This document shows positions 1 through 64,000 of a stretch of 64,000 nucleotides of DNA, in pieces. The stretch lies in contig MHAR01000060.1 of the NCBI GenBank assembly GCA_001803045.1, positions 1 to 64,000 on the forward strand, given 5' to 3'. The position numbers and the translations under genes are program-made. The stretch's first letter is position 1, and the number at the start of each line of letters is the position of its first letter. Below the pieces are notes generated by a model. That model was not told the DNA's origin and did no database searches. It was given only the letters and a program-made list of their open reading frames with translations. The DNA is from Ignavibacteria bacterium RIFOXYB12_FULL_35_14 (lineage in GTDB: Bacteria > Bacteroidota > Ignavibacteria > Ignavibacteriales > Ignavibacteriaceae).

Positions 1-51
1 CCATTCTTCCGGGAGATGTAATAAACGGTTGAATAATTCTTTCGTTTCCAT
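1..51 (-). CDS. N-terminus of an unidentified protein, possibly an ISL3-like transposase (partial)
   Basis: An ATG at 49-51 (minus) opens a frame that runs off the window edge and gives METKELFNRLLHLPEEW. It begins four bases after the stop of the broken propeller gene upstream. The pattern ELF-x2-LL-x-LP-x2-W resembles what I recall of the start of ISL3-family transposases. Seventeen residues are too few for a firm call, and no terminal inverted repeat can be judged because the element would lie outside the window. Confidence 0.3.
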   Translation of the reverse strand, partial: METKELFNRLLHLPEEW

Positions 52-55
52 ATCT

Positions 56-1140
56 TTAAATTATTATTTTCACACTATTAACGGTAGAACCAACAATTTT
101 AAATAAACTATTGTCTTTAATTACTGAAGCATCAACTACACCTGTCCCCTCCCAGGTTTGAGTTGAACATAAAATAGATTAATATTACTACGAGTCCAAT
201 TAAGTCCATTTGTAAATGTGGCTAATCCAATTCTACCATCTCCAGAATAAAACATATAATAAGTGTTTTCTATTTTAATAATATCCGTCACTGCAATTTG
301 ATACTCCCATCCACTTGTGCCAAATAAAACTGGGTAGGGATATTTTGTCCAATTAATTCCATCAGTAGAAGCTGCCAAACCGATATGTCCTGGTCCCGAA
401 TTCGACTGAACCCCAGTATAATACATTTTGAAAAAGTCTCTTTCTTTTATAACAACACCCGGAGTCACAGCATGTGAATACCAACTCCCGCTATTGCCAG
501 GATATAGAACAGGTAAATTTGAACCACGAGCACAATTGATAGCATATAGAGATGTTGCATAACTAACATAGCCAACTCCACTATTCGATAAACTAGTAAA
601 CCACATCTTATAAATTTGTCCATCAAAAATAATTTTAGGATGCCTTACACCGCCAAATTCATAAACCGAGTTATTACCACTTAGTATAGGATTATTTAAA
701 TAATCCACCCAACTCGATATGTTTATTCCCCAATTAACAATTAAATAAATACTGCCAACTCCTGTCCCGGTTGATACAAGAGTTAAAGTTATCTGTGTTG
801 TAAAGTTCTCCTGTACCACAACATCTGTTTCACCATCATACAGAACAACATTGCTGTCATTTTTTGCCTCAACTTTTAATTGCCAAAGTCCTATGGGCAC
901 TGATTGAAATGTGATATCTCCTGAAGTGTTTGATAACAAGTTAAGTGTGCCGCTTAGTGTATCATAACCCTGTCTGTTTAGATATGCCGTTACTGTTGTC
1001 GCGTTGGAAGGAGCATTTTCTCGATCAATTTTAAGCAATACTTTACCTCCACCCGTTTCGGTAATTGGAGGATTAACCGGATTTTCTCTCGAACATCCTA
1101 AAAGAAAGAGATATGAAATAATTGTTAAGATTATAATTAA
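56..1140 (-). pseudogene. Broken lipoprotein with a five-bladed beta-propeller (GH43/GH32/DUF377-like)
   Basis: The central open part (136-1038) has repeated blades of the type PKIIFDGQIYKMWFTS, FFKMYYTG and TYYMFYSGDGRIGLA, typical of five-bladed propeller glycosidases and glycosidase-like binding proteins. Upstream in the same frame lies a hydrophobic stretch ending in a lipobox (FLLGC, near 1093-1107), so the ancestor was an exported lipoprotein. That frame meets a TAA at 1141-1143 with no usable start codon. At the other end the frame runs out at 136-138. A different frame continues the protein sensibly from about 165 to a TAA at 56-58 (QTWEGTGVVDAS...). There is therefore at least one frameshift plus a lost start. 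A truncated protein from the TTG at 1038 is possible but would lack export. The substrate is unknown. Confidence 0.6.
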
Positions 1141-1277
1141 TTACTTTACTTATAAGAGCCCCCATATTTTAAGTTATTATAAAATTACTTGTTGCACGTA
1201 TTTAATAAGTAAAACAAATACAACAGATTATTTAATTTCCCGTAAAATACGGCAGTTGGAGATTTCATTTTAAAAAC

Positions 1278-2165
1278 CTAAACGAAAAAGTGAACTAATT
1301 TATGAAACAGATTTGTACGAATGGATCTAAAATATTTTTCAATCTCTTTTTTTACGAATTCATTTTCCTTCACCTCTATTTCTTCAACCTTTATGGGCTT
1401 CGGGGATAATTCAACATTATAAACATTTGTTTTCTTTGTATGGGTACTTTGTTTTCCCATTCCAATATTTTGAACAAGCGATCTGCCGGGGTATAAAGTG
1501 TACTTATTTTTTAGAAATGCTGATGCATGCCATCTAATTGCCCAAGAATCATTTTCCCCCTTTATCTGTTTTTTGAGCATCTTAATATTCTTTACCGCAC
1601 CGTTCAGGTCAAATTCATTTTCAAGCATCCTATGGTAAATTTCATCTAATAGTATTGGGGCATTTTGCTCGAACAAATCCCATCCTCTTTTCCATGTTGC
1701 CCAACCCCAGCAATCCGCACCTTTTAGGAAAAAAGTTTCAGGTAAAAGTTTTTTTAGCGGATAAATGTAGCCATGAATACTTATAACTTCCTCAACGTTT
1801 TCATATATCTCAAGTCCCTTGTTCATAAATTCAAGAAAATATGGCGAAAGAATAAGGTCATCTTCAATAACAACGACTTTACCATATGTTTCAATCACTA
1901 CAGAAACTCCAGAGATAATGGAACCTGCCAATCCTAAATTTTTATCTCTAAATATGATTTCTACATTCTTAAACCCGGAAATGCGCTTTATATATTCACG
2001 AACTTTTTTTACCTGCTCATTATCTTTTTCTGATTTGGCTGAATCAGAAAAAATAAAAATAGTGCTGTTTTTAGCAGTATCATTATCTAATAGCGATTGG
2101 ATTACTTTTTGAGTATGCTCTAATCTTTTATAAACAAATAATGCAATGGGGGCTTGTTTTTGCAT
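1278..2165 (-). CDS. Glycosyltransferase, GT-A fold (GNT-I/GT2-like)
   Basis: Predicted cytoplasmic sugar transferase acting on a surface glycan. It starts with PIALFVYKRLEHTQKVIQSL, typical of the nucleotide-sugar binding strand. It has a DxD-like acidic cluster in VVVIEDDLILSPYFLEFMN, followed by a GWATWKRGWD segment common in GNT-I-type bacterial transferases. The length (295 aa) fits a single catalytic domain without membrane segments. It starts one base after the stop of the methyltransferase gene upstream and is the last intact gene of the minus-strand glycan cluster. Donor and acceptor cannot be told from the sequence. Confidence 0.7.
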   Translation of the reverse strand: MQKQAPIALFVYKRLEHTQKVIQSLLDNDTAKNSTIFIFSDSAKSEKDNEQVKKVREYIKRISGFKNVEIIFRDKNLGLAGSIISGVSVVIETYGKVVVIEDDLILSPYFLEFMNKGLEIYENVEEVISIHGYIYPLKKLLPETFFLKGADCWGWATWKRGWDLFEQNAPILLDEIYHRMLENEFDLNGAVKNIKMLKKQIKGENDSWAIRWHASAFLKNKYTLYPGRSLVQNIGMGKQSTHTKKTNVYNVELSPKPIKVEEIEVKENEFVKKEIEKYFRSIRTNLFHKLVHFFV

Positions 2166-2166
2166 A

Positions 2167-2817
2167 TTATATTTTTGTAAAGTCTATAATTAAAGAGGTG
2201 TAGTTCGGTTTTCCATCTTTATTTCTGCTGTCATTCAGAAATGATCTGTCTATAAAACCTTTATTGTCATTGAAATAATTAGAATGAAATACCCCGTCTT
2301 CATCCCAATACTCTATCAGTTTTGATTTGAAACCATGTTTTTCAAACAGGTTAGTCAGAGATTTATAATCAAATAAATTTTTATGGTCATGTGCTCCCTC
2401 CCCACTACCACCGGGTTTTACTCGTTCAATATAATTTTTATCAGGATGAAACCCATCTGGAACAGCAATGCGAATGTTTACCTTATCAGAGGTATATATG
2501 TAAAAATTTTTTAACATCTTAGCTAGGTCGTTGTTATTGAGATGCTCTAACACATGCTCTGCTAATATTTTATGAATTTTTTTTTGGCTGAAATATTTTT
2601 GAAAATCTTTTTCTTCGGTAACATCCAGGGTATCAATATCCGTAGCAAACCAGTTTATAAATTTCGACTTACCAGCACCAACATTAATAAGTATTTCTGA
2701 ATGAGTTCTCAGATAATATAACCAGCTTATATAATTCCACAATCGAAAAAGAGGGAGGAGAATTTGATAAATAAATCTTTTAAACTTTTTATACATTAAA
2801 ATTAAATTCCCAAACAA
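2167..2817 (-). CDS. Class I SAM-dependent methyltransferase
   Basis: A 216-aa protein with a SAM-binding signature: the glycine motif INVGAGKSKF, an acidic WFATDIDTLD and the post-motif AEHVLEHLNNNDL that is common in methyltransferases acting on glycans or small molecules. It overlaps the preceding methyltransferase gene by 16 bases, which suggests translational coupling. Its place among glycosyltransferases and a flippase makes methylation or capping of a surface sugar the likely role. This is inferred from context. Confidence 0.65.
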   Translation of the reverse strand: MFGNLILMYKKFKRFIYQILLPLFRLWNYISWLYYLRTHSEILINVGAGKSKFINWFATDIDTLDVTEEKDFQKYFSQKKIHKILAEHVLEHLNNNDLAKMLKNFYIYTSDKVNIRIAVPDGFHPDKNYIERVKPGGSGEGAHDHKNLFDYKSLTNLFEKHGFKSKLIEYWDEDGVFHSNYFNDNKGFIDRSFLNDSRNKDGKPNYTSLIIDFTKI

Positions 2818-3464
2818 TTTTCTTTTCTATAAAAAACTGATGTACATTTCTTTAAGAACACAGTTGCTCCAATCCCCCAAAAGTCAATTTGCTTAAACGG
2901 CTGTAATCTTAAAAAATCAACTGCACCTTTATATTCTATGCGCTCGGAATCATCAAGAATCATCACACCATCTTCCTTCAAAGCTGACAAAGAGTTTATT
3001 ATGCAATTACTTCTGTCCTCTCCATCAACAATAATTATATCAAACTTTATTCTTGAATCAGCGGCAAAATGAGAATATTCTCCATTTTGAATAAGAACTT
3101 TGTGATGTAATTGAACGCTGCCGGGAATTATTTTTTTTAGTTTTTCATACCATCCTAAATTATGTTCAACGGTAAAGACCCTGCTAACTTTTTCTGCGTA
3201 AAATAAAGTTGAATTACCAGAACCAAACTCGAAAATGATCATTTCATTCTTTAATCTTGGTGACAAAAAATCAATGAATGGATAAGTTAACCAGGGAATC
3301 GGGTTATTATTTTTATCAACCGGTGATTTAGATTTAAATGAATTTATCCAACCGACATCAACGAGATACTGACTATGCTTTAATGAAAGAAGTACGCGAA
3401 GCAAAGCAGGATCTTTGGATAATTCTATTATAGTTTTAATTTTATCTATCAGCGGTGCTGCCAT
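2802..3464 (-). CDS. SAM-dependent methyltransferase (FkbM/Methyltransf_24-like)
   Basis: Predicted methyltransferase of 220 aa. The SAM site is visible as FEFGSGNSTLFYAEKVSRV with the acidic partner FTVEHN; a later IIVDGEDR and MILDDSER complete the Rossmann core. No membrane segment or signal peptide is seen. It overlaps the flippase gene upstream by 16 bases and the next methyltransferase gene by 16 bases, so the three are probably translated together. The substrate is unknown; context points to the exported glycan. Confidence 0.62.
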   Translation of the reverse strand: MAAPLIDKIKTIIELSKDPALLRVLLSLKHSQYLVDVGWINSFKSKSPVDKNNNPIPWLTYPFIDFLSPRLKNEMIIFEFGSGNSTLFYAEKVSRVFTVEHNLGWYEKLKKIIPGSVQLHHKVLIQNGEYSHFAADSRIKFDIIIVDGEDRSNCIINSLSALKEDGVMILDDSERIEYKGAVDFLRLQPFKQIDFWGIGATVFLKKCTSVFYRKENCLGI

Positions 3465-4795
3465 TTTAGGACAATAAATTTAAACATGTTAATAAATAAA
3501 ATAGATTGCATCATCATAACAAGCTGATGATAAGTGCGCTTAGTAAATCCAATCGAAATTGTAGCCATAGAATATGATACAAGAGTTGCAACTGCCGAAC
3601 CAATTATACCAATCTCAGGTATTAAAATAAGATTCAAAATCACATTTACAATCAATCCAATAAGGGTGCGGTAAAAAGAAAGTTTAGTCAAATTCTCTGT
3701 TATTAAATATTGACTGCTTGCCACTCCGAGGAAAGTGGCAACTCCAGCCCAAATATAAATTGTTAAAACGGGTGCCGAAGGTAAATACTTAGCACCTAGC
3801 AGTATAAAGGTTATTTCTTTCGAGAAAAAAGTTACAGGAAGTGCAATGAGTATGGCCATCCATGCCATTAAATCATAAAGTTTTTGAAGACGGCTTAGAT
3901 ATAGTTTTTCACTTATTTGTTTTGCATTAATTATGGCAGGAAAAAGAGAAGCCGTGATAGCCATAGGAACAAAATACCATGCTTCGCATAGCCTGGCGGC
4001 TGCTCCATAGTATCCGACTTCAGTTTCATTCATTAATTCTTTTATTAGCACTTGACCAATTTTTATATATATTGTTATTATAATGCCAGATAATATAAGA
4101 GGCCATGAATCTCTTAAAATATTAAAACCGATTATTTTATTTGATTTCCATTCAAATAAACTCAACCCTCTCTTTTTATACACAATAATAAACCCTGATG
4201 CAAGAAGTATTGCCTCAATCAATATAACGATTGCAAAATAGATCAATGGGGCGTTAAAAACTATTAAAAGAATTTTGATTATTGACCCAAGTAAGAACGC
4301 GGATGACTGAGCATAGACAGAATATTTTGCTGTAACTCTTGATTGAAAATAAAAATCAATAACGTTAAATGATTGAAAAAAAGTTGCCGAAGCAATTATC
4401 AATATCATAATATTCGTAAGAGCATTGTTAGCCATGAATGGTAGGACAGTCAGCAATAGTATTATTGAAATTGCAGCACCTAATAATTTGAATGTAAATG
4501 CTGTGCCAAGAAGCAAATCTCTTTGGTCCGGAGATTTGACCAATTCCCGCGTTAAAATGCTATCAATCCCCAATGACGAAACAGCGGCGAAAATTCCGAC
4601 AAAACTCATTGCATAGCTTAACAAACCAAATTCATTTGGGGCGAGGTATCTGATAATTAGAATACCAACAATAAATGTTACAACTAATCTTATGATCTTT
4701 TCAAAGAACAACCATGATGTGTTTGTAAAATATTTTTTAAACGACTCTGATCCAATGTTTATTTTAGTGTCTATATTTTCACTGTCCTCTGGCAA
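3449..4795 (-). CDS. Polysaccharide flippase (Wzx/MATE-like)
   Basis: A 448-aa membrane protein with about 12-14 hydrophobic helices and the N-terminal pattern of polysaccharide transporters: TSWLFFEKIIRLVVTFIVGI followed by a NEFGLLSYAMSFVGIF segment. Proteins of this family move lipid-linked oligosaccharide units across the inner membrane. The gene overlaps the downstream methyltransferase gene and follows the YfhO-like gene, consistent with an O-antigen- or capsule-like assembly locus. No polymerase (Wzy) is recognisable nearby. Confidence 0.8.
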   Translation of the reverse strand: MPEDSENIDTKINIGSESFKKYFTNTSWLFFEKIIRLVVTFIVGILIIRYLAPNEFGLLSYAMSFVGIFAAVSSLGIDSILTRELVKSPDQRDLLLGTAFTFKLLGAAISIILLLTVLPFMANNALTNIMILIIASATFFQSFNVIDFYFQSRVTAKYSVYAQSSAFLLGSIIKILLIVFNAPLIYFAIVILIEAILLASGFIIVYKKRGLSLFEWKSNKIIGFNILRDSWPLILSGIIITIYIKIGQVLIKELMNETEVGYYGAAARLCEAWYFVPMAITASLFPAIINAKQISEKLYLSRLQKLYDLMAWMAILIALPVTFFSKEITFILLGAKYLPSAPVLTIYIWAGVATFLGVASSQYLITENLTKLSFYRTLIGLIVNVILNLILIPEIGIIGSAVATLVSYSMATISIGFTKRTYHQLVMMMQSILFINMFKFIVLKWQHR

Positions 4796-4861
4796 AATAT
4801 TTTCTATTATTAGTTAAGGTTATGAAACATTTTTTTCTTGATGAAAAGCGCAAAGTTTCTT

Positions 4862-7432
4862 TTACACTTTTGTAACATTCTTCTTCCTTAAAGAAAAAAT
4901 AAAAAGAAGCAATAGTGTTAAAGATGATAGAATTAGTGAAATATATTTACTCAAATAAAAACTTTTCGGAGCATAGATAAATTCAACTTCATGTTTTCCT
5001 TTGGGAACCACTATTCCCATGAATCCATGATTAGTTTGATGGATTCCAGTTTCGTTGTCATCTATATAAGCCCGCCACCCGGTTGGAATTTTAAATAATT
5101 TATAATCCGCTTCACCACTAAAATATGTGCTTCCGAAAAACACAAAATTGTTTCCGGATGCATTCGCATCAAGCTGAAGCATTTCATCGGTGTATTTTAG
5201 AATTTTTGAATATGCTGTAGAATCAGGCTTATCAACAATAAGATTTTTGTTCACATAGGCGACTTGTTTTGGATCGAAAGCGTTAGCTTTAATTAAATTC
5301 AATGCCTCAAGATTACTTTTCATCTCAACTCTATCAACAAAATAAGCCCTGGGCAAAGCATTTTCATTTTTACTTACGGTTGTCTTTTCACCATTGTAAA
5401 TTGGACTCAATCCAGCCATTGGAGCAGCTTGATCAGTTATAAGATATTTCACTCCAAGCATCCGCCATAAAGTTGGATTTGTTGGTCCGACAACGTCCAT
5501 TATATCTTGATAAGTTCTCGGTTTTATTCCTGAGTAACCGTAAAAATCTTCCATCAGAAAGTAAGCATTGAAATTTGAATTCTGTTTGAACGAACCAAGC
5601 GAACCGTCTTGTTTTAAATTTAAAATTCGGAAAGGTTCCTTATCATTTTGACTTTTGATCGCATTCACATAATCAGGAGCTTGAAATTGATTTTGAATTT
5701 CCGGATTATCATGATACTTCGCTCCGCGTGCATCAATTCTCCAAAGATCAATTATTGTAAAAATGATAAGCCCAAGCACCAAAAAATCTGAGCTCAATTT
5801 TTTATTCACATAAAGAATTCCTGCCCAGAAAGAAGCACCAAGAATACCAAATGCGATAAGAAAATCATTGGTAAACATTTTAGCCATGTACTCAGCAAAA
5901 GCCTGAAAATATTGAGCGTACTGAGGATTGCTGGTCTGAAGAGTCGCAGCATGATCATTAACTCGCAATACGAACCAGTTAGACAATGCCTTGTTAGCAA
6001 GCAAAGACAAAATAAAAATTCCTGAAAAAAAGTAAGCAGAGTATTTCAAAATTGAAATTGCTTTTTTATCAGAATTTTCTCGCAAGGAAATGATTTTCAT
6101 AATTCCGTAACCGGCAAGTACAGGAAAAGACATCTGAACAAGTACAAGAATCATTGATGGAACTCTGAACTTATCGAAATATGGAAAGTAGTAAAACATT
6201 AAATCAAACAGTAAAGAAAGATTTTTACCGAAGGAGATAAATAACGCAATACCAGAAAGTATAGTTAAAAACTGAACGAACGGTTCTTTCCAGCAAGTAA
6301 AAATTGCAAACAATGCCAGGAAGAAAACTAGCATACCCATGTACATAGCGACATCGACAAACGGCATTTGCCCAAAATATGTGTTTACTTCATACTCTTG
6401 ATTTTGCGTTAGCGGACCTTTATAAGTTGAGTTGCCAAATCCATAAAAGGAGGGAATAACAAAGGTTAAAACTTCCTCCGGTGAGAATGACCAGCCGGTA
6501 TGATAATCGTAATACTGTGACTCGGATTGATCAGCTTGTCCGGTAGTTGTCTCGGTAATACTTTTTCCACCTCTTGTTGAAAACGGAGTATACTCGTAAA
6601 TCTGCGTGAGATTATCGGCAGAAATTAGAACGGCCAAAATAGATGTAACAATAACCACTCCTGCTGATTTAATGAGTCTGCTGCTTTTCTCTTTTTCCTT
6701 TTTAAGCAGCGATTTCACAAAAAAGAAAATGTAGTAAATAGCTACTGCAAACATTGTATAGAAGATTATCTGAACATGAAAACCTTGAATGAATAATTGC
6801 AGAACTATTATTAATGTTAATGCATAAACGACTTTTATCTTTTCCTCGAATTTCAGCAGGATAAGAAAAATTAAGGGATACATACACAGCGATGTTAATT
6901 TGGTTACGTGGCCGATGTAGAGAAAGACAATTATTCCTGTGCTGAAGGCAGTTGATACAGCAGTAAATAAACTAACCAAAGTATTTTTTGAAATATGCTT
7001 CATCAAAAGAAATGAGGAGAAGCCAAGCATTATTAGGTAAAAACTCCACATAGCATAATCAACAGAAAATAAGCTGCTGAATGCTATCCGAACGTAACCA
7101 AAAGCCATGTAAATTAAATTGAACCAAGTTTGTTCTGTTCCTAGCGCATATGCCGGCATTCCGCAAAAAATGTGAGGATTCCATAGGGAAAAACCCTCTC
7201 TATCTTTTAGCACATATGGCTTTGCACTTTCGCTTGCAATTATGTCGCCTGATTGAAAAGTCTTGTCTCCAAAATAAAGCGGATTAAGAAATATCAAGAA
7301 TAGAATGAAGATAATTATCACAACTGAAAGTATGTGATACTTCTGCGGGATCAGTTCGTTAATTTGGAATTTGGAAAGGAAATTCTGCTTAACTGGCTTC
7401 TGAGCCTTACCTTCTTTTTTAATTTTTGCCAT
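4862..7432 (-). CDS. YfhO family membrane protein (GT-C-like)
   Basis: An 856-aa inner-membrane protein with a short charged N-terminus, about a dozen hydrophobic helices up to residue ~560, a soluble domain containing LGVKYLIT and PRAYFVDRV, and a final hydrophobic helix before KKNVTKV. This layout, with the late segment GFMGIVVPKGKHEVEFIYAP, is typical of the YfhO family. Members are thought to act in glycosylation of lipoteichoic acid or other surface polymers as GT-C-type enzymes. It sits 24 bases from the upstream methyltransferase gene. Its role in this glycan pathway is inference. Confidence 0.75.
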   Translation of the reverse strand: MAKIKKEGKAQKPVKQNFLSKFQINELIPQKYHILSVVIIIFILFLIFLNPLYFGDKTFQSGDIIASESAKPYVLKDREGFSLWNPHIFCGMPAYALGTEQTWFNLIYMAFGYVRIAFSSLFSVDYAMWSFYLIMLGFSSFLLMKHISKNTLVSLFTAVSTAFSTGIIVFLYIGHVTKLTSLCMYPLIFLILLKFEEKIKVVYALTLIIVLQLFIQGFHVQIIFYTMFAVAIYYIFFFVKSLLKKEKEKSSRLIKSAGVVIVTSILAVLISADNLTQIYEYTPFSTRGGKSITETTTGQADQSESQYYDYHTGWSFSPEEVLTFVIPSFYGFGNSTYKGPLTQNQEYEVNTYFGQMPFVDVAMYMGMLVFFLALFAIFTCWKEPFVQFLTILSGIALFISFGKNLSLLFDLMFYYFPYFDKFRVPSMILVLVQMSFPVLAGYGIMKIISLRENSDKKAISILKYSAYFFSGIFILSLLANKALSNWFVLRVNDHAATLQTSNPQYAQYFQAFAEYMAKMFTNDFLIAFGILGASFWAGILYVNKKLSSDFLVLGLIIFTIIDLWRIDARGAKYHDNPEIQNQFQAPDYVNAIKSQNDKEPFRILNLKQDGSLGSFKQNSNFNAYFLMEDFYGYSGIKPRTYQDIMDVVGPTNPTLWRMLGVKYLITDQAAPMAGLSPIYNGEKTTVSKNENALPRAYFVDRVEMKSNLEALNLIKANAFDPKQVAYVNKNLIVDKPDSTAYSKILKYTDEMLQLDANASGNNFVFFGSTYFSGEADYKLFKIPTGWRAYIDDNETGIHQTNHGFMGIVVPKGKHEVEFIYAPKSFYLSKYISLILSSLTLLLLFIFSLRKKNVTKV

Positions 7433-7456
7433 TTGAACCTAAATAAATGTTAAAAA

Positions 7457-8266
7457 TTATTTTTGAACAATGAAATTTATACCGCTTCCAATTTTATTAT
7501 TTGAATTAAAATCTAACACCATCATTAGAAAGCTTAAAGGAAATGCAATCAAGTAATATATTGGAAGAATTATAAAAAATAATTTTGAAATATTTAGCAG
7601 CATCATTGGATATTTTATACTCAGCCGCCAAGATTTATCACCCCAAAATCCGTAAGTATATTGCGATTTGTAAGTCTTAAATCCTAACGGAAGCAGTTTC
7701 CTCTCCAGCTCTTCTTTTGAGTAGCCAACTCTTGCATGCTCGCCGATAAAGCTTTCATCTTCTTCTGAGTGAACATCGCTCCCGCCAAAAATAGAAGGAG
7801 AGTTAATCAGTAAATAACCATTGGGCCTTAACGCTTTGTAGAAATTCTGAAATACTTTTACATCTTCAGCAATATGTTCCATAACATCCACGCAAAGAAT
7901 TAGGTCAAATTTATTATCGTGGTTTATCTGCAATAAGTCTTCGACTTTAAATTTCACATTCTGGACTTTAATCTGTGAATAAAAAATTTCTGCATCTTTT
8001 ATCCAATCTTCCTTAACATCAACTGAAAAAATATTCGCAGGAATTAATTTTTTAGACATAAAGTATGAGTATTGTCCAAAGCCCGTTCCCGCATCATAAA
8101 TCTCTATCGTCTTATCTGCAAAAAGTTTTCTCAGTTTTATTAATTCTCTGCGAACATACCACGATCTTAAAAAAAATATATCCAATAGCTTATAGAATGC
8201 AATCCTGATAAACGGAAATTTCTTGATAATAGAAGCAAAAACATTTTTTACAGGATCGTAATGCAT
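7457..8266 (-). CDS. Class I SAM-dependent methyltransferase with C-terminal membrane helices
   Basis: A 269-aa protein with the SAM motif EIYDAGTGFGQYSYFMSKK, the acidic loop IFSVDVKEDW and DLILCVDVMEHIAEDVKVF, a typical UbiE/COQ5-like core. Residues ~220-255 are strongly hydrophobic (FFIILPIYYLIAFPLSFLMM) and should hold the enzyme at the membrane, consistent with a lipid-linked substrate. It lies between the polyprenyl-phosphate-type glycosyltransferase and the YfhO gene in the same direction. Confidence 0.65.
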   Translation of the reverse strand: MHYDPVKNVFASIIKKFPFIRIAFYKLLDIFFLRSWYVRRELIKLRKLFADKTIEIYDAGTGFGQYSYFMSKKLIPANIFSVDVKEDWIKDAEIFYSQIKVQNVKFKVEDLLQINHDNKFDLILCVDVMEHIAEDVKVFQNFYKALRPNGYLLINSPSIFGGSDVHSEEDESFIGEHARVGYSKEELERKLLPLGFKTYKSQYTYGFWGDKSWRLSIKYPMMLLNISKLFFIILPIYYLIAFPLSFLMMVLDFNSNNKIGSGINFIVQK

Positions 8267-8350
8267 TAATTGTACAGCAAGTAAAGTGTAAGGATATAAC
8301 GCAAGATAATAATATTGAAGTTTAACTCAGATGGGATTAAATAAGTGTAA

Positions 8351-9460
8351 TTATCCCTTTTCTTTTATAACATATTCAGTTTCGGTTCGAAAATTGTTTA
8401 CAAGCATTTCTCCCAACAGTCCAACGGAGAAAAACTGCACACCAACGATAATCAACAAAATACCTAAAAACAGCATAGGCCGGTTACTGAGATATTGATC
8501 TTGGATTAACCATAAGTAAGCCAGGTAGCCATTAACAATAATACCAACCATAAACGAAATCATTCCCAAAAAACCAAAAAAGTGCATTGGTCTTCTTATA
8601 TACCTTGTGGTAAACATTACAGTAAGAAGATCAATAAACCCTTTGAAAAAACGTGAGGTACCGAATTTTGTGGTGCCGTATTTCCGGGGATGATGCTGAA
8701 CGATTGTCTCCGATATTTTGTAACCTTGCCATTTAGCCAAAACCGGAATGTAACGATGCAGCTCTCCATAAATTTTCAAATTCTGTGTAACGTCTTTTCG
8801 GTAAGCTTTAAGTCCGCAATTAAAATCATGAATTTTTATTCTGCTAAAAATCCTTGTGACCAAATTGAAAAATTTAGAGGACAGTTTTTTAATGATGTTA
8901 TCAAATCGCTTCTTCTTCCAGCCGGATACAACGTCAAACCCTTCGTCGAGTTTCTTTAACAGATTAATGATTTCATTCGGATCATCTTGAAGATCGGCAT
9001 CCATGGTTACTACAACGTCACCGGCAGCTTCTTTAAATCCCATCTGCAAAGCGGCAGATTTGCCGTAATTTTTTTGAAAGCTTAAATATTTGAATCTTTT
9101 ATCTGTTTTGCAGATCTCCTTGATTATTTTTAATGAATTATCTGAACTGCCGTCGTCCACAAAAATTATTTCATATGCTAGATCAATAAGTTTTAGAGCT
9201 TTTCTGATTTCATTAGCTAAAGGATTTAATGATTCCTCTTCATTATAAAGTGGAATTATAACCGAGAGTTTTTTGAAAATACTTTTTTCTTTTTGAATCG
9301 CTTCCTTGTTAAACTTATGGTAATAACGCCTGCGATGATAAAATGATTTGCGATATTGGGGTTTACCCGTGGATGTTTTGTCTAACTGTTTCCCCTGATT
9401 ATTGCTTTCCTGACTTTCACCTTGAGAATGGTTAGCAGCCTGGCTTAAATTTTCTTCCAA
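8351..9460 (-). CDS. GT2 glycosyltransferase with two C-terminal membrane helices (ArnC/GtrB/DPM1-like)
   Basis: Probably transfers a sugar to undecaprenyl phosphate at the inner membrane. The GT2 core starts near residue 65 with KLSVIIPLYNEEESLNPL and has IIFVDDGSSDNS, VVTMDADLQDDP and the FNCGLKAYRKDV segment typical of DPM1/GtrB proteins. Two hydrophobic helices follow (~290-345). The first ~60 residues are a low-complexity Q/N/S-rich then basic extension, longer than is usual for the family. The start is TTG, preceded by an AGGAACGG ribosome site, and no in-frame ATG exists before the conserved core. This is the promoter-proximal gene of the minus-strand glycan cluster, divergent from the suf operon. 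Confidence 0.78.
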   Translation of the reverse strand: MEENLSQAANHSQGESQESNNQGKQLDKTSTGKPQYRKSFYHRRRYYHKFNKEAIQKEKSIFKKLSVIIPLYNEEESLNPLANEIRKALKLIDLAYEIIFVDDGSSDNSLKIIKEICKTDKRFKYLSFQKNYGKSAALQMGFKEAAGDVVVTMDADLQDDPNEIINLLKKLDEGFDVVSGWKKKRFDNIIKKLSSKFFNLVTRIFSRIKIHDFNCGLKAYRKDVTQNLKIYGELHRYIPVLAKWQGYKISETIVQHHPRKYGTTKFGTSRFFKGFIDLLTVMFTTRYIRRPMHFFGFLGMISFMVGIIVNGYLAYLWLIQDQYLSNRPMLFLGILLIIVGVQFFSVGLLGEMLVNNFRTETEYVIKEKG

Positions 9461-9584
9461 TTAATTATCCGTTCCTTAAAATTTCAGCGAAAATTAACTG
9501 AATATCATCTTAAAAACAATTTACTGCTCATCTTAAATCTCATTCAGCATTCAATAAAATTTAAGATCAAGTGAAATTTTAATC

Positions 9585-9615
9585 TTGACTATTTTGTATA
9601 GATTGTATAGGTTTG
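9585..9615 (+). promoter_or_regulatory. Candidate promoter of the suf operon
   Basis: TTG at 9585-9587 and TAGGTTTG at 9608-9615 are separated by 20 bases, which fits the Bacteroidota-type -33/-7 pattern. An Rrf2-type operator could overlap the A/T-rich spacer TATTTTGTATAGATTGTATA, but no operator consensus is proven. The box ends 64 bases before the sufB ATG. Confidence 0.5.
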
Positions 9616-9679
9616 GAATGAGCTTTTAATTATGACGGCTATAAGTCAATTAAAATGAAATATTTAGCTTAGGAAAATC

Positions 9680-11128
9680 ATGAGCGTAACTGAAACTTCA
9701 AAGATTGAAGAATTAGCAAATAAAGAGTATAAATACGGTTTTGTAACCGATATAGAAACTGAAAGCCTACCAAAGGGACTCAATGATGAGATCATAGGTA
9801 AACTTTCGGCAATAAAGAAAGAACCCCCTTTCATGCTTGAGTGGCGGCTGAAGGCATATCGGCATTGGCTTACTATGGAAGAACCTCATTGGTCGAATGT
9901 GAAATACTCACCAATAAATTACCAAGACTTAAGCTACTACTCAGCTCCTAAGAAAAAGCCTCAGCTCAATAGCCTTGACGAGGTTGACCCTGAACTGGTA
10001 AGAACCTTCGAAAAACTTGGAATATCGCTAGAAGAGCAAAAGCGGTTATCCGGCGTTGCAGTTGACGCTGTGTTTGACAGCGTTTCTGTAGCTACAACAT
10101 TTAAAGAAAAGTTATCTGAATTGGGAATTATTTTTTGTTCAATGTCTGAAGCCATTCAAAATCATTCAGACTTAGTTCAGAAATATTTGGGAAGTGTAGT
10201 GCCATATACCGATAACTTCTTCGCTTCGCTTAATTCAGCAGTATTTAGCGATGGATCTTTTGTTTACATACCTAAAGGCGTCCGCTGTCCGATGGAACTT
10301 TCAACTTACTTTAGAATCAACGCAGCAAATACAGGACAATTCGAACGAACTCTAATAATTGCAGATGAAGGCGCTTATGTCAGCTATCTGGAAGGATGTA
10401 CTGCTCCAATGAGAGATGAAAATCAGCTTCATGCTGCTGTAGTTGAACTGGTTGCTTTGGAGAATGCAGAAATAAAATATTCAACAATTCAAAATTGGTA
10501 TGCTGGAGATAAAGAAGGTAAAGGCGGAATATTTAACTTCGTTACAAAACGTGGCGCATGCAGGGGAAAGAATTCCAAAATCTCCTGGACACAAGTTGAA
10601 ACGGGTTCGGCAATTACCTGGAAATATCCAAGCTGTATTTTGCTAGGCGATAATTCTATTGGTGAATTCTATTCAGTTGCATTAACAAACCATTATCAGC
10701 AAGCAGATACGGGAACAAAGATGATTCATCTTGGAAAGAACACTCGGAGCACAATTATATCAAAAGGTATTTCAGCAGGATTCAGCAATAATAGCTATCG
10801 CGGTTTAGTTAAGATTGTTAAGAAAGCTGAGAATGCAAGGAATTTTTCTCAGTGCGATTCTCTTTTGCTCGGTGACAAATGCGGTGCTCATACTTTCCCC
10901 TACCTTGAAATTAATAATCCGAGCGCACAGATTGAACACGAGGCAACCACATCCAAAATTGGTGAAGATCAAATATTCTATCTCAACTCAAGAGGAATAG
11001 CAACCGAAGATGCAATAAATCTAATTGTGAATGGATATTGCAAGGAAGTGTTCAAGGAGCTGCCAATGGAATTTGCAGTTGAAGCTACAAAATTATTGAG
11101 CGTTAGTCTGGAAGGAAGTGTGGGGTAA
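9680..11128 (+). CDS. sufB: Fe-S cluster assembly scaffold SufB
   Basis: Scaffold subunit of the SufBCD complex, on which new Fe-S clusters are built in the cytoplasm. It is a 482-aa protein with hallmark SufB segments: [20 protein letters not shown] near the N-terminus, [40 protein letters not shown] and, near the end, [14 protein letters not shown] and [19 protein letters not shown]. The length is normal for the family. It is the first gene of the suf operon and follows a Bacteroidota-type promoter. The ATG at 9680 is preceded by AGGAAAATC. Confidence 0.96.
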
Positions 11129-11144
11129 AGCTCCACTCAAAGTA

Positions 11145-11212
11145 GTCATTCCGAACTTGTTTCGGAATCTCTAAACTTGAATTAAAGAAGCTGAAACAAG
11201 TTCAGCTTGACG
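11145..11212. repeat. Two-hairpin palindromic repeat bounded by GTCA/TGAC
   Basis: The unit opens GTCATTCCGAACTTGTTTCG and closes CTGAAACAAGTTCAGCTTGA. Each half folds on itself (TTCCGAA/TTCGGAA and GCTGAA/TTCAGC) and the ends pair as GTCA/TGAC. A near-identical unit lies at 45736-45806. It occupies the sufB-sufC gap, so it should be transcribed as part of the operon mRNA. Confidence 0.75.
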
Positions 11213-11236
11213 GTTATAAAAAAATAAGGAATCAAA

Positions 11237-12007
11237 ATGTTATTGGAAATAAAAAACCTGCATGTTAATGTTGAAGGTAAAGAAATATTAAAGGGAATAA
11301 ACTTAAAAGTTAACACCGGTGAAGTTCATGCCATCATGGGACCAAACGGCTCAGGTAAAAGTACTCTTGCACAGGTTTTAGCCGGTAGAGAAGAATATGA
11401 AGTTACAAAAGGCGAAGTATTCTACATGGGAAAAAATCTTCTCGATTTACCACCTGAAGACAGAGCAAGAGAAGGAATATTTCTTGCCTTCCAGTATCCG
11501 GTTGAGATTCCGGGAGTTAGCAATACCAATTTGTTGAAGACCGCTTTAAATGAGATTAGAAAATACCGCGGAGAGCATGAATTAGATGCGATGGAATTCC
11601 TTTCATTATTAAAATCTAAAATGAAATTAGTTGAATTAGATCAAAAGCTTATCAGCCGATCAGTTAACGAAGGATTTTCCGGCGGCGAGAAGAAAAAAAA
11701 TGAAATATTTCAAATGGCTGTGCTCGATCCTAAATTAGCTTTGTTGGATGAGACAGATTCCGGACTTGATATCGATGCCTTAAGAATAGTGGCTAGTGGG
11801 GTTAATAAATTAAAATCGAAAGATAATGCTGTAGTAGTAGTTACGCATTATCAAAGATTACTTAATTACATCGTGCCGGATTTTGTTCATGTTTTGTACA
11901 AAGGAAAAATTGTGCTTTCCGGTGATAAGAATCTTGCACTAGAATTAGAAGAAAAGGGTTATGATTGGATAAAAGCCCCATCCGATACAGTTGAGGTGGT
12001 ATCATAA
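11237..12007 (+). CDS. sufC: Fe-S assembly ATPase SufC
   Basis: ABC-type ATPase that drives the SufBCD complex. The 256-aa protein shows Walker A GPNGSGKST (near residues 36-44), the signature-like FSGGEKKKNEIFQM and Walker B LALLDETDSGLDIDAL. The ETDSGLD form is characteristic of SufC rather than transporter ATPases. No membrane segment is present, as expected. It follows sufB after a 108-base gap filled with a palindromic repeat. The ATG is preceded by AAGGAATCAA. Confidence 0.96.
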   Translation: MLLEIKNLHVNVEGKEILKGINLKVNTGEVHAIMGPNGSGKSTLAQVLAGREEYEVTKGEVFYMGKNLLDLPPEDRAREGIFLAFQYPVEIPGVSNTNLLKTALNEIRKYRGEHELDAMEFLSLLKSKMKLVELDQKLISRSVNEGFSGGEKKKNEIFQMAVLDPKLALLDETDSGLDIDALRIVASGVNKLKSKDNAVVVVTHYQRLLNYIVPDFVHVLYKGKIVLSGDKNLALELEEKGYDWIKAPSDTVEVVS

Positions 12008-12048
12008 ACATTTGCGGACTAAAGTCCCAACGGTTTTTATTAGTGTTT

Positions 12049-12152
12049 CAGAGGCTGTCTCAAAAGTAATTTTTACTGTCACACTGAGCTCGTCGAAGTG
12101 TGATTATAATTCAAATTGTCAGTCTTCGATGGCATTGCCACTCTGACTGACA
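12049..12152. repeat. Composite intergenic repeat in the sufC-sufD gap
   Basis: The first part (12049-12073, gaggctgtctcaaaagtaat...) closely matches 44556-44580. The second part (from 12078) is a GTCA-bounded palindrome with CACTGAGCTCGTCGAAGTG, related to the repeat at 16286-16357. Together they fill most of the 220-base gap between sufC and sufD. Confidence 0.6.
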
Positions 12153-12227
12153 ATTAAACTCTAAATTGTTGAAGGTTTTAGTCACGCGTTACAAACCAAT
12201 TTTTTTGAACTAAGAAATATTTGATCC

Positions 12228-13556
12228 ATGGAAAATACTTTAGACATTAAAAAACTTTTTTTATCTCACTTTGCTGATTTTGAAAACAGTTTAAATGGCG
12301 GGAAAGCAAAACCGGTTCATGAATTGAGAAGATCAGCCATCTCAAAGTTTTCAGAGCTTCAATTTCCTACAACCAGAGATGAGGAGTGGAAATACACAAA
12401 TATTTCTCCATTATTAAAGCATGATTTTGTACCCGTTCAGAAATCGGCAGAAGATTATGAATTTGAAGTAAATCATTTTCTTTTCGATAAGATGGAACAT
12501 AGTCTTATCGTTTTTATTAATGGAATGTACTCAAGCGGTTTATCTAAAATTAAAGACTTACCCAAAGGCGTAGTTGTAAAAAGCCTTTCCGAAGCAATCA
12601 AGGAAGATAATCCTATTGTAAAGAGGCATCTTGGTCAGTATGCTGATTTCAAAAATCATATTTTCACTTCATTAAGTGCAGCTTTTGTACAAGATGGTGC
12701 TTTCATTTATATCCCAGACGGAAAGGTTGTTGAAGACCCAATTCACATTCTATTCTTAACTATTTCCGATAATCAGAAAATTTTAGTTCAACCAAGAAAT
12801 TTGTTTGTCGCGGGAAAAAATTCTCAATTTACTATCATCGAACATTTTGCCTCAACAAGCGATGAAGATATATACTTCACAAATTCTGTTACTGAGATTG
12901 TTACAGAGGAAAATGCTTTTGTTGATCATCTCAAGGTGCAAGAGGAAAGCAAGAAAGCATTTCACATTGGCAGAATGGATGTGCATCAGGAAAGAAACAG
13001 TAATTTTGTTTCTCACTTAATCTCATTCGGTGCAGCTATATCACGAAATGATTTTAACAGTCGCTTTAATGATGACGGCGGTGAGAGCATGCTTAATGGA
13101 CTTTTTCTTATCGAAGGCACACAATTATTTGATGCACATACATTGATTGATCATGCTAAGCCGCATTGCAACAGCCACGAGCACTACAAAGGCATTTTGA
13201 TGGGCAGCTCCCGCGGAGTATTTAACGGGAAAGTGATTGTGAGAAAAAATGCTCAAAAGACGAATGCTTTCCAAGAAAATAATAATATTATTTTATCAGA
13301 TGATGCTCTTGTTAACACCAAACCTCAGCTTGAAATTTTTGCAAATGATGTAAAATGTTCTCATGGTGCAACAATTGGGCAGCTCGATAACGATGCAATG
13401 TTTTACCTTAAAACAAGAGGTATCGGGGTTGACAGAGCTAAAGCAATTTTAATTCATGCATTTGCCAGCGATGTTGTCCGGTATATAAAAGTAAATGCAG
13501 TACGGGAATACATCGAGAGCATATTGAAAAAGAAATTTCACGAGGATCAATCATAG
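12228..13556 (+). CDS. sufD: Fe-S cluster assembly protein SufD
   Basis: Partner of SufB in the SufBCD scaffold. It is a 442-aa protein with the typical N-terminal RDEEWKYTNISPLL and, in the C-terminal half, SRGVFNGKVIVRKNAQKTNA, QLEIFANDVKCSHGATIGQL, FYLKTRGI and AKAILIHAFASDV, the strongly conserved SufD core. It sits 14 bases upstream of sufS. Length and motif order are normal. Confidence 0.95.
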   Translation: MENTLDIKKLFLSHFADFENSLNGGKAKPVHELRRSAISKFSELQFPTTRDEEWKYTNISPLLKHDFVPVQKSAEDYEFEVNHFLFDKMEHSLIVFINGMYSSGLSKIKDLPKGVVVKSLSEAIKEDNPIVKRHLGQYADFKNHIFTSLSAAFVQDGAFIYIPDGKVVEDPIHILFLTISDNQKILVQPRNLFVAGKNSQFTIIEHFASTSDEDIYFTNSVTEIVTEENAFVDHLKVQEESKKAFHIGRMDVHQERNSNFVSHLISFGAAISRNDFNSRFNDDGGESMLNGLFLIEGTQLFDAHTLIDHAKPHCNSHEHYKGILMGSSRGVFNGKVIVRKNAQKTNAFQENNNIILSDDALVNTKPQLEIFANDVKCSHGATIGQLDNDAMFYLKTRGIGVDRAKAILIHAFASDVVRYIKVNAVREYIESILKKKFHEDQS

Positions 13557-13569
13557 AAAGAATCCTAAA

Positions 13570-14823
13570 ATGAAAGCTGAAACCACCATCATAGAGAATG
13601 CTGAACTTTACGATGTAAAAAAAATTCGGGAAGATTTTCCTATTCTTAAAAAGCTTATTCATGGTAAACCACTTTGCTACCTTGATAATGCTGCCACATC
13701 GCAGAAACCTCAAGTCGTAATAGATGCAATAAACAACTTTTATCTATCCCAAAATGCAAATGTTCATAGAGGTGTTCATCATCTAAGTGAAGTTTCCACC
13801 AAAGCATTTGAAGATGCAAGGATAAAAATTAAAGAATTCATCAATGCTGCCAGTGATAAAGAAATAATTTTCACGCGGGGAACTACCGAAGCAATAAATC
13901 TTGTCGCCTATTCTTACGGAAGAAAAAATATTAGAGAGGACGATGAAATAATTATTTCTCACATGGAACATCACTCGAACATAGTTCCATGGCAAATTTT
14001 GTGTGAGGAGAAAAAAGCTAAGCTAAAAGTAATTCCGGTAAATGATGATGGTGAATTGATCTTAGAAGAATTTGAAAAGCTGATTACCGATAAAACAAAA
14101 CTCGTTGCTGTTGTTTATATCTCCAACTCGCTGGGTACTATAAATGCAGTTGATAGAATTATTGCAAAAGCTCACCAGCTTAATATACCCGTATTGCTCG
14201 ATAGCGCTCAAGCAATCTCCCATACAAAAATTGATGTTCAAAAACTCGATTGCGATTTCCTTGCTTTCTCAGGTCATAAGCTTTACGGACCAACTGGAAT
14301 TGGAGTTCTCTACGGTAAAGAAAAACTTCTCGATGACATGCCTCCTTTTCTTGGCGGTGGGGATATGATAGCGAAAGTCACTTTCGAGCAAACAACATAC
14401 AATGAACTACCATATAAATTTGAAGCCGGCACTTCCAATATTGCAGGAGCAATCGGTTTAGGTGCCGCAGTTGATTATGTACAAAAGATTGGACAAAACT
14501 CAATCTCGTATCACGAGCAAAGTCTGCTTCACTATGCAACTGATCTCATCAAAGAAATTAAGGGATTAAAAATTATCGGAACTGCAAAGGAAAAGTGTTC
14601 AATAATATCTTTTGTAGTTGATAATATTCATCCGCATGACTTAGGAACATTTTTAGATTATGAAGGAATTGCAATTAGAACCGGACATCATTGTACGCAG
14701 CCGCTTATGCACCGGTTCAATATCCCGGCAACATCAAGAGCGTCATTTGCAATGTACAATACAAAAGCTGAAATTGACAAATTCATTAGTGCGCTTAAAA
14801 CTGTTATAAAGGAATTTTCATAA
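13570..14823 (+). CDS. sufS: Cysteine desulfurase SufS
   Basis: PLP enzyme that takes sulfur from L-cysteine and passes persulfide to SufU. It has 417 aa. The PLP lysine is in LAFSGHKLYGPTGIGVLYG. The persulfide-forming cysteine is C375 in RTGHHCTQPLMHRF, a class II desulfurase pattern. It also has REDFPILKK and YLDNAATSQKP at the N-terminus. The stop shares bases with the start of sufU, so the two are translationally coupled, as in other SufS-SufU systems. Confidence 0.96.
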   Translation: MKAETTIIENAELYDVKKIREDFPILKKLIHGKPLCYLDNAATSQKPQVVIDAINNFYLSQNANVHRGVHHLSEVSTKAFEDARIKIKEFINAASDKEIIFTRGTTEAINLVAYSYGRKNIREDDEIIISHMEHHSNIVPWQILCEEKKAKLKVIPVNDDGELILEEFEKLITDKTKLVAVVYISNSLGTINAVDRIIAKAHQLNIPVLLDSAQAISHTKIDVQKLDCDFLAFSGHKLYGPTGIGVLYGKEKLLDDMPPFLGGGDMIAKVTFEQTTYNELPYKFEAGTSNIAGAIGLGAAVDYVQKIGQNSISYHEQSLLHYATDLIKEIKGLKIIGTAKEKCSIISFVVDNIHPHDLGTFLDYEGIAIRTGHHCTQPLMHRFNIPATSRASFAMYNTKAEIDKFISALKTVIKEFS

Positions 14824-15278
14824 TGGATACAGAGTTAAAAGAATTGTACCAGCAAGTAATTTTAGATCACAACAAAAGTCCGAGAAATTTCGGTAAGATT
14901 GAACACGCTAATCACACAGCAGAAGGTTATAACCCGTTATGCGGTGATAAGGTAAATATTTACATAGAAATGGATAATGATGTTATTAAAGATATTTCAT
15001 TTCAGAGTTCCGGTTGTGCAATTTCGCAAGCTTCGTCTTCTCTAATGAGTTCTGCTGTTAAAGGAAAAACCCGTGAAGAAGCTGAAAAAATCTTCAATCG
15101 CTTTCATGATTTGATTATCGGGAAGCTGGATGAAGAAAAATCACTTGAAGAGCTTGGAAAGCTGACTGTGTTTGCAGGAGTGAAGGATTTTCCTTCGAGA
15201 GTGAAATGTGCAAGTCTTCCATGGCATACGATGCTTAATGCATTACATAAAAACGATGAGCAGGTTGCAACGGAGTGA
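14823..15278 (+). CDS. sufU: Sulfur-transfer protein SufU
   Basis: Zinc-dependent sulfur acceptor for SufS. The 151-aa protein has the three zinc/sulfur-relay cysteines in NPLCGDKVNIY, QSSGCAISQASSS and VKCASLPWHTM, with Asp next to the first cysteine as in SufU. The insertion between the second and third cysteine is typical of SufU and absent from IscU. The gene overlaps sufS by one base and the DUF59 gene by four. No sufE or sufA is visible in the operon. Confidence 0.93.
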   Translation: MDTELKELYQQVILDHNKSPRNFGKIEHANHTAEGYNPLCGDKVNIYIEMDNDVIKDISFQSSGCAISQASSSLMSSAVKGKTREEAEKIFNRFHDLIIGKLDEEKSLEELGKLTVFAGVKDFPSRVKCASLPWHTMLNALHKNDEQVATE

Positions 15279-15601
15279 TTGTGGAAAAATTAAACAAACA
15301 AGAACTTGAAGAAAAAATAATTCAGGCAATTAAAACATGTTACGATCCGGAAATTCCGGTTGACATTTTCGAGCTTGGATTAATCTACGAAATTAGAATT
15401 GATAACGATGCAAACGTAAAGATTAATATGACATTGACATCTCCGATGTGTCCTGTTGCAGGTACATTGCCACCTGAAGTCCAGAGAAAAGTGGCTTCAG
15501 TGCCAGTTGTTAAATCTGCAAAAGTTGATATAGTATGGAATCCGCCATGGGATAAGGAGATGATGTCAGAAGTCGCAAAAGTAGAATTGGGATTTTTATA
15601 G
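15275..15601 (+). CDS. sufT: SufT-like DUF59/MIP18 family Fe-S maturation factor
   Basis: A 108-aa single-domain DUF59 protein with the family marks CYDPEIPVDIFELGLIYEI and MTLTSPMCPVAGTLPPEV, the latter carrying the conserved cysteine. Proteins of this type help Fe-S cluster trafficking or maturation and are common at the end of suf operons. The start is GTG at 15275, inside the last codons of sufU. I use the symbol sufT for the family, not for proven function. Confidence 0.88.
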   Translation: MIVEKLNKQELEEKIIQAIKTCYDPEIPVDIFELGLIYEIRIDNDANVKINMTLTSPMCPVAGTLPPEVQRKVASVPVVKSAKVDIVWNPPWDKEMMSEVAKVELGFL

Positions 15602-15606
15602 TTAGT

Positions 15607-15697
15607 CAATAGCACACAGATGACGCAGATTAAGCTGATTTTCGCTGATTATAAATCAGTATTTATCTGTCGCCTCTGTGTCATCAGTGTGCCATTG
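15607..15697. repeat. Long inverted repeat (CACAGATGACGCAGA family)
   Basis: Arms of 23 bases at 15607-15629 and 15675-15697 (caatagcacacagatgacg.../...tcatcagtgtgccattg) pair with three mismatches around a 45-base loop that has further partial pairing. The unit lies between the DUF59 gene and the bacilliredoxin gene and may act as an mRNA hairpin or partial terminator. Confidence 0.7.
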
Positions 15698-15719
15698 ATT
15701 AAAAACAAAAGGAGTAAAA

Positions 15720-16253
15720 ATGTTTAATATAACTTCAAGACAACCAATGTATGATCAAGGCGCAGTTCAGCCAATGAGAGATGAACTTGTTGCTATTGGC
15801 TTTACAGAACTGCTGACAGTTAAAGATGTGGAGGAATCGCTATTAGTTAGTGATGATAAAACTGCTTTAGTAATGATAAACTCTGTCTGTGGGTGTGCCG
15901 CTGGAAGTGCTCGTCCTGGTGTTTCGCTTGCGCTTCAACACAAAACTATACCGGACAAACTTTACGCGGTTTTTGCGGGTCAAGAAAGAGATGCCGTTGA
16001 TCGTGCGAGACAATTAATCACTAATTATCCTCCTTCTTCACCAAGTGTTGCAATGTTTAAGAATGGAAAGCTTATTTATTTTATGCCGCGATTTGAAATT
16101 GAAGGAAGAAATCCCGAATATATTTCCAACGAACTAAGATCAGCTTTTGATGAACTGTGTTCTAATCAAGGTCCATCAGTTAGTCACGAACATTTTGCGC
16201 AAGTAATGCATGCGAAGTCATGCGGCTCAAAAATACCATTGTATAAAGGATAA
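15720..16253 (+). CDS. BrxA/BrxB-type bacilliredoxin (YphP/YqiW family), C-terminally extended
   Basis: Thiol-disulfide protein of the DUF1094 family, which reduces mixed disulfides with low-molecular-weight thiols. It carries the family motif CGC (C57-x-C59) in MINSVCGCAAGSARPG and the YFMPRFEIEGRNPEYI segment. The usual family end is near residue ~145 (AFDELC). Here about 30 more residues follow, with another cysteine at C168 in AKSCGSKIPLYKG. An AAAGGAG site precedes the ATG. Its place between sufT and the Rrf2 gene suggests a role in thiol or Fe-S redox balance, which is inferred. Confidence 0.85.
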   Translation: MFNITSRQPMYDQGAVQPMRDELVAIGFTELLTVKDVEESLLVSDDKTALVMINSVCGCAAGSARPGVSLALQHKTIPDKLYAVFAGQERDAVDRARQLITNYPPSSPSVAMFKNGKLIYFMPRFEIEGRNPEYISNELRSAFDELCSNQGPSVSHEHFAQVMHAKSCGSKIPLYKG

Positions 16254-16285
16254 TTTTCAAGGTTAACCAAAATGAAAATTAAGAA

Positions 16286-16357
16286 TTTTGTCATACTGAG
16301 CCTATCGAAGTATGACATGTTATCAGAGCCACTCTTCGACAAGCTCAGAGTGACAGG
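16286..16357. repeat. Palindromic repeat, CTGAGC/TCGAAG type
   Basis: Two related palindromes sit back to back. One is GTCATACTGAGCCTATCGAAGTATGAC-like from 16288. The other, on the opposite strand, reads as GTCACTCTGAGCTTGTCGAAG. Together they make a roughly 72-base inverted repeat between the bacilliredoxin and Rrf2 genes. The family resembles intergenic repeats that recur in many environmental genomes. Confidence 0.65.
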
Positions 16358-16374
16358 TTAAACACAAATACATT

Positions 16375-16854
16375 ATGAAATTCAACTCACAAGAAGAATA
16401 CGGTTTACGGCTCTTACTTAGGATCGGAAAGAGCAATTCGCAGAATGGATTGACAATTCCTGAACTTAGCGAATTAGAAGGATTGACCGAAGCGAATGTC
16501 GGAAAGATACTTCGCATTTTACGACTTGCCGGATTTGTTGACAGCTCCCGCGGACAAATGGGCGGCTACAAACTATCCCGATCTGCAAATGAAATTTTAG
16601 TGGGAGATATTTTGACTGCTCTTGGAGGAAAACTTTACGAATCTAGTTTCTGTGATCTTCATGCAGGAGTTGAAAACATTTGTACAAACTCAATTGACTG
16701 CTCAATCCGCTCACTCTGGAAAACAATTCAAACAATGCTTGATGGTGTACTGAACAAAATCACGCTACAAGATATGCTCGGAAAAGAAAACGAAGTGGAA
16801 TTATTAGTTACAAACCTCACTGAAGAGATAGAGAAAGTTAGTGTTAGAAATTAA
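16375..16854 (+). CDS. Rrf2 family Fe-S-sensing transcription regulator
   Basis: A 159-aa regulator with the Rrf2 winged helix (QEEYGLRLLLRIGK, then LTEANVGKILRILRLAGFVD and RGQMGGYKL). Three cysteines, C93, C103 and C109, lie where Rrf2 proteins bind a [2Fe-2S] or [4Fe-4S] cluster. As the last gene of the suf operon it probably represses the operon when clusters are plentiful, as IscR or SufR do elsewhere. That is inferred from position. The gene ends 10 bases from the convergent racemase/OSBS gene, with no room for a large terminator. Confidence 0.88.
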   Translation: MKFNSQEEYGLRLLLRIGKSNSQNGLTIPELSELEGLTEANVGKILRILRLAGFVDSSRGQMGGYKLSRSANEILVGDILTALGGKLYESSFCDLHAGVENICTNSIDCSIRSLWKTIQTMLDGVLNKITLQDMLGKENEVELLVTNLTEEIEKVSVRN

Positions 16855-16864
16855 CTTTACTCGG

Positions 16865-17992
16865 TTACGAAGTGGTTCGTGACCGCCATGTGAATACCTT
16901 CCTCTTCACCGTCACCTTCTCCAACATTCCCATATTCACTTCAACACCAATTCCCAGTAACGTAGGGACATCCATTGTTCCATCTTTATTAACAATAAAT
17001 TCAGGTTCAACGATATCCTGTTTGTAGTAGCGTTTGCTTGCTGAAATATCTCCAGGCAAAGTAAAGTTGGGAAGCGAAGCAAGCGCCACGTTTCCCGCTC
17101 TGCCAATACCGGATTCGAGCATTCCGCCATGCCAAACAGGAATCTTTTTAGATGCGCAGTAGTCATGAATTAACTTTGATTCGGTGAATCCGCCGACACG
17201 TCCAGGCTTAATGTTAATTACTCTGCAGCTATCCAATTCAATTGCTGCACGAGTATCATCGAGCGAGTGAATACTTTCATCCAAGCAAATAGGAGTTTTA
17301 AGTTCCCTCTGCAATTTCGAGTGATCGTAAATGTCTTCATAACCAAGGGGCTGCTCGATCAGCAGCAAATTGTAATCGTCCATCTGTTTGAAAAGACCGA
17401 TATGTTTCAACTCATAAGCAGAGTTCGCATCAACTTGTAAAAGTATGTTTGGGAATTCTTTTCTTAATGCTTGCACAAATTGAATGTCATTCCCTGGTGA
17501 AATTTTTATTTTAATCCGCTTGTAACCTTCTGCAAGATATCCTTCAACTTTTTTAATCAACTCTGCAACCGATGATTGAATACCGATGCTTACTCCCACA
17601 TCTATTTTATCTCTTGTTCCCCCAAGCATTTTAGAAAGCGATATGTTTTCTGATTTTGCAAATAAGTCCCACAATGCGGCTTCAAGCCCGGCCTTTGCCA
17701 TCATGTGTCCACGGACTTTTTCATAAGATGCAATTGCTTTATCAATGCCGGAAATATCTTTTCCGAGTATTGACGGAATTAAAAAATCTTGAAGAATGTG
17801 CCAGGCTGTAGTTACAGTTTCATAAGAATAAAATGGTGTTCCTTCAGCAACACTTTCTCCCCAGCCTGTTGACCCTTCACCATCAACCCGGACGATGATA
17901 TGCTCTTCATCGTATTCCGTTCCCATTGACGTTGTGAAAGGAGAAACTAATTCCATTTTGATGTGGCGGAGTTCAATTTTTTCTATTTTCAT
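16865..17992 (-). CDS. Enolase-superfamily N-acylamino acid racemase / o-succinylbenzoate synthase
   Basis: The 375-aa protein has the complete catalytic set of the OSBS/NSAR group: K161-x-K163 in RIKIKI, metal ligands D188 (LQVDAN), E213 (IEQPLG) and D238 (CLDES), and K262 in NIKPGRVGGFTES. The N-terminal ELVSPFTTSMGT fits NSAR/OSBS enzymes. OSBS serves menaquinone synthesis and NSAR racemises N-succinyl amino acids, and the same fold does both. No men gene is adjacent, and the neighbour is a saccharopine-dehydrogenase-like enzyme, which leans slightly toward amino-acid metabolism. I leave the symbol blank for that reason. Confidence 0.82.
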   Translation of the reverse strand: MKIEKIELRHIKMELVSPFTTSMGTEYDEEHIIVRVDGEGSTGWGESVAEGTPFYSYETVTTAWHILQDFLIPSILGKDISGIDKAIASYEKVRGHMMAKAGLEAALWDLFAKSENISLSKMLGGTRDKIDVGVSIGIQSSVAELIKKVEGYLAEGYKRIKIKISPGNDIQFVQALRKEFPNILLQVDANSAYELKHIGLFKQMDDYNLLLIEQPLGYEDIYDHSKLQRELKTPICLDESIHSLDDTRAAIELDSCRVINIKPGRVGGFTESKLIHDYCASKKIPVWHGGMLESGIGRAGNVALASLPNFTLPGDISASKRYYKQDIVEPEFIVNKDGTMDVPTLLGIGVEVNMGMLEKVTVKRKVFTWRSRTTS

Positions 17993-18031
17993 TTTTGTAC
18001 TTCCTTTTTTCTATCATTCTTTCATTAACTT

Positions 18032-18110
18032 CTTTGTGAAACTTCGCGTCATTGAGACTTGGCAGCTAACATGGGATTATTTACCGCAAAGTCGCCAAGG
18101 CGCAAAGAAT
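18032..18110. repeat. Intergenic repeat (CGCAAAG/CTTTGTG type)
   Basis: The right part, ccgcaaagtcgccaaggcgc, belongs to a family of CGCAAAG-rich intergenic repeats. The left part (ctttgtgaaacttcgcg...) can pair with it imperfectly. It fills the 194-base gap between the racemase/OSBS gene and the saccharopine-dehydrogenase-like gene. Confidence 0.5.
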
Positions 18111-18186
18111 TTTTATAAATCTCCTACTTTGCTATTCAATTTTTGCTAAATATCCTAGATTAGTTTTCTTGCCGATGAAAATTCTT

Positions 18187-19323
18187 TTAAATTGTTTCAA
18201 TAACTTCGTGATAGACGATTCCTCTTTCTTTCAAGCCTGAAAGTATAAAGTCCACACAATCAGCTTTTTGCCCAATGTACTCCGGCGGACAAATTCCTTT
18301 CACCTCAAACAATCTTTTTGCTAACAATCGCAGCACCATTGTCGCTGTGTATCCGGTTGTTCTTGCCATCGAATGAACATTTGTTCTTTCATTGTGGCGG
18401 TCAAGTAAATTATAGGTGTAACGATACTTCTTTTTATCTTTTTCACCTTCAATGATCACCTTCATAACTGTAAATTCCTTATCACGCGGCTTTAATTCCC
18501 ACAATGGAAATAAGAGTTTAGATGTGATATCAATTGGTTTAATTTTCGCACCATTTATTTCAATTTCATCTTTGCTGAAAAATCCGGCTTCACGAAGAAC
18601 TTGCATCTTCTCAATATGCCCCGGATAACGAAGAGTTTTTTCTTTCATATTTGGTGCATTCAAAGTAACTGCTAATGTTCTCAAACCATCACTATTAAAT
18701 GCCTCAAGCGTTCCTACCTCTGGAAAATAAATATATTCCGGATCGGATAAAGCAGGACGAATAACCATTTTTCCATTTTCAATGTATCGAGCAGGACGAG
18801 TGTATTCTTCAATAACATCAATTGGAGAGAAACCGGCTTTATATTCAAATGGATATTCCCGAACAACAGGCAAACCACCGACATAAATTAATATTGTTTC
18901 TATTTTCTCAATAACACTACTAACATAACCCGCTAATAAATTGCTCATTCCTGGTGCGACTCCGCAATCAACAACTGCTGTTACATTATTTTGTTTTGCA
19001 AGTGCATCGAGTTCAAATGGATCTTCGGGGAAGAATGCTATATCCACTACATTTTTACCGGCTTTAATTATTTCTTTAAGAGTGTTAAATCCCATAAATC
19101 CAGGAACTGCACTTAGTACAATATCGCAATCTTTCAGAAGAGTTTTTAATTTTTCATTATTAGCAAAATCGGTTACTATCTTCTTAATTGGTAAGTCATT
19201 TGGAATTTTGTCTAAACTCTGTTTATTCAGATCGGCAACAGTTACTTTAAATAATTTTTCTTTTGCAAGATCAAGCGCCATTGGGCGCCCGACAAGCCCG
19301 CATCCTAAGACAAGTATATTCAT
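18187..19323 (-). CDS. Saccharopine dehydrogenase-like / lysine 6-dehydrogenase-like oxidoreductase
   Basis: A 378-aa NAD(P)-dependent enzyme. The N-terminal Rossmann motif is MNILVLGCGLVGRPMALDLA, followed by the family segment AVVDCGVAPGMSNLLAG and the C-terminal domain with EYTRPARYIENG and SMARTTGYTATMVLRLLA. The family includes saccharopine reductase, LYS9 and lysine 6-dehydrogenase, and the sequence alone does not decide the substrate. It could connect to lysine metabolism, since a LysW lysine operon lies 27 kb away, but it is not part of that operon. It is transcribed in the same direction as the racemase/OSBS gene. Confidence 0.8.
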   Translation of the reverse strand: MNILVLGCGLVGRPMALDLAKEKLFKVTVADLNKQSLDKIPNDLPIKKIVTDFANNEKLKTLLKDCDIVLSAVPGFMGFNTLKEIIKAGKNVVDIAFFPEDPFELDALAKQNNVTAVVDCGVAPGMSNLLAGYVSSVIEKIETILIYVGGLPVVREYPFEYKAGFSPIDVIEEYTRPARYIENGKMVIRPALSDPEYIYFPEVGTLEAFNSDGLRTLAVTLNAPNMKEKTLRYPGHIEKMQVLREAGFFSKDEIEINGAKIKPIDITSKLLFPLWELKPRDKEFTVMKVIIEGEKDKKKYRYTYNLLDRHNERTNVHSMARTTGYTATMVLRLLAKRLFEVKGICPPEYIGQKADCVDFILSGLKERGIVYHEVIETI

Positions 19324-19384
19324 TTTTTCTCCATCGTTTTAATTTTGTTACTTAATAGAACACGATAAATTATTCTATCATTTT

Positions 19385-19454
19385 CTTAGTGACTTTGAGT
19401 CTTAGTGGCAAGAAAAAATTATAGTCACTAAGTCTCTATCCGTCAATTGACGGA
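19385..19454. repeat. CTTAGTG-type intergenic repeat and 16-bp perfect palindrome
   Basis: cttagtgactttgagtctta and, further on, agtcactaagtctctatc are halves of the same repeat family seen at 37812-37895. They are followed at 19439-19454 by the perfect palindrome TCCGTCAATTGACGGA. The surrounding 289-base gap (19324-19612) holds no other gene that I can support. Confidence 0.5.
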
Positions 19455-19612
19455 CACAAAAAAGATAAATGAAGAAGAATTACAAACCACTAAAACGATT
19501 CATGAAGTGAACTGAATGATGTTTAATATTCTGTTCTGGTGAATTCATACTAATTACAGATTGCTTTACTCTCCTGCTAAATCAAGACAACTCGCAAAGA
19601 TTTTGTCTTATT

Positions 19613-21096
19613 CTAATTTATAACTCTAAGAATCGGATAATTCTCACCTTGCTTTAGCAAGTACTCAAACTTCTTATATGTTACCAATCCAAGCATTGAT
19701 TTGGGTTCGAGTGCAATTATTATCAAATTATTTTTCAACTGATTTGTTAGAATAAAAATGTAATCATCTTCAGTTAAACCATTCGGTATCACTTTCACTT
19801 CAACAATTGGATTCACAATTGTATCTCTTTCAAAATCCATTGAGTCAATTTTACTAATGTAATATTGTTCAACCCTATCATCCTCAGTTATTTTACAATC
19901 TGAGTAAGTTAAGGTATGTTTATTCGCCCACTGGATAATTTCAGTCAAACTTTTAGGAACTAAATATCCTTTCGGTCTCTCAACATAATAAATTGATTTA
20001 ACAATAGGACGATAATCAGTAACTGTAACTACCGTATCACTGTTTGAAAAATAAGAAAGCAACGGAAGCTCTAATTTGCATCCATCGGGAAAATGATCCA
20101 ACTGAATTGCAACTAAATTCGACGCTTCGCCATTAATTAATTTTTTTCTTTCATTCTTAACAAGAGTTTTAATTTCATCTTTGTGATTATAGCTAAACTG
20201 CAGCAACCCAAACATGCCTGTCATCTGTCCTTTTACTCGGCGTTCGACGTTATCAATATAATTATCTTTCCCATTCAGTCCCTCTTGAATGAATGAAAAA
20301 GTATTTTGAATTCCCAGGCTCTGTCTTCCATCGTTTATATCGAATGTACTATGGCGAATGTAATCAATTTCCGGTGGTCCTCCATGGCTGTATTCAAAGT
20401 AAGTGAAATTCCGTTTATTAAAATATTCTTTTATGAAAGACAAATATTCTTTATTCTGAAGTTTTCTAATTTCCTCCGATATGTTGATGTTAGTAGTAGT
20501 CCCAACCTCTTCATCATTGTTGAAACGGTAGCCATATTTTTCCAAGTATCGCCATACGGGGCGTACTCGTGAACATCCATCGTGACTTCAAATTGATACC
20601 CGTTGAATAATTTGTGAAGCGCGATTGTTTCAGGCTCAGTCAGAATTAAATGATTTCTATTCAGATCCATATCGTTGCCGTTGCGCCTTTTATTTTTTTC
20701 TGAACCGTCGGGATTCATTTGGGGAACGAGAGCAAAATCGATTTTGTCGAAGAGATACTCATTCTCAGTTTTAAGCAAATCTCTTGCAAGCATCAATGCA
20801 CCTTCTTTACCTGATTGTTCGTTACCATGCTGCTGTGCAAATATGAGAATCTTGATTTTATGTTCATCTTTTCCAAATACCGAACCAGAAAACTTCATCA
20901 CATACAAATTTCTTTGTTCAACGGATTTTCCTAAAACCTCAACATTGAGTAAATCAGATGATTGATCAAGCTCATTAACAAAACTTATTAGCTCATCGTA
21001 TGTTGTAAGATTTGAATAATCTTTTTTTTCTAGAGGCGTTTGTTGACTAAGGGAAATCGTGATTAGCAGTAATGCTATGCTAATAGATATTTTCAT
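19613..21096 (-). pseudogene. M14-family zinc carboxypeptidase, frameshifted at a homopolymer
   Basis: The first part (from ATG 21096) has a signal peptide and the M14 zinc site: H-x2-E in FAQQHGNEQSGKEGA, then MDLNRNH and the later His in MDVHEYAPYG. The frame then shifts. The next frame carries on with KYGYRFNNDEEVGTTTN and a long C-terminal part to 19613. The break lies in a run of five A (20537-20541 on the plus strand as T). Restoring a sixth base gives D-T-W-K-K-Y-G-Y without interruption. Both halves otherwise look healthy, so this is either a recent single-base deletion or a sequencing error. The intact product would be a secreted metallopeptidase. Confidence 0.8.
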
Positions 21097-21107
21097 ATTC
21101 TAATCCT

Positions 21108-21262
21108 TTATAACTTTATGTTTTTAGCAATATCTTTTTTGATTTCCCATTTTAGAGGGTTCTGCTCGATGTATTTTCTGATATTGTACAATTCTCTTTC
21201 ATTACGGATGACACGGTCATAAAATTTTAGCTGCCATGATAAATCATTACGATCATTTTTAT
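21108..21262 (-). pseudogene. C-terminal remnant of a REP-associated (Y1/IS200-like) transposase
   Basis: A short minus-strand frame encodes WQLKFYDRVIRNERELYNIR followed by KYIEQNPLKWE. This is the typical C-terminus of RAYT transposases (F/W-Q-x2-F-Y-D-x-V/I-I-R-N-E...I-x-N-P-x-K-W). It is closed by a TGA just upstream, so the catalytic HUH domain and tyrosine are missing. It lies between two other decayed genes. RAYT enzymes are linked to palindromic REP-type repeats, several of which occur in this window. Confidence 0.72.
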
Positions 21263-21273
21263 TTCACCGTTGT

Positions 21274-21381
21274 TTAACTGCTCGTTTGAAGTTCAGCTTT
21301 CCTCATTACCCAAATCACGGAAACAAGGTTTGCTGTCACTAAACCAATAAACGATAGACCGAATAATTCAAGTATGTTCAT
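21274..21381 (-). CDS. Possible 35-aa single-pass membrane peptide
   Basis: An ATG at 21381 opens a 35-codon frame with one hydrophobic helix (FIGLVTANLVSVIWVM) flanked by an acidic start and a basic end (RKAELQTSS). The layout is like that of bacterial small membrane proteins. No clear ribosome site precedes it, and it lies in a zone of decayed genes. I do not recognise a family, and it may be chance. Confidence 0.25.
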   Translation of the reverse strand: MNILELFGLSFIGLVTANLVSVIWVMRKAELQTSS

Positions 21382-21431
21382 AATTACGCTGAATTGTTTT
21401 GATAAATATTCAAAATGAGTGAGTTAGTTGA

Positions 21432-22647
21432 TCATTCAAGGTTGAATTCATTTTTCATTTCGCTTAGAACCGTGGAATCAATCCATGAGTAAAACTGCTT
21501 AACCTCAATACTATTCAAACCAAATTTTCTCCACACCTTCAATTTAGAATTTGTTTCTGTAAGAACTTTGACTTCAATTGGAATTAATTTTTGACGTATT
21601 CCCGTATTTTCTTTATTCATGAGCGCAGCAAGATTCAATTAGTTTTCTCTTGCATCATTCTGTAAAGAAAAAACTTTAGTTTTCAATTTAAGTGCAGCGT
21701 CACATAGTGGGGCGTTACCCGATTCTTCTGCCAGCATAATTTAAAGAAGCGTACCATCATCAAGCAGCCAAACTAGAATAACAACAGAAGTAGGCGGAAA
21801 TCCGAGAATAGTCCACATCGTAGTTAAATTAGCCGATTCGTTTTCTTTAATACCCTGAATAACTACAGCAGCAGAAGTAGAGTACCTAGGAATGTAATCC
21901 GGGAAGAACACATAATCATCTTCTTGTTTATTCCTGGGCAATGATTTAGTTAAATCAGTATTTGTAAATGAATGAATTAAACATCTTGGTACATCATTTG
22001 TCAAAAACTCGAAAGAGATTTTCCCATTTTTATACTTGCTTGCTAAAATATCCAATGCTATAGTATAGCGTATATAACCATAACCTTTATTTTCTTCTCC
22101 CGAAAAAGAATAATTCGTTCTGATTAGATAGCCTCTTGGTGCAGTCTCCGGATCGTTTGCATCGAATTTTTGGAAATTATAATTATCAGTTTCATAATAA
22201 GCTGCACCGCCACCGGCATCGATCACTCCAAAGTTTGCCTCAACTCCGAGGGGCTTTGGTAACTCAATAAGCATTTGCTCAAAATCTTCCAATGTTGCAA
22301 AACTTTCCAACGCCATCTTCATAAGTATTCCCTCACGATCAGATAGCTTGGTGGTATCGTCCCGCTTTAGGTTATACGATGCCGAATTCATAATGCCGAA
22401 TCTGGCGTTATTAAATCCACACCAAACGTTTTGATTTTCTTTATCGTTTGAATTTACCAAACCAATAAAGCGGTACTTACCTTCTGAGAAATAAACTAAT
22501 TTGTTTTGAAGAACATCCGCATCTCGATTTTTCAGCAACATAGGCCTGCTGTCATCTGTTGCTTTACCAGAGATAACCGCAGTTGTGCATGGCCAACGGG
22601 AAACCGTAAAAAGTAAAAAAAATTAAAGTGATATATAATTTTTTCAT
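21432..22647 (-). pseudogene. C45-type (acyl-CoA:6-APA acyltransferase-like) Ntn hydrolase, decayed
   Basis: The ATG at 22647 starts a signal peptide (MKKLYITLIFFTFYG). The frame shifts between about 22588 and 22605. The next frame then gives the mature N-terminus CTTAVISGKATDDSRPMLLK with the nucleophile cysteine and the KNRD motif of C45 hydrolases. The body is open to a TAA at 21741-21743. In the same frame the protein clearly continues (IMLAEESGNAPLCDAALKLK), hits a second TAA at 21639-21641 and continues again to 21432. One frameshift and two ochre codons mark a true pseudogene. The product would have been an exported amidase or acyltransferase. Confidence 0.8.
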
Positions 22648-22708
22648 AAGATTGAATTTCCTTAAAAACTTAAGTTTGTTGGTCATTAAAATTCTTTGTC
22701 AAAGAGAA

Positions 22709-23053
22709 TCATTCAATTTCCGGCTCTTCGATCTTCTTTATATAACCATCTTTTTTCAGATTATCATAAGACCTGTAAACAGTAATGGTAACTGAAATAG
22801 ATTCGCTGAATCCAGTTGATTCTATTTTTACACCGCCCACTTCTTTTTGAAGTTTCACACTAGAATAAAGCTTATCATTAGCTATAAGATCATTTTCAAT
22901 TTTGATTTTCTTTCCGGGAATGTTTGATAAAGCCCAATAAATACCTTTTTTCGCATTTACTAATGCGGGTGAGATATCATCGTCAATTTTTGTCTGAGCG
23001 TTACCTGCGTAAAAGAAAAACAGTACCAAAGCAAATGTTAAAATAAATTTCAT
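22709..23053 (-). CDS. Small exported protein of unknown function
   Basis: A 114-aa protein with a clean Sec signal peptide (MKFILTFALVLFFFYAGNAQ, cleavage after NAQ). The mature part is about 95 residues, rich in charged residues and beta-forming segments (KIKIENDLIANDKLYSSVKL; ESISVTITVYRSYDNL). I recognise no domain. It is transcribed away from the SMP-30 gene and next to the decayed C45 gene. A GAGGAATT ribosome site supports the start. It is probably periplasmic. Confidence 0.55.
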   Translation of the reverse strand: MKFILTFALVLFFFYAGNAQTKIDDDISPALVNAKKGIYWALSNIPGKKIKIENDLIANDKLYSSVKLQKEVGGVKIESTGFSESISVTITVYRSYDNLKKDGYIKKIEEPEIE

Positions 23054-23160
23054 AATTCCTCCTGCGATATAAAAAGAAACTGTAGAATTTTTTTGTTAAA
23101 GTTAACAAGTTTATGTTTGAAGACAAGTAAAATTTTGTAAAAATTAATGAACCATTAAAA

Positions 23161-24075
23161 ATGAAAAAAATAATCACTATGGTTTTAACCCTCATAGTTT
23201 CCCAATTCTGCCTAACGCAAGACGAGAGAGAAGTTGGATTTAATATGATTGCTGATAGAATGCGCTTTCCAGAAGGGCCAGCTTGGGATGGGAAGGGAAA
23301 TCTTTACGTATCAAGCTGTTATGGCGGGTACATTCTAAAAATATCTTCCAATGGTTCCTTAAAGCTTATCGATTCGGCAGCTTCTCAAAATATGAAACAA
23401 ACTAACGGATTAACCGTATATAAAGATGAAAATGTTTATGCTTGTGATTATGGACTTGGTGCGATATTAAAAATTTCTCCGGATGGAAAATCAGAGATAT
23501 TTATTAATGGTTATGAAGGAAAAAAATTCAATCGGCCAAATGATCTGGCATTTGATGAACAGGGAAATCTTTACTTCACTGATCCAAAATCCCATGGCAA
23601 GGATGAATTAGATGGACGAATATTTAAAGTAGATATTAAGTCGAAAGTGATTACCCTGCTTGCAGACAGATTAGCATTCCCAAATGGAATTGCTTTTTCT
23701 CCCAATGGTAAAAAATTATTTGTGTGTGAATCAGCCAAGAATAGGATATTAACTTTCAGAGTAAATGATAATGGCACTTTATCAGATAAAACTATTTTTG
23801 CAGAATTGCCTGGCGGTGATCCTGATGGCTTGGCTTTTGACGCTGAAGGTAACTTATATGTTGCGCATTTCGGTGGAAATGCAATTTATGTTCTCTCTCC
23901 AAACGGAGAAATCAAGGAAAAAATAATCACTCCCGGAAAAAATCCGAGTAATCTCGAATTCGGTGGTGAAGATATGAAAACTTTATTCATAACAGAGGAT
24001 GAAACAAATTCAGTTTATTCTCTTCAAGTAGAAATTCCCGGGCTTAAATTATTTTCTTCTCCTTCAAATAAATAA
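23161..24075 (+). CDS. Exported SMP-30/gluconolactonase/LRE-family beta-propeller
   Basis: A 304-aa protein with a signal peptide (MKKIITMVLTLIVSQFCLTQ) and a six-bladed propeller. The blades repeat LYVSSCYGGYILKIS, LYFTDPKSHG and PNGIAFSPNGKKLFVCESAK. The metal-site residues of the family can be seen as E in RFPEGPAWD, N in FNRPNDLAFD, N in FPNGIAFS and D in GGDPDGLAFD. Family members hydrolyse sugar lactones or esters, and the substrate here is unknown. It stands alone, in divergent orientation to the small exported protein. Confidence 0.8.
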   Translation: MKKIITMVLTLIVSQFCLTQDEREVGFNMIADRMRFPEGPAWDGKGNLYVSSCYGGYILKISSNGSLKLIDSAASQNMKQTNGLTVYKDENVYACDYGLGAILKISPDGKSEIFINGYEGKKFNRPNDLAFDEQGNLYFTDPKSHGKDELDGRIFKVDIKSKVITLLADRLAFPNGIAFSPNGKKLFVCESAKNRILTFRVNDNGTLSDKTIFAELPGGDPDGLAFDAEGNLYVAHFGGNAIYVLSPNGEIKEKIITPGKNPSNLEFGGEDMKTLFITEDETNSVYSLQVEIPGLKLFSSPSNK

Positions 24076-24100
24076 TTCACCTTACGCAAAATTATGAGAT

Positions 24101-24154
24101 AAAAACCCGGTTTCTTTCAAATATATCACAGCTTAAAAAAACTAGGTTTGTTTT
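24101..24154. repeat. Imperfect inverted repeat, AAACCCGGTTTCTTT/AACTAGGTTTGTTTT
   Basis: aaacccggtttcttt and the reverse of aaaactaggtttgtttt pair with about three mismatches. The repeat lies just after the SMP-30 gene and before gpmI, and could serve as a hairpin terminator for the upstream gene. Confidence 0.45.
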
Positions 24155-24270
24155 AGAACTTTAAGCAGTTTGGCTTTATATGTGTTACTTATACTGCATA
24201 ATCACCTTCTTCTTAAAATTGATATTCTGTATTATTGACCCACATCTTAATAACAAAAAGATATAATCTG

Positions 24271-25902
24271 ATGACTTTAAAACTTACAAAGCTGCAAAAT
24301 TTTCACGGACGAAAAGGTCCTTTACTACTAATTATCATGGATGGAGTTGGCATTGGCAAAAAGTATGACGGTAATGCTGTTTATAAAGCAAAGACTCCTG
24401 TACTGGATAAATTATTTCAATCAAAGCTTTATACACAATTAAAAGCACATGGACCGGCTGTCGGTTTGCCATCGGAAGATGATATGGGAAATAGTGAGGT
24501 CGGGCACAATGCAATTGGCGCAGGTAGAGTTTTTGCTCAAGGTGCAAAGCTTGTAAACAGATCTATTAAGTCTGGAGAAATCTTCAAATCCGAAATATGG
24601 AAGAACGTAACAGAACGCGGAAAGAAAAATGGAACGGTTCATTTTATCGGTCTTTTATCAGATGGAAATGTTCATTCGCATATTGATCAGTTGTTCGCTA
24701 TGATTGATCAATGTAAACAAGAAGAAATTCCGAAAGTAAGACTTCATATTCTGCTTGATGGTCGAGATGTTCCAGGAAAATCGGCACTAATATATTTAAG
24801 GATGACCGAAGAATTATTAACTAAGATTAATTCTGAATCAAAATTCGATTATAAAATTGCTTCAGGCGGCGGGAGAATGAAAGTTACAATGGATAGATAC
24901 AATGCTGATTGGGACATCGTCAAAAAAGGATGGGATGCTCATGTTCTCGGAGTTGGCAGAAAATTCAAATCTTCTATTCAAGCTGTTGAAACTTTTTACT
25001 CCGAAGACAAAAAAATGATTGATCAGTACCTCGATTCCTTTGTCATCGTTGATGATTCCGATAAACCTGTTGGAAAAATTCAAGATGGCGATAGTGTTGT
25101 GTTCTTCAATTTTAGAGGCGACCGTGCTATTGAACTATCACGTGCATTTGAAGAAAAAGATTTTAAGTTTTTTGATCGAGTTAGTATTCCCTATATTTAT
25201 TACGCAGGCATGATGCAGTACGACGGCGACTTGCTCATTCCCAAAAACTATCTTGTTATTCCTCCTTCAATTGATAGAACCATCAGCGAATATCTGTGCA
25301 ATGAAAAAGTAACTTCATTTGCCATTTCAGAAACTCAGAAGTACGGACACGTAACTTATTTTTGGAACGGAAACAGATCCGGTTATATCGATCGATCCCT
25401 TGAAACTTATTTTGAAATTCCTTCCGACAGAATTGAATTTGACAAAGCTCCAAGAATGAAAGCTTACGAAATTGCTGAAAAAGCTATCGAGCTATTAAAA
25501 ACCGGGAAGTACAGATTTGGAAGAATAAATTTCCCAAATGGCGATATGGTGGGACACACAGGAAATCTTGAAGCGGCAATAATTGCAGTCGAATCAGTTG
25601 ACGAATGTGTTGGAAAATTACTGAAAGTGATTGAAGAACTTAATGGAATAGCAATTATAACTGCAGATCATGGCAACTCTGATGAAATGTATACCGAAAA
25701 AGACGGAGTGAAAACTCCAAAGACCGCACACACTTTGAATCCGGTTCCATTTGTAATTTACGATCCACAGTATAACGAAGAGTATCAGATGGCAGAAGTA
25801 AAAAATCCCGGCTTAAGCAATATGGCTGCAACAATTCTTAATCTTCTTGGCTATGAGAAGGTTGAAGATTATGATGAGAGCTTAATAAATTTTACCAAAT
25901 GA
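24271..25902 (+). CDS. gpmI: 2,3-bisphosphoglycerate-independent phosphoglycerate mutase
   Basis: Interconverts 3- and 2-phosphoglycerate in glycolysis and gluconeogenesis. It is of the alkaline-phosphatase superfamily: first metal ligand D24 in LLIIMDGVGIG and catalytic Ser75 in DMGNSEVGHNAIGAGR. The later metal-binding set is INFPNGDMVGHTG and ITADHGNSDEM. With the ATG at 24271 the protein has 543 residues, normal for GpmI. A TTG at 24235 is in frame, but its extra 12 residues (MTHILITKRYNL) are unlike the family. It is monocistronic. Confidence 0.95.
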   Translation: MTLKLTKLQNFHGRKGPLLLIIMDGVGIGKKYDGNAVYKAKTPVLDKLFQSKLYTQLKAHGPAVGLPSEDDMGNSEVGHNAIGAGRVFAQGAKLVNRSIKSGEIFKSEIWKNVTERGKKNGTVHFIGLLSDGNVHSHIDQLFAMIDQCKQEEIPKVRLHILLDGRDVPGKSALIYLRMTEELLTKINSESKFDYKIASGGGRMKVTMDRYNADWDIVKKGWDAHVLGVGRKFKSSIQAVETFYSEDKKMIDQYLDSFVIVDDSDKPVGKIQDGDSVVFFNFRGDRAIELSRAFEEKDFKFFDRVSIPYIYYAGMMQYDGDLLIPKNYLVIPPSIDRTISEYLCNEKVTSFAISETQKYGHVTYFWNGNRSGYIDRSLETYFEIPSDRIEFDKAPRMKAYEIAEKAIELLKTGKYRFGRINFPNGDMVGHTGNLEAAIIAVESVDECVGKLLKVIEELNGIAIITADHGNSDEMYTEKDGVKTPKTAHTLNPVPFVIYDPQYNEEYQMAEVKNPGLSNMAATILNLLGYEKVEDYDESLINFTK

Positions 25903-26118
25903 AGCAGTCGCTTTAGTTTCATCTTTAGGCTTAAATATTTGCTCAATTTTCAGAAGGAGTTGGTGAAACTTCACTTATGCATTCGATTCCGCTCATCATT
26001 CCTATTAGCCGTCTATAATAAAAATTCAACCAATCAGGGCAGCAAAACATATTTTACGGTGTGAAAATTATATTTAACTTATTTTAAAAATATTTTCAGA
26101 TCAGTCTGAATTTTAAAG

Positions 26119-27237
26119 ATGCCAAATAATTTCTATTTAAATAGAATAAATCCCTCACGAGTTCTTGATTCCAACTCCAAACAAGAAAAGTGGAGCGAGA
26201 AGAAACGATATTGGGTTAGTCAAATATTCGGTTGGGCTTTTTTTACCATAATCAATTTAATTATTCTCGCTGCGCTGGGACGATTTACATGGCAAAACTT
26301 AGCTGTTTTTCTGGTGATTTTCTTTTCAGGTTTAATTCTAACTCATCAGTTCAGGCATTACATAAAAAAGTATAATTGGATATCCTTACCAATAAAAAAA
26401 TTGCTTTTTCGTGCGCTGCTTGCTTGCTTAATTATTGGAACTATCATTTATGCTTTGGCTTTTAGTTCAGATTATGCGCTCGGTCAATTCAAATCTGAAG
26501 AATTTAAGGCTGCTTCTCCGTTAGTGGGAATAATAAATCTCAGCGGTGTGATTGCTATCTGGTCGTTGATTTATTTTTCATTTCATTATTTCCAAAATTA
26601 TAAGCGTGCGGAAATTGAATCTTACATTTGGGAAGCAGCAGTTAAAGATTTTGAGCTGAAGACATTAAAATCCCAGCTAAATCCTCACTTTATGTTTAAT
26701 GCCTTGAACAGCATTCGCGCTTTGATTGACGAAGATCCGAAAAGTGCGCAGACTGCTGTAACAAAACTATCGAACATACTTCGTTATTCACTAAAGATTG
26801 AAAGAAATGAAACGGTTGCACTAGATGAAGAAATGCAAACTGTTGCGGATTATCTTGCACTGGAAGCAATTAGATTAGAAGAAAGAATTAAGTACAAAAT
26901 CCTTGTAGATCCAAAATCATATAAAATTGAAATCCCCCCAATGATGATCCAAACCTTAGTTGAAAATGGAATCAAGCATGGTATTGCAAAGCGAACTAAT
27001 GGAGGAGAAATTTTTATCACAACTAAATTAGAAAATTCAAATTTGTATATTGACATTAGAAACAGCGGACAAATTGAGGAGGATTTGCTTAGGCAATCAA
27101 ACGGGTTTGGAATAAGCAATACAAAGCAGCGCTTAAATTTAATTTATGGTGATTCCGCAAAATTTGAAATTAAAAACAATGCAGATGATTCTGTTTCTGC
27201 ACAAATAACTATTCCAATAGGAGGTTATATTAAATGA
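26119..27237 (+). CDS. LytS-type membrane sensor histidine kinase
   Basis: A 372-aa kinase with four membrane helices (roughly residues 38-57, 62-77, 97-117 and 137-157) and a His_kinase (PF06580) domain. The phosphoacceptor His190 is in LKSQLNPHFMFNALNSIRAL, and the ATP-binding end has PPMMIQTLVENGIKHGI and NGFGISNTKQRL. It lacks an obvious sensor domain outside the membrane, so the signal is probably read by the helices. Its stop overlaps the start of the response regulator by four bases (ATGA), so the pair is co-translated. Confidence 0.9.
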   Translation: MPNNFYLNRINPSRVLDSNSKQEKWSEKKRYWVSQIFGWAFFTIINLIILAALGRFTWQNLAVFLVIFFSGLILTHQFRHYIKKYNWISLPIKKLLFRALLACLIIGTIIYALAFSSDYALGQFKSEEFKAASPLVGIINLSGVIAIWSLIYFSFHYFQNYKRAEIESYIWEAAVKDFELKTLKSQLNPHFMFNALNSIRALIDEDPKSAQTAVTKLSNILRYSLKIERNETVALDEEMQTVADYLALEAIRLEERIKYKILVDPKSYKIEIPPMMIQTLVENGIKHGIAKRTNGGEIFITTKLENSNLYIDIRNSGQIEEDLLRQSNGFGISNTKQRLNLIYGDSAKFEIKNNADDSVSAQITIPIGGYIK

Positions 27238-27953
27238 AAGCTTTAATAGTAGATGATGAAAGATTAGCAAGAGTTGAGCTTCGCAGATTACTAGCTCCAT
27301 TCAAAGAAATAAAAATTGTTGGTGAAGCTGTAAATGCAGAAGATGCATTGAATAAAATTACCGAGCTTCGTCCCGAAATTATTTTTCTCGATATTCAAAT
27401 GCCGGGCAAGAATGGGTTTCAACTTCTTGAGGAACTTGACAGTGTTCCGATTGTTGTTTTTACCACTGCCTATGATGAGTACGCTCTAAAAGCTTTTGAG
27501 TACAATGCTTTAGATTATCTTCTCAAACCTATTGAGCCGAAGAGACTGGAAGACTCAATAAAAAAAATTCTTGAGAAGAAAGCGAAAGAAAAAGCGATTC
27601 AAACAGAACATGAAACACTAAGCGAGGATGACCAGGTTTTTGTGAAAGATGGTGAAAGATGCTGGTTTGTTAAGCTCGCTAACATTAAACTTTTTGAATC
27701 TGAGGGAAACTATGTTCGCTTGTACTTCGATGAAAACAAACCATTGATTTTGAGAACGCTTAATTATCTTGATGAACGACTTGATGGCAAAACTTTCTTC
27801 AGGGCAAACAGAAAGCATATAATAAATTTAAAATGGGTTGAAGGAATTGATCCATGGCTTAACGGTGGTCTGTTGGTAAGATTAAAAGGCGGAAATAAAA
27901 TTGAGGTGTCGCGTCGTCAAGCAGTCAAATTCAAAGATATTATGAGCTTATGA
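27234..27953 (+). CDS. LytTR-family response regulator
   Basis: A 239-aa regulator with a receiver domain (VDDERLARVELRRLL; phosphorylated Asp53 in IIFLDIQMPGKNG; later TTAYDEYALKAFE) and a C-terminal LytTR DNA-binding domain (FESEGNYVRLYFDENKP; RANRKHIINLKWVEGID). It is the partner of the kinase directly upstream. LytTR proteins bind direct repeats upstream of envelope-related genes. No target is obvious in the window. Confidence 0.92.
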   Translation: MKALIVDDERLARVELRRLLAPFKEIKIVGEAVNAEDALNKITELRPEIIFLDIQMPGKNGFQLLEELDSVPIVVFTTAYDEYALKAFEYNALDYLLKPIEPKRLEDSIKKILEKKAKEKAIQTEHETLSEDDQVFVKDGERCWFVKLANIKLFESEGNYVRLYFDENKPLILRTLNYLDERLDGKTFFRANRKHIINLKWVEGIDPWLNGGLLVRLKGGNKIEVSRRQAVKFKDIMSL

Positions 27954-27976
27954 ATTTTACATATTGATCAGCTCTT

Positions 27977-28016
27977 AATCCCTCATTTTGTTTTCACGGC
28001 ACGAGGGATTCTTATT
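27977..28016 (+). terminator. Hairpin terminator after the LytTR gene
   Basis: AATCCCTC (27977-27984) pairs perfectly with GAGGGATT (28003-28010) across an 18-base loop, followed by CTTATTCT. It begins 24 bases after the stop codon. Confidence 0.6.
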
Positions 28017-28051
28017 CTCTACTCTTCTAATCCACCATGGGCAGTCACGTC

Positions 28052-28133
28052 TTAATCCTCATCTTCATCTTAATCTTCTTGACGTACAGATCTTCATCCT
28101 AATCCTTATCTTTATCTTCATCTTAATCTCCTC
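28052..28133. repeat. Low-complexity ATCTTCATCTTAATC tract
   Basis: A polypyrimidine run with irregular units such as atcttcatcttaatc and atcctaatccttatc. A short relative (tctttatcttaatctttatc) lies at 49725-49745 before the glutamine amidotransferase gene. Unit length varies, so it is a degenerate microsatellite-like tract. Confidence 0.6.
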
Positions 28134-29479
28134 CTCCACAAATCATAAAATAGCAAACCATAAAAAGGCACATACTCAATTATCCAAACAATAGGATATT
28201 CCTTCCATTTCTCTGCAAGTGGAGTAATGTTGGAAAAATTAATTGTGAAGAATAAACTTAGGAGTGAAAAGAATCCTGTGAATACATTCAATGAAGCTAT
28301 CCAACCCAAATACCAAGGATAAAGAGTTGTAGAAAAAATTATTATAGTAAGAAATACGGCAAACACACCGTTTACAAAATTTTTATATCTGAACGAGATT
28401 ATGAGCACTGAAAGTGAAAGCAGAATGCCGCAAATCGTCCTGGCAATATCTCCCCCGGAAAGAATTATTTTGAAAAGATTATAAACTGAACCGTTAAATT
28501 CCCAATGATTAAGATATCTGAACAAGCCTGCAAATACATCAAGATTACCTGAAATAAAGGGTGCATAAAAAATCAGGCAGGTAATAGTGAACACAATATA
28601 AAATATTAATGCTTTTTTGATTCCCAACTTTTTTATTATCAAAGGAAGAATTAATAATGCTAAGAGTTTAGTCAAGAAGGCTAACGCCAGCATTATTGAA
28701 GATAAACTTATTTTATTCTTCTCAAAATAATAGAGGAATACCACAAGAAACGTAATGCCAATTGGGTCGAGATGGGCATTTACAAAATATTCCATTATTG
28801 GAAGCGGAAGCCAGGCATAAAGCAGAATTAATTTTGAATCTCTTCCTTTTAATAATAATAGCTTTAAAAGAAAAATTAGAGTTATAAACTCGAAGATGAG
28901 ATAAATCACTTTTAGAAAAACGATACTATTGCCTGCAATTAAATAATTTACGGCAAATACAATTTGCGTTAACGGTGGATAAATTGCCGGCATATTCTTG
29001 AATGTTACCTTTTCATAATTAGCATTGCGAAGATGAATAAGACTTGTATCATTTGGCGGAGTTGTGTAGGGATTGTACCCATCGACAAGAACTTTCCCCT
29101 CCCATAAATACCTGTGAACGTCGTCCGAGGTCGTATATGATGTTGGGAGTAACGTAAGTCTGAATATTATTCCAAAGGCAATAATTAAAAGCGGGACTTT
29201 AAGCTTACCTATTTCAGAAGCATTATTACTAAAAATTGTGGCGAGTATTTTTTTCGAGAAACTTGAAGTGGTTTGAGAATTAGCTTTAGTTTCCGCATCT
29301 GTAAATTTTTTAGAGATTAAAAAGTATGCAAAAAAGAAAAGGACAAATGATTCAAAATAGATAAACATGTAGAGCGGAATATTTCTATCTTCGTTAAAGA
29401 AAACAAATAAGAGATAAAATATTTCCGTTAATATTCCGCAGCCAAGAAGCAGGACGAATGAATTTTTTTTTAGATTCAC
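28118..29479 (-). CDS. GT-C fold glycosyltransferase (mannosyltransferase-like)
   Basis: A 453-aa membrane protein with about 11-12 helices. The first lumen-type loop carries the acidic motif SDDVHRYLWEGKVLVDGYNP and the partner IYPPLTQIVFAVNYL, characteristic of GT-C mannosyltransferases of the PIG-M/ALG type and their bacterial relatives, which use polyprenyl-phosphate sugars. It ends in RRRLR at the inner face. It lies 14 bases downstream of a plug-domain outer membrane protein gene, so the two may be co-transcribed. Donor and acceptor are unknown. Confidence 0.72.
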   Translation of the reverse strand: MNLKKNSFVLLLGCGILTEIFYLLFVFFNEDRNIPLYMFIYFESFVLFFFAYFLISKKFTDAETKANSQTTSSFSKKILATIFSNNASEIGKLKVPLLIIAFGIIFRLTLLPTSYTTSDDVHRYLWEGKVLVDGYNPYTTPPNDTSLIHLRNANYEKVTFKNMPAIYPPLTQIVFAVNYLIAGNSIVFLKVIYLIFEFITLIFLLKLLLLKGRDSKLILLYAWLPLPIMEYFVNAHLDPIGITFLVVFLYYFEKNKISLSSIMLALAFLTKLLALLILPLIIKKLGIKKALIFYIVFTITCLIFYAPFISGNLDVFAGLFRYLNHWEFNGSVYNLFKIILSGGDIARTICGILLSLSVLIISFRYKNFVNGVFAVFLTIIIFSTTLYPWYLGWIASLNVFTGFFSLLSLFFTINFSNITPLAEKWKEYPIVWIIEYVPFYGLLFYDLWRRRLR

Positions 29480-29493
29480 TTTAGCAGCTAAAA

Positions 29494-31527
29494 TTAATTA
29501 AATATTTCCCACGCTACACCAAATCGAATGTTCCTCTCAAGCATCGGATAATAAGGAGTGGTGTAATACATCCAATCAAATAAATTTTCCCAGGTAAAAT
29601 AAACGATTGCGACCTTTTGGATTTGTGCCGACATCGTGAAATCGACTGTTATCCAGGATTCAACATCCGCACTAGAAGTTCCCAAGTAAGGAATACTAAA
29701 AATTCTTAGATTTTGTCTGCCGATATAATTGGCAACGAATCCCGCCTTCAAATCTAGATTATTGCTGAACAAAGTATCTTTGAAATAAATACCCACATTA
29801 AATTTTGTTTCGGGTATGTTCATAAATTCAACCAGAGAATTTTTTCCAACAAAATATTGCGACAGCCTTCCTTCCAATAGCATCTTCCAAACTGAATACG
29901 ATACATCAACACCAGCGCCCCACAGATTAGCTGCAGAAGTTTTTTTGTTGAATAGGTCAATAGTGAAATTACCATTTTCATCTTTGTAACCTAACCTTAG
30001 CTCAAGAGCATTTATTTTTTCTCCGATGAAATAATCATTATCAAACTGTGAGTAGCCAAGATATAAATTAAAGCTTTCATTTAAATAGACTGCTAAATCT
30101 GCACCGAAGCCTGTATACTTTTGCTTAGTTTCGATGCCGGATACGGAATTTTTTTGTAAGATATTTGCGTACTTATAATAAACTGATGGCACAACCGCAC
30201 TATCGAACAAAGTAACCGATAGCAAAGGCGAGATAAATAATGATTTATAATCTAAAGGAGAATTATCCAGTAGATACCCTGCATCTAATGAATCGCTTGA
30301 TGTAAATGCTGGTTTGTGCTTTAACGATTGATATCCGCTTTGAAGAAATATGTGTAAGGGATCAAAAGTAAATCTTTGATCTAACAATGCGCCTAATATT
30401 TTATCCTTAGATGTACTTTTGGATTTTACCAATGTATCAGCCGCATTATACTCATTTTGATGAAACTTATAGTAGAAATTTAAAGTGGTATAAGAATTCT
30501 CAAAAGCTTTTGCAAGAACTTTTAATCCAAAATTATGCTGCTTCGAATCGAGAGAGTTGTTTTCAAAATATACCGGTGCACGAGTTTCATTGAATAATAA
30601 TGAATTAATATTGGGAGTTATTTGTAAAATTCTATCAACATTTACTCCGCCATTTATTCCCGTAATTGATTTGGAAAAGTAATAACTCCCAAATACGTTA
30701 AGATAATTTGATAAATTATAACGCAGTCTGGTTTTAATCTGCCATATAGAGAATTCGGTATTCTTAAAACTATTATCAACTTTACGATTCGTTACATCGA
30801 CTGAAGCATTTAAATCCTTAAACAAATACATATTAAATATTCCATCAATAAAAGCTTCCCCAAATGCTCCTTCGTAATATTTTATGCGTGAATAAGGTTT
30901 GAGAGAATTAATATCCTTGCTTATAAAATTCACTGATACCGGGTTTGTCGTGAAACCGTATAAAAATCCTCTTGGCAAAGGAATAATCTCAATGGAATCA
31001 ATGTCTTCGCTTTGGATATGATTGAAATCCAAAGGGTAGAATAGAGCATTTGAAACAGGCACTCCATCAGTAAAATAATTAGTTGAGGTTGAACCTTCGG
31101 CATATAAATAAATATCATTTGGTTGTCCCACAAAACCATATGAGCGCTCAAAGCTAAATGGAAAAACTATAAAGAGATCTCCGGTATATCTGTAATCATT
31201 TCTTAAAATATCTGTTTCGCCGATGAATGTACTTTGATATGAGAATGGTTTATGATAAAGATACGATCGGACTTCTTCTGACGAGATAACAAGGGGCTCA
31301 ATTATGTTTCCTATTGAATCGGCAGCATGGGCTGTCGATGAATCAGTAACATAATTAACTACCTCAGTATAAACCGAATCGGACTCATATCCTAGCGAAT
31401 CAACTATTGATACTGCAGAGGAATCATTAATGTAGTTAGTCTTATCAGTAATAATTGAATCCTCAATTTGGGCAATCAGAGCCGCAGGAATAAAACTGAA
31501 CAAGAAAAGTATCGTCTTAAGAAGCAT
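29494..31527 (-). CDS. Outer membrane beta-barrel with N-terminal plug-like domain (TonB-dependent receptor-like)
   Basis: A 677-aa protein with a signal peptide (MLLKTILFLFSFIPAALIAQ). A plug-type region follows at residues ~85-200 (DIYLYAEGSTSTNYFTDGVP; SIEIIPLPRGFLYGFTTNPV), then alternating hydrophobic/polar strands to the end, finishing in the aromatic-terminated strand IRFGVAWEIFN. The plug is shorter and more diverged than in classic TonB receptors, and no TonB box is obvious. The start overlaps no other gene; a GT-C transferase gene follows in the same direction. The ligand is unknown. Confidence 0.68.
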   Translation of the reverse strand: MLLKTILFLFSFIPAALIAQIEDSIITDKTNYINDSSAVSIVDSLGYESDSVYTEVVNYVTDSSTAHAADSIGNIIEPLVISSEEVRSYLYHKPFSYQSTFIGETDILRNDYRYTGDLFIVFPFSFERSYGFVGQPNDIYLYAEGSTSTNYFTDGVPVSNALFYPLDFNHIQSEDIDSIEIIPLPRGFLYGFTTNPVSVNFISKDINSLKPYSRIKYYEGAFGEAFIDGIFNMYLFKDLNASVDVTNRKVDNSFKNTEFSIWQIKTRLRYNLSNYLNVFGSYYFSKSITGINGGVNVDRILQITPNINSLLFNETRAPVYFENNSLDSKQHNFGLKVLAKAFENSYTTLNFYYKFHQNEYNAADTLVKSKSTSKDKILGALLDQRFTFDPLHIFLQSGYQSLKHKPAFTSSDSLDAGYLLDNSPLDYKSLFISPLLSVTLFDSAVVPSVYYKYANILQKNSVSGIETKQKYTGFGADLAVYLNESFNLYLGYSQFDNDYFIGEKINALELRLGYKDENGNFTIDLFNKKTSAANLWGAGVDVSYSVWKMLLEGRLSQYFVGKNSLVEFMNIPETKFNVGIYFKDTLFSNNLDLKAGFVANYIGRQNLRIFSIPYLGTSSADVESWITVDFTMSAQIQKVAIVYFTWENLFDWMYYTTPYYPMLERNIRFGVAWEIFN

Positions 31528-31809
31528 TGGTTAGAAAAATATTCTGCATAGAAATTATTAAATGAAAATAATCAATTAAGGATTAAGCATCAAAAAAATA
31601 TTTTCAACGATATAGAATTTTGTACTAGTGCTTTCTGAATTTAACATGTATATGTGGTCCGGTTTATTCAATAATCACTAACCTTTTTTGAGGCTTATAA
31701 ATCAATGGTGAAAATAATATTTATTTAAAATAATTATTTCCTTTAATCAAAAATATATTTAATTTCACCAATGAAATAACATATCATAATTAATTAGAGA
31801 GGCAGTATT

Positions 31810-32094
31810 ATGGCAGCACTAAAACCAATGACCAAAAACCAGGTTCTTGATCACATGGCAAAGAAGACAAAAGTCACCAAAAAATTTGCCGGTGAGTTCA
31901 TTGATGAATTTATCAAGCTATCCTACAAGGAAGCAAAGAAATCCTTTGTTGTTCCCGGGCTTGGTAAATTAGTGGTAGTTAACAGAAAAGCAAGAATGGG
32001 AAGAAATCCCGCCACTGGACAGACTATGCAAATTCCTGCAAAGAGAGTTTTGAAATTCAGAATTGCAAAAGCTGCAAAGGATGCAGTTTTATAG
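31810..32094 (+). CDS. HU/IHF family DNA-binding protein
   Basis: A 94-aa histone-like protein. It has the HU core KNQVLDHMAKKTKVTKKFAG, the hinge VVPGLGKLVVVNRKARMGRN, and PATGQTMQIPAKRVLKFRIA, the DNA-intercalating arm of HU proteins. The first helix starts later than in E. coli HU, with a short basic lead (MAALKPMT). AGAGAGGCAG precedes the ATG. It is monocistronic, with an intrinsic terminator directly after it. It is an abundant nucleoid protein in the wider family. Confidence 0.93.
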   Translation: MAALKPMTKNQVLDHMAKKTKVTKKFAGEFIDEFIKLSYKEAKKSFVVPGLGKLVVVNRKARMGRNPATGQTMQIPAKRVLKFRIAKAAKDAVL

Positions 32095-32123
32095 CAGACC
32101 ATTAATTTGTCTATAAGAACAGT

Positions 32124-32156
32124 AAGCCCGTTAAGTAAATTAACGGGCTTTTTAAT
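32124..32156 (+). terminator. Intrinsic terminator of the HU gene
   Basis: AAGCCCGTTAA (32124-32134) pairs with TTAACGGGCTT (32140-32150) across a five-base loop, followed directly by TTTAATTTT. It is a textbook intrinsic terminator 27 bases after the stop. Confidence 0.93.
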
Positions 32157-32190
32157 TTTGTTAAATCCTATTCATACAAAACAAAGTATT

Positions 32191-32361
32191 TTAAGCCAGA
32201 ATTAAAGCGGTTTTAGGACTTCCTTTTATTTTTATTTCTAATTTTTCTTTTTCACTGAAAAGATTATTTATTTCTTCAATGAATCAATCTACTTTTATAC
32301 ACTCTGAAAAATAATTTATGTTGTTTTCCCTTACGGCTTCCGCAAAATTATTTTCAGTCAA
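32191..32361 (-). pseudogene. Possible decayed small gene
   Basis: A minus-strand frame gives TENNFAEAVRENNINYFSEC then IKVD, an in-frame TGA, and FIEEINNLFSEKEKLEIKIK to a TAA at 32191-32193. The composition on both sides of the TGA looks like real protein, which suggests a 56-residue gene broken by one nonsense change. I recognise no family. The rest of this 305-base gap holds only the HU terminator. Confidence 0.25.
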
Positions 32362-32399
32362 TTTAATTTCTCAATGATAAAAACTGCTAGGAGATTTAG

Positions 32400-34100
32400 A
32401 TGATAATCCGAAGGATCTTTTCCCTTTCATTTTCACTTATCTTATTATTACAGATTTCTGAAATTCAAGCTCAATCCACTCAAGCAATGTATTATCTCAA
32501 TTACCCGCACTCTGTTTATTCGCTTGGAATGGGTGAGCAAACAGTTGCATTGCGAACCAGTGAAGATGCACTCACTTACAATCCGGCAAATTTAGTTTTT
32601 GTTAAGAAACCAACAGTTTCGTTTTTCCATCAGCCATTTCAGATGGCTTCATATCTTTGGGGAATGCGATTTCCTTTAAATAGCTTCGTGTCGTTCTTTA
32701 ATGTTAAAAATATTGGTTCATTCGGAATTGAATATATCGATTGTGATTGGGGTGAAGTAAAAAGTTATTACTTTGATGGTTTCAGAATGGTGGAAAGTAA
32801 TCAGCACATTTATGATAGAACTTTTTCAATTGGATATGCCAGAATTTTTTCTGACAACTTTTCCGCTGGAATTCAATTAAGATATGCAAAATCAAGCTTG
32901 GGCTATTTCACCACACCAGCAGCTACTAAAAAGGTTTTCTTATCTGCTGGTTTGAATTACTCTCCACAAATTTTGGATAATAAATTTAACATTGGATTTT
33001 CACTAACAAACTTTGGAACAACTGTTTGGTATGAAGATGAAAATCAAGCAGATGCTCCTCCTTCTAAACTAAACCTCGGGTTGGGATTTCTTCCTATAGA
33101 AAATGATTTCTTTTCATTGCAAACACAGCTTGCAATTTCTAAACCATTCGATCGAGGACCAATGCAGAATGGAAAAATTCAAGAAGCCGAATCTTCATTC
33201 AAAACTTTGTTTACTGATTGGGATGATTTTCCCAATGATGCTATTCTTCATACCGGAATCGCTTTCAACTGGAAGCCAATAGATTTATGCAATGGCTTTG
33301 CATTCTTCCAAGAATTCTATCTGGGAAATTATTCCGTCGGAATTAAAACCGGGTTGAACAACTTTTATACTCACGGCGGAAAAATTGGGATTGAGTTTGA
33401 TGGATTACAGTTCACCGTAGGCTACGCCGGCAGATGGCATAATGTTCATTACGCGAATTATCTTCAATGGATATTTCCTTATGAAACCGTGCAATTTACA
33501 TTTGGAATGAATGAGGATATTTTGTTTGGGGCTGAAAAACAATTAGTTAAGAATCCGAAGCCAAAAAATATAATTCTTTCAATCGGAGTCGGTAAATCAT
33601 TTCGTGTTGGAAAATTGAATGAGAGACAATATCCGGGTTTAATAGGTGTGACTGAGGGCTTTAACAATGGAAATGTTTTCTTTATTGAGGGTGCATTTTA
33701 TATTAACGAACAGAACGCTATAGTTTCAAATGTATTTTATAATCCAACTTATCACTCAATAAAATATCAAGGGAATGAACTTTTTGATTCGAAAGTTGAA
33801 ACAATATCCTTTGCATCTTCATACAGATACCATCCGCTTGAAATGTTTCTGCCTTTATATCTTCAAGGCGGATTAGCAATTGTTCGTTTAAATCCAACCT
33901 TAAGCACTTTATATCCAAAGTACGATTACAAAACTTCTCTGTTATTTTCCATTGGTGGAAATGTTGAGGTTTATGAAGAAATATTTTTAAGTCCATTCTG
34001 CAATTACAATCTATTGCTCAGCAAAGATGGAGATACAGCACCAGGACTCGGAGGTTTTAATCAATTTGATTTAGGTTTGAAAGTGGGTTATAAATTTTAA
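32400..34100 (+). CDS. PorV/PorQ-like outer membrane beta-barrel protein
   Basis: A 566-aa exported protein with a signal peptide (FSLSFSLILLLQISEIQAQ). The start of the mature part has the PorV/PorQ-type signature LGMGEQTVALRTSEDALTYN, then PANLVFVKKPTVSF, followed by barrel strands to the end (FDLGLKVGYKF). PorV-type proteins shuttle type IX secretion cargo, and UPF0164/FadL-like relatives serve other roles. This copy is longer than PorV, so I assign family level only. It stands upstream of the small membrane protein gene in the same direction. Confidence 0.7.
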   Translation: MIIRRIFSLSFSLILLLQISEIQAQSTQAMYYLNYPHSVYSLGMGEQTVALRTSEDALTYNPANLVFVKKPTVSFFHQPFQMASYLWGMRFPLNSFVSFFNVKNIGSFGIEYIDCDWGEVKSYYFDGFRMVESNQHIYDRTFSIGYARIFSDNFSAGIQLRYAKSSLGYFTTPAATKKVFLSAGLNYSPQILDNKFNIGFSLTNFGTTVWYEDENQADAPPSKLNLGLGFLPIENDFFSLQTQLAISKPFDRGPMQNGKIQEAESSFKTLFTDWDDFPNDAILHTGIAFNWKPIDLCNGFAFFQEFYLGNYSVGIKTGLNNFYTHGGKIGIEFDGLQFTVGYAGRWHNVHYANYLQWIFPYETVQFTFGMNEDILFGAEKQLVKNPKPKNIILSIGVGKSFRVGKLNERQYPGLIGVTEGFNNGNVFFIEGAFYINEQNAIVSNVFYNPTYHSIKYQGNELFDSKVETISFASSYRYHPLEMFLPLYLQGGLAIVRLNPTLSTLYPKYDYKTSLLFSIGGNVEVYEEIFLSPFCNYNLLLSKDGDTAPGLGGFNQFDLGLKVGYKF

Positions 34101-34135
34101 CTTTGAATGAAATAACTTAAGCTGGTTTTCTAAGT

Positions 34136-34345
34136 ATGAATTTAACACTCAAATCCATTAAAAAAATAATTGTGGCTGTTATCGGGTTTACAATTCTCTG
34201 CATTGGTATTTTTATGATTGTACTTCCAGGACCGGCATTTATTGCAATTCCAGTTGGCCTTGCAATCCTCGCCACAGAATTTGTTTGGGCAAAAAAGCTG
34301 CTGGATAAGGTGAAGCAAAAAATCTTGGGACAAAAGAAAAAGTAA
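34136..34345 (+). CDS. Small membrane protein of the PGPGW family
   Basis: A 69-aa protein with two hydrophobic segments joined by a tight turn: IVAVIGFTILCIGIFMIVLP then GPAFIAIPVGLAILATEFVW. The VLPGPAFI-x2-P-x-GLAILATEF-x-WA pattern is that of the PGPGW transmembrane family, here with PGPAF in place of PGPGW. The C-terminus is strongly basic (KVKQKILGQKKK). The function of the family is unknown. Confidence 0.75.
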   Translation: MNLTLKSIKKIIVAVIGFTILCIGIFMIVLPGPAFIAIPVGLAILATEFVWAKKLLDKVKQKILGQKKK

Positions 34346-34353
34346 AATTACAA

Positions 34354-34382
34354 GTGAGGCTCACCTTAAAGGTGAATCCCAC
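34354..34382. terminator. Hairpin between convergent genes
   Basis: TCACCTT-A-AAGGTGA (34361-34375) is a perfect palindrome extended outward by GTGAGGC/ATCCCAC with one mismatch. It sits between the PGPGW gene and the convergent BNR gene and could terminate both, though no long T-run follows on either side. Confidence 0.5.
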
Positions 34383-34393
34383 CTGAGTTTGCA

Positions 34394-37300
34394 TTACTTT
34401 TTTAACTCTGGAATCCGCCCCGGTGTCCAGGGAATGTTTAATCTTTCTAGCTCATCTTGAATTGATTTCAATTCATAATCATTTATTTGTTTTAACTTTT
34501 CAATGACAGGCTGAATTTCCTCAAACAAAACATCATAAGCCACTTTTTGGTTCTTCGTTACATTGGATGTTGATGAGTATTGAGTATAGATCATCGTCTC
34601 CAATCTGTAGATCAGAGGCACTTCTGCAGGAGGAATTTCCTCTCGACTTGCAGGCGGCTGTGTACCATTGAACTTAAATAATATGTCTGAAAGATCTTTT
34701 GCAACCACATTGGCTCTACTCAATAATTCGTATGGTGCCGATGAATAATTATTTATCGCTTGACGAATAAAATCCGTTCTCCTCAATAATTCATCAGCAG
34801 ATTTTTGTGAACCCATAACAGTTTTTGCAAGCTGCGATGCCTTCTTCTGAAACTCAACCACTTCATTTCTATTCTCAGCAGGTAAAGTTGTGTTATTTAG
34901 AACAACAGCATTGAAATCAAGGGGACCAAATAGTTGTTTCTCTTCACCACGAATAACTATAGACATTGAAACCGAATACTTCCCCGGCATTGCAAGCAAT
35001 CCGCTTCCACTTTTTTCGGTTGGTTCGAATTTGTTGTCCTTAAGATTTACCGGAGAATGACTTTCATATTTAAGATCCCAAACAACTCGGTTTATTCCCG
35101 TACTTGCCGAAGTATTAATTTTTCTAACAACATTTCCTTCGTCATCTAAAACTTTAAAGATTAGATATGGAGCTTTTTCTTCTGCTTCCATTCTTAGCTC
35201 TTCAACAGTTGACTGAGGAATAAATTCGTCTTTCTTGAATAACTCTTTCTCTTTTTCTTTTCTTGTTTCCTTCAAAGTCTTTGGAACTTCTTTCAAGTAG
35301 TGGATGAATATTGCTCCAAAATCAGGATTCGGTGCTCTGAAGTAAGCAGCGCCCTGTCCGTACCTGCCACTTTTTTGGATGTACATCAAAGCATCCGTCA
35401 CAGGGAAAATGAATGCTTCCTTGTTTAAGAATTCTTTATCAACCATTCGCAAAGGTGAGTAGTCATCGAGAATGTAAAAACCTCGCCCGAATGTTGCGAG
35501 TACCAAATCCTTTTCTCCTTCCTGAATTACAATGTCCGGCACTTTGATGGTCGGTATTCCCGATTTCAATTGAATCCATTTCTTACCGCTATCCACAGTA
35601 AAAAATATTCCCCATTCGGTTCCAACAAAAAGAAGATTCGGTTTCACTGGATCTTCAACAATGGTGTTCACAGCACCGTTTTCAGGAAGATTGCCTGCGA
35701 TTGATTCCCAACTTTTTCCTTTGTTTGTGCTCTTCAAAACATACGGTTTGAAATCATCTCTCTTGTGATTATTAAAAACTGCATACACAACATTTTCATT
35801 GTATCGTGAAGGAAGAATATCGCTTACAAATGTGTATTCGGGAACACCGGGAAACTCTTCTATCTTCCTCCAGGTTTTTGCATCTTCAGTTACTTGAATC
35901 AATCCGTCATCTGTTCCAGCAAACAAAAGATTTTCTTTAACTGGAGATTCGGCAAGTGAGACAATCAATCCAAATTGCGAAGTGCTTACATTCTTTTCAA
36001 CAGCATCAATGCTCCAATACTTATCCATAACTTTTAAAGAGTTTCTGTCAAGTTTTCTTGTTAAGTCATCGCTGATTAGCTGCCATGAATCTCCTCTGTC
36101 ATCGCTTCTAAATACTTTTTCTGCAGCGCAATATAAATGAGTCGGTGAGTGCGGACTAATGAAGAAAGGTGCATCCCAATACCATTTGTATGTCTTCTCT
36201 CCTTTTGTTGGTTCGGGACGAATATCGAGAATCTCTCCGCTTTGCTTATCGTATCTTACCATTCCGCCATACTGCGATTCAGCATAAACAATGTTTGGAT
36301 TCGTTGGATCAATCGCAGTCCAAAAACCATCACCACCATTTGTCATAAACCAATCAGAATTAATTATACCGTCAGCACTGATTGTGCGAGACGGTCCGCC
36401 CATGCTTTGGTTATCTTGTGTTCCTCCATAAACATTGTAGAATGGCAAATCGTTATCGACATTAACACGATAGAATTGTGTGATTGGCAAATTAGCTTTG
36501 AACAGCCAGTTACTTCCACCATCAAAAGTTTCATAAATTCCTCCATCACCGCCGATTAAAAAATGCTGGGGATCATTTGGTTCAATCCACATTGCATGGT
36601 CATCAACGTGACGATTGCTTTGCCCAATATCTTTCCAGGTTTTCCCGCCATCTAATGTAACTTTTGAAACAACATCCATCAGATAAACTTTATCAGCATT
36701 TTTAGGATCGCAGTAAATTTCGTTGAAATATTGTCCTTTAGAATGCGTATCGCTCATCTTTTCCCATGAGGCACCGCGATTAGTTGAGCGGAAAAATCCA
36801 CCCTGTTTTTCGGCAGCTTCAACACTTAAATAAATTACATCCGGATTTGCAAGAGAGATCGCAATTCCCATTCCTCCCAAATCAACGCTTGGCAAACCTT
36901 TCATAATTTTTTCCCACGAGGCTCCGGCATCGGTTGATTTATAAACAGCAGTCTCGGGTCCACCGCCAATTTTTGTGAATACGTGTCTTCTTCTTTGTTC
37001 GGATGTTGCAAATAAAATATCAGGATTCCGGGGATCATAAATTATATTGTTAACTCCTGTATTCTCACTAATCTTTAGAATGTTGTTCCAGGTGTTTCCA
37101 CCATCAGTTGATTTGTACAAACCTCTTTCACCGCCGGGACCCCAAACCGAACCTTCAGCAGCTACATAAACAACGTTTGAGTTGCGAGGGTCAATTACAA
37201 TCTCACCTATTTGGCGAGACTCATTCAGTCCCATGTGTTTCCATGATTGGCCACCATCAACAGATTTATAAACTCCTGTTCCATACCCAAGTGCGCGTTG

Positions 37301-37654
37301 ATGATTATTTTCTCCTGTTCCAAGCCAAACTACATAAGGATTATTTGGATCGAGTGTAACACACCCCATTGCATAAGCTTGAATTGTGTCTGCAATTGGT
37401 GTCCATGTAGTTCCGGAGTTTGTTGTCTTCCACAATCCTCCGCTTGATACTGCAACGTAATATTCGCTGTAATTATTTGGATTAACTGCAAAATCAGATA
37501 TACGACCAGAGTTCCAGGCGGGACCAATATTTCTGAATTTTAATCCATTGAATGTGCTGGTTTTCAGAAAATCTTTTTCATCTTCTTTTTTCTGTGCGTT
37601 AATCAGAATGAACGGAAGCAGAAGCAGAGTAATGATCGCCAATAATCGTTTCAT
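34394..37654 (-). CDS. Exported sortilin/VPS10-like BNR-repeat protein
   Basis: A 1086-aa exported protein (signal peptide MKRLLAIITLLLLPFILINA). About the first 740 residues are BNR/Asp-box propeller repeats: LWKTTNSGTTW, VYKSVDGGQSW, LYKSTDGGNTW, VYKSTDAGASW, VFRSDDRGDSW. This is the two-propeller architecture often annotated as glycosyl hydrolase or VPS10/sortilin-like. The final ~300 residues form a separate domain with Ig-like elements and a helical region. No type IX sorting domain is present at the end. Enzymatic activity is not evident and a binding role is as likely. It is monocistronic. Confidence 0.78.
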   Translation of the reverse strand: MKRLLAIITLLLLPFILINAQKKEDEKDFLKTSTFNGLKFRNIGPAWNSGRISDFAVNPNNYSEYYVAVSSGGLWKTTNSGTTWTPIADTIQAYAMGCVTLDPNNPYVVWLGTGENNHQRALGYGTGVYKSVDGGQSWKHMGLNESRQIGEIVIDPRNSNVVYVAAEGSVWGPGGERGLYKSTDGGNTWNNILKISENTGVNNIIYDPRNPDILFATSEQRRRHVFTKIGGGPETAVYKSTDAGASWEKIMKGLPSVDLGGMGIAISLANPDVIYLSVEAAEKQGGFFRSTNRGASWEKMSDTHSKGQYFNEIYCDPKNADKVYLMDVVSKVTLDGGKTWKDIGQSNRHVDDHAMWIEPNDPQHFLIGGDGGIYETFDGGSNWLFKANLPITQFYRVNVDNDLPFYNVYGGTQDNQSMGGPSRTISADGIINSDWFMTNGGDGFWTAIDPTNPNIVYAESQYGGMVRYDKQSGEILDIRPEPTKGEKTYKWYWDAPFFISPHSPTHLYCAAEKVFRSDDRGDSWQLISDDLTRKLDRNSLKVMDKYWSIDAVEKNVSTSQFGLIVSLAESPVKENLLFAGTDDGLIQVTEDAKTWRKIEEFPGVPEYTFVSDILPSRYNENVVYAVFNNHKRDDFKPYVLKSTNKGKSWESIAGNLPENGAVNTIVEDPVKPNLLFVGTEWGIFFTVDSGKKWIQLKSGIPTIKVPDIVIQEGEKDLVLATFGRGFYILDDYSPLRMVDKEFLNKEAFIFPVTDALMYIQKSGRYGQGAAYFRAPNPDFGAIFIHYLKEVPKTLKETRKEKEKELFKKDEFIPQSTVEELRMEAEEKAPYLIFKVLDDEGNVVRKINTSASTGINRVVWDLKYESHSPVNLKDNKFEPTEKSGSGLLAMPGKYSVSMSIVIRGEEKQLFGPLDFNAVVLNNTTLPAENRNEVVEFQKKASQLAKTVMGSQKSADELLRRTDFIRQAINNYSSAPYELLSRANVVAKDLSDILFKFNGTQPPASREEIPPAEVPLIYRLETMIYTQYSSTSNVTKNQKVAYDVLFEEIQPVIEKLKQINDYELKSIQDELERLNIPWTPGRIPELKK

Positions 37655-37811
37655 AAAAACTCCTTAATATTTTTTATGGTAGAAAAAAAATCTTGTTTTA
37701 ATTATAATTAAAATAACAAATTTGTTTGAATTGAATGTTAAGAATAACGAGAGTTAAGTATGTAAAACCTTCGTTAACAACTGTCCTGACAAAAATTTTC
37801 TCTTAGTGTGG

Positions 37812-37895
37812 CTTCGAGTCTTTGTGCCTTAGTGGCATATCATAGTTTAATTATTATGAGTAAATTTATTGCCACTAAGACTCTAAGACACAAAG
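37812..37895. repeat. Long inverted repeat (CTTAGTGGCA family)
   Basis: The 26-base arms 37812-37837 (cttcgagtctttgtgcctta...) and 37870-37895 (...taagactctaagacacaaag) pair with about five mismatches around a 32-base loop. A relative lies at 19385-19440. It lies in the gap between the BNR gene and the DinB-like gene, which are both on the minus strand. Confidence 0.65.
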
Positions 37896-37933
37896 TTTTT
37901 CAAAATAGTGTTCAACTAAAAAAGACAGGAGTT

Positions 37934-38407
37934 TTACAATTTCTTGATACTTCTTGTAAGCCTAAAAATGGTATGAAGATGATGCGCTTCATGAAGCAGA
38001 AAAAACTCAGTCCATTCGATAACATTCATCTTACCAAATTTTGCATGACTGCCTGTTCGCTTCAATTGCTCATCAGTTAAATTAGAAATGAGGTCAACGA
38101 GTTCCATTCTCATAGTATTCAGATGTGAAATTAATTCTTCTATGGACATCGCAAGGAAGTCGGGGAACTCAGAATCATCTTCCGGAATGTATGCTGGAAA
38201 AGATGGATTATCTTCATCCAATATTTTTTGAGTTCTTGCAACTACTCTTGGCTGATAACAAGTGAGATGTGCAATATTTTCATGAACGGACCATTTTTCT
38301 GGAATCGGACGAAACTTTAATTCTGATTTGCTTAGTCCCGAAATTAAAATTCCGACAACCTCGTGCTGAGTTTTAAGACGATCTAGAGTTGGTCTTGGTA
38401 AAGGCAT
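37934..38407 (-). CDS. DinB-like (YfiT/DinB superfamily) protein
   Basis: A 157-aa four-helix-bundle protein with the metal-binding histidines of the family: EKWSVHENIAHL (first His), and near the end WTEFFLLHEAHHLHTIFRL (two further). Members include bacillithiol S-transferases and other thiol-dependent transferases, and many have no known substrate. A bacilliredoxin is present in this genome, which makes a thiol-transferase role plausible but unproven. Confidence 0.78.
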   Translation of the reverse strand: MPLPRPTLDRLKTQHEVVGILISGLSKSELKFRPIPEKWSVHENIAHLTCYQPRVVARTQKILDEDNPSFPAYIPEDDSEFPDFLAMSIEELISHLNTMRMELVDLISNLTDEQLKRTGSHAKFGKMNVIEWTEFFLLHEAHHLHTIFRLTRSIKKL

Positions 38408-38433
38408 AATTATAATTTCTCCTTGACTTTAAT

Positions 38434-38557
38434 TGTCACTTCGAATCTGATTTGCTTGAGCTAGCGAACAGTCAAATCGGGTGAGAAGTCTTTTTATTAG
38501 ATGATATTTCTCCCCCGATGAGCTGACCCAAACTAATTGAAATCGGGGTCGAAATGA
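38434..38557. repeat. Composite GTCA-bounded palindromic repeat
   Basis: gtcacttcgaatctgatttg begins a palindrome whose end reads ...ggggtcgaaatgaccga; the middle carries cgatttgactg-like and cccgatgagctgac inverted pieces. It is a diverged relative of the two-hairpin units at 11145 and 45736, and separates the DinB-like gene from the C1 peptidase gene. Confidence 0.45.
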
Positions 38558-38565
38558 CCGACTCG

Positions 38566-39795
38566 CTAATCAGCAAACTTCTTCAGCAAATCCCCCACTG
38601 CATCCTTATGAACCATAAAATCAACCATCTTCAACTTCACATAATCTTCTGTATAAAAGTAATATCCTTTATCGCCAACATTAAACGAACCTGAACCAGA
38701 ATCTTTGATCAAGAACCAATCTTTACCATCTTTGTTCATATAACCAACCAAGTGAATTCCATGATCATCGCCAGTTGTACCGTTGCTAAACCGGAACTGC
38801 CGTGCATTTTCATCAATGTATTCAGAGGGAATATCGAATGAAGGAACCAAAGCAACTTTAAAGTGAGAATCAATGCCAGATTCAGAAACATCGCCGCCGA
38901 CTGCCAATGTATAACCTTTACGAATAGCATTTTTGATTAAGCTCATATATTCATCGAGCGGAATGTTGTAATAGCTGCTATCCTTCCACCAATTGTCAGG
39001 AACATCATACATCATTTTTTTGTAGTAAGGTCCTTGCATCAATGAAATTACATCCACATAATCATTTAAGTTTAATGCTACAACTTTAGTAAGGAATTCT
39101 TTGGGTGTGTATTCTTTTCCTTCATAAGTGAATTTTATTGGCGGTGTACCGAGATAATAATTTAAAATCGATTTAACAGTTGCAAGAACTTCTTCCTCAT
39201 TCCATGCATTTCTTTCTTTTACAGATTCAAGATACTTAGTTATTTCTGCTATCAACTTACTGTGATTGTGGAATTTTTGTCCGGGCATTTTACTGGAATA
39301 GCTTTCTGCGGGAACGATTCCATACTCTTCCCAAATTCTTCTAACAGCGTTTGCTTCGGAACCTTCAGCTACGTACGAATTTCCTCTTTCTCTCACAAAC
39401 CTTCGTACTTTTTCAACATACTCCCAGTAGGCGGTGTAAATTTCGGATAGCTTAACTTTCCGTTTATTGATCCGATAAATTTCCGACTCAAAAAAAGATG
39501 TAGTTGAAAAAGACCAACATGTTCCAGTATTCCCTTGCGATAAAGGATCGTTATGCCAATAATAGGTAAATTTATCAATTGATTCAGGAAGGTCGAGTCC
39601 AGTAAAATCAACTTTAAAGACTTTTTTCTTTTCTTCTTTTTTGTCAAAATAATCTTCAGATGCTTTTTTAATCTCATCATAGAATTCATTCTCATATACT
39701 CTCAAGTTTCCTTTATTCTTAGGTTGTTGAGGAAATAATTCGATACTGGTATGTGTTAAAAGAATTATTAACGAAAGACACAAAATATTTTTCAT
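38566..39795 (-). CDS. Exported papain-like (C1) cysteine peptidase, bleomycin hydrolase/PepC-like
   Basis: A 409-aa protein with a signal peptide and the C1 active-site cysteine C93 in GNTGTCWSFSTTSFFESE. The segment YVAEGSEANAVRRIWEEYGI fits bleomycin-hydrolase-type enzymes. The catalytic His is in DDHGIHLVGYM (H345). The third position, normally Asn in a K-N-S-W-G motif, reads IKDSGSG here, so Asn is replaced by Asp365 and the tryptophan is absent. Bleomycin hydrolases are usually cytoplasmic, while this one is exported. Activity may be altered. Confidence 0.78.
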   Translation of the reverse strand: MKNILCLSLIILLTHTSIELFPQQPKNKGNLRVYENEFYDEIKKASEDYFDKKEEKKKVFKVDFTGLDLPESIDKFTYYWHNDPLSQGNTGTCWSFSTTSFFESEIYRINKRKVKLSEIYTAYWEYVEKVRRFVRERGNSYVAEGSEANAVRRIWEEYGIVPAESYSSKMPGQKFHNHSKLIAEITKYLESVKERNAWNEEEVLATVKSILNYYLGTPPIKFTYEGKEYTPKEFLTKVVALNLNDYVDVISLMQGPYYKKMMYDVPDNWWKDSSYYNIPLDEYMSLIKNAIRKGYTLAVGGDVSESGIDSHFKVALVPSFDIPSEYIDENARQFRFSNGTTGDDHGIHLVGYMNKDGKDWFLIKDSGSGSFNVGDKGYYFYTEDYVKLKMVDFMVHKDAVGDLLKKFAD

Positions 39796-40086
39796 GATTT
39801 TATCCTTAATACTTAATTATAGCATTAATTACTATTGTAAAAATAAGCAGGATAGAAATAAATGGCACTAAAAATTCACTTGTGAAGGGGATTAATTTTT
39901 GATTGAATAACTCTACAAATTTTACAGCATCTATAAAAAACGAACTGACCCTAGAGTGATTAGATTTAAATACAATGTGAATAAATTGTATTTAAATAGG
40001 GATGAATTGTGTAATCTACTTTGTTATTATTTATTTTAATATTAGAGAAATAATTTCAATGACTACTTTTATAAGGATTGCTTGTT

Positions 40087-41007
40087 ATGAAAAAATTTTG
40101 TTTAATATTCTACTGGATATCTTTGCCACTCCTAATCCAAGCTCAGACAATTCATCTTGTCGGTTCAAGTGACGATATTTGCATGAATCCCGCTTTTTCA
40201 CCAGACGGCAAAAAATTAGCATATACAAAAGCTAATTATAAAGGTTTGTTGATATTCGATCTGGTTAGCAATTCAATAAAACAAATTACTGATGAGGACG
40301 CAGCGGGCTTTGCATTTAAGTGGTCCTCGGATTCTAAATCTATCTTATCACGAGTTTCAAAATATGATTATCTGAAGAGATACAATGCTGTAAAAATATT
40401 CGATGTTGAAAGCGGAAATTCTCTACCTCTCACTGATTATAAAACCATGATGCCATATTTACCAGATTGGTCAAATGGTGATTCGGAAGTATATCTTCCA
40501 ACAAAAGAAGGAATTGAAGTGTACAGCACGGGAAAACAAAAGAATACAAAAATACAAAAATCGGAATTGGGTGGTTACGTTAAGAATGATAAAATAATTG
40601 TGCACGATTTTACGACTGGAAACGCACAGATCAACATACCGATTAAAAATGCTGACATAATCAATTTGATTATTTCACCCGACAAAAATAAAGTCGCATT
40701 CGAGATAATGGGAGGTAACATGTACTCGATGAATGCAGATGGAACTAACCTCACGAATCTCGGCAAAGGAAATAGACCGCGGTGGTCATACGATAGCAAA
40801 AAAATCATATACATGATCGCCGAGGACGATGGTCATACTTTCACTGAATCTGATATTTACAGTATAAATCCCGATGGTACTGAGAAGGTAAATTTAACCA
40901 ATACCAAAGATTTGATAGAAATGAATCCATGCTTTTCGCCTGATGGAAAATCAATTGTTTATGATGTATTTGATGACGGATCAATTTATCTAATGAATTT
41001 AGAGTAA
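40087..41007 (+). CDS. Exported TolB-like beta-propeller protein
   Basis: A 306-aa exported protein (signal peptide KKFCLIFYWISLPLLIQAQ) with WD40-like/PD40 repeats of the TolB type: MNPAFSPDGKKLAYTKANYK, RWSYDSKKIIYMIAEDDG, MNPCFSPDGKSIVYDVFDDG. It probably binds partners in the periplasm or at the surface. I take the ATG at 40087, 10 bases after AAGGA, over the in-frame TTG at 40078. It precedes the amidase gene by 14 bases, so the two form an operon. Confidence 0.75.
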   Translation: MKKFCLIFYWISLPLLIQAQTIHLVGSSDDICMNPAFSPDGKKLAYTKANYKGLLIFDLVSNSIKQITDEDAAGFAFKWSSDSKSILSRVSKYDYLKRYNAVKIFDVESGNSLPLTDYKTMMPYLPDWSNGDSEVYLPTKEGIEVYSTGKQKNTKIQKSELGGYVKNDKIIVHDFTTGNAQINIPIKNADIINLIISPDKNKVAFEIMGGNMYSMNADGTNLTNLGKGNRPRWSYDSKKIIYMIAEDDGHTFTESDIYSINPDGTEKVNLTNTKDLIEMNPCFSPDGKSIVYDVFDDGSIYLMNLE

Positions 41008-41021
41008 AGGTAAAAAGAAAC

Positions 41022-43526
41022 ATGAAAAAATTATTCACTGCAACGTTCATTATTATTTTATTATTATCATTACAAATTTTGAATACAGTATCATTTTCAC
41101 AGCAAGTAACCGGACTATCCGGTTGGAACATTTATCTTGATCCCGGTCATAGTCGTAAAGAAAATATGGGTGTATACAATTATTCGGAAGCTGAGAAAAA
41201 TTTACGAGTGGGATTAAACTTAAGGCAAATGCTTTTAGATTGGACAGATATCGACACGGTTTACATTTGCAGGACAGATGATATAGCACAAGTATCGCTT
41301 TCACAAAGAACCGATCAGGCTAATGCGTTAGCTGCCGCTCATTATCACTCAATTCACAGCAATGCGACAAGTGCACCGACAACCACTGCCAACAGCACTT
41401 TATTATTGTGGGGTCAATTAGGAATTGGAGGTCCCGAAAAATTCCCTAATGACGGTAAAAAAATGAGCGATATTATGGTTCCCCTGTTAACGGCAGGTAT
41501 GAGAACAAATACAATCGGCTCTATTGGTGATAGAACTTTTTATGGTTCACCAGGAAGTGTTCCTTACCTGCATGTAAATCGTGAAACCACTATGGCTTCT
41601 GAATTAAGCGAAGCCGGATTTCATACCAACATAATTCAGAATCAATTGAACATGAATGCCGAATGGAAACGGCTTGAAGCTAAAACATTTTTTTGGTCAA
41701 TATTGAAGTATCATAACATTGCTCGCCCCTTCGTTGGAACTGTAGCTGGCATTATTAAAGATCTTGAATCAGGATTAGCCATTAACGGAGCGGTCGTCTC
41801 ATTAAACGGTCAGACTTACACAACAGATACTTGGCAATCATTATTTTACCAATATTCATCTGATCCCGAATTATTGCGAAACGGCTTATACTATTTTGAA
41901 GATGTACCTCCGGGAAACTTTCCTATGCAGGTCTCAACTCCAGGATATGAACCTCAGGAAGTTAATGTTACAATTGCAGATACATTTTTTACCTTTAGAG
42001 ATGTAAATTTAATTTCAAGTGTACCGCCCACTATTATTTCGACTGTCCCAACCCCAAATGATAGTCTTTACCCTGGAGTTGAGAATGTAACAATTGTTTT
42101 CTCAAGATCTATGAATAAATCATCAGTTGAAACTAACTTTACAATTTCCCCTTCTGTAAATGTAACATTTACATGGTCTCCGGATAGTAAAACATTGAAC
42201 GTAAATACATCAAATTTAGAATTTAATACACATTACGATATAACAATATTGGGCACTGCTGAAGACAAGTACTCGCATCTCTTTGATGGTGATGGGAATG
42301 GAATCGGAGGTGATTCGTATATATTTAGAATTAATACAAAAGTAAAAGATGTTACTGAGCCAATAATTGTCGATGTGTATCCGGCAGCGGGTTCAACTAA
42401 TATAGAGCTTAAGCCGGTTATTAATATATCTTTTAGCGAACCCTTAAAAACATCTACAATTTCAAGCAGGTTCAGAATAATTAGAAATTCAAACCAAAGT
42501 AGCGTTAGCGGAACTCTGAGACATTATGTGGTAAATGGAAGAAGTGTACTTAACGCTTTCATTAGCAATACTCTTCTCGAGAATGAAGCTTATACCATTA
42601 TACTATTGGCGGGAGTTGAAGATATTGCCGGAAATCCAATAACCACAGATCTAACTAATGAATTTACTACGGGCAGTTCGAATTATGTTTCACAAACTAT
42701 TATAGATAATTTCGATGGCGGCATTTCAAGTTGGTGGCAGCCGACATCATCTGGAAGTACCTTTGGTGTGATTTCGGATTCAACAAAGATTTCATCGGTT
42801 AATACAATTATTAATCTCAACACCGGAAGCATAAAATCGATGATGCTGGAATACGCATACAATTTAAATGAAAGCGATTGGCTGATAAGAGAATATAGAT
42901 CAGTTGCTTCGCCTTCCTTTGATGCAAATGCAATTCTTCAAGCATACATTTTGGGCGATGGTACTTTCAATAAACTCAGATTTGCAATCAAAGAAACCTC
43001 ACTCAATACCTACGAAGTTAGTCCATGGATTGATATTGATTGGATAGGCTGGAAGCTTATTTCTTGGGATCTAAGGGAAGGTCAAACCGGCACGTGGTTG
43101 GGTAACGGGATTTTAGAGCCTCCTTTTATTTATGATAGTTTTCAATTCACACACAATCCGGGTAACAAACACTTTGGAACATTATATATTGATGATTTGA
43201 GAACTGCTATCTTTCAACCAACAGATATTAAGGATGAAACTATTATTAAACCAACTAAATATTCTTTAGAACAGAATTACCCCAATCCGTTTAATCCATC
43301 GACGACAATTCGATATCAAATTCCAAATGAAAGCTTAGTATCACTAAAAATATTTGACCTTTTAGGAAATGAAGTTGCTGTATTGATTGATAATGAATAT
43401 CGAGCAGCCGGTACTTACAGTACAGAGTTCAGTACAGACGAAATAAATCTCAGCAGCGGAGTTTATTTTTATCAAATGCGAGCTGGTCAATTTACAGATA
43501 CTAAAAAATTCTTGATTTTGAAGTAA
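41022..43526 (+). CDS. N-acetylmuramoyl-L-alanine amidase with Ig-like domains and type IX sorting domain
   Basis: An 834-aa exported cell-wall hydrolase. After the signal peptide comes an Amidase_3 domain: zinc His43 in YLDPGHSRKENMG, Glu in YSEAEKNLRVGL, His in HYHSIHSNA, and catalytic-type Glu in ASELSEAGFHTN. Then come a carboxypeptidase-regulatory-like segment (~240-330) and two Big_5-type Ig domains (~335-545). A carbohydrate-binding-like jelly-roll stretch follows (~560-730). A C-terminal type IX secretion domain ends the protein (EQNYPNPFNPSTTIRYQIP to KKFLILK). The domain makes it a T9SS cargo, so the amidase is sent outside the cell or to the surface rather than to its own wall. Operon with the TolB-like gene. 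Confidence 0.88.
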   Translation: MKKLFTATFIIILLLSLQILNTVSFSQQVTGLSGWNIYLDPGHSRKENMGVYNYSEAEKNLRVGLNLRQMLLDWTDIDTVYICRTDDIAQVSLSQRTDQANALAAAHYHSIHSNATSAPTTTANSTLLLWGQLGIGGPEKFPNDGKKMSDIMVPLLTAGMRTNTIGSIGDRTFYGSPGSVPYLHVNRETTMASELSEAGFHTNIIQNQLNMNAEWKRLEAKTFFWSILKYHNIARPFVGTVAGIIKDLESGLAINGAVVSLNGQTYTTDTWQSLFYQYSSDPELLRNGLYYFEDVPPGNFPMQVSTPGYEPQEVNVTIADTFFTFRDVNLISSVPPTIISTVPTPNDSLYPGVENVTIVFSRSMNKSSVETNFTISPSVNVTFTWSPDSKTLNVNTSNLEFNTHYDITILGTAEDKYSHLFDGDGNGIGGDSYIFRINTKVKDVTEPIIVDVYPAAGSTNIELKPVINISFSEPLKTSTISSRFRIIRNSNQSSVSGTLRHYVVNGRSVLNAFISNTLLENEAYTIILLAGVEDIAGNPITTDLTNEFTTGSSNYVSQTIIDNFDGGISSWWQPTSSGSTFGVISDSTKISSVNTIINLNTGSIKSMMLEYAYNLNESDWLIREYRSVASPSFDANAILQAYILGDGTFNKLRFAIKETSLNTYEVSPWIDIDWIGWKLISWDLREGQTGTWLGNGILEPPFIYDSFQFTHNPGNKHFGTLYIDDLRTAIFQPTDIKDETIIKPTKYSLEQNYPNPFNPSTTIRYQIPNESLVSLKIFDLLGNEVAVLIDNEYRAAGTYSTEFSTDEINLSSGVYFYQMRAGQFTDTKKFLILK

Positions 43527-43556
43527 TGGATTCAAACTGCAGAAAAGATATTTAAT

Positions 43557-44546
43557 ATGAACAAAATGTTTAAGGCGTTAGTCGTAAAAGAAGACAACGG
43601 TAAATTTATAAGAAAAGTTACTGAGCGTAATATTGATGACCTGCCTGCTGGCAGTGTTTTAATCAGTGTAAAGTATTCTTCTCTTAATTATAAAGATGCA
43701 TTGTCTGCGACCGGCAATAAAGGCGTAACCAGGAAATATTCCCACACTCCTGGAATTGATGCTGCCGGAATAGTGATTGAATCTTCATCAAATAAATTTA
43801 AAGTTAGTGATGAAGTATTAGTTACAGGTTATGATCTCGGAATGAATACTTCCGGCGGATTTGCTGAATACATTAGAATTCCATCTGACTGGGTCATTAA
43901 ATTGCCGCTTGGATTATCTCTTAAAGAAAGCATGATTTACGGAACCGCAGGCTTTACAGCAGGGTTATCTCTTTACAAGCTTGAACAATGCTCTGAAAAA
44001 AAAATTAATGGGGAAGTTTTAGTAACCGGAGCAACAGGTGGAGTTGGTTCATTGGCTGTAGCAATTCTTGCAAAAAGCGGATATCAAGTTGTTGCATCAA
44101 CCGGGAAGAAAGACAAAATAGAGTTTCTTAAAAAGATCGGAGCGAAAGAAATAATTGGTCGAGAAGAGATTGATGATAAATCCGGCAAAGCTCTTCTTAA
44201 TAGAAGGTGGAAAGCCGCTGTTGATACTGTTGGCGGCAATATTCTTGCTACGGTAATTAAGCAAATGGATTACCGGAGTTCAGTAGCCTCATGCGGAAAT
44301 ATATATTCTCCGGAATTTCAAACTACAGTATTTCCTTTCATTCTTCGCGGAGTAAATTTGCTTGGAATAAATTCCGCAGAAACTCCTATGGATCTTAGAC
44401 TGAAAATTTGGCAGAAGCTTGCAAACGAATGGAAGCCCGATTGTCTAAATGAAATTTACTCCGAATGTTCTCTTGAAGAGCTAAGTGATAAAATTGATTC
44501 GATATTACAAGGTCAAATTACTGGAAGAATAGTTGTAAAACTTTAA
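43557..44546 (+). CDS. YhdH/YhfP-family zinc-free MDR oxidoreductase (acryloyl-CoA reductase-like)
   Basis: A 329-aa NADPH-dependent oxidoreductase of the medium-chain family. It has SSLNYKDALSATGNKGVTRK, HTPGIDAAGIV and GYDLGMNTSGGFAEYIRIP, all typical of YhdH/AcuI, and the cofactor site VTGATGGVGSLAVAILAKSG. Characterised relatives reduce acryloyl-CoA to propionyl-CoA; the substrate here is not proven. The zinc ligands of alcohol dehydrogenases are absent. It begins 30 bases after the amidase gene. Confidence 0.85.
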   Translation: MNKMFKALVVKEDNGKFIRKVTERNIDDLPAGSVLISVKYSSLNYKDALSATGNKGVTRKYSHTPGIDAAGIVIESSSNKFKVSDEVLVTGYDLGMNTSGGFAEYIRIPSDWVIKLPLGLSLKESMIYGTAGFTAGLSLYKLEQCSEKKINGEVLVTGATGGVGSLAVAILAKSGYQVVASTGKKDKIEFLKKIGAKEIIGREEIDDKSGKALLNRRWKAAVDTVGGNILATVIKQMDYRSSVASCGNIYSPEFQTTVFPFILRGVNLLGINSAETPMDLRLKIWQKLANEWKPDCLNEIYSECSLEELSDKIDSILQGQITGRIVVKL

Positions 44547-44559
44547 AGGATTTTCGGGG

Positions 44560-44659
44560 CTGACCAAAAAGTAATTTTCAATTTTAAAATCTGTGCAAAT
44601 CCGTTAAAATCATTGTTATCAGTGTGCTATTTATTATATAATAATTACTTTTTGGACAG
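44560..44659. repeat. Inverted repeat CTGACCAAAAAGTAATT/AATTACTTTTTGGACAG
   Basis: The 17-base arms at 44560-44576 and 44643-44659 pair with one mismatch around a 66-base interior that holds another repeat-like stretch (atctgtgcaaatccgttaaa). The left arm and its flank match 12049-12073 between sufC and sufD. It lies between convergent genes and may also act as a terminator. Confidence 0.7.
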
Positions 44660-44680
44660 TCACCAAGGGTAAGGGCTTTT

Positions 44681-45088
44681 TTATTTAAAACAAGTTCCTT
44701 TAGCTGTCATCCATGGATGAACTTCATATCTTAACCTTCCTGCTTTTATTGCCGGATCGGTTTCGACTAATTCCATCACTTCTTTTTCCGATTCAACATC
44801 GAAAATAAAAATTCCCCGTAAGTCCTGATTGTCAAGAAACGGACCTGCAACAATGAGCTTACCTTCATCTGCGAGCCGTTGTATATTTTTCAAATGCTCT
44901 TCTTGAATTCTCATGGCTTCAACAGAATCTTGATTTCTGTTTGGACCTTTGTAGAGAAAAACCATTTGATATGTTTTCATTTCGTATTTTGGTTTTTCCT
45001 TGTCTTGGGCAAGAACATTCAAGAACAAGCAGGAATATAGAAACGTGAAAAGAAAAATGAATAACAATTTATCCATTACTAACTCCAA
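44681..45088 (-). CDS. Exported YCII-related domain protein
   Basis: A 135-aa protein: a hydrophobic leader (MDKLLFIFLFTFLYSCLFLN, ending VLAQ) and a YciI-type ferredoxin-like domain with EEHLKNIQRLADEGKLIVAG and FLDNQDLRGIFIFDV. YciI proteins form dimers with an active-site His/Asp pair of uncertain function. Here the His in IQEEHLKN is present. An ATG at 45088 or at 45076 (MDKLLF) could be the start. It begins one base before the end of the GNAT gene, so the two are co-transcribed. Confidence 0.7.
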   Translation of the reverse strand: MELVMDKLLFIFLFTFLYSCLFLNVLAQDKEKPKYEMKTYQMVFLYKGPNRNQDSVEAMRIQEEHLKNIQRLADEGKLIVAGPFLDNQDLRGIFIFDVESEKEVMELVETDPAIKAGRLRYEVHPWMTAKGTCFK

Positions 45089-45673
45089 TCATAAATAATA
45101 TCTCATTATCGGTCTGGTTGGAGAACCTCTATGAACTTCCTTAAATCCAACCTTTCGGAATGCAGAAGCAAAGCAAGTCCAAGCAAATGCCGATGGTGTG
45201 TTTTTTGAATCGATTGGATAACCTTCAACAATCTTAGCTTTATTTTTCTTAGCATGAGTCAAAGCAGCTTCAAGAAGCTTTTCAGTTACTCCTTTTCTTC
45301 TATATTTCCTATCAACAAAAAAGCATACTACTGACCAAACTTTTTCATGGTCAATTCTCTTTAACACTCTTGAATTTTCAAGCAAAGCATAGGATTCTCT
45401 CGGTTCAATTGCACACCATCCAACCGGAGCGTCATTATCATAAGCTATAATTCCGGGTATCGTTCCAGAGCTTATAATTTTTTTGATCGCCTTTTTGTTG
45501 CCCGCGCCTTTTTGTATTTCATATTCCGATCTTTTCAATCTCCACCACATGCACCAGCATCCGCCGTATGCACCATTAGCTCCGAATAGTTTTTCAAAGT
45601 CCTTCCAGCGTTCAGGAGTTAATGGATAAAACTTCAGCACCAGATTTGAGGAATGTTTAGAGTTCAATTTCAT
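45089..45673 (-). CDS. GNAT family acetyltransferase
   Basis: A 194-aa GNAT protein. The acetyl-CoA loop is VDRKYRRKGVTEKLLEAALT (R-x2-R-K-G-V), and GYPIDSKNTPSAFAWTCFAS with FRKVGFKEVHRGSPTRPIMR forms the C-terminal half. The N-terminal FGANGAYGGCWCMWWRL is typical of a subgroup of uncharacterised acetyltransferases with a cysteine-rich strand. No substrate can be inferred. It is directly coupled to the YCII gene. Confidence 0.82.
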   Translation of the reverse strand: MKLNSKHSSNLVLKFYPLTPERWKDFEKLFGANGAYGGCWCMWWRLKRSEYEIQKGAGNKKAIKKIISSGTIPGIIAYDNDAPVGWCAIEPRESYALLENSRVLKRIDHEKVWSVVCFFVDRKYRRKGVTEKLLEAALTHAKKNKAKIVEGYPIDSKNTPSAFAWTCFASAFRKVGFKEVHRGSPTRPIMRYYL

Positions 45674-45735
45674 AAACTGAATTAACCTATCTTATTTACT
45701 GAAGTTACGCAAAACAATAAAATTTCTTTGTTTTG

Positions 45736-45806
45736 TCATTCCGAATTTATTTCGGAATTTTCTTTTTAGTTAAATTTAAGATGCTGAAATGAATTCAGCA
45801 TGACGT
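45736..45806. repeat. Two-hairpin palindromic repeat bounded by GTCA/TGAC
   Basis: Opens GTCATTCCGAATTTATTTCG and closes CTGAAATGAATTCAGCATGA. The structure is the same as at 11145-11212: two self-pairing halves (TTCCGAA/TTCGGAA; GCTGAA/TTCAGC) with ends GTCA/TGAC. Confidence 0.75.
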
Positions 45807-45820
45807 CTACATAACATCAG

Positions 45821-46273
45821 TTATTTAGGAAGCTTTCCAAACAACTTCCAAATCCAGCGATGAAATTTATGGAATGATTCTACCGGTTCCGTAAACATCA
45901 TAATGCATTCGCCGCTCACTACGGATATATTATTTTCTTCACAGAAATTTATTGCTTCCTCAGAGCTTGATCCTTGCTGAAACCAAATTGATTTTACTCC
46001 AAGTTGATGAGCTTCTCTCACAACTGCTTCTGATTGTTTTGGAGGAACAACCAGCAGCACTCCATCAAATGCACCACTGATTGAACTTAAATTTGGATAG
46101 CACTTGTAAGAATCTACTGAGTCGGCATTCGGATTAACTGGAAAAACTTTGTAGCCCTTATCTTTAAGATTTTTGTAAGCAATATATCCGAACTTTTTCT
46201 TGTCGCGAGATACTCCAACTACCGCAATTGATTTATTTTTTAGGAAAATATTTACAGCATGCTTAGTTGTCAT
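45821..46273 (-). CDS. CoA-binding domain protein (YccU/COG1832-like)
   Basis: A 150-aa single-domain protein with a succinyl-CoA-synthetase-type CoA-binding Rossmann fold: KSIAVVGVSRDKKKFGYIAY, YKVFPVNPNADSVD, GVLLVVPPKQSEAVVREAHQ, SIWFQQGSSSEEAINFCEEN and VVSGECIMMF. The family is widespread, binds CoA in structural studies, and has no settled role. It is transcribed away from lysW. Confidence 0.85.
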   Translation of the reverse strand: MTTKHAVNIFLKNKSIAVVGVSRDKKKFGYIAYKNLKDKGYKVFPVNPNADSVDSYKCYPNLSSISGAFDGVLLVVPPKQSEAVVREAHQLGVKSIWFQQGSSSEEAINFCEENNISVVSGECIMMFTEPVESFHKFHRWIWKLFGKLPK

Positions 46274-46389
46274 AAAATTGTCTTTGTCTTTTTCAAAATC
46301 TACAAATTTTTTATTGATAAGTCGAGATAATTTTTTACTAGAACAGTCATTGTTTCTAAAATTTCATTTTATCTAATTTCAAATTTTTA

Positions 46390-46420
46390 TTGCAAAGCCG
46401 TAAAATATTGTTTACATTCG
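46390..46420 (+). promoter_or_regulatory. Candidate promoter of the lysW operon
   Basis: TTG (46390-46392) and TACATTCG (46413-46420) are spaced by 20 bases, close to the TTG-N20-TAnnTTTG pattern with one change in the -7 box. It lies 22 bases before the lysW ATG. I see no lysine riboswitch structure in this 169-base gap. Confidence 0.4.
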
Positions 46421-46442
46421 CAAAAAAATTATTGGAGAATAC

Positions 46443-46610
46443 ATGACGACAGAATGTCCGGTATGCGGTGCACAAGTAGAACTGAAGGAAGGAACAGTTG
46501 TTGGTGAATTAATTGAATGCCCCGATTGCGGAACTGAACTTGAAGTCGTTTCACTTGATCCCCCAACAGTAAACGAAGCTCCTCAAGAAGAAGAAGATTG
46601 GGGTGAATAA
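46443..46610 (+). CDS. lysW: LysW amino-group carrier protein
   Basis: A 55-aa carrier that is attached to the amino group of alpha-aminoadipate (or glutamate) and presents the intermediate to LysZ, LysY and LysJ. The N-terminal zinc ribbon has two CxxC pairs (TECPVCGAQVE and IECPDCGTELE), a long acidic tail follows, and the protein ends in the hallmark EDWGE, whose final Glu is the attachment point. ATTGGAG precedes the ATG. Its TAA abuts the TTG start of the homocitrate synthase-like gene. It heads the lysine operon. Confidence 0.95.
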   Translation: MTTECPVCGAQVELKEGTVVGELIECPDCGTELEVVSLDPPTVNEAPQEEEDWGE

Positions 46611-47768
46611 TTGATTTTAGTTTTAGATTCAACTCTTAGAGAAGGCGAACAAACTCCTGGTGTTTATTTCGATAAACATATAAAACTTGCAATATCCAAT
46701 TTGCTGGATGAGGTCGGTGTCGATATTATTGAAGCGGGCCACCCGATGGTTACACATGAAATACATGCCGCCGTTAAATCCATCGCTCAGAAAAATTATA
46801 AAGCAATAGTGGGTGCACATTCACGATCTTTAAAATCCGATGTTGATCTTGCACTCGAGTGTGGTGTTGGCTTCATTGGTATTTTCTATTGTGTCTCCGA
46901 TGAAAGATTAAATACTGTATTTAAAAAAGATCTCGATTCGGCAATCAGATTAATTACCGATGTTATCAAATATGCTAAGGAGCAGAACCCAAAATTATTA
47001 ATCAGGTACACACCGGAAGATACAGTCCGTTCACAATTTGAAAATGTTGTTAAAGCAGCCGTTGAAGCTGTTGAAGCTGGTGCCGATATTATCAGTGTTG
47101 CAGATACAACAGGTTATATGGTTCCAGGAACTAACCGAAGCATGTACGATTATATAACAAGATTAAAAGATGAATTTGCCAAAAGAAATCTTTCTCCTAA
47201 AATTGCCGTTCATTGCCATAATGATAGGGGTTTGGCGTTAGCGAATGCTCTCGACGCATACCGTGCGGGAGTTAATATTATAGATGCCGCTGCTTTAGGA
47301 CTTGGTGAAAGGGCCGGTATAGTTGATCTTGCTCAGCTTCTAACAGTTCTTACTGTCGATTACAATGAAAGAAGATGGAACTTATCTAAACTAGTTGATC
47401 TATACGATTTGGTTAGTAAACATTCCGGAATTCCAATTCCGGCAAACTATCCGATTACCGGTCATAATGCATTTACTCATTGTGCAGGCGTTCATACTCA
47501 CGCCGCATCAATCAATCCTATGCACTACGAAAGTCTAAACCCCGAATTGCTTGGCAGGCAGAGAACTTTTGCTCTTGATCATATGTCCGGTATCGCTTCG
47601 TTAAGATATGCCTTGGTTATGATAGGTGAGGAATCCTTAGATGATGAATTACAGCTTGATGTAATAAAAGAAGTAAAATCAGTTGGTCAGCGAGGCCGCA
47701 TTGTTGATCTTCCCGAACTTAAACATATCGTTGATGCAGTGAAACATCACCAGACATACACCAAGTGA
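46611..47768 (+). CDS. Homocitrate synthase-like enzyme (LeuA/NifV superfamily)
   Basis: Most likely condenses acetyl-CoA with 2-oxoglutarate to homocitrate, the first step of the alpha-aminoadipate lysine pathway. It is a 385-aa TIM-barrel: [17 protein letters not shown] at the start, metal-site [20 protein letters not shown], and [20 protein letters not shown], a pattern of homocitrate synthases. It lacks the long C-terminal regulatory domain of isopropylmalate synthases. The start is TTG directly at the lysW stop, so translation is coupled. Position beside lysW/X/Y/Z/J supports homocitrate over isopropylmalate or citramalate synthase. Confidence 0.85.
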
Positions 47769-47780
47769 GTTTCACTCACT
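47764..47780 (+). other. Small perfect hairpin between homocitrate synthase and lysX
   Basis: AGTGAGT-TTC-ACTCACT is a 7-bp stem with a three-base loop that begins in the last codon of the upstream gene. With no T-run it is more likely an mRNA hairpin than a terminator. Confidence 0.4.
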
Positions 47781-47821
47781 ATTCCCTTGACAACAAAATA
47801 ATAAACTGGAGAATAATAAAA

Positions 47822-48670
47822 ATGAAAATTGGATTGCTTCATTCCTTAATACGAAAAGATGAAAAATTCTTAATAGATGAATTAAAAGTTGTAAAAGGTG
47901 TCGAACTTAAAATGCTCGATGACCGGGAAGTAACTTTTAACCTCGGGAAAGATAATTTTGATATTGACGTAGTTGTTGAAAGATGTATTAACCATTCAAG
48001 AGCTTTACACGGATTAAAATTATTTGAGTCAGCGGGAATTAGATGTGTTAATACTTATAATGTCGCCACCATCTGCGGCGATAAATTGCTAACATCAGTT
48101 GCATTAGCCGAAAATAAAGTTCCACAGCCGGAAGTGCGGGTAGCATTTACAGAAGAATCTGCACTTAAAGCGATTGAAAAAATGGGCTACCCTGTCGTGC
48201 TTAAACCTGCCGTAGGTTCTTGGGGAAGATTACTATCAAAAGTAAATGACCGAGATGCAGCTGAAGCAATTCTTGAACATAAAACTGTATTAGGTTCTTA
48301 CCATCATTCAATTTTTTACATTCAAAAATATGTTGAGAAGAGCGGAAGAGACATTAGAAGTTTTGTTGTTGGCGATAAATGCATTGCCGCAATTTATAGA
48401 ACCTCACCTCATTGGATTACAAATACCGCACGCGGTGGTCTAGCAACAAACTGCCCTGTTACTGATGAACTTAATGATATATCTGTTCGTGCTGCTAAAG
48501 CAGTTGGTGGAGGAATAGTAGCAATCGACATTTTCGAAACAACCCAAGGGTTAACGGTAAACGAAGTAAATTATACTATGGAATATAAAAACAGCATTTC
48601 AACAACGGGAGTAAACATTCCTCAAAAAATGGTTGAGTATATTTTGCAAGTAGCTGAAGGAAGAAAATGA
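47822..48670 (+). CDS. lysX: LysW-amino acid ligase LysX (ATP-grasp)
   Basis: Joins the amino group of alpha-aminoadipate to the C-terminal Glu of LysW. It is a 282-aa RimK-type ATP-grasp enzyme: [56 protein letters not shown] and the metal/substrate segment [21 protein letters not shown] chose the ATG at 47822, which follows GGAG at 47808-47811 and gives the family start [15 protein letters not shown]; the longer in-frame opening does not match. It ends in an ATGA overlap with lysY. A dual lysine/arginine (ArgX-like) specificity cannot be excluded. Confidence 0.9.
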
Positions 48671-49713
48671 GCAAAGTTAAGGCATCAATTGTCGGTGCTT
48701 CAGGTTACACCGGTGGAGAGTTATTACGATTACTGTTATTTCATCCGAATGTTGAAGTTGTTCAAGCTACATCGGAAAGTTATACAGGTAAGTTTGTTTA
48801 TAAAGTGCATCCCAACTTGCGTAAATCAACAATGCTTAAATTCATATCTACAAATGAACTTGAACCATGCGACATCTTATTCCTTTGCCTTCCTCACAAT
48901 AGTTCTCAGAAGAGAATTGATGAATTCAAGAATTTAGCCCCAAGAATTATTGATCTCAGTGCGGACTTCCGTTTGAAAGATTCAGCCGAATATGAAAAAT
49001 GGTACGGTCATAAGCATTCTCGCCCGGATTTGCTGAATAAATTTATTTATGGTATCCCGGAGTTACATCGCAAAGAAATGAAAAAAGCAAATTACATTTC
49101 AAGCGCAGGATGCAACGCAACTGCAAGCATTCTTGGTTTATATCCGTTATTTAAGAATGGTTTGGTTGAAGAAGATAGAACAGTCATAGAAGTTAAAGCC
49201 GGATCAAGTGAAGGCGGCAACAAAGTAAACGAAGGTTCGCATCACCCGGAAAGAAGCGGTGTCGTGCGGTCTTACATGCCAACACAACACAGGCACTCAG
49301 CAGAAATATTACAGGAACTTTCGTTCGTGAAGAAAATTAATGTTCACTTTTCTGCAACGGCAATTGATATTGTTCGTGGATTACTTGCGACTTGCCATGT
49401 TTTCTTGAAAGAAAATTTACAGGAAAAAGATATTTGGAAAGTTTATCGCGAAGCATACGGGAATGAACCGTTCATCCGAATAGTTAAAGAAAGTGAAGGG
49501 ATATATCGTTATCCCGAACCGAAATTACTCATTGGTACAAACTTTTGCGATATTGGTTTCAAGAAAGACGAATTCTCAAATCGCTTAGTTGTTATCAGTG
49601 CTATAGATAATTTAATGAAAGGAGCTGCAGGACAAGCACTGCAAGCATTTAATTTAATGTATGGATTTGATGAACGAACCGGACTTGAATTTCCCGGGCT
49701 TCATCCAATTTAA
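48667..49713 (+). CDS. lysY: LysW-aminoadipate semialdehyde dehydrogenase LysY (ArgC family)
   Basis: Reduces LysW-aminoadipyl 6-phosphate to the semialdehyde with NADPH. It is a 348-aa ArgC-family protein: the cofactor motif [16 protein letters not shown], the active-site cysteine in [19 protein letters not shown], and the substrate-binding [20 protein letters not shown], the LysY/ArgC2-type segment. It overlaps lysX by four bases. In some organisms LysY also serves LysW-dependent arginine synthesis. Confidence 0.92.
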
Positions 49714-49771
49714 ATTTTCTTACTCTTTATCTTAATCTTTATCAAACGCAGGAAGAAAAGGTAGCTTTACA

Positions 49772-50416
49772 TTGTGCCGATTACTTTATGTTAATTCTAA
49801 AGAAGAATTCTCAATCGCAGAATATTTGAAAAAGTTTGCAGGGGTTGCTAAACAAAGCCGTGAGTATCAAGGACACGGGTGGGGTTTTGCATTTTCTCAA
49901 TATGACAAATGGAATTATTACAAGAACATAAAACCGATTTGGGAAGATGATTTAACACAGTTTGGAAAATCCAAACGGATTATTGCTCATGCCCGCAGCG
50001 CATTTAAAGACGAAGGAATTGTAGTTGAGAACAATATGCCGTTTTATGATGGCAATTATATTTTCATTTTTAACGGCGAACTGCAAGGAGTCAAAATTAA
50101 GGAAGAAGGCAGAATCGGAGCAGAAAAAATTTTTAATTACATCCAAAGATTTGATAAGGGAAACATTAAAGCTGCTCTTCAAAAAGGGACTGGGATAATA
50201 TCAACGAAATCGGCTTATGTAAAAGCCATGAATATTTTACTAACCGATAAAAGCGCTGCCTATGTTTATTCTCAATTCAATGAAGATGAAGACTATTTTA
50301 CAATTCACAGAAAAATAAAAAACGAAACGATTATTGTTTGTTCGGATCCTTTTGCTGGAGAAATAGATTGGGAACCGGTACAAAATAATTCTTTAACGGA
50401 GTACAAATGTTTATAA
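49772..50416 (+). CDS. Class II glutamine amidotransferase (YafJ-like) within the LysW operon
   Basis: A 214-aa Ntn-type amidotransferase domain. After Met is the nucleophile cysteine (MCRLLYVNSKEE), then GHGWGFAFSQY, IIAHARSAFKDEG and NNMPFYDGNYIFIFNGELQG, the loop that holds glutamine in this class. The start is TTG at 49772 after GGAAGAAAAGG. It overlaps lysZ by 10 bases, so it is firmly part of the operon. None of the known LysW-pathway steps needs a glutaminase. A role in supplying ammonia or glutamate, or in modifying LysW-linked groups, is speculation. Confidence 0.8.
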   Translation: MCRLLYVNSKEEFSIAEYLKKFAGVAKQSREYQGHGWGFAFSQYDKWNYYKNIKPIWEDDLTQFGKSKRIIAHARSAFKDEGIVVENNMPFYDGNYIFIFNGELQGVKIKEEGRIGAEKIFNYIQRFDKGNIKAALQKGTGIISTKSAYVKAMNILLTDKSAAYVYSQFNEDEDYFTIHRKIKNETIIVCSDPFAGEIDWEPVQNNSLTEYKCL

Positions 50417-51198
50417 TTAAAATTGGCGGTGGAAAAGAAATTAATATAAAAGGAGTAATTTCTGATTTAGCGACCTTGAATGAAAAAATCATCATTGTCC
50501 ACGGTGCAAATGCTTTGCGAGATGAATTAGCACAAAAACTAAATTACGAAAAGAAGATCATTACTTCCCTCTCAGGTTATGATTCGGTTTTCAGCGATGA
50601 AAAAATGATCGACCTTGCAATGATGGCTTATGCCGGTCTTAAAAATAAACGGATAGTTGAATTGTGCCAGCAAAAAGGAATTAATGCAGTCGGACTTTCA
50701 GGACTGGATGGAAAGCTTATTCAAGGTAAACGTAATAGCGGAATTAAAGTCCGTGAAGGCGGCAAAACTTTGTTGCTTCGCGATTTTTCAGGAAAACCAA
50801 AAGCAATTAACAAGCAGTTGCTGAATTTACTTTTAGTTAATGGATATACGCCCGTCCTAAGCATTCCATTAATTGATGAAAATAACTTTGCGATAAATTC
50901 CGAGAACGATGATATAGTTGCACATCTTCAAATGGAAATGAAAGCTGAGAAAATCATTTCATTGATTGAAGCACCCAGATTTTTATTAGATAAGAATGAT
51001 CCTTCTTCACTTGTCTTAAAAATTTCAAAAACTGAACTGGAAACAATGGAACAAAAAGTTGAAGGAAGAATGAAAAGAAAAATTCTTGCCATTAGAAAGC
51101 TCTTTGATGGCGGTAACACAACAGTCATTATTTCTGATGGAAGAACTGAAAGTCCTATTTTAGATGCACTGAATGGAAAAGGTACAACAATCACATAA
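50407..51198 (+). CDS. lysZ: LysW-aminoadipate kinase LysZ (ArgB family)
   Basis: Phosphorylates the side-chain carboxyl of LysW-bound alpha-aminoadipate. It is a 263-aa amino-acid kinase: FIIKIGGGKEINIKG at the N-terminus, IIIVHGANALRDELAQKL, KGINAVGLSGLDGKLIQGKR, and AINSENDDIVAHLQMEMKAE, the nucleotide/phosphate segment of the NAGK family. The start ATG lies inside the end of the amidotransferase gene, and the protein is normal in length for LysZ. Confidence 0.92.
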   Translation: MFIIKIGGGKEINIKGVISDLATLNEKIIIVHGANALRDELAQKLNYEKKIITSLSGYDSVFSDEKMIDLAMMAYAGLKNKRIVELCQQKGINAVGLSGLDGKLIQGKRNSGIKVREGGKTLLLRDFSGKPKAINKQLLNLLLVNGYTPVLSIPLIDENNFAINSENDDIVAHLQMEMKAEKIISLIEAPRFLLDKNDPSSLVLKISKTELETMEQKVEGRMKRKILAIRKLFDGGNTTVIISDGRTESPILDALNGKGTTIT

Positions 51199-51211
51199 AG
51201 ATGATGATAAA

Positions 51212-52366
51212 ATGAAAGACTATAAAGCACTTGTTCAACAATACGAAATTGGAGTTTACCCAATGCGCGATCTGGTTCTTGTTAAAGGCAAGGGAGCTCA
51301 TGTTTGGGATGATCAGGGGAATGAATACATTGATATGGCTTCGGGAATCAGTGTTGCAAATGTTGGGCATGCAAATGATAAAGTAGTAGATGCGATTTCA
51401 AAACAAGCGGCTACATTAATCACTTGTGCCAATACATTTTATAACGATACTAAAGCACTTTTTCTCGAAAAACTTTTTTCTATTACACCAGGTAATTTGA
51501 AAAAAGCTTTCCTAACTAATTCCGGTACTGAAGCTGTAGAAGCTGCTTTCAAGTTTGCACGTGCGGTAACAAAGAAAACTAAATTTGTGGCTGCAATGAA
51601 AGGATTTCACGGAAGAACCTACGGTGCATTAAGCGCAACATTTAAAAAAGAATATCGTGATATTTTTGAACCGCTCGTTCCGGGCTTTTCATTCGTTCCG
51701 TTTAATAATTTTGAGAAGCTTGTCGAAGTCGTTGATGACAACACTGCCGGAATTATCCTGGAATTAATTCAAGGTGAGGGCGGAATTAATATCGGACAGA
51801 AAGAGTATTTTCAAAAAGTTCGGGAACTTTGTACTGAAAAAAATATCCTCCTAATCATTGATGAAATACAAACTGGATTTTGCCGTACTGGCAAAATGTT
51901 CACTATTGAACATTATGGAATCGAAGCCGACATGATAACTTTAGCTAAATCAATTGCTGGGGGTTTCCCGATGGGAGCTTTACTTTGCTCAGAGAAAATC
52001 CAAATCGAAAAAAGCAGACACGGTTCTACATTCGGCGGCAATCCATTGGCATGTGCAGCAGGAATTGCTTCAATTAATTTCATGCTCGAAAATAAATTGT
52101 GGGAACAAGCTGAAGCAAAGGGTAATTACTTTAGAGAACAATTATCAAAATATACATTGTCAAAAGTCCGTGAAATACGACAGATTGGTCTGATGATTGG
52201 GATTGAACTGAAAGAAAAATCTCAGCCGATTATTCTTGAGTTGCTTAAGCATAAAATTTTATCGCTCCCCGCGGGTACCACTGTATTAAGATTACTTCCG
52301 CCTCTTGTAATAAGTTATGAGGATCTGGATATTACTGTAAATAAGCTTGCAGAAGTATTGGTTTGA
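51212..52366 (+). CDS. lysJ: LysW-aminoadipate semialdehyde aminotransferase LysJ (class III PLP)
   Basis: Transaminates LysW-aminoadipate semialdehyde to LysW-lysine. It is a class III aminotransferase related to ArgD: NSGTEAVEAAFKFARAVTKK, GFHGRTYGALSAT, LIIDEIQTGFCRTGKMF and the PLP lysine in LAKSIAGGFPMGALLCSEKI, then RHGSTFGGNPLACAAG. The ATG at 51212 gives 384 residues starting MKDYKALVQQYEIGVYPM, a normal family start; an in-frame ATG at 51173 inside lysZ would add 13 non-conserved residues. A LysK-type deacylase to release lysine is not seen in the window. Confidence 0.92.
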   Translation: MKDYKALVQQYEIGVYPMRDLVLVKGKGAHVWDDQGNEYIDMASGISVANVGHANDKVVDAISKQAATLITCANTFYNDTKALFLEKLFSITPGNLKKAFLTNSGTEAVEAAFKFARAVTKKTKFVAAMKGFHGRTYGALSATFKKEYRDIFEPLVPGFSFVPFNNFEKLVEVVDDNTAGIILELIQGEGGINIGQKEYFQKVRELCTEKNILLIIDEIQTGFCRTGKMFTIEHYGIEADMITLAKSIAGGFPMGALLCSEKIQIEKSRHGSTFGGNPLACAAGIASINFMLENKLWEQAEAKGNYFREQLSKYTLSKVREIRQIGLMIGIELKEKSQPIILELLKHKILSLPAGTTVLRLLPPLVISYEDLDITVNKLAEVLV

Positions 52367-52887
52367 CAGTGAACAAAATAAATTTTACACCATTCCCGCT
52401 TTTAGAGACTGAACGTCTAACTTTACGCCAACTATCTCTTGAAGACGCTAATGAAATATTTCGCCTTCGTTCTGACAAAAGTGTTAATAAATTTTTAGAT
52501 AGACCAATTGCTAAGACAATTGATGATGCAAATCAATTCATCAACAAAATAAATGACAGCATTGCTAAAAACGAATTGATCTACTGGGCAATTACTTTTA
52601 AGAATCATCCAAAATTAATCGGAACAATTTGCCTGTGGAATATTTCAGAAGATCGTACTAAAGCTGAAATTGGATTTGAATTACTCCCTGATCATCAAGG
52701 AAAAGGAATTATGCGGGAAGTTCTGCCGATAGTGATTAAATTTGGCTTTGAAATAATGAAACTCGATTTCATTGAGGGTGAAGTAGACCCAAACAATTTA
52801 ACATCTATAAAACTTATGGAGAAGAATGGTTTTATCTCTCATAAGAGATTGCAGAATACTGTAATTTATTCTTTACAAAATCCTTAA
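52363..52887 (+). CDS. RimJ/RimL-type GNAT acetyltransferase
   Basis: A 174-aa GNAT protein with LETERLTLRQLSLEDANEIF, FELLPDHQGKGIMREVLPIV (acetyl-CoA loop) and FIEGEVDPNNLTSIKLMEKN, then GFISHKRL: the RimJ/RimL/ribosomal-protein acetyltransferase pattern. The start is TTG at 52363, overlapping lysJ, or the in-frame GTG at 52369; both are possible. It is the last gene tightly linked to the lysine operon, but no acetylation step is known in that pathway. Confidence 0.8.
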   Translation: MTVNKINFTPFPLLETERLTLRQLSLEDANEIFRLRSDKSVNKFLDRPIAKTIDDANQFINKINDSIAKNELIYWAITFKNHPKLIGTICLWNISEDRTKAEIGFELLPDHQGKGIMREVLPIVIKFGFEIMKLDFIEGEVDPNNLTSIKLMEKNGFISHKRLQNTVIYSLQNP

Positions 52888-52913
52888 GCATTAACAGCAA
52901 ATATCGTTATTAT

Positions 52914-53882
52914 ATGGATAAGCATGTCAAGGCCTATTGGAAGAAAAACTTAATGTCTACTGAAGAAAAAAGAATAACTTATGAATCAACAGTTCGTTTC
53001 GCCAATTTAAGCACCAGGCGTCATGCAAAAAGGTTATGGATCGCCTCACACATTGGGCTTTCAAAATCTTTAAGAGAATTAAGCTTTTTGTGTCATACCT
53101 ATTTAAGATGGATTGATGATTTTATTGATTTTTCTGAGCAACCATTAAACATCAAAAAACATTTTTTAAATAATGAAACGATTTATGTAGAACAAGTTGA
53201 AAATGGGATTATTGTAACCCCTAACAGCTTACAAGAAGCTTGTCTTTTTTATTTTATTAAGAAAGCTAGGGAACTAAAAATGACAGGCTTGATTAAAAGT
53301 CTGAGAATGATGTTTAGTTCTTTTACTTTTGATCTGGAAAGAATGGAGCCTGGCAATTTGATGACTCAAATTCAGCAAGAGGAATATACAAAACGTATTC
53401 ACAAAGGAATGTTTGATTTTATTCAGCAGCTCATTTTAAAAACCCAACCCACAAATAATCACTTTGTAGGACCTTTCTACTGGCATGCTAATTCCATACG
53501 TGATTTAAAGGAAGATTTGCAATTTGGTATTATTAATTTAACTAAAGAAGAAAGTGAAAAATTTAAAATTAATCCATCGGGTTTATTAACCGATCCTAAT
53601 TTCAGTTGTTTTATCAAATATAAGGGGGAGTTGATCAATAATCTGTTGTTGAAAGAAGCCGAGATTTTACACTCAATGCCAATGATAATTAAAATTTTCT
53701 GGATATCCGGTTATTCACCAATTATTATTAAAATGAATAGAATTACTCTTTACGACTATCAACTTAGTGGAACTCATGGAATTTCTCCATTGATTGAAGC
53801 AAAAATGTTAATTAATTCATTCATTAAAATTTTCAAATTATATTATAAGGTCTTTTTCAATATAAAAACACAATTAGATTAA
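52914..53882 (+). CDS. Squalene/phytoene synthase-like head-to-head prenyl synthase
   Basis: A 322-aa all-helical protein with both aspartate-rich motifs of trans head-to-head prenyl synthases: TYLRWIDDFIDFSEQ (first DxxxD-type) and NSIRDLKEDLQFGIINLTKE (second, matching the canonical R-D-x3-D pattern). SFTFDLERME lies between them as expected. The family condenses two prenyl diphosphates (GGPP to phytoene or FPP to squalene). The sequence is clearly diverged, with a long basic C-terminus. It lies 21 bases upstream of a lycopene-cyclase-like gene and forms a two-gene unit. The product is unknown. Confidence 0.75.
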   Translation: MDKHVKAYWKKNLMSTEEKRITYESTVRFANLSTRRHAKRLWIASHIGLSKSLRELSFLCHTYLRWIDDFIDFSEQPLNIKKHFLNNETIYVEQVENGIIVTPNSLQEACLFYFIKKARELKMTGLIKSLRMMFSSFTFDLERMEPGNLMTQIQQEEYTKRIHKGMFDFIQQLILKTQPTNNHFVGPFYWHANSIRDLKEDLQFGIINLTKEESEKFKINPSGLLTDPNFSCFIKYKGELINNLLLKEAEILHSMPMIIKIFWISGYSPIIIKMNRITLYDYQLSGTHGISPLIEAKMLINSFIKIFKLYYKVFFNIKTQLD

Positions 53883-53903
53883 TTAATTCAGTATCAAATT
53901 TCA

Positions 53904-54605
53904 GTGCTTCCATATTTTTACACTATTTCGTCATTTTTCTTTCTAGCTATTTGGTTTTTGTTGTATATTTTCCTTCCTCAATGTCGCCGTTCTATATTTT
54001 GGACAAGTTGGAATTTCGCTCCGGCAGGACCTATAACTGAATATTGGCATTACTCAGAATACTGGTATCCACCATATCTCGTAGACATAATAATTGGAAA
54101 TTGGTATTTTGGAGTAGAAGATTATATTCTTGCATTTTCAATAGCAGGTATTTCTTCAGCAATTTTTGAAATATTGGCTTTTAAAAAGGGGCTTGAAAAT
54201 ATACCAGCAGTTTCTGCTAAAACTTATTTTAAAATGAAATTCTGGGGTGTAATTGGCTTTGGACTAATGATAATCATAGCTTCAGTTGGATTGAATTCAA
54301 TGATTGCTATAATTCTAACTATGGCAATTGTAGCTCTTATTATACAATATAGACATTTGAACATTTTTTCATTGGCAATCAGGGTTGCCGTTATCTTTAC
54401 AATTATCTATTGGTTATACTTTATTATTCTTCTTATCCCAATCTTTCCAAGCGTCATTAAAACATATTGGAACCTTAAAAATACATGTGGAATTAGATTG
54501 ACAGGTATACCGATCGAGGAATTTATATGGGCTTTTTTTGCTTGTCTATTTGCGGGTCCCGTTTACAGAGTTTGTTCAACAAAAACTTTATTTGGAAAAT
54601 ATTAA
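53904..54605 (+). CDS. Lycopene-cyclase-like (CrtYc/d-type) integral membrane protein
   Basis: A 233-aa membrane protein with about seven helices. It has two copies of the acidic motif used by heterodimer-type lycopene cyclases: NWYFGVEDYILAFSIAGI in the first half and GIPIEEFIWAFFACLFAG in the second. This matches a fused CrtYc-CrtYd architecture. The GTG start at 53904 gives MLPYFYTISSFFFLAIW. It follows the prenyl-synthase-like gene by 21 bases. No desaturase (CrtI) or GGPP synthase is present in the window, so the substrate may not be lycopene. Confidence 0.68.
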   Translation: MLPYFYTISSFFFLAIWFLLYIFLPQCRRSIFWTSWNFAPAGPITEYWHYSEYWYPPYLVDIIIGNWYFGVEDYILAFSIAGISSAIFEILAFKKGLENIPAVSAKTYFKMKFWGVIGFGLMIIIASVGLNSMIAIILTMAIVALIIQYRHLNIFSLAIRVAVIFTIIYWLYFIILLIPIFPSVIKTYWNLKNTCGIRLTGIPIEEFIWAFFACLFAGPVYRVCSTKTLFGKY

Positions 54606-54681
54606 GTATCACAAGCCCAAATTAATATATGTTAATTAAGTTATAATTGACAATCACTTAAAATAAATGAGATCGATTTCA

Positions 54682-55917
54682 TCATATATCTTCAAAAAAA
54701 TTCAAATCTGTTCCGTAAGTTTCTTTAAGCTTATAAAGAGCAATAAGCGCAATACCAACACAAACAATTCCAACAATCAATGCCGAGTTTATCATTCCAA
54801 GTGAATGCCGTAGCACTTCAAATACCAATGTGATTGGAACAACTGAACCACGAATAAAGTTCGGAACCGTTGTTGTGACTGTTGACCTTAAATTAGTCCC
54901 AAACTGTTCGGAAGCTGTAGTGACAAAAACCGCCCAATAGCCAATTGAAAATCCTAATAACACACATAGTGTGTAGAAAAGAGTGAGCGATAAGCCGTGA
55001 GCAAATAAGTAAACCAGAATGAAAGCACTTGTGAATGAAATAAAAATGCCGATCACTTTCTTTCTGCTTTTCATAATCTGACTTAAGAATCCACTTGCAA
55101 AATCTCCAAAGATCAAACCAAGATAAGTAAACATTATTGATTTGCCGGCAACAATCGGTTCATTCACTCCAATCACTTTCCCGAATTCTGGCGAGAAAGT
55201 AACAAGCACTCCAACTACATACCAAATGGGCAATCCAATTAAGATGCAGTATGCATATCTAAGGAATCTATCTTTTGATGTGAAAAGCGTTAAAAATTTC
55301 CCCCGTCCAACATTTGCGGTTTGCAGCAACTTAAACATTCCCGATTCATACATTTTAATTCTCATTACCAAAAGAATTAATCCGAGAACTCCGCCGATGA
55401 TGTAAGCAGTTTGCCAGGTAAATAAATCACCGACTATCGCAGCGGCAATTGCTCCGCTTACACCAATTGTAGCAACTATCGCAGTTCCATAACCGCGAGT
55501 TTCTTTAGTCATCACTTCGCTTACAAGTGTAATAGCGGCGCCAAGCTCGCCCGCAAGCCCGACGCCCGCAATAAACCTTAATATTGCGTACATATCAACT
55601 GAAGTGACAAAAGCATTTGCGAAGTTTGCTACGGAGTATAAAAATATTGATCCGAATAAAACAGATAACCGTCCCTTCTTATCTCCCCAAATTCCCCAGA
55701 TTATTCCACCGATTAACATACCAGCCATTTGCATATTCAGAAGATAGACCCCAACCTTAATCAATTCGTCTCCTTTGATGCCGAGATCGGTTAAACTAGG
55801 AATTCGAACTATTCCGAAAAGAATTAAATCGTAAATATCCACAAAGTAACCGAGCGCTGAGACAAGTACGGTTGTGTTAAATAAATACCTTAAGAGACTT
55901 TTGTTTTTATTCTGCAT
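54682..55917 (-). CDS. MFS transporter (metabolite:H+ symporter-like)
   Basis: A 411-aa major facilitator protein with 12 predicted helices. The loop 2-3 signature is GIIWGIWGDKKGRLSVLFGS; YAILRFIAGVGLAGELGAAI and VSEVMTKETRGYGTAIVAT fit the metabolite:H+ symporter/ProP-like group, which carries organic acids or osmolytes. Loop 8-9 has LSQIMKSRKKVIG in place of the second signature. It stands alone, convergent with the terpenoid pair. The substrate is unknown. Confidence 0.82.
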   Translation of the reverse strand: MQNKNKSLLRYLFNTTVLVSALGYFVDIYDLILFGIVRIPSLTDLGIKGDELIKVGVYLLNMQMAGMLIGGIIWGIWGDKKGRLSVLFGSIFLYSVANFANAFVTSVDMYAILRFIAGVGLAGELGAAITLVSEVMTKETRGYGTAIVATIGVSGAIAAAIVGDLFTWQTAYIIGGVLGLILLVMRIKMYESGMFKLLQTANVGRGKFLTLFTSKDRFLRYAYCILIGLPIWYVVGVLVTFSPEFGKVIGVNEPIVAGKSIMFTYLGLIFGDFASGFLSQIMKSRKKVIGIFISFTSAFILVYLFAHGLSLTLFYTLCVLLGFSIGYWAVFVTTASEQFGTNLRSTVTTTVPNFIRGSVVPITLVFEVLRHSLGMINSALIVGIVCVGIALIALYKLKETYGTDLNFFEDI

Positions 55918-56098
55918 AATTTCTTACCGATTTTTTTACGCTAAAGAGATATTGAAATTATTGAGAGTGTAAGTAAAAGGTATTGGAGTAAATAACAAAA
56001 TTGAAGTTTAAGGTTGTAATCAATTGTTGAAATCTTAATCTGCTAGGTTTATTAACCTTTGTTTGAGGTTGACAGGTTATTAAATTTAATTTTACTTG

Positions 56099-56171
56099 TG
56101 CACCCTGCGGGACTCGAACCCGCGACCTGATGATTAAGAGTCATATGCTCTACCAACTGAGCTAAGGGTGC
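56099..56171 (-). tRNA. tRNA-Lys (anticodon CTT), reconstituted by the integrated element
   Basis: The 73-nt gene folds with acceptor GCACCCT/AGGGTGC, D stem GCTC/GAGC, anticodon loop CTCTTAA (anticodon CTT at 56136-56138), T stem GCGGG/CCCGC with loop TTCGAGT, and discriminator A. CCA is not encoded. The first anticodon-stem pair (27:43) is T:C, a mismatch. Everything 5' of position 40 lies within the 52-bp direct repeat, so this half is now provided by the element side. Confidence 0.95.
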
Positions 56172-56183
56172 GTGCAAAATTAA
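56132..56183. repeat. Left attachment site (52-bp direct repeat)
   Basis: Identical to 63740-63791. It runs from the 3' side of the anticodon stem through the 5' end of the tRNA and 12 bases into its promoter. Bases directly outside differ (t versus a before; g versus a after), which fixes the ends. Confidence 0.93.
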
Positions 56184-56205
56184 GAAAATTTGGAAGGTTT
56201 TGAAA
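56175..56205 (-). promoter_or_regulatory. Element-supplied promoter of tRNA-Lys
   Basis: On the minus strand TTTC (56202-56205) and TAATTTTG (56175-56182) are separated by exactly 19 bases; the -7 box ends three bases before the tRNA. The -7 box lies in the att repeat, but the -33 box belongs to the element. The original site at 63783-63813 has TTTG at the same spacing. Confidence 0.6.
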
Positions 56206-56253
56206 GCGGTTCTCAAGCGGCTTGTGAAATTAGACTTGATTCAAACTGAACAC

Positions 56254-56264
56254 TTTACTTAACA
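56254..56264. promoter_or_regulatory. Candidate integrase arm-type site (left)
   Basis: TTTACTTAACA lies 70 bases inside the left repeat. The same 11 bases occur at 63681-63691, 48 bases inside the right repeat, in the same orientation. Shared motifs near both ends are what arm-type integrase binding sites look like. Confidence 0.4.
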
Positions 56265-56313
56265 GTTTAAATAAGACTTTCAGCACTTCGATGAACATGA
56301 AAGGAGCTTTAAA

Positions 56314-57333
56314 ATGTTTCTATTCAAACGAGGTGCTATTTACCAGTTGGAATTTTTCGATGAGCAAGAGAATCGAATCAAGAGAGTCTCAACTAAAAGC
56401 AAAACGAAACCGGAAGCACTAAAATTTTTAACTGACTTCAGGAAACAACTCTCATGCAAACTTACCTTCAAATATATTTCTCTCAATCAATTCAGAGATG
56501 AATATTTAGAATATGTTTCAACATGCTTAACTAAAAATTATCATAAAAGCATAAATGTTTCCTTCCATTTTCTGTTTGATAAAATCAATAAAGACACTCC
56601 CCTAATAAGACTAAATGCAAAAGACCTTGAGAAATTATTGAGCATTAAGTTTCAAACTAATCCACATGTAGCATTATGCCACTATCGAAACTTAAAGAGT
56701 GCTTTTGGGAAGGCAGTTAAGTGGAATTACCTAACAAATAATCCCCTAAAGAGTTTTAGCTTACCAAAACCACCTCAATTGCATCCATTATTTATAAACA
56801 AAGATGAGTTGGATTTAATACTTATCAATGAATCTGACAATAATCTAAAAGACTTTTACTCTTTCGGTTTTTATACCGGTATGAGATTAAGTGAGATAAT
56901 AAATCTAAGATGGTGCTCTATTGACCTACAGCAAAGAGAAATTAAGGTTCAAAACACGAAGGAATTTACAACCAAAAATAAAAGGGATAGAGTTATCCCG
57001 ATAAACGACACACTTTATCAAATTCTGTCTGAAAGACTGCCAAAGATAATTTCAATAAATGAGAGTGAGTATGTTTTTTCCAACGCTAATGGTTTTAGAT
57101 ATTCACCGTTCTATATATCGAAAAAATTTAAGAGGGCTGTTAGAGAAACTAAACTCAATGACAAAATACATTTCCATTCATTAAGGCATAGCTTCATTTC
57201 AAATTTAATTCAGAGAGGATGTTCTATTTATGTTGCTAAGGAATTAGCGGGACATTCTCAAATATCTGTAACAGAGAATTACGCACACTTACGACCAGAG
57301 AACCTTAGAAACGCAGTAGAACTATTGAATTGA
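56314..57333 (+). CDS. int: Tyrosine recombinase (integrase) of the element
   Basis: Catalyses integration and excision at tRNA-Lys. It is a 339-aa protein: an N-terminal arm-binding region with FFDEQENRIKRVSTKSKT (~13-50), a SAM-like core-binding domain (~55-150), and a catalytic domain with all key residues: R191 (TGMRLSEI), a hairpin Lys in TTKNKRDR, H288 and R291 (HSLRHSF), H314 (LAGHSQIS) and the nucleophile Y323 (TENYAHL). AAAGGAG precedes the ATG. It reads away from the tRNA, in the usual position just inside attL. It looks intact, so the element may still be mobile. Confidence 0.95.
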   Translation: MFLFKRGAIYQLEFFDEQENRIKRVSTKSKTKPEALKFLTDFRKQLSCKLTFKYISLNQFRDEYLEYVSTCLTKNYHKSINVSFHFLFDKINKDTPLIRLNAKDLEKLLSIKFQTNPHVALCHYRNLKSAFGKAVKWNYLTNNPLKSFSLPKPPQLHPLFINKDELDLILINESDNNLKDFYSFGFYTGMRLSEIINLRWCSIDLQQREIKVQNTKEFTTKNKRDRVIPINDTLYQILSERLPKIISINESEYVFSNANGFRYSPFYISKKFKRAVRETKLNDKIHFHSLRHSFISNLIQRGCSIYVAKELAGHSQISVTENYAHLRPENLRNAVELLN

Positions 57334-57609
57334 GGTATTCAGCAAGCTCATTAGTTTTAGTTTATTAAATGCTCCCACACGCACAGAAACAGCCCTACAA
57401 GGGGTTTTATTATAGGTTTGACTAATTACCTTAGCAAGATAAAATATGAAACGAGGGGTGTATGACCAGACAGGGTAGGTTATTTTTATAAATCGGGCTA
57501 AAGTGCAAATTAGGATAGAGGCGAGAGACGTTATTTAGCAAAGTTGGGATTTTCATCTTAAATATTTTTTCACTTGTTTTGTAGTGCTACTAACTTTTAT
57601 TAGGGCAAA

Positions 57610-58725
57610 ATGAAACCGGACTCATATCTTCTATCGTCTTTCAAAATTGGAATAATAATTTTTATTCCCATAGCAATTATCATTTCTTTATTCCCGCCAT
57701 TTAATTGGGATATTCCCGCAAATCGCAAAGTTCATCATTATAATGCGATTGAAGATTTATTACCATTAAAAAAATATTCTTTGATTTTTGATTTTAATAA
57801 AAAGCATTTCATTTGGGGAGAATATACATTTCAAAACGAATATTATGATAAAGACTCTGTTAAAGTAAAAAATGTGTTATCAGACGCAATAAATTATAAT
57901 ATAATCAAGACTGGGATAGATTCTTTTTTTTCTTATGACTTGTTTAAATTCAAATTGTATAAAAAGCATGTTGTTGCTAAATCAAAAGTCGGAAAAATAA
58001 AGATATATGAGGCAACTTGGGAAGATTATGGCGGAATTACGCCCCCAGAAATAGTTCCACAAACCGATTGGTTACAGCGCAGAATTGCTGGTGAGCCCGA
58101 AGTTCCATTTCTTAAACAAACGAGGGGTGAAAATCCGTTAGGAATAACAGGCGACACAAGAAAATATAATTATAAACAATTAAAAGACGTGCAACTCACA
58201 ACTTCGCAACAACATAAAACAGAAACCTTTAGCGAAAGGCAAAAAGGCGGAATTACCCCAATTCAGGAGATGAGCAAATTAGATAAAATATTAAAAAAAC
58301 AACGTAAAAAGTGGATTTATAGTTGGGAAGATTTTGGCGGAATTACACCTCAACCGATACAAGAAAGAAGAAGAGTCTGGACGCTTGAAGATGTTGGTGT
58401 AATTACGCCCCAACCCGAAAAAAAATATTGGACACCCGAAAACTTCGGCGGCTATACACCCCAAACCGATATAACAAACGCTGAGAATTATTCAGAAATA
58501 AAAAACGAATATTTACAGAATCCCAAACTATGGGAGGTCAAATATCAAAAATCTTTTGACAGCACTAAGGCATTCAGTTTATACGACATTGTAAAACCAC
58601 ATTATTATTTATTAGAAAGAGAACTATTGTTTTCAGAACTTTTTGTCAATTACCTATTAGCATTTTTCTTATCAATTGGTTTGGGACTTCTATTTGTTAA
58701 AGTTAAAGAACGTAAAAGAAATTAA
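57610..58725 (+). CDS. Two-helix membrane protein with GGITPQ repeats, unknown function
   Basis: A 371-aa protein that I cannot assign to a family. One helix lies at residues 13-29 (IGIIIFIPIAIIISLF) and another near 342-362; the ~310 residues between would lie on one side of the membrane. They hold five degenerate repeats of a W-x-E-[DN]-x-G-G-I-T-P-[QP] unit: WEDYGGITPP (137-146), KGGITP (212-217), WEDFGGITPQ (239-248), WTLEDVGVITPQ (257-268) and WTPENFGGYTPQ (274-285). The spacing is irregular and the linkers are charged. It is the first cargo gene after the integrase, with 276 bases between them. A possible role in surface or phage interaction is speculation. Confidence 0.7.
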   Translation: MKPDSYLLSSFKIGIIIFIPIAIIISLFPPFNWDIPANRKVHHYNAIEDLLPLKKYSLIFDFNKKHFIWGEYTFQNEYYDKDSVKVKNVLSDAINYNIIKTGIDSFFSYDLFKFKLYKKHVVAKSKVGKIKIYEATWEDYGGITPPEIVPQTDWLQRRIAGEPEVPFLKQTRGENPLGITGDTRKYNYKQLKDVQLTTSQQHKTETFSERQKGGITPIQEMSKLDKILKKQRKKWIYSWEDFGGITPQPIQERRRVWTLEDVGVITPQPEKKYWTPENFGGYTPQTDITNAENYSEIKNEYLQNPKLWEVKYQKSFDSTKAFSLYDIVKPHYYLLERELLFSELFVNYLLAFFLSIGLGLLFVKVKERKRN

Positions 58726-58868
58726 TACTTGCAATTTTAATTTTAACACTACTATTAAGATTTTAATAATATTTTCATAAAGATAATGTTTTGTTTACTA
58801 AGTAATCTTTATTGGTTAAATTAAGAGAGTATCTAATTCATTCCTTGAAAGTATTCGGAATATGAATT

Positions 58869-59303
58869 ATGAAAGATAAAATTCTAAAAATATTTGTTTT
58901 GTTATTTTCTTCAATATTATTTATTTCTTGCGCATCTTCCGAAGATTTGTCACGTTCTGAAAATCAAATCAAAGATTTAGACTCCAAAGTAAATTCTCTC
59001 CAACAAGAAGTAGCATTTCTAAAAGGGAAAATAGAATCTATTGAAAAAATATTGATGAATATTAATAATCAAATTATCCAGTTACAATTAATGCCAAATA
59101 TGGTTACTCCAGATAATACTTCTACTGAACAAGATTTACTAAATTTAAAAACAAATACAAATTCAAAAACCAAAACAAGTATTGATAAAAAATCATCCTC
59201 TGAAACAAGTTCTGGTAGATGTCAAGCTATTACACAAAAAGGAACACAGTGTAAAAGGAATGCAAAACCTGGTAGTAAATATTGTTGGCAACATCAGAAA
59301 TAA
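58869..59303 (+). CDS. Coiled-coil lipoprotein with C-terminal Cys/His zinc-type motif (DUF5763-like)
   Basis: A 144-aa protein with a lipoprotein signal (lipobox FISC, C21), a heptad-rich coiled coil (~28-75: KDLDSKVNSLQQEVAFLKGK), an S/T/K-rich linker, and a compact end in which C118, C128, C139 and H142 can bind zinc (RCQAITQKGTQCKRNAKPGS, then KYCWQH). The last motif resembles the DUF5763 family, which is usually found in other contexts without a function assigned. It is expected at the envelope. It is followed after six bases by the next exported protein. Confidence 0.75.
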   Translation: MKDKILKIFVLLFSSILFISCASSEDLSRSENQIKDLDSKVNSLQQEVAFLKGKIESIEKILMNINNQIIQLQLMPNMVTPDNTSTEQDLLNLKTNTNSKTKTSIDKKSSSETSSGRCQAITQKGTQCKRNAKPGSKYCWQHQK

Positions 59304-59315
59304 AGGGAGTTGAAA

Positions 59316-59810
59316 ATGATTAAAATATTTTCGTTATTATTTGTCTTTATCACAATAACATCAATTTATTGTCAAAAACAATATATTGATTTTTACGGAA
59401 CTAAAATTAGGTTAGGAATGACTGAAAAAGAATTAAAAGATTTAATCAAATTCCCTTACGAATTTGGGATGTGGGAGAATTCTGAGTCGGGTGTGGTGGA
59501 AGATAAGCTGACTGGAAAGTTTGTGTTAAGTATTGGATTTGAAAATAAACGTGTAAGTTTTGTTAGTCGACATTGGGCTGACCAAAATGAAGATACATCA
59601 ATGGACTTTGCAAAAAAGATTTACTCTTTATTTAAAAAAGTAGAAAGTGAAGGTTTAGAGAATGCTATAATTAACACAGGTTCAAATAGTGAGGCAGAGT
59701 ATAATGTTTATCAAATATGGTTTGTCTATGGAGATAAGAAAATAACTTTATCTATTACAGAGGGTGAAAATAAAAATGACGTGTCACTAACAGAGCAACT
59801 TTATAAGTAG
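59316..59810 (+). CDS. Small exported protein of unknown function
   Basis: A 164-aa protein with a Sec signal peptide (MIKIFSLLFVFITITSIYCQ). The mature part is a mixed alpha/beta domain with IRLGMTEKELKDLI and an SIGFENKRVSFVSRHW strand pair. The LGMTEKEL segment recalls BamE/SmpA-like domains, but I would not assign that. The ATG at 59316 follows AAGGGAG, better than the in-frame TTG at 59310. It is co-transcribed with the lipoprotein gene, so the two may work together at the envelope. Confidence 0.6.
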   Translation: MIKIFSLLFVFITITSIYCQKQYIDFYGTKIRLGMTEKELKDLIKFPYEFGMWENSESGVVEDKLTGKFVLSIGFENKRVSFVSRHWADQNEDTSMDFAKKIYSLFKKVESEGLENAIINTGSNSEAEYNVYQIWFVYGDKKITLSITEGENKNDVSLTEQLYK

Positions 59811-59834
59811 GGAAACTTACCAACGAGATTTAAA

Positions 59835-60542
59835 ATGAAAAAAAGTAATAATTCTGATGATTTGAAAAAATTCATTAAAAAAATAGACCTTAATAACAAA
59901 GTAAATCTGATAAAATGGGAAAATTCAGGTGAGGTCTGGGAAAGAGAGTTATTTAAAATGACTAAAAGTTTATATAAGCAAGAGATTTTACCTGTATTAT
60001 TGGAAAAAATTGAAACGAATGATTTTGATCGAGATTTTATTTTCCATAATATTTTTCTACAAATATTAGTATCAGCAAGGTATTTGTTAGAGGTGAATGA
60101 CACTTACATTTTTGAATATAAAAATGTAGAAAATTATCATGAGCTTGATATTTTACAACAAATAATTTCAAAACGAAAAATTATTTTGAAAAAGGAGGAA
60201 GCAGACTTTTTTATTAGATTTCAACTAATAGTCCCAGCAACATTGGTGCATTATCTACAAATAAATAATTCAAAATGGTTAGCAGAATATATGACTAAGC
60301 ATAAAGAACTTTTCACAGCTGAAGCATACTACAATACTCAACTAAAAATACTTCCTAAACAAAAAACTCAGTTCGAAAAAGAAATTCTTATTTCAAAAAT
60401 CAAAGAAGTAAAAGAGAAGTTGATAAAAACTAATCCAGGCAAAAAAGCCACTGTAAGAGCAACCGCAATTGCTCTTAAAATTCCAGATACTACTTTTAGG
60501 GAGAGATTGAAAACTTATAAAATTAGTTTTGAAGAAATATAA
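59835..60542 (+). CDS. Unknown helical protein with C-terminal helix-turn-helix
   Basis: A 235-aa, mostly helical cytoplasmic protein without signal peptide. Residues ~200-235 (KKATVRATAIALKIPDTTFR) form a likely psq/Fis-type helix-turn-helix, so it may bind DNA. The first 190 residues show no family that I know. It begins 24 bases after the exported protein gene, and its stop is directly followed by the iteron array. A role as regulator or replication initiator binding those repeats is possible but unproven. Confidence 0.6.
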   Translation: MKKSNNSDDLKKFIKKIDLNNKVNLIKWENSGEVWERELFKMTKSLYKQEILPVLLEKIETNDFDRDFIFHNIFLQILVSARYLLEVNDTYIFEYKNVENYHELDILQQIISKRKIILKKEEADFFIRFQLIVPATLVHYLQINNSKWLAEYMTKHKELFTAEAYYNTQLKILPKQKTQFEKEILISKIKEVKEKLIKTNPGKKATVRATAIALKIPDTTFRERLKTYKISFEEI

Positions 60543-60666
60543 TTCACGGAAGTTCACGAATTAAAAGTTCACGAAAATTCACGGAATTATTTTAACCTAA
60601 TTTAAACGCTCCAAAACCTTCTTATCTATTCAAATTCACAATTTTATTTTCACGAAAATTAACGGA
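60543..60666. repeat. TTCACGRA iteron-like array, candidate replication origin
   Basis: Perfect TTCACG[GA]A copies start at 60543, 60553, 60568, 60578 and 60649, with a degenerate TTAACGGA at 60659. All are in the same orientation; the first four are 10, 15 and 10 bases apart, so pairs lie one helical turn apart. The A/T-rich flank and the replication cassette directly downstream fit an origin. Confidence 0.6.
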
Positions 60667-60673
60667 TTACAGT

Positions 60674-60812
60674 TTGCATACATAATGCTGTATGCCAATC
60701 ATCAACACAAACATAAAATTGAAAAGTGAATTAAATTTAGCGGTGGGAAATACCCTTCATTCCATTGGTGGTTGCATACGCCCACCGCTGCATTTGGGAG
60801 AGATGTATGCAA
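60674..60812. promoter_or_regulatory. Paired TTGCATAC/GTATGC inverted repeats over the replication operon start
   Basis: TTGCATAC (60674-60681) and GTATGC (60690-60695) form a palindrome. A second pair, TTGCATAC (60773-60780) and GTATGCAA (60805-60812), brackets the ribosome site, and its right arm contains the start codon at 60807. A second inverted repeat, AGCGGTGGG (60739-60747) / CCCACCGCT (60781-60789), is nested between them. This looks like an operator or an mRNA structure controlling the operon. Confidence 0.55.
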
Positions 60813-61193
60813 ACACAAATCAGAATTTCCGGCAACTCGATTTACTGGAAAACTTTCAAATGGGGTGAAATCATCCCCGAAAAATCTACTTTCGGAGTAG
60901 TTCCCCGCACAGAGAAAAACATCTTCAAAATGTTTAACGGTCTCGGACTCAATGAAGAAATACTTTTCATGCTCCGAGATTTACGGATAAAATTTATTGA
61001 AGTTCCGTTTAATGGTTCAATTCTATCAACTACAGTTGAGAAATGGATTAGAGAAGGAATACGAAGCAGATATGTAAGCGATAAGGTAGACAGGCAGATC
61101 ATCCTACCAATAACTAAGATTAGTTTAGCTGAATCAAATCTGAACTTGCAAGCACCAAGCCAGTTGAATCTTTTTCAGGGAATGCAACAATGA
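60807..61193 (+). CDS. Unknown protein with C-terminal beta-clamp-binding-like motif
   Basis: A 128-aa protein, first in a coupled operon with the replication ATPase. The ATG at 60807 follows GGGAG at 60797-60801; a longer in-frame opening at 60765 has no ribosome site. The body (KTFKWGEIIPEKSTFGVVPR; VEKWIREGIRSRYVS) matches no family that I know. The tail ends SQLNLFQGMQQ, in which QLNLF (119-123) fits the QLxLF motif used to bind the DnaN sliding clamp. Binding of the host clamp is inference. It overlaps the next gene by ATGA. Confidence 0.6.
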   Translation: MQTQIRISGNSIYWKTFKWGEIIPEKSTFGVVPRTEKNIFKMFNGLGLNEEILFMLRDLRIKFIEVPFNGSILSTTVEKWIREGIRSRYVSDKVDRQIILPITKISLAESNLNLQAPSQLNLFQGMQQ

Positions 61194-61465
61194 AACCAGA
61201 AAACCTTGAAACGTTAAATAAACTATATGAGAGTTTGAAAATTTTATGTTATCAGTTCCCTGTCTTCATTTCAGATTTTGATATTGATTTCATTAAAAAA
61301 TCAGAAATTGAAAAATTAGTATTTAATCAAGTTCAGACAGAGCTTAAAATTTGTTTATCAAACCTTTTCAACACTTCCGATTTAATATTCAATATTATCA
61401 ATTCAGATGATGAAGGAGAAATAAATTCTTTACTTAATTCTATAAATACGGATGGTGTATTATGA
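61190..61465 (+). CDS. Small unknown acidic protein in the replication cassette
   Basis: A 91-aa, mostly helical, acidic protein (ETLNKLYESLKILCYQFPVF ... DDEGEINSLLNSINTDGVL). I recognise no domain. It overlaps its upstream and downstream genes by four bases each, which argues that it is real and made in proportion to the replication proteins. It could be a partner or loader of the ATPase encoded next. Confidence 0.6.
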   Translation: MKPENLETLNKLYESLKILCYQFPVFISDFDIDFIKKSEIEKLVFNQVQTELKICLSNLFNTSDLIFNIINSDDEGEINSLLNSINTDGVL

Positions 61466-62757
61466 TTGATAACAACAAACGTAAATCCTTAAAGGGATAT
61501 GAATTAAAAATCTTATCCAGTATGCTGAACGATTTGAATTTAATTCCAGAAATAGCAGGCGTATTTAGTGAAGATAGTTTTTCAGATAATCACCGAGAAC
61601 TATTTATAAAAATTTGTGAGCTTGGCAAAAATCAAAAAGATTCTACTCTTTTGATTGATGACTTATGCAAGCTGAATATAACAAATTGGAAATATCGAGA
61701 ACTACAAAAACTCAAAGACGTTGGAAAATCATTTACTAAAGATGATGTTAAAAGTGCTGTTAAGTATCTTTTAAATGCAAGTTTACCATTCGAGCAAGAT
61801 AAAAATTTACTATCAACTGTAAACCAAAACAACGGACATATAAAACTTGTAAACGCAAGGGAGCTTCAAACTATGGAACTAAAACCAATCAATTGGGTAA
61901 TTAAAGATTTACTTCCAGAAGGTCTATTGATACTTGCAGGCAGACCAAAAATAGGAAAATCTTTTTTAGCATTGAATATGAGCTTGGCGATAGCAAATGG
62001 CGGACATGCCTTAGGATACTTCAGGGCAAATAAAAACTCCGTCCTATACATTCCTTATGAGGATAATTACAGACGTTTACAGGATAGAATAAATCGGATG
62101 TTAGCAGAGGAACATTATAAAGAAGCACCTTCAAATTTATTCATTCCAAAAGATTGCGATTTTCCTAAGATGACAATTGAAGGGATAGACAGTCTCGGAA
62201 AGATTTTAGATGATAATAACGATATAAAATTAGTTGTCTTAGATACGCTTGGACGGTCTATTGTAAGAAGCAACAAACGAAATGCTAATCAGTTTCAAGA
62301 TGAATATGATTTCCTGTCTGTAATCCAAAAAATAGCTTTACAGAGGCATATAAGTATTTTATTAGTTCACCACACAACTAAAATGAGATATGAAGATGTT
62401 TTTGACCAAGTTCTCGGAACTACAGGTTTAACAGCTTCACCGGATTCCTTGATGTTACTTAGTAAGGATTCAAATAAGGAATTCAGCTTAGCTATAACAG
62501 GCAGGGACATTGAGGAAAAAGAATATACTCTAAAGTTTCAAAATTGCATTTGGATTATAGAGGGTGAAAAAGGCAAAACCACCACACCGGAACGTGAAGA
62601 AATTATTTCTCTATTCCTACAGCAGAACCGACCACTTAAAACAAAAGAAATTGCTGAATATTTAGGTAAGACGGAAACCAATGTATGTAACATGCTAAAG
62701 AAAATACCCGAAATAGTGAAAGTTAAATATGGTGAATATGTGTTAAATACTAAGTGA
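61462..62757 (+). CDS. RepA/DnaB-like replicative ATPase (DnaB-N, AAA_25, winged helix)
   Basis: A 431-aa protein likely to replicate the element. Residues ~8-105 resemble the DnaB N-terminal domain (KGYELKILSSMLNDLNLIPE ... SFSDNHRELFIKI). The RecA-like core has Walker A GRPKIGKSF (160-168), Walker B LVVLDTLGR (D261) and ISILLVHHTTK, the RepA/AAA_25 form. A winged helix at ~380-431 (NRPLKTKEIAEYLGKTETNV) could bind DNA or proteins. The DnaB-N plus RepA-type core plus wing combination is more typical of phage and satellite helicases than of chromosomal DnaB. Confidence 0.82.
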   Translation: MIDNNKRKSLKGYELKILSSMLNDLNLIPEIAGVFSEDSFSDNHRELFIKICELGKNQKDSTLLIDDLCKLNITNWKYRELQKLKDVGKSFTKDDVKSAVKYLLNASLPFEQDKNLLSTVNQNNGHIKLVNARELQTMELKPINWVIKDLLPEGLLILAGRPKIGKSFLALNMSLAIANGGHALGYFRANKNSVLYIPYEDNYRRLQDRINRMLAEEHYKEAPSNLFIPKDCDFPKMTIEGIDSLGKILDDNNDIKLVVLDTLGRSIVRSNKRNANQFQDEYDFLSVIQKIALQRHISILLVHHTTKMRYEDVFDQVLGTTGLTASPDSLMLLSKDSNKEFSLAITGRDIEEKEYTLKFQNCIWIIEGEKGKTTTPEREEIISLFLQQNRPLKTKEIAEYLGKTETNVCNMLKKIPEIVKVKYGEYVLNTK

Positions 62758-62758
62758 A

Positions 62759-62820
62759 AGTGATGTAAGTAGTGAATGTTTGTAATAAAGATTCATCAGT
62801 TTCATTACTTACACTACACT
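62759..62820. repeat. Imperfect inverted repeat downstream of the ATPase gene
   Basis: AGTGATGTAAGTAGTG (62759-62774) pairs with CATTACTTACACTACACT (62803-62820) apart from a two-base bulge, one mismatch and one wobble. It begins directly after the stop. It is followed by ATTAAC (62821-62826) / GTTAAT (62838-62843). It may be a terminator-like structure or a binding site. Confidence 0.5.
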
Positions 62821-62919
62821 ATTAACAAAGTATTTTCGTTAATGAAGAAATGACTTTGATTTCATAGCAGCCAAATAAATAGAACAATATTGAATAAAAA
62901 TAGAATGAAAGGAATAGAA

Positions 62920-63267
62920 ATGCCATTCAAAAAAGGAAAAGAAAAAACTGGCGGAATTAGTAAAGGACAAAAACACAGGAAGACATTGCTTAGAGAAAAA
63001 CTCGGAGTGAAAACAGTCAAGAAAATTGATGAGTTTGCTGAAATGTTAATAAGGAACTGGTTTGAGTTTCTTTCGACTGATGATAATACTGTTAGACTTA
63101 CAGCGACAAAGGAATTATCAAAGTTTGTATTTCCAACTAAGAGACAGATTGAATCAACACTAAAACCGATGAGTATTGAAGATTTTATAAGAGGAATGAG
63201 GGAAGGTAAACTGAATCTTTGCGAGGGAGATGATGAAAATGAAGTGGAAAGATTAGGAACGTCTTAA
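62920..63267 (+). CDS. Small basic protein, possible terminase-small-subunit-like (DUF5681-like)
   Basis: A 115-aa protein starting MPFKKGKEKTGGISKGQKHR. The glycine- and lysine-rich lead followed by a helical body (LREKLGVKTVKKIDEFAEML; TVRLTATKELSKFVFPTKRQ) resembles DUF5681/small-terminase-like proteins of phages, which usually begin with a K-G-x-S-G-N-P-x-G-R-P tract. The match is partial. AAAGGA before the ATG at 62920 decides the start over TTG at 62890. A small-terminase-like gene in an element without capsid genes would suggest hijacking of a helper phage; that is inference. Confidence 0.5.
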   Translation: MPFKKGKEKTGGISKGQKHRKTLLREKLGVKTVKKIDEFAEMLIRNWFEFLSTDDNTVRLTATKELSKFVFPTKRQIESTLKPMSIEDFIRGMREGKLNLCEGDDENEVERLGTS

Positions 63268-63333
63268 ATAAATAATGTTTGGTTAAAAGTTTAGTGTTGA
63301 CTTTGGTAAATAGAACAATTAATTTTACAATAA

Positions 63334-63516
63334 ATGAAAACAGATATTTCTAAACTAAAAACAATTCCCAATTTTGGAAGGATGAAAGGTATATCTAAAC
63401 AAAGGATTTATATCTTAGTGAGAGATGGAAAGTTTGATACCTTAGAAATTGATGGTGTGAAATTTATAGTGCTAAATGAAAAAGCACTAAATTATAAAAA
63501 GCAATTTCCCCAATAA
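63334..63516 (+). CDS. Excisionase-like small helix-turn-helix protein
   Basis: A 60-aa protein with a MerR/Xis-type winged helix (IPNFGRMKGISKQRIYILVR, then DGKFDTLEIDGVKFIVLN). Its size and its position at the end of the element suggest a recombination directionality factor or a small regulator. In contrast to the common int-xis pair it lies at the opposite end from the integrase. The ribosome site is weak. Confidence 0.65.
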   Translation: MKTDISKLKTIPNFGRMKGISKQRIYILVRDGKFDTLEIDGVKFIVLNEKALNYKKQFPQ

Positions 63517-63579
63517 ATAAGTTTAATAATTAAAACTGTCTAAATACCACGATGAAAAAAGAATTAACATTTGAAGAAA

Positions 63580-63637
63580 GCCTGAGCGGTTTATTAAGGT
63601 GTGGTAACCTTGACAGTTTCCGTTTGGGCTTTTTTTG
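63580..63637 (+). terminator. Strong nested-hairpin terminator at the right end of the element
   Basis: GCCTGAGCGG (63580-63589) pairs along its full length with CCGTTTGGGC (63620-63629), using three G-U pairs. An inner stem AAGGT/ACCTT (63596-63600 / 63607-63611) sits inside, and seven T follow. It should stop transcription leaving the element toward attR and the OsmC gene. Confidence 0.75.
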
Positions 63638-63680
63638 TTTTGTTCTTTTGATGTTGCTGGAAGTGAATTTCACTTAACGA

Positions 63681-63691
63681 TTTACTTAACA
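63681..63691. promoter_or_regulatory. Candidate integrase arm-type site (right)
   Basis: TTTACTTAACA, identical to 56254-56264. Just to its left are a further ACTTAAC (63672-63678) and a near-palindrome AAGTGAATTTCACTT (63661-63675). Confidence 0.4.
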
Positions 63692-63739
63692 CTTCACGAT
63701 TTTCTTTCACTTTTGGGCGGGATTCTCAATTTACCAATA

Positions 63740-63791
63740 GATTAAGAGTCATATGCTCTACCAACTGAGCTAAGGGTGCGTGCAAAATTAA
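63740..63791. repeat. Right attachment site with orphan 5' half of tRNA-Lys
   Basis: Identical to 56132-56183. It holds tRNA positions 1-40 on the minus strand and lacks the 3' half, so it is not a functional tRNA gene. Confidence 0.93.
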
Positions 63792-63813
63792 ATATTTCCG
63801 CCTGGCTTTCAAA
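63783..63813 (-). promoter_or_regulatory. Original tRNA-Lys promoter, now facing into the element
   Basis: On the minus strand TTTG (63810-63813) and TAATTTTG (63783-63790) are separated by exactly 19 bases, a full match to the TTTG-N19-TAnnTTTG pattern, three bases before the tRNA 5' end. It now drives only the orphan half tRNA and antisense RNA into the element. Confidence 0.65.
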
Positions 63814-63865
63814 ACTTTTTACCCTTTTGCACTTTTAAATCACACAGATTATCAGCCGAATGATT

Positions 63866-63873
63866 TATATTTG
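63866..63873 (+). promoter_or_regulatory. Candidate -7 box for the OsmC gene
   Basis: TATATTTG fits the TAnnTTTG box, 61 bases before the ATG. No clear TTTG box lies 19-21 bases upstream, so the call is weak. Confidence 0.3.
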
Positions 63874-63934
63874 AACATCATATTTCAATTATTATCAATA
63901 AAAATCTAATTATTTAACAGAAAGGAATACTACT

Positions 63935-64000
63935 ATGCCCGTAAGAAAAGCTAATGCAGAATGGAAAGGAAATCTACTAAATGGAACCGGAACAATTTCT
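63935..64000 (+). CDS. OsmC-family peroxiredoxin (N-terminus, partial)
   Basis: The ATG at 63935, preceded by AAAGGAA, opens a frame reading MPVRKANAEWKGNLLNGTGT to the window end. The A-x-A-x-W-x-G-x-L-x-x-G-x-G sequence is the usual start of OsmC/Ohr-type thiol peroxidases, which reduce organic hydroperoxides. The catalytic cysteines lie outside the window. Confidence 0.8.
   Translation, partial: MPVRKANAEWKGNLLNGTGTIS

Follow-up and report, generated by a model that had tools for sequence, protein, structure and literature searches.

SXT/R391 ICEs insert at the 5′ end of the protein-coding gene prfC and provide it with a new 5′ end and a new promoter. The dusA-specific islands likewise give a protein gene a new promoter (PMC4482086). 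Among tRNA islands, the Islander catalogue lists 159 with 5′ fragments next to 3760 with 3′ fragments (3919 altogether) (PMC4383910). In archaea, pTN3-like elements take the 5′ half of tRNA-Leu (PMC5495485, PMC8371274). Transcription of the tRNA then reportedly relies on the integrase promoter, an arrangement described as rare in bacteria (PMC8371274; PMC5495485). What becomes of the promoter in an insertion that replaces the 5′ end of a tRNA gene can be read from the locus described here: the promoter that the element appears to bring is native-like and, in some cases, seems to stem from another genus.

The window, i.e. the whole stretch of 64,000 nucleotides analysed here, belongs to an Ignavibacteria genome of 4.10 Mb in 95 contigs that is rated 100% complete. 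According to ARAGORN and Rfam, tRNA-Lys(CTT) is the only tRNA gene in these 64 kb. The only direct repeat of at least 35 bp is a 52-bp repeat with two identical copies, and a phage_integrase-family integrase is located inside the segment that they bound. The features of the locus are:

56098..56171, minus strand: tRNA-Lys(CTT), intact (ARAGORN; Rfam RF00005, 73.9 bits)
56132..56183, minus strand: attL copy of the 52-bp repeat, tRNA +40 to −12, −7 box included (repeat search)
56132..63739 (to 63791 with the second repeat copy): integrated element of about 7.6 kb (repeats; empty site in genome G001)
56175..56182, minus strand: −7 box TAATTTTG, tRNA side (read from the sequence; same place conserved in relatives)
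56184..56231, minus strand: part of the promoter region that lies beyond the repeat and comes from the element (about −13 to −60); most similar to the DNA upstream of native tRNA-Lys in another genus, g2
56202..56205, minus strand: −33 box TTTC, element-supplied, 19 nt upstream of the −7 box (read from the sequence; profile score with spacer; g2 natives)
56254..56264, plus strand: putative left integrase arm-type site TTTACTTAACA (sequence)
56314..57333, plus strand: tyrosine integrase, divergent from the tRNA (Pfam Phage_integrase 1.7e-33; phrog_1 8.5e-62)
61462..62757, plus strand: AAA_25 / DnaB-like ATPase of the element (profile match 8.2e-27)
63334..63516, plus strand: 60-aa ORF, putative excisionase-like helix-turn-helix protein (predicted from its sequence; weak phrog_4149 match)
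63681..63691, plus strand: putative right integrase arm-type site TTTACTTAACA (sequence)
63740..63791, minus strand: attR copy of the repeat, the stranded native tRNA 5′ half with its −7 box (repeat search)
63783..63790, minus strand: stranded native −7 box TAATTTTG (agrees with the native promoter of the same-genus genome G001)
63810..63813, minus strand: stranded native −33 box TTTG (read from the sequence; same-genus promoter comparison)
63935..64000, plus strand: start of an OsmC-like gene just past the second repeat, 87% identical to the G001 gene bordering tRNA-Lys

A sequence-only reading of this DNA had proposed that an element entered the 5′ half of the tRNA gene, moved the native promoter to its far end and carries a replacement. 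The underlying geometry is exact: both repeat copies comprise 12 upstream bases and 40 bases of the tRNA gene. The 3′ part of the gene (56098-56131) is native chromosome and the 5′ part (56132-56171) lies inside the repeat and is supplied by the element. The minus strand has TTTC (56205-56202)-N19-TAATTTTG-CAC-tRNA on the tRNA side and TTTG (63813-63810)-N19-TAATTTTG-CAC-half tRNA on the far side, so that the strings and positions reported earlier all hold. The displaced fragment is the tRNA 5′ end; it lies upstream of the tRNA and has the same orientation as the gene, as in the class of 5′-fragment islands. A search for the empty site, as had been suggested, found it in G001, a genome of the same genus in which tRNA-Lys(CTT) directly adjoins the OsmC-like gene. 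The G001 promoter gttttgaaagccatgtgaaaataat-TAATTTTG (also given as gttttgaaagcca...TAATTTTG) matches the stranded sequence at 63783-63813 and not the element side. The native promoter is thus the one at attR, and what now precedes the tRNA is DNA of the element. The segment 56132-63739 is thereby confirmed as a tRNA-targeted integrative element with a tyrosine recombinase, for which excision and integration activity is predicted.

The integrase ORF is intact and lies 142 bp away from the tRNA. Apart from the ATPase, the remaining ORFs of the element are small genes without clear family. The TTTACTTAACA sequences near both ends, adjoined at either end by more ACTGAAC/ACTTAAC copies, are probably integrase arm-type sites. 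A 371-aa protein without family match (57610-58725) has, by eye, a hydrophobic stretch at each end and contains repeated (E/D)(D/N)(Y/F)GG(I/Y)TP motifs. No defence function was recognised in the cargo, which gave weak matches only. None of the 164 genomes of the order or 391 genomes of the class encodes an integrase with more than 50% identity that would indicate a close orthologue of the element, and IMG/VR yielded one distant integrase only. Relatives of the ATPase, found in four other genomes of the order, are only 41-48% identical. The nearest named relatives of the integrase occur in Melioribacteraceae, Ignavibacteria and a MAG labelled Chlorobiaceae. Beyond the repeat, the right end of the element (63730-63748, minus strand) reads on as TCTATTGGT, as in an alternative anticodon-stem allele of tRNA-Lys(CTT) (e.g. 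G001, L068-L072), and therefore attP seems to be a hybrid of two tRNA-Lys(CTT) alleles. The stranded native promoter and tRNA 5′ half (63740-63813) are still aimed into this right end and may give rise to antisense transcription of the half-tRNA and element genes.

The native tRNA-Lys(CTT) promoter is conserved as TTTG-N19-TA(A/T)TTTTG in 29 relatives. The TTT of its −33 box is found in 24 to all 29 of them depending on the position, and the G in 21. It agrees with the published Bacteroidetes consensus of TTTG at −33 and TAnnTTTG at −7 (PMC7366714), and the same architecture is present upstream of tRNA-Lys(TTT) and a Met(CAT) tRNA in the host genome. From the end of the −7 box to the mature tRNA 5′ end, 3-5 nt were counted in all relatives examined (L044-L072, L223) and 4 nt in nearly all, a fixed distance that suggests a nearly leaderless tRNA-Lys(CTT) transcript. 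Because of its position right next to the gene, the −7 box is included in the repeat, and the −33 box and the spacer are left outside. The element-side −7 box TAATTTTG conforms to the TAnnTTTG of the Bacteroidota primary sigma consensus. Compared with the Bacteroidota TTTG at N19, the −33 box is TTTC on the element side and TTTG on the stranded side. Since TTTC is the −33 box in all four genus g2 genomes examined, it is a natural variant.

A scoring matrix was built from 28 non-redundant native tRNA-Lys(CTT) promoters, and only the 33 columns outside the repeat were scored. The element side reached 12.85 compared with a native median of 8.83 and exceeded 82% of the natives. Within the same element, 2 of 15,038 windows attained this score, the site itself among them; at 84 related loci, integrase-proximal DNA contained 2 such windows among 19,824. 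Taken alone, the −33 box TTTC-N19, in which the consensus G is missing, is weak (p = 0.029); the rest of the element-supplied region, including the T-tract AAATTTTCT adjoining the −7 box, gave p = 0.0004. It is this spacer T-tract, which the sequence-only reading had passed over, that carries most of the promoter signal. The earlier claim that the promoter supplied by the element has the same boxes at the same spacing therefore stands, and on better grounds than TTTC, as the full profile is significant and the −33 box alone is weak. Element DNA resupplies what looks like a working copy of the tRNA-Lys(CTT) promoter.

Integrase loci were collected from the order (80) and the rest of the class (19), and their tRNA junctions were read. 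In this integrase family, about 75 insertions restore the 3′ half of the tRNA and about 10 the 5′ half. The latter reside in tRNA-Lys(CTT) (window genome, G163 and G024), Arg(CCG) (contig 23 of the window genome), Gln(CTG) (G077), Arg(TCG) and Thr(CGT) (both G239), Thr(CGT) (G340), Arg(CCT) (G351) and Ser(CGA) (G408). The second insertion of this type in the window genome (L116; G000 contig 23, 93966-95207), in tRNA-Arg(CCG), has a 46-bp repeat from three upstream bases to +43, and its integrase is 50% identical to that of the window. In most cases repeats of the 3′ type begin at tRNA position 28-33 and those of the 5′ type end at 39-45. Most repeats of the two types thus overlap only in the anticodon stem-loop, with a few extending further, and this overlap makes a crossover at the anticodon loop likely. 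Further stranded tRNA-Lys 5′ halves with native-type promoters occur in L264 (about 9703-9752) and L266 (3419-3464) of G077 and G062; no far ends to match them could be located in the draft assemblies, and they are probably additional 5′-type insertions split by contig breaks. In the integrase tree, the type switches at least four times on well-supported branches and seven times by parsimony. One integrase family therefore restores either half of the tRNA at the same crossover region. Such mixing makes the evolution of site use testable, and finders restricted to 3′ fragments would miss about one in eight insertions of the family (10 of 85).

Promoters were checked in all ten 5′-type insertions and were clear on the element side only for the Lys and Gln insertions. 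The stranded attR sequence at tRNA-Lys of G163 corresponds to the native promoter of G160 from the same genus (score 84). On the element side, the sequence is TTTA-N19-TATTTTTG, which agrees with the profile at a level reached by 64 of 15,810 windows, itself counted. The repeat at tRNA-Gln of G077 spans only six upstream bases, so both boxes are outside it in element DNA, placed where the native ones are (p = 0.0015). In G024, near-identity at tRNA-Lys reaches as far as −54, so that the entire promoter is part of it. Other insertions in tRNA-Lys(CTT) thus keep TTT(N) at the conserved spacing (TTTA in G163, TTTG in G024), a pattern whose absence had been named as evidence against an adapted promoter. 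The Arg, Thr and Ser insertions have no clear match to a tRNA-Lys(CTT)-type promoter on the element side, and their natives are mostly unclear as well. Judged by their sequences, related elements in tRNA-Lys and tRNA-Gln likewise resupply promoters.

No second tRNA-Lys(CTT) exists in the host genome, an intact copy of which, with this one silent, would have spoken against the proposal. To call the tRNA essential was nevertheless an overstatement, because tRNA-Lys(TTT) is present and can in principle read AAG by wobble, and because 5′-type insertions concentrate in such wobble-redundant tRNAs. Of the 5′-type insertions 9 of 10, and of the 3′-type ones 15 of 75, are in C34 tRNAs whose box is normally also served by a U34 tRNA (Fisher p = 2.6e-5, with insertions counted regardless of relatedness and too few phylogenetically independent pairs). 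Promoter replacement may be best tolerated where the tRNA is dispensable. A rival view holds that there is no adapted promoter at all, TTTC-N19 being a chance match in AT-rich DNA upstream of a weak or silent tRNA whose loss tRNA-Lys(TTT) compensates. The weak −33 box and the lack of a recognisable promoter in several other 5′-type insertions would fit such a view, as would the C34 bias, counted regardless of relatedness. It is at odds with the intact tRNA and with the fit of the whole region outside the repeat to the native profile far beyond chance, which recurs in G163 and G077, and we regard it as improbable.

The origin of the promoter was addressed by comparison with 43 native upstream regions. 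The promoter of the window element most resembles those of G030 and G083 (genus g2), with a similarity that extends to about −60. In G030 and G082, the site looks undisturbed, having the same neighbour genes and no integrase. For the element promoter of G163, the best match is genus g18, which belongs to another family, with a score above those of all 878 cross-genus native pairs; both g18 genomes share the same divergent neighbour gene. Most likely, the promoter was captured from the tRNA-Lys gene of another, earlier Ignavibacteria host, a suggestive and not a proven origin. Among native pairs from different genera, 0.5% score as high as the g2 similarity, and the same best score is obtained for about 2% of windows taken at random from the window element. 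As AT-rich DNA inflates such scores, capture from g2 is only suggestive. Moreover, the 52-bp repeat is of the host's own allele type and not of the g2 type, so that a simple capture of promoter and half-gene from g2 cannot explain everything. The earlier description spoke of an element adapted to keep the tRNA expressed; adapted may here mean that its promoter was captured from the tRNA-Lys gene of another host and not built anew. A related explanation is that attP acquired an extended segment from the tRNA-Lys locus of a host, the boxes being relics of this homology. The near-identity to −54 in G024 and the g2 likeness of the window element to about −60 speak for it. It overlaps with the preferred reading and differs on selection only, as the tRNA receives a promoter either way. 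The window element and G163 keep the promoter-profile columns while others differ, which speaks against it, and we consider the relic scenario rather unlikely.

The best explanation is an integrative element in the 5′ half of tRNA-Lys(CTT) that replaces the half-gene and brings a native-like promoter, to which we assign a probability of about 0.83. Recombination by the tyrosine integrase would have taken place in the only tRNA-Lys(CTT) gene, at its anticodon loop. By this event, the element would restore the tRNA 5′ half and strand the native promoter at its far end, and the 5′-restoring version would have to bring a promoter, likely taken from another Ignavibacteria host. Alternatively, read-through from element transcription might drive the tRNA, as proposed for the archaeal pTN3 integrase promoter (PMC8371274). 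This mode is described for pTN3-like elements and could fit relatives with an intact tRNA at the integrase-distal end. At the present locus, with an integrase that diverges from the tRNA and a native-like promoter that abuts it, we deem it highly improbable. Returning to the element-borne promoter, a more general version can be proposed, in which one Ignavibacteria integrase family repeatedly switches the restored tRNA half at one crossover, and the 5′ version transplants the tRNA promoter of another genus, so that expression of the host tRNA passes to the element, mainly in tolerant wobble-redundant tRNAs. We put this forward tentatively, its chances being slightly below even.

Several features of the locus have precedents. 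Like the window element, Islander 5′-fragment islands combine a tyrosine integrase, an intact tRNA with a displaced 5′ fragment in the same orientation and a repeat whose end lies at the anticodon region. A crossover at Islander site A, the anticodon loop, would be consistent with the end of the window repeat at +40 and with the overlap of 5′- and 3′-type repeats, which points to the anticodon stem-loop. In addition to what characterises that class, the replacement promoter of the window was resolved against the native ones of relatives, and 5′- and 3′-restoring members occur in one integrase family. The pTN3-like elements share an attB in the 5′ half, a common core of about 41 bp and a tRNA cut off from its original promoter. 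However, integration splits their integrase gene, in which attP is located, whereas the window integrase is intact and divergent, and their tRNA reportedly uses the integrase promoter, whereas that of the window has its own bacterial −33/−7 promoter. The dusA islands resemble the window element in that they insert at the 5′ end of a gene and provide a new 5′ end and promoter, but their target is a protein-coding gene and not a tRNA. Finally, classical tRNA 3′-end islands, including close integrase relatives (e.g. L074, L118 and L138), have the same integrase family and crossover region. They restore the 3′ half and keep the native promoter, in contrast to the window element, which restores the 5′ half. 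The insertion in the window is a well-resolved variant of a known minority class, the less common mirror image of 3′-end insertions.
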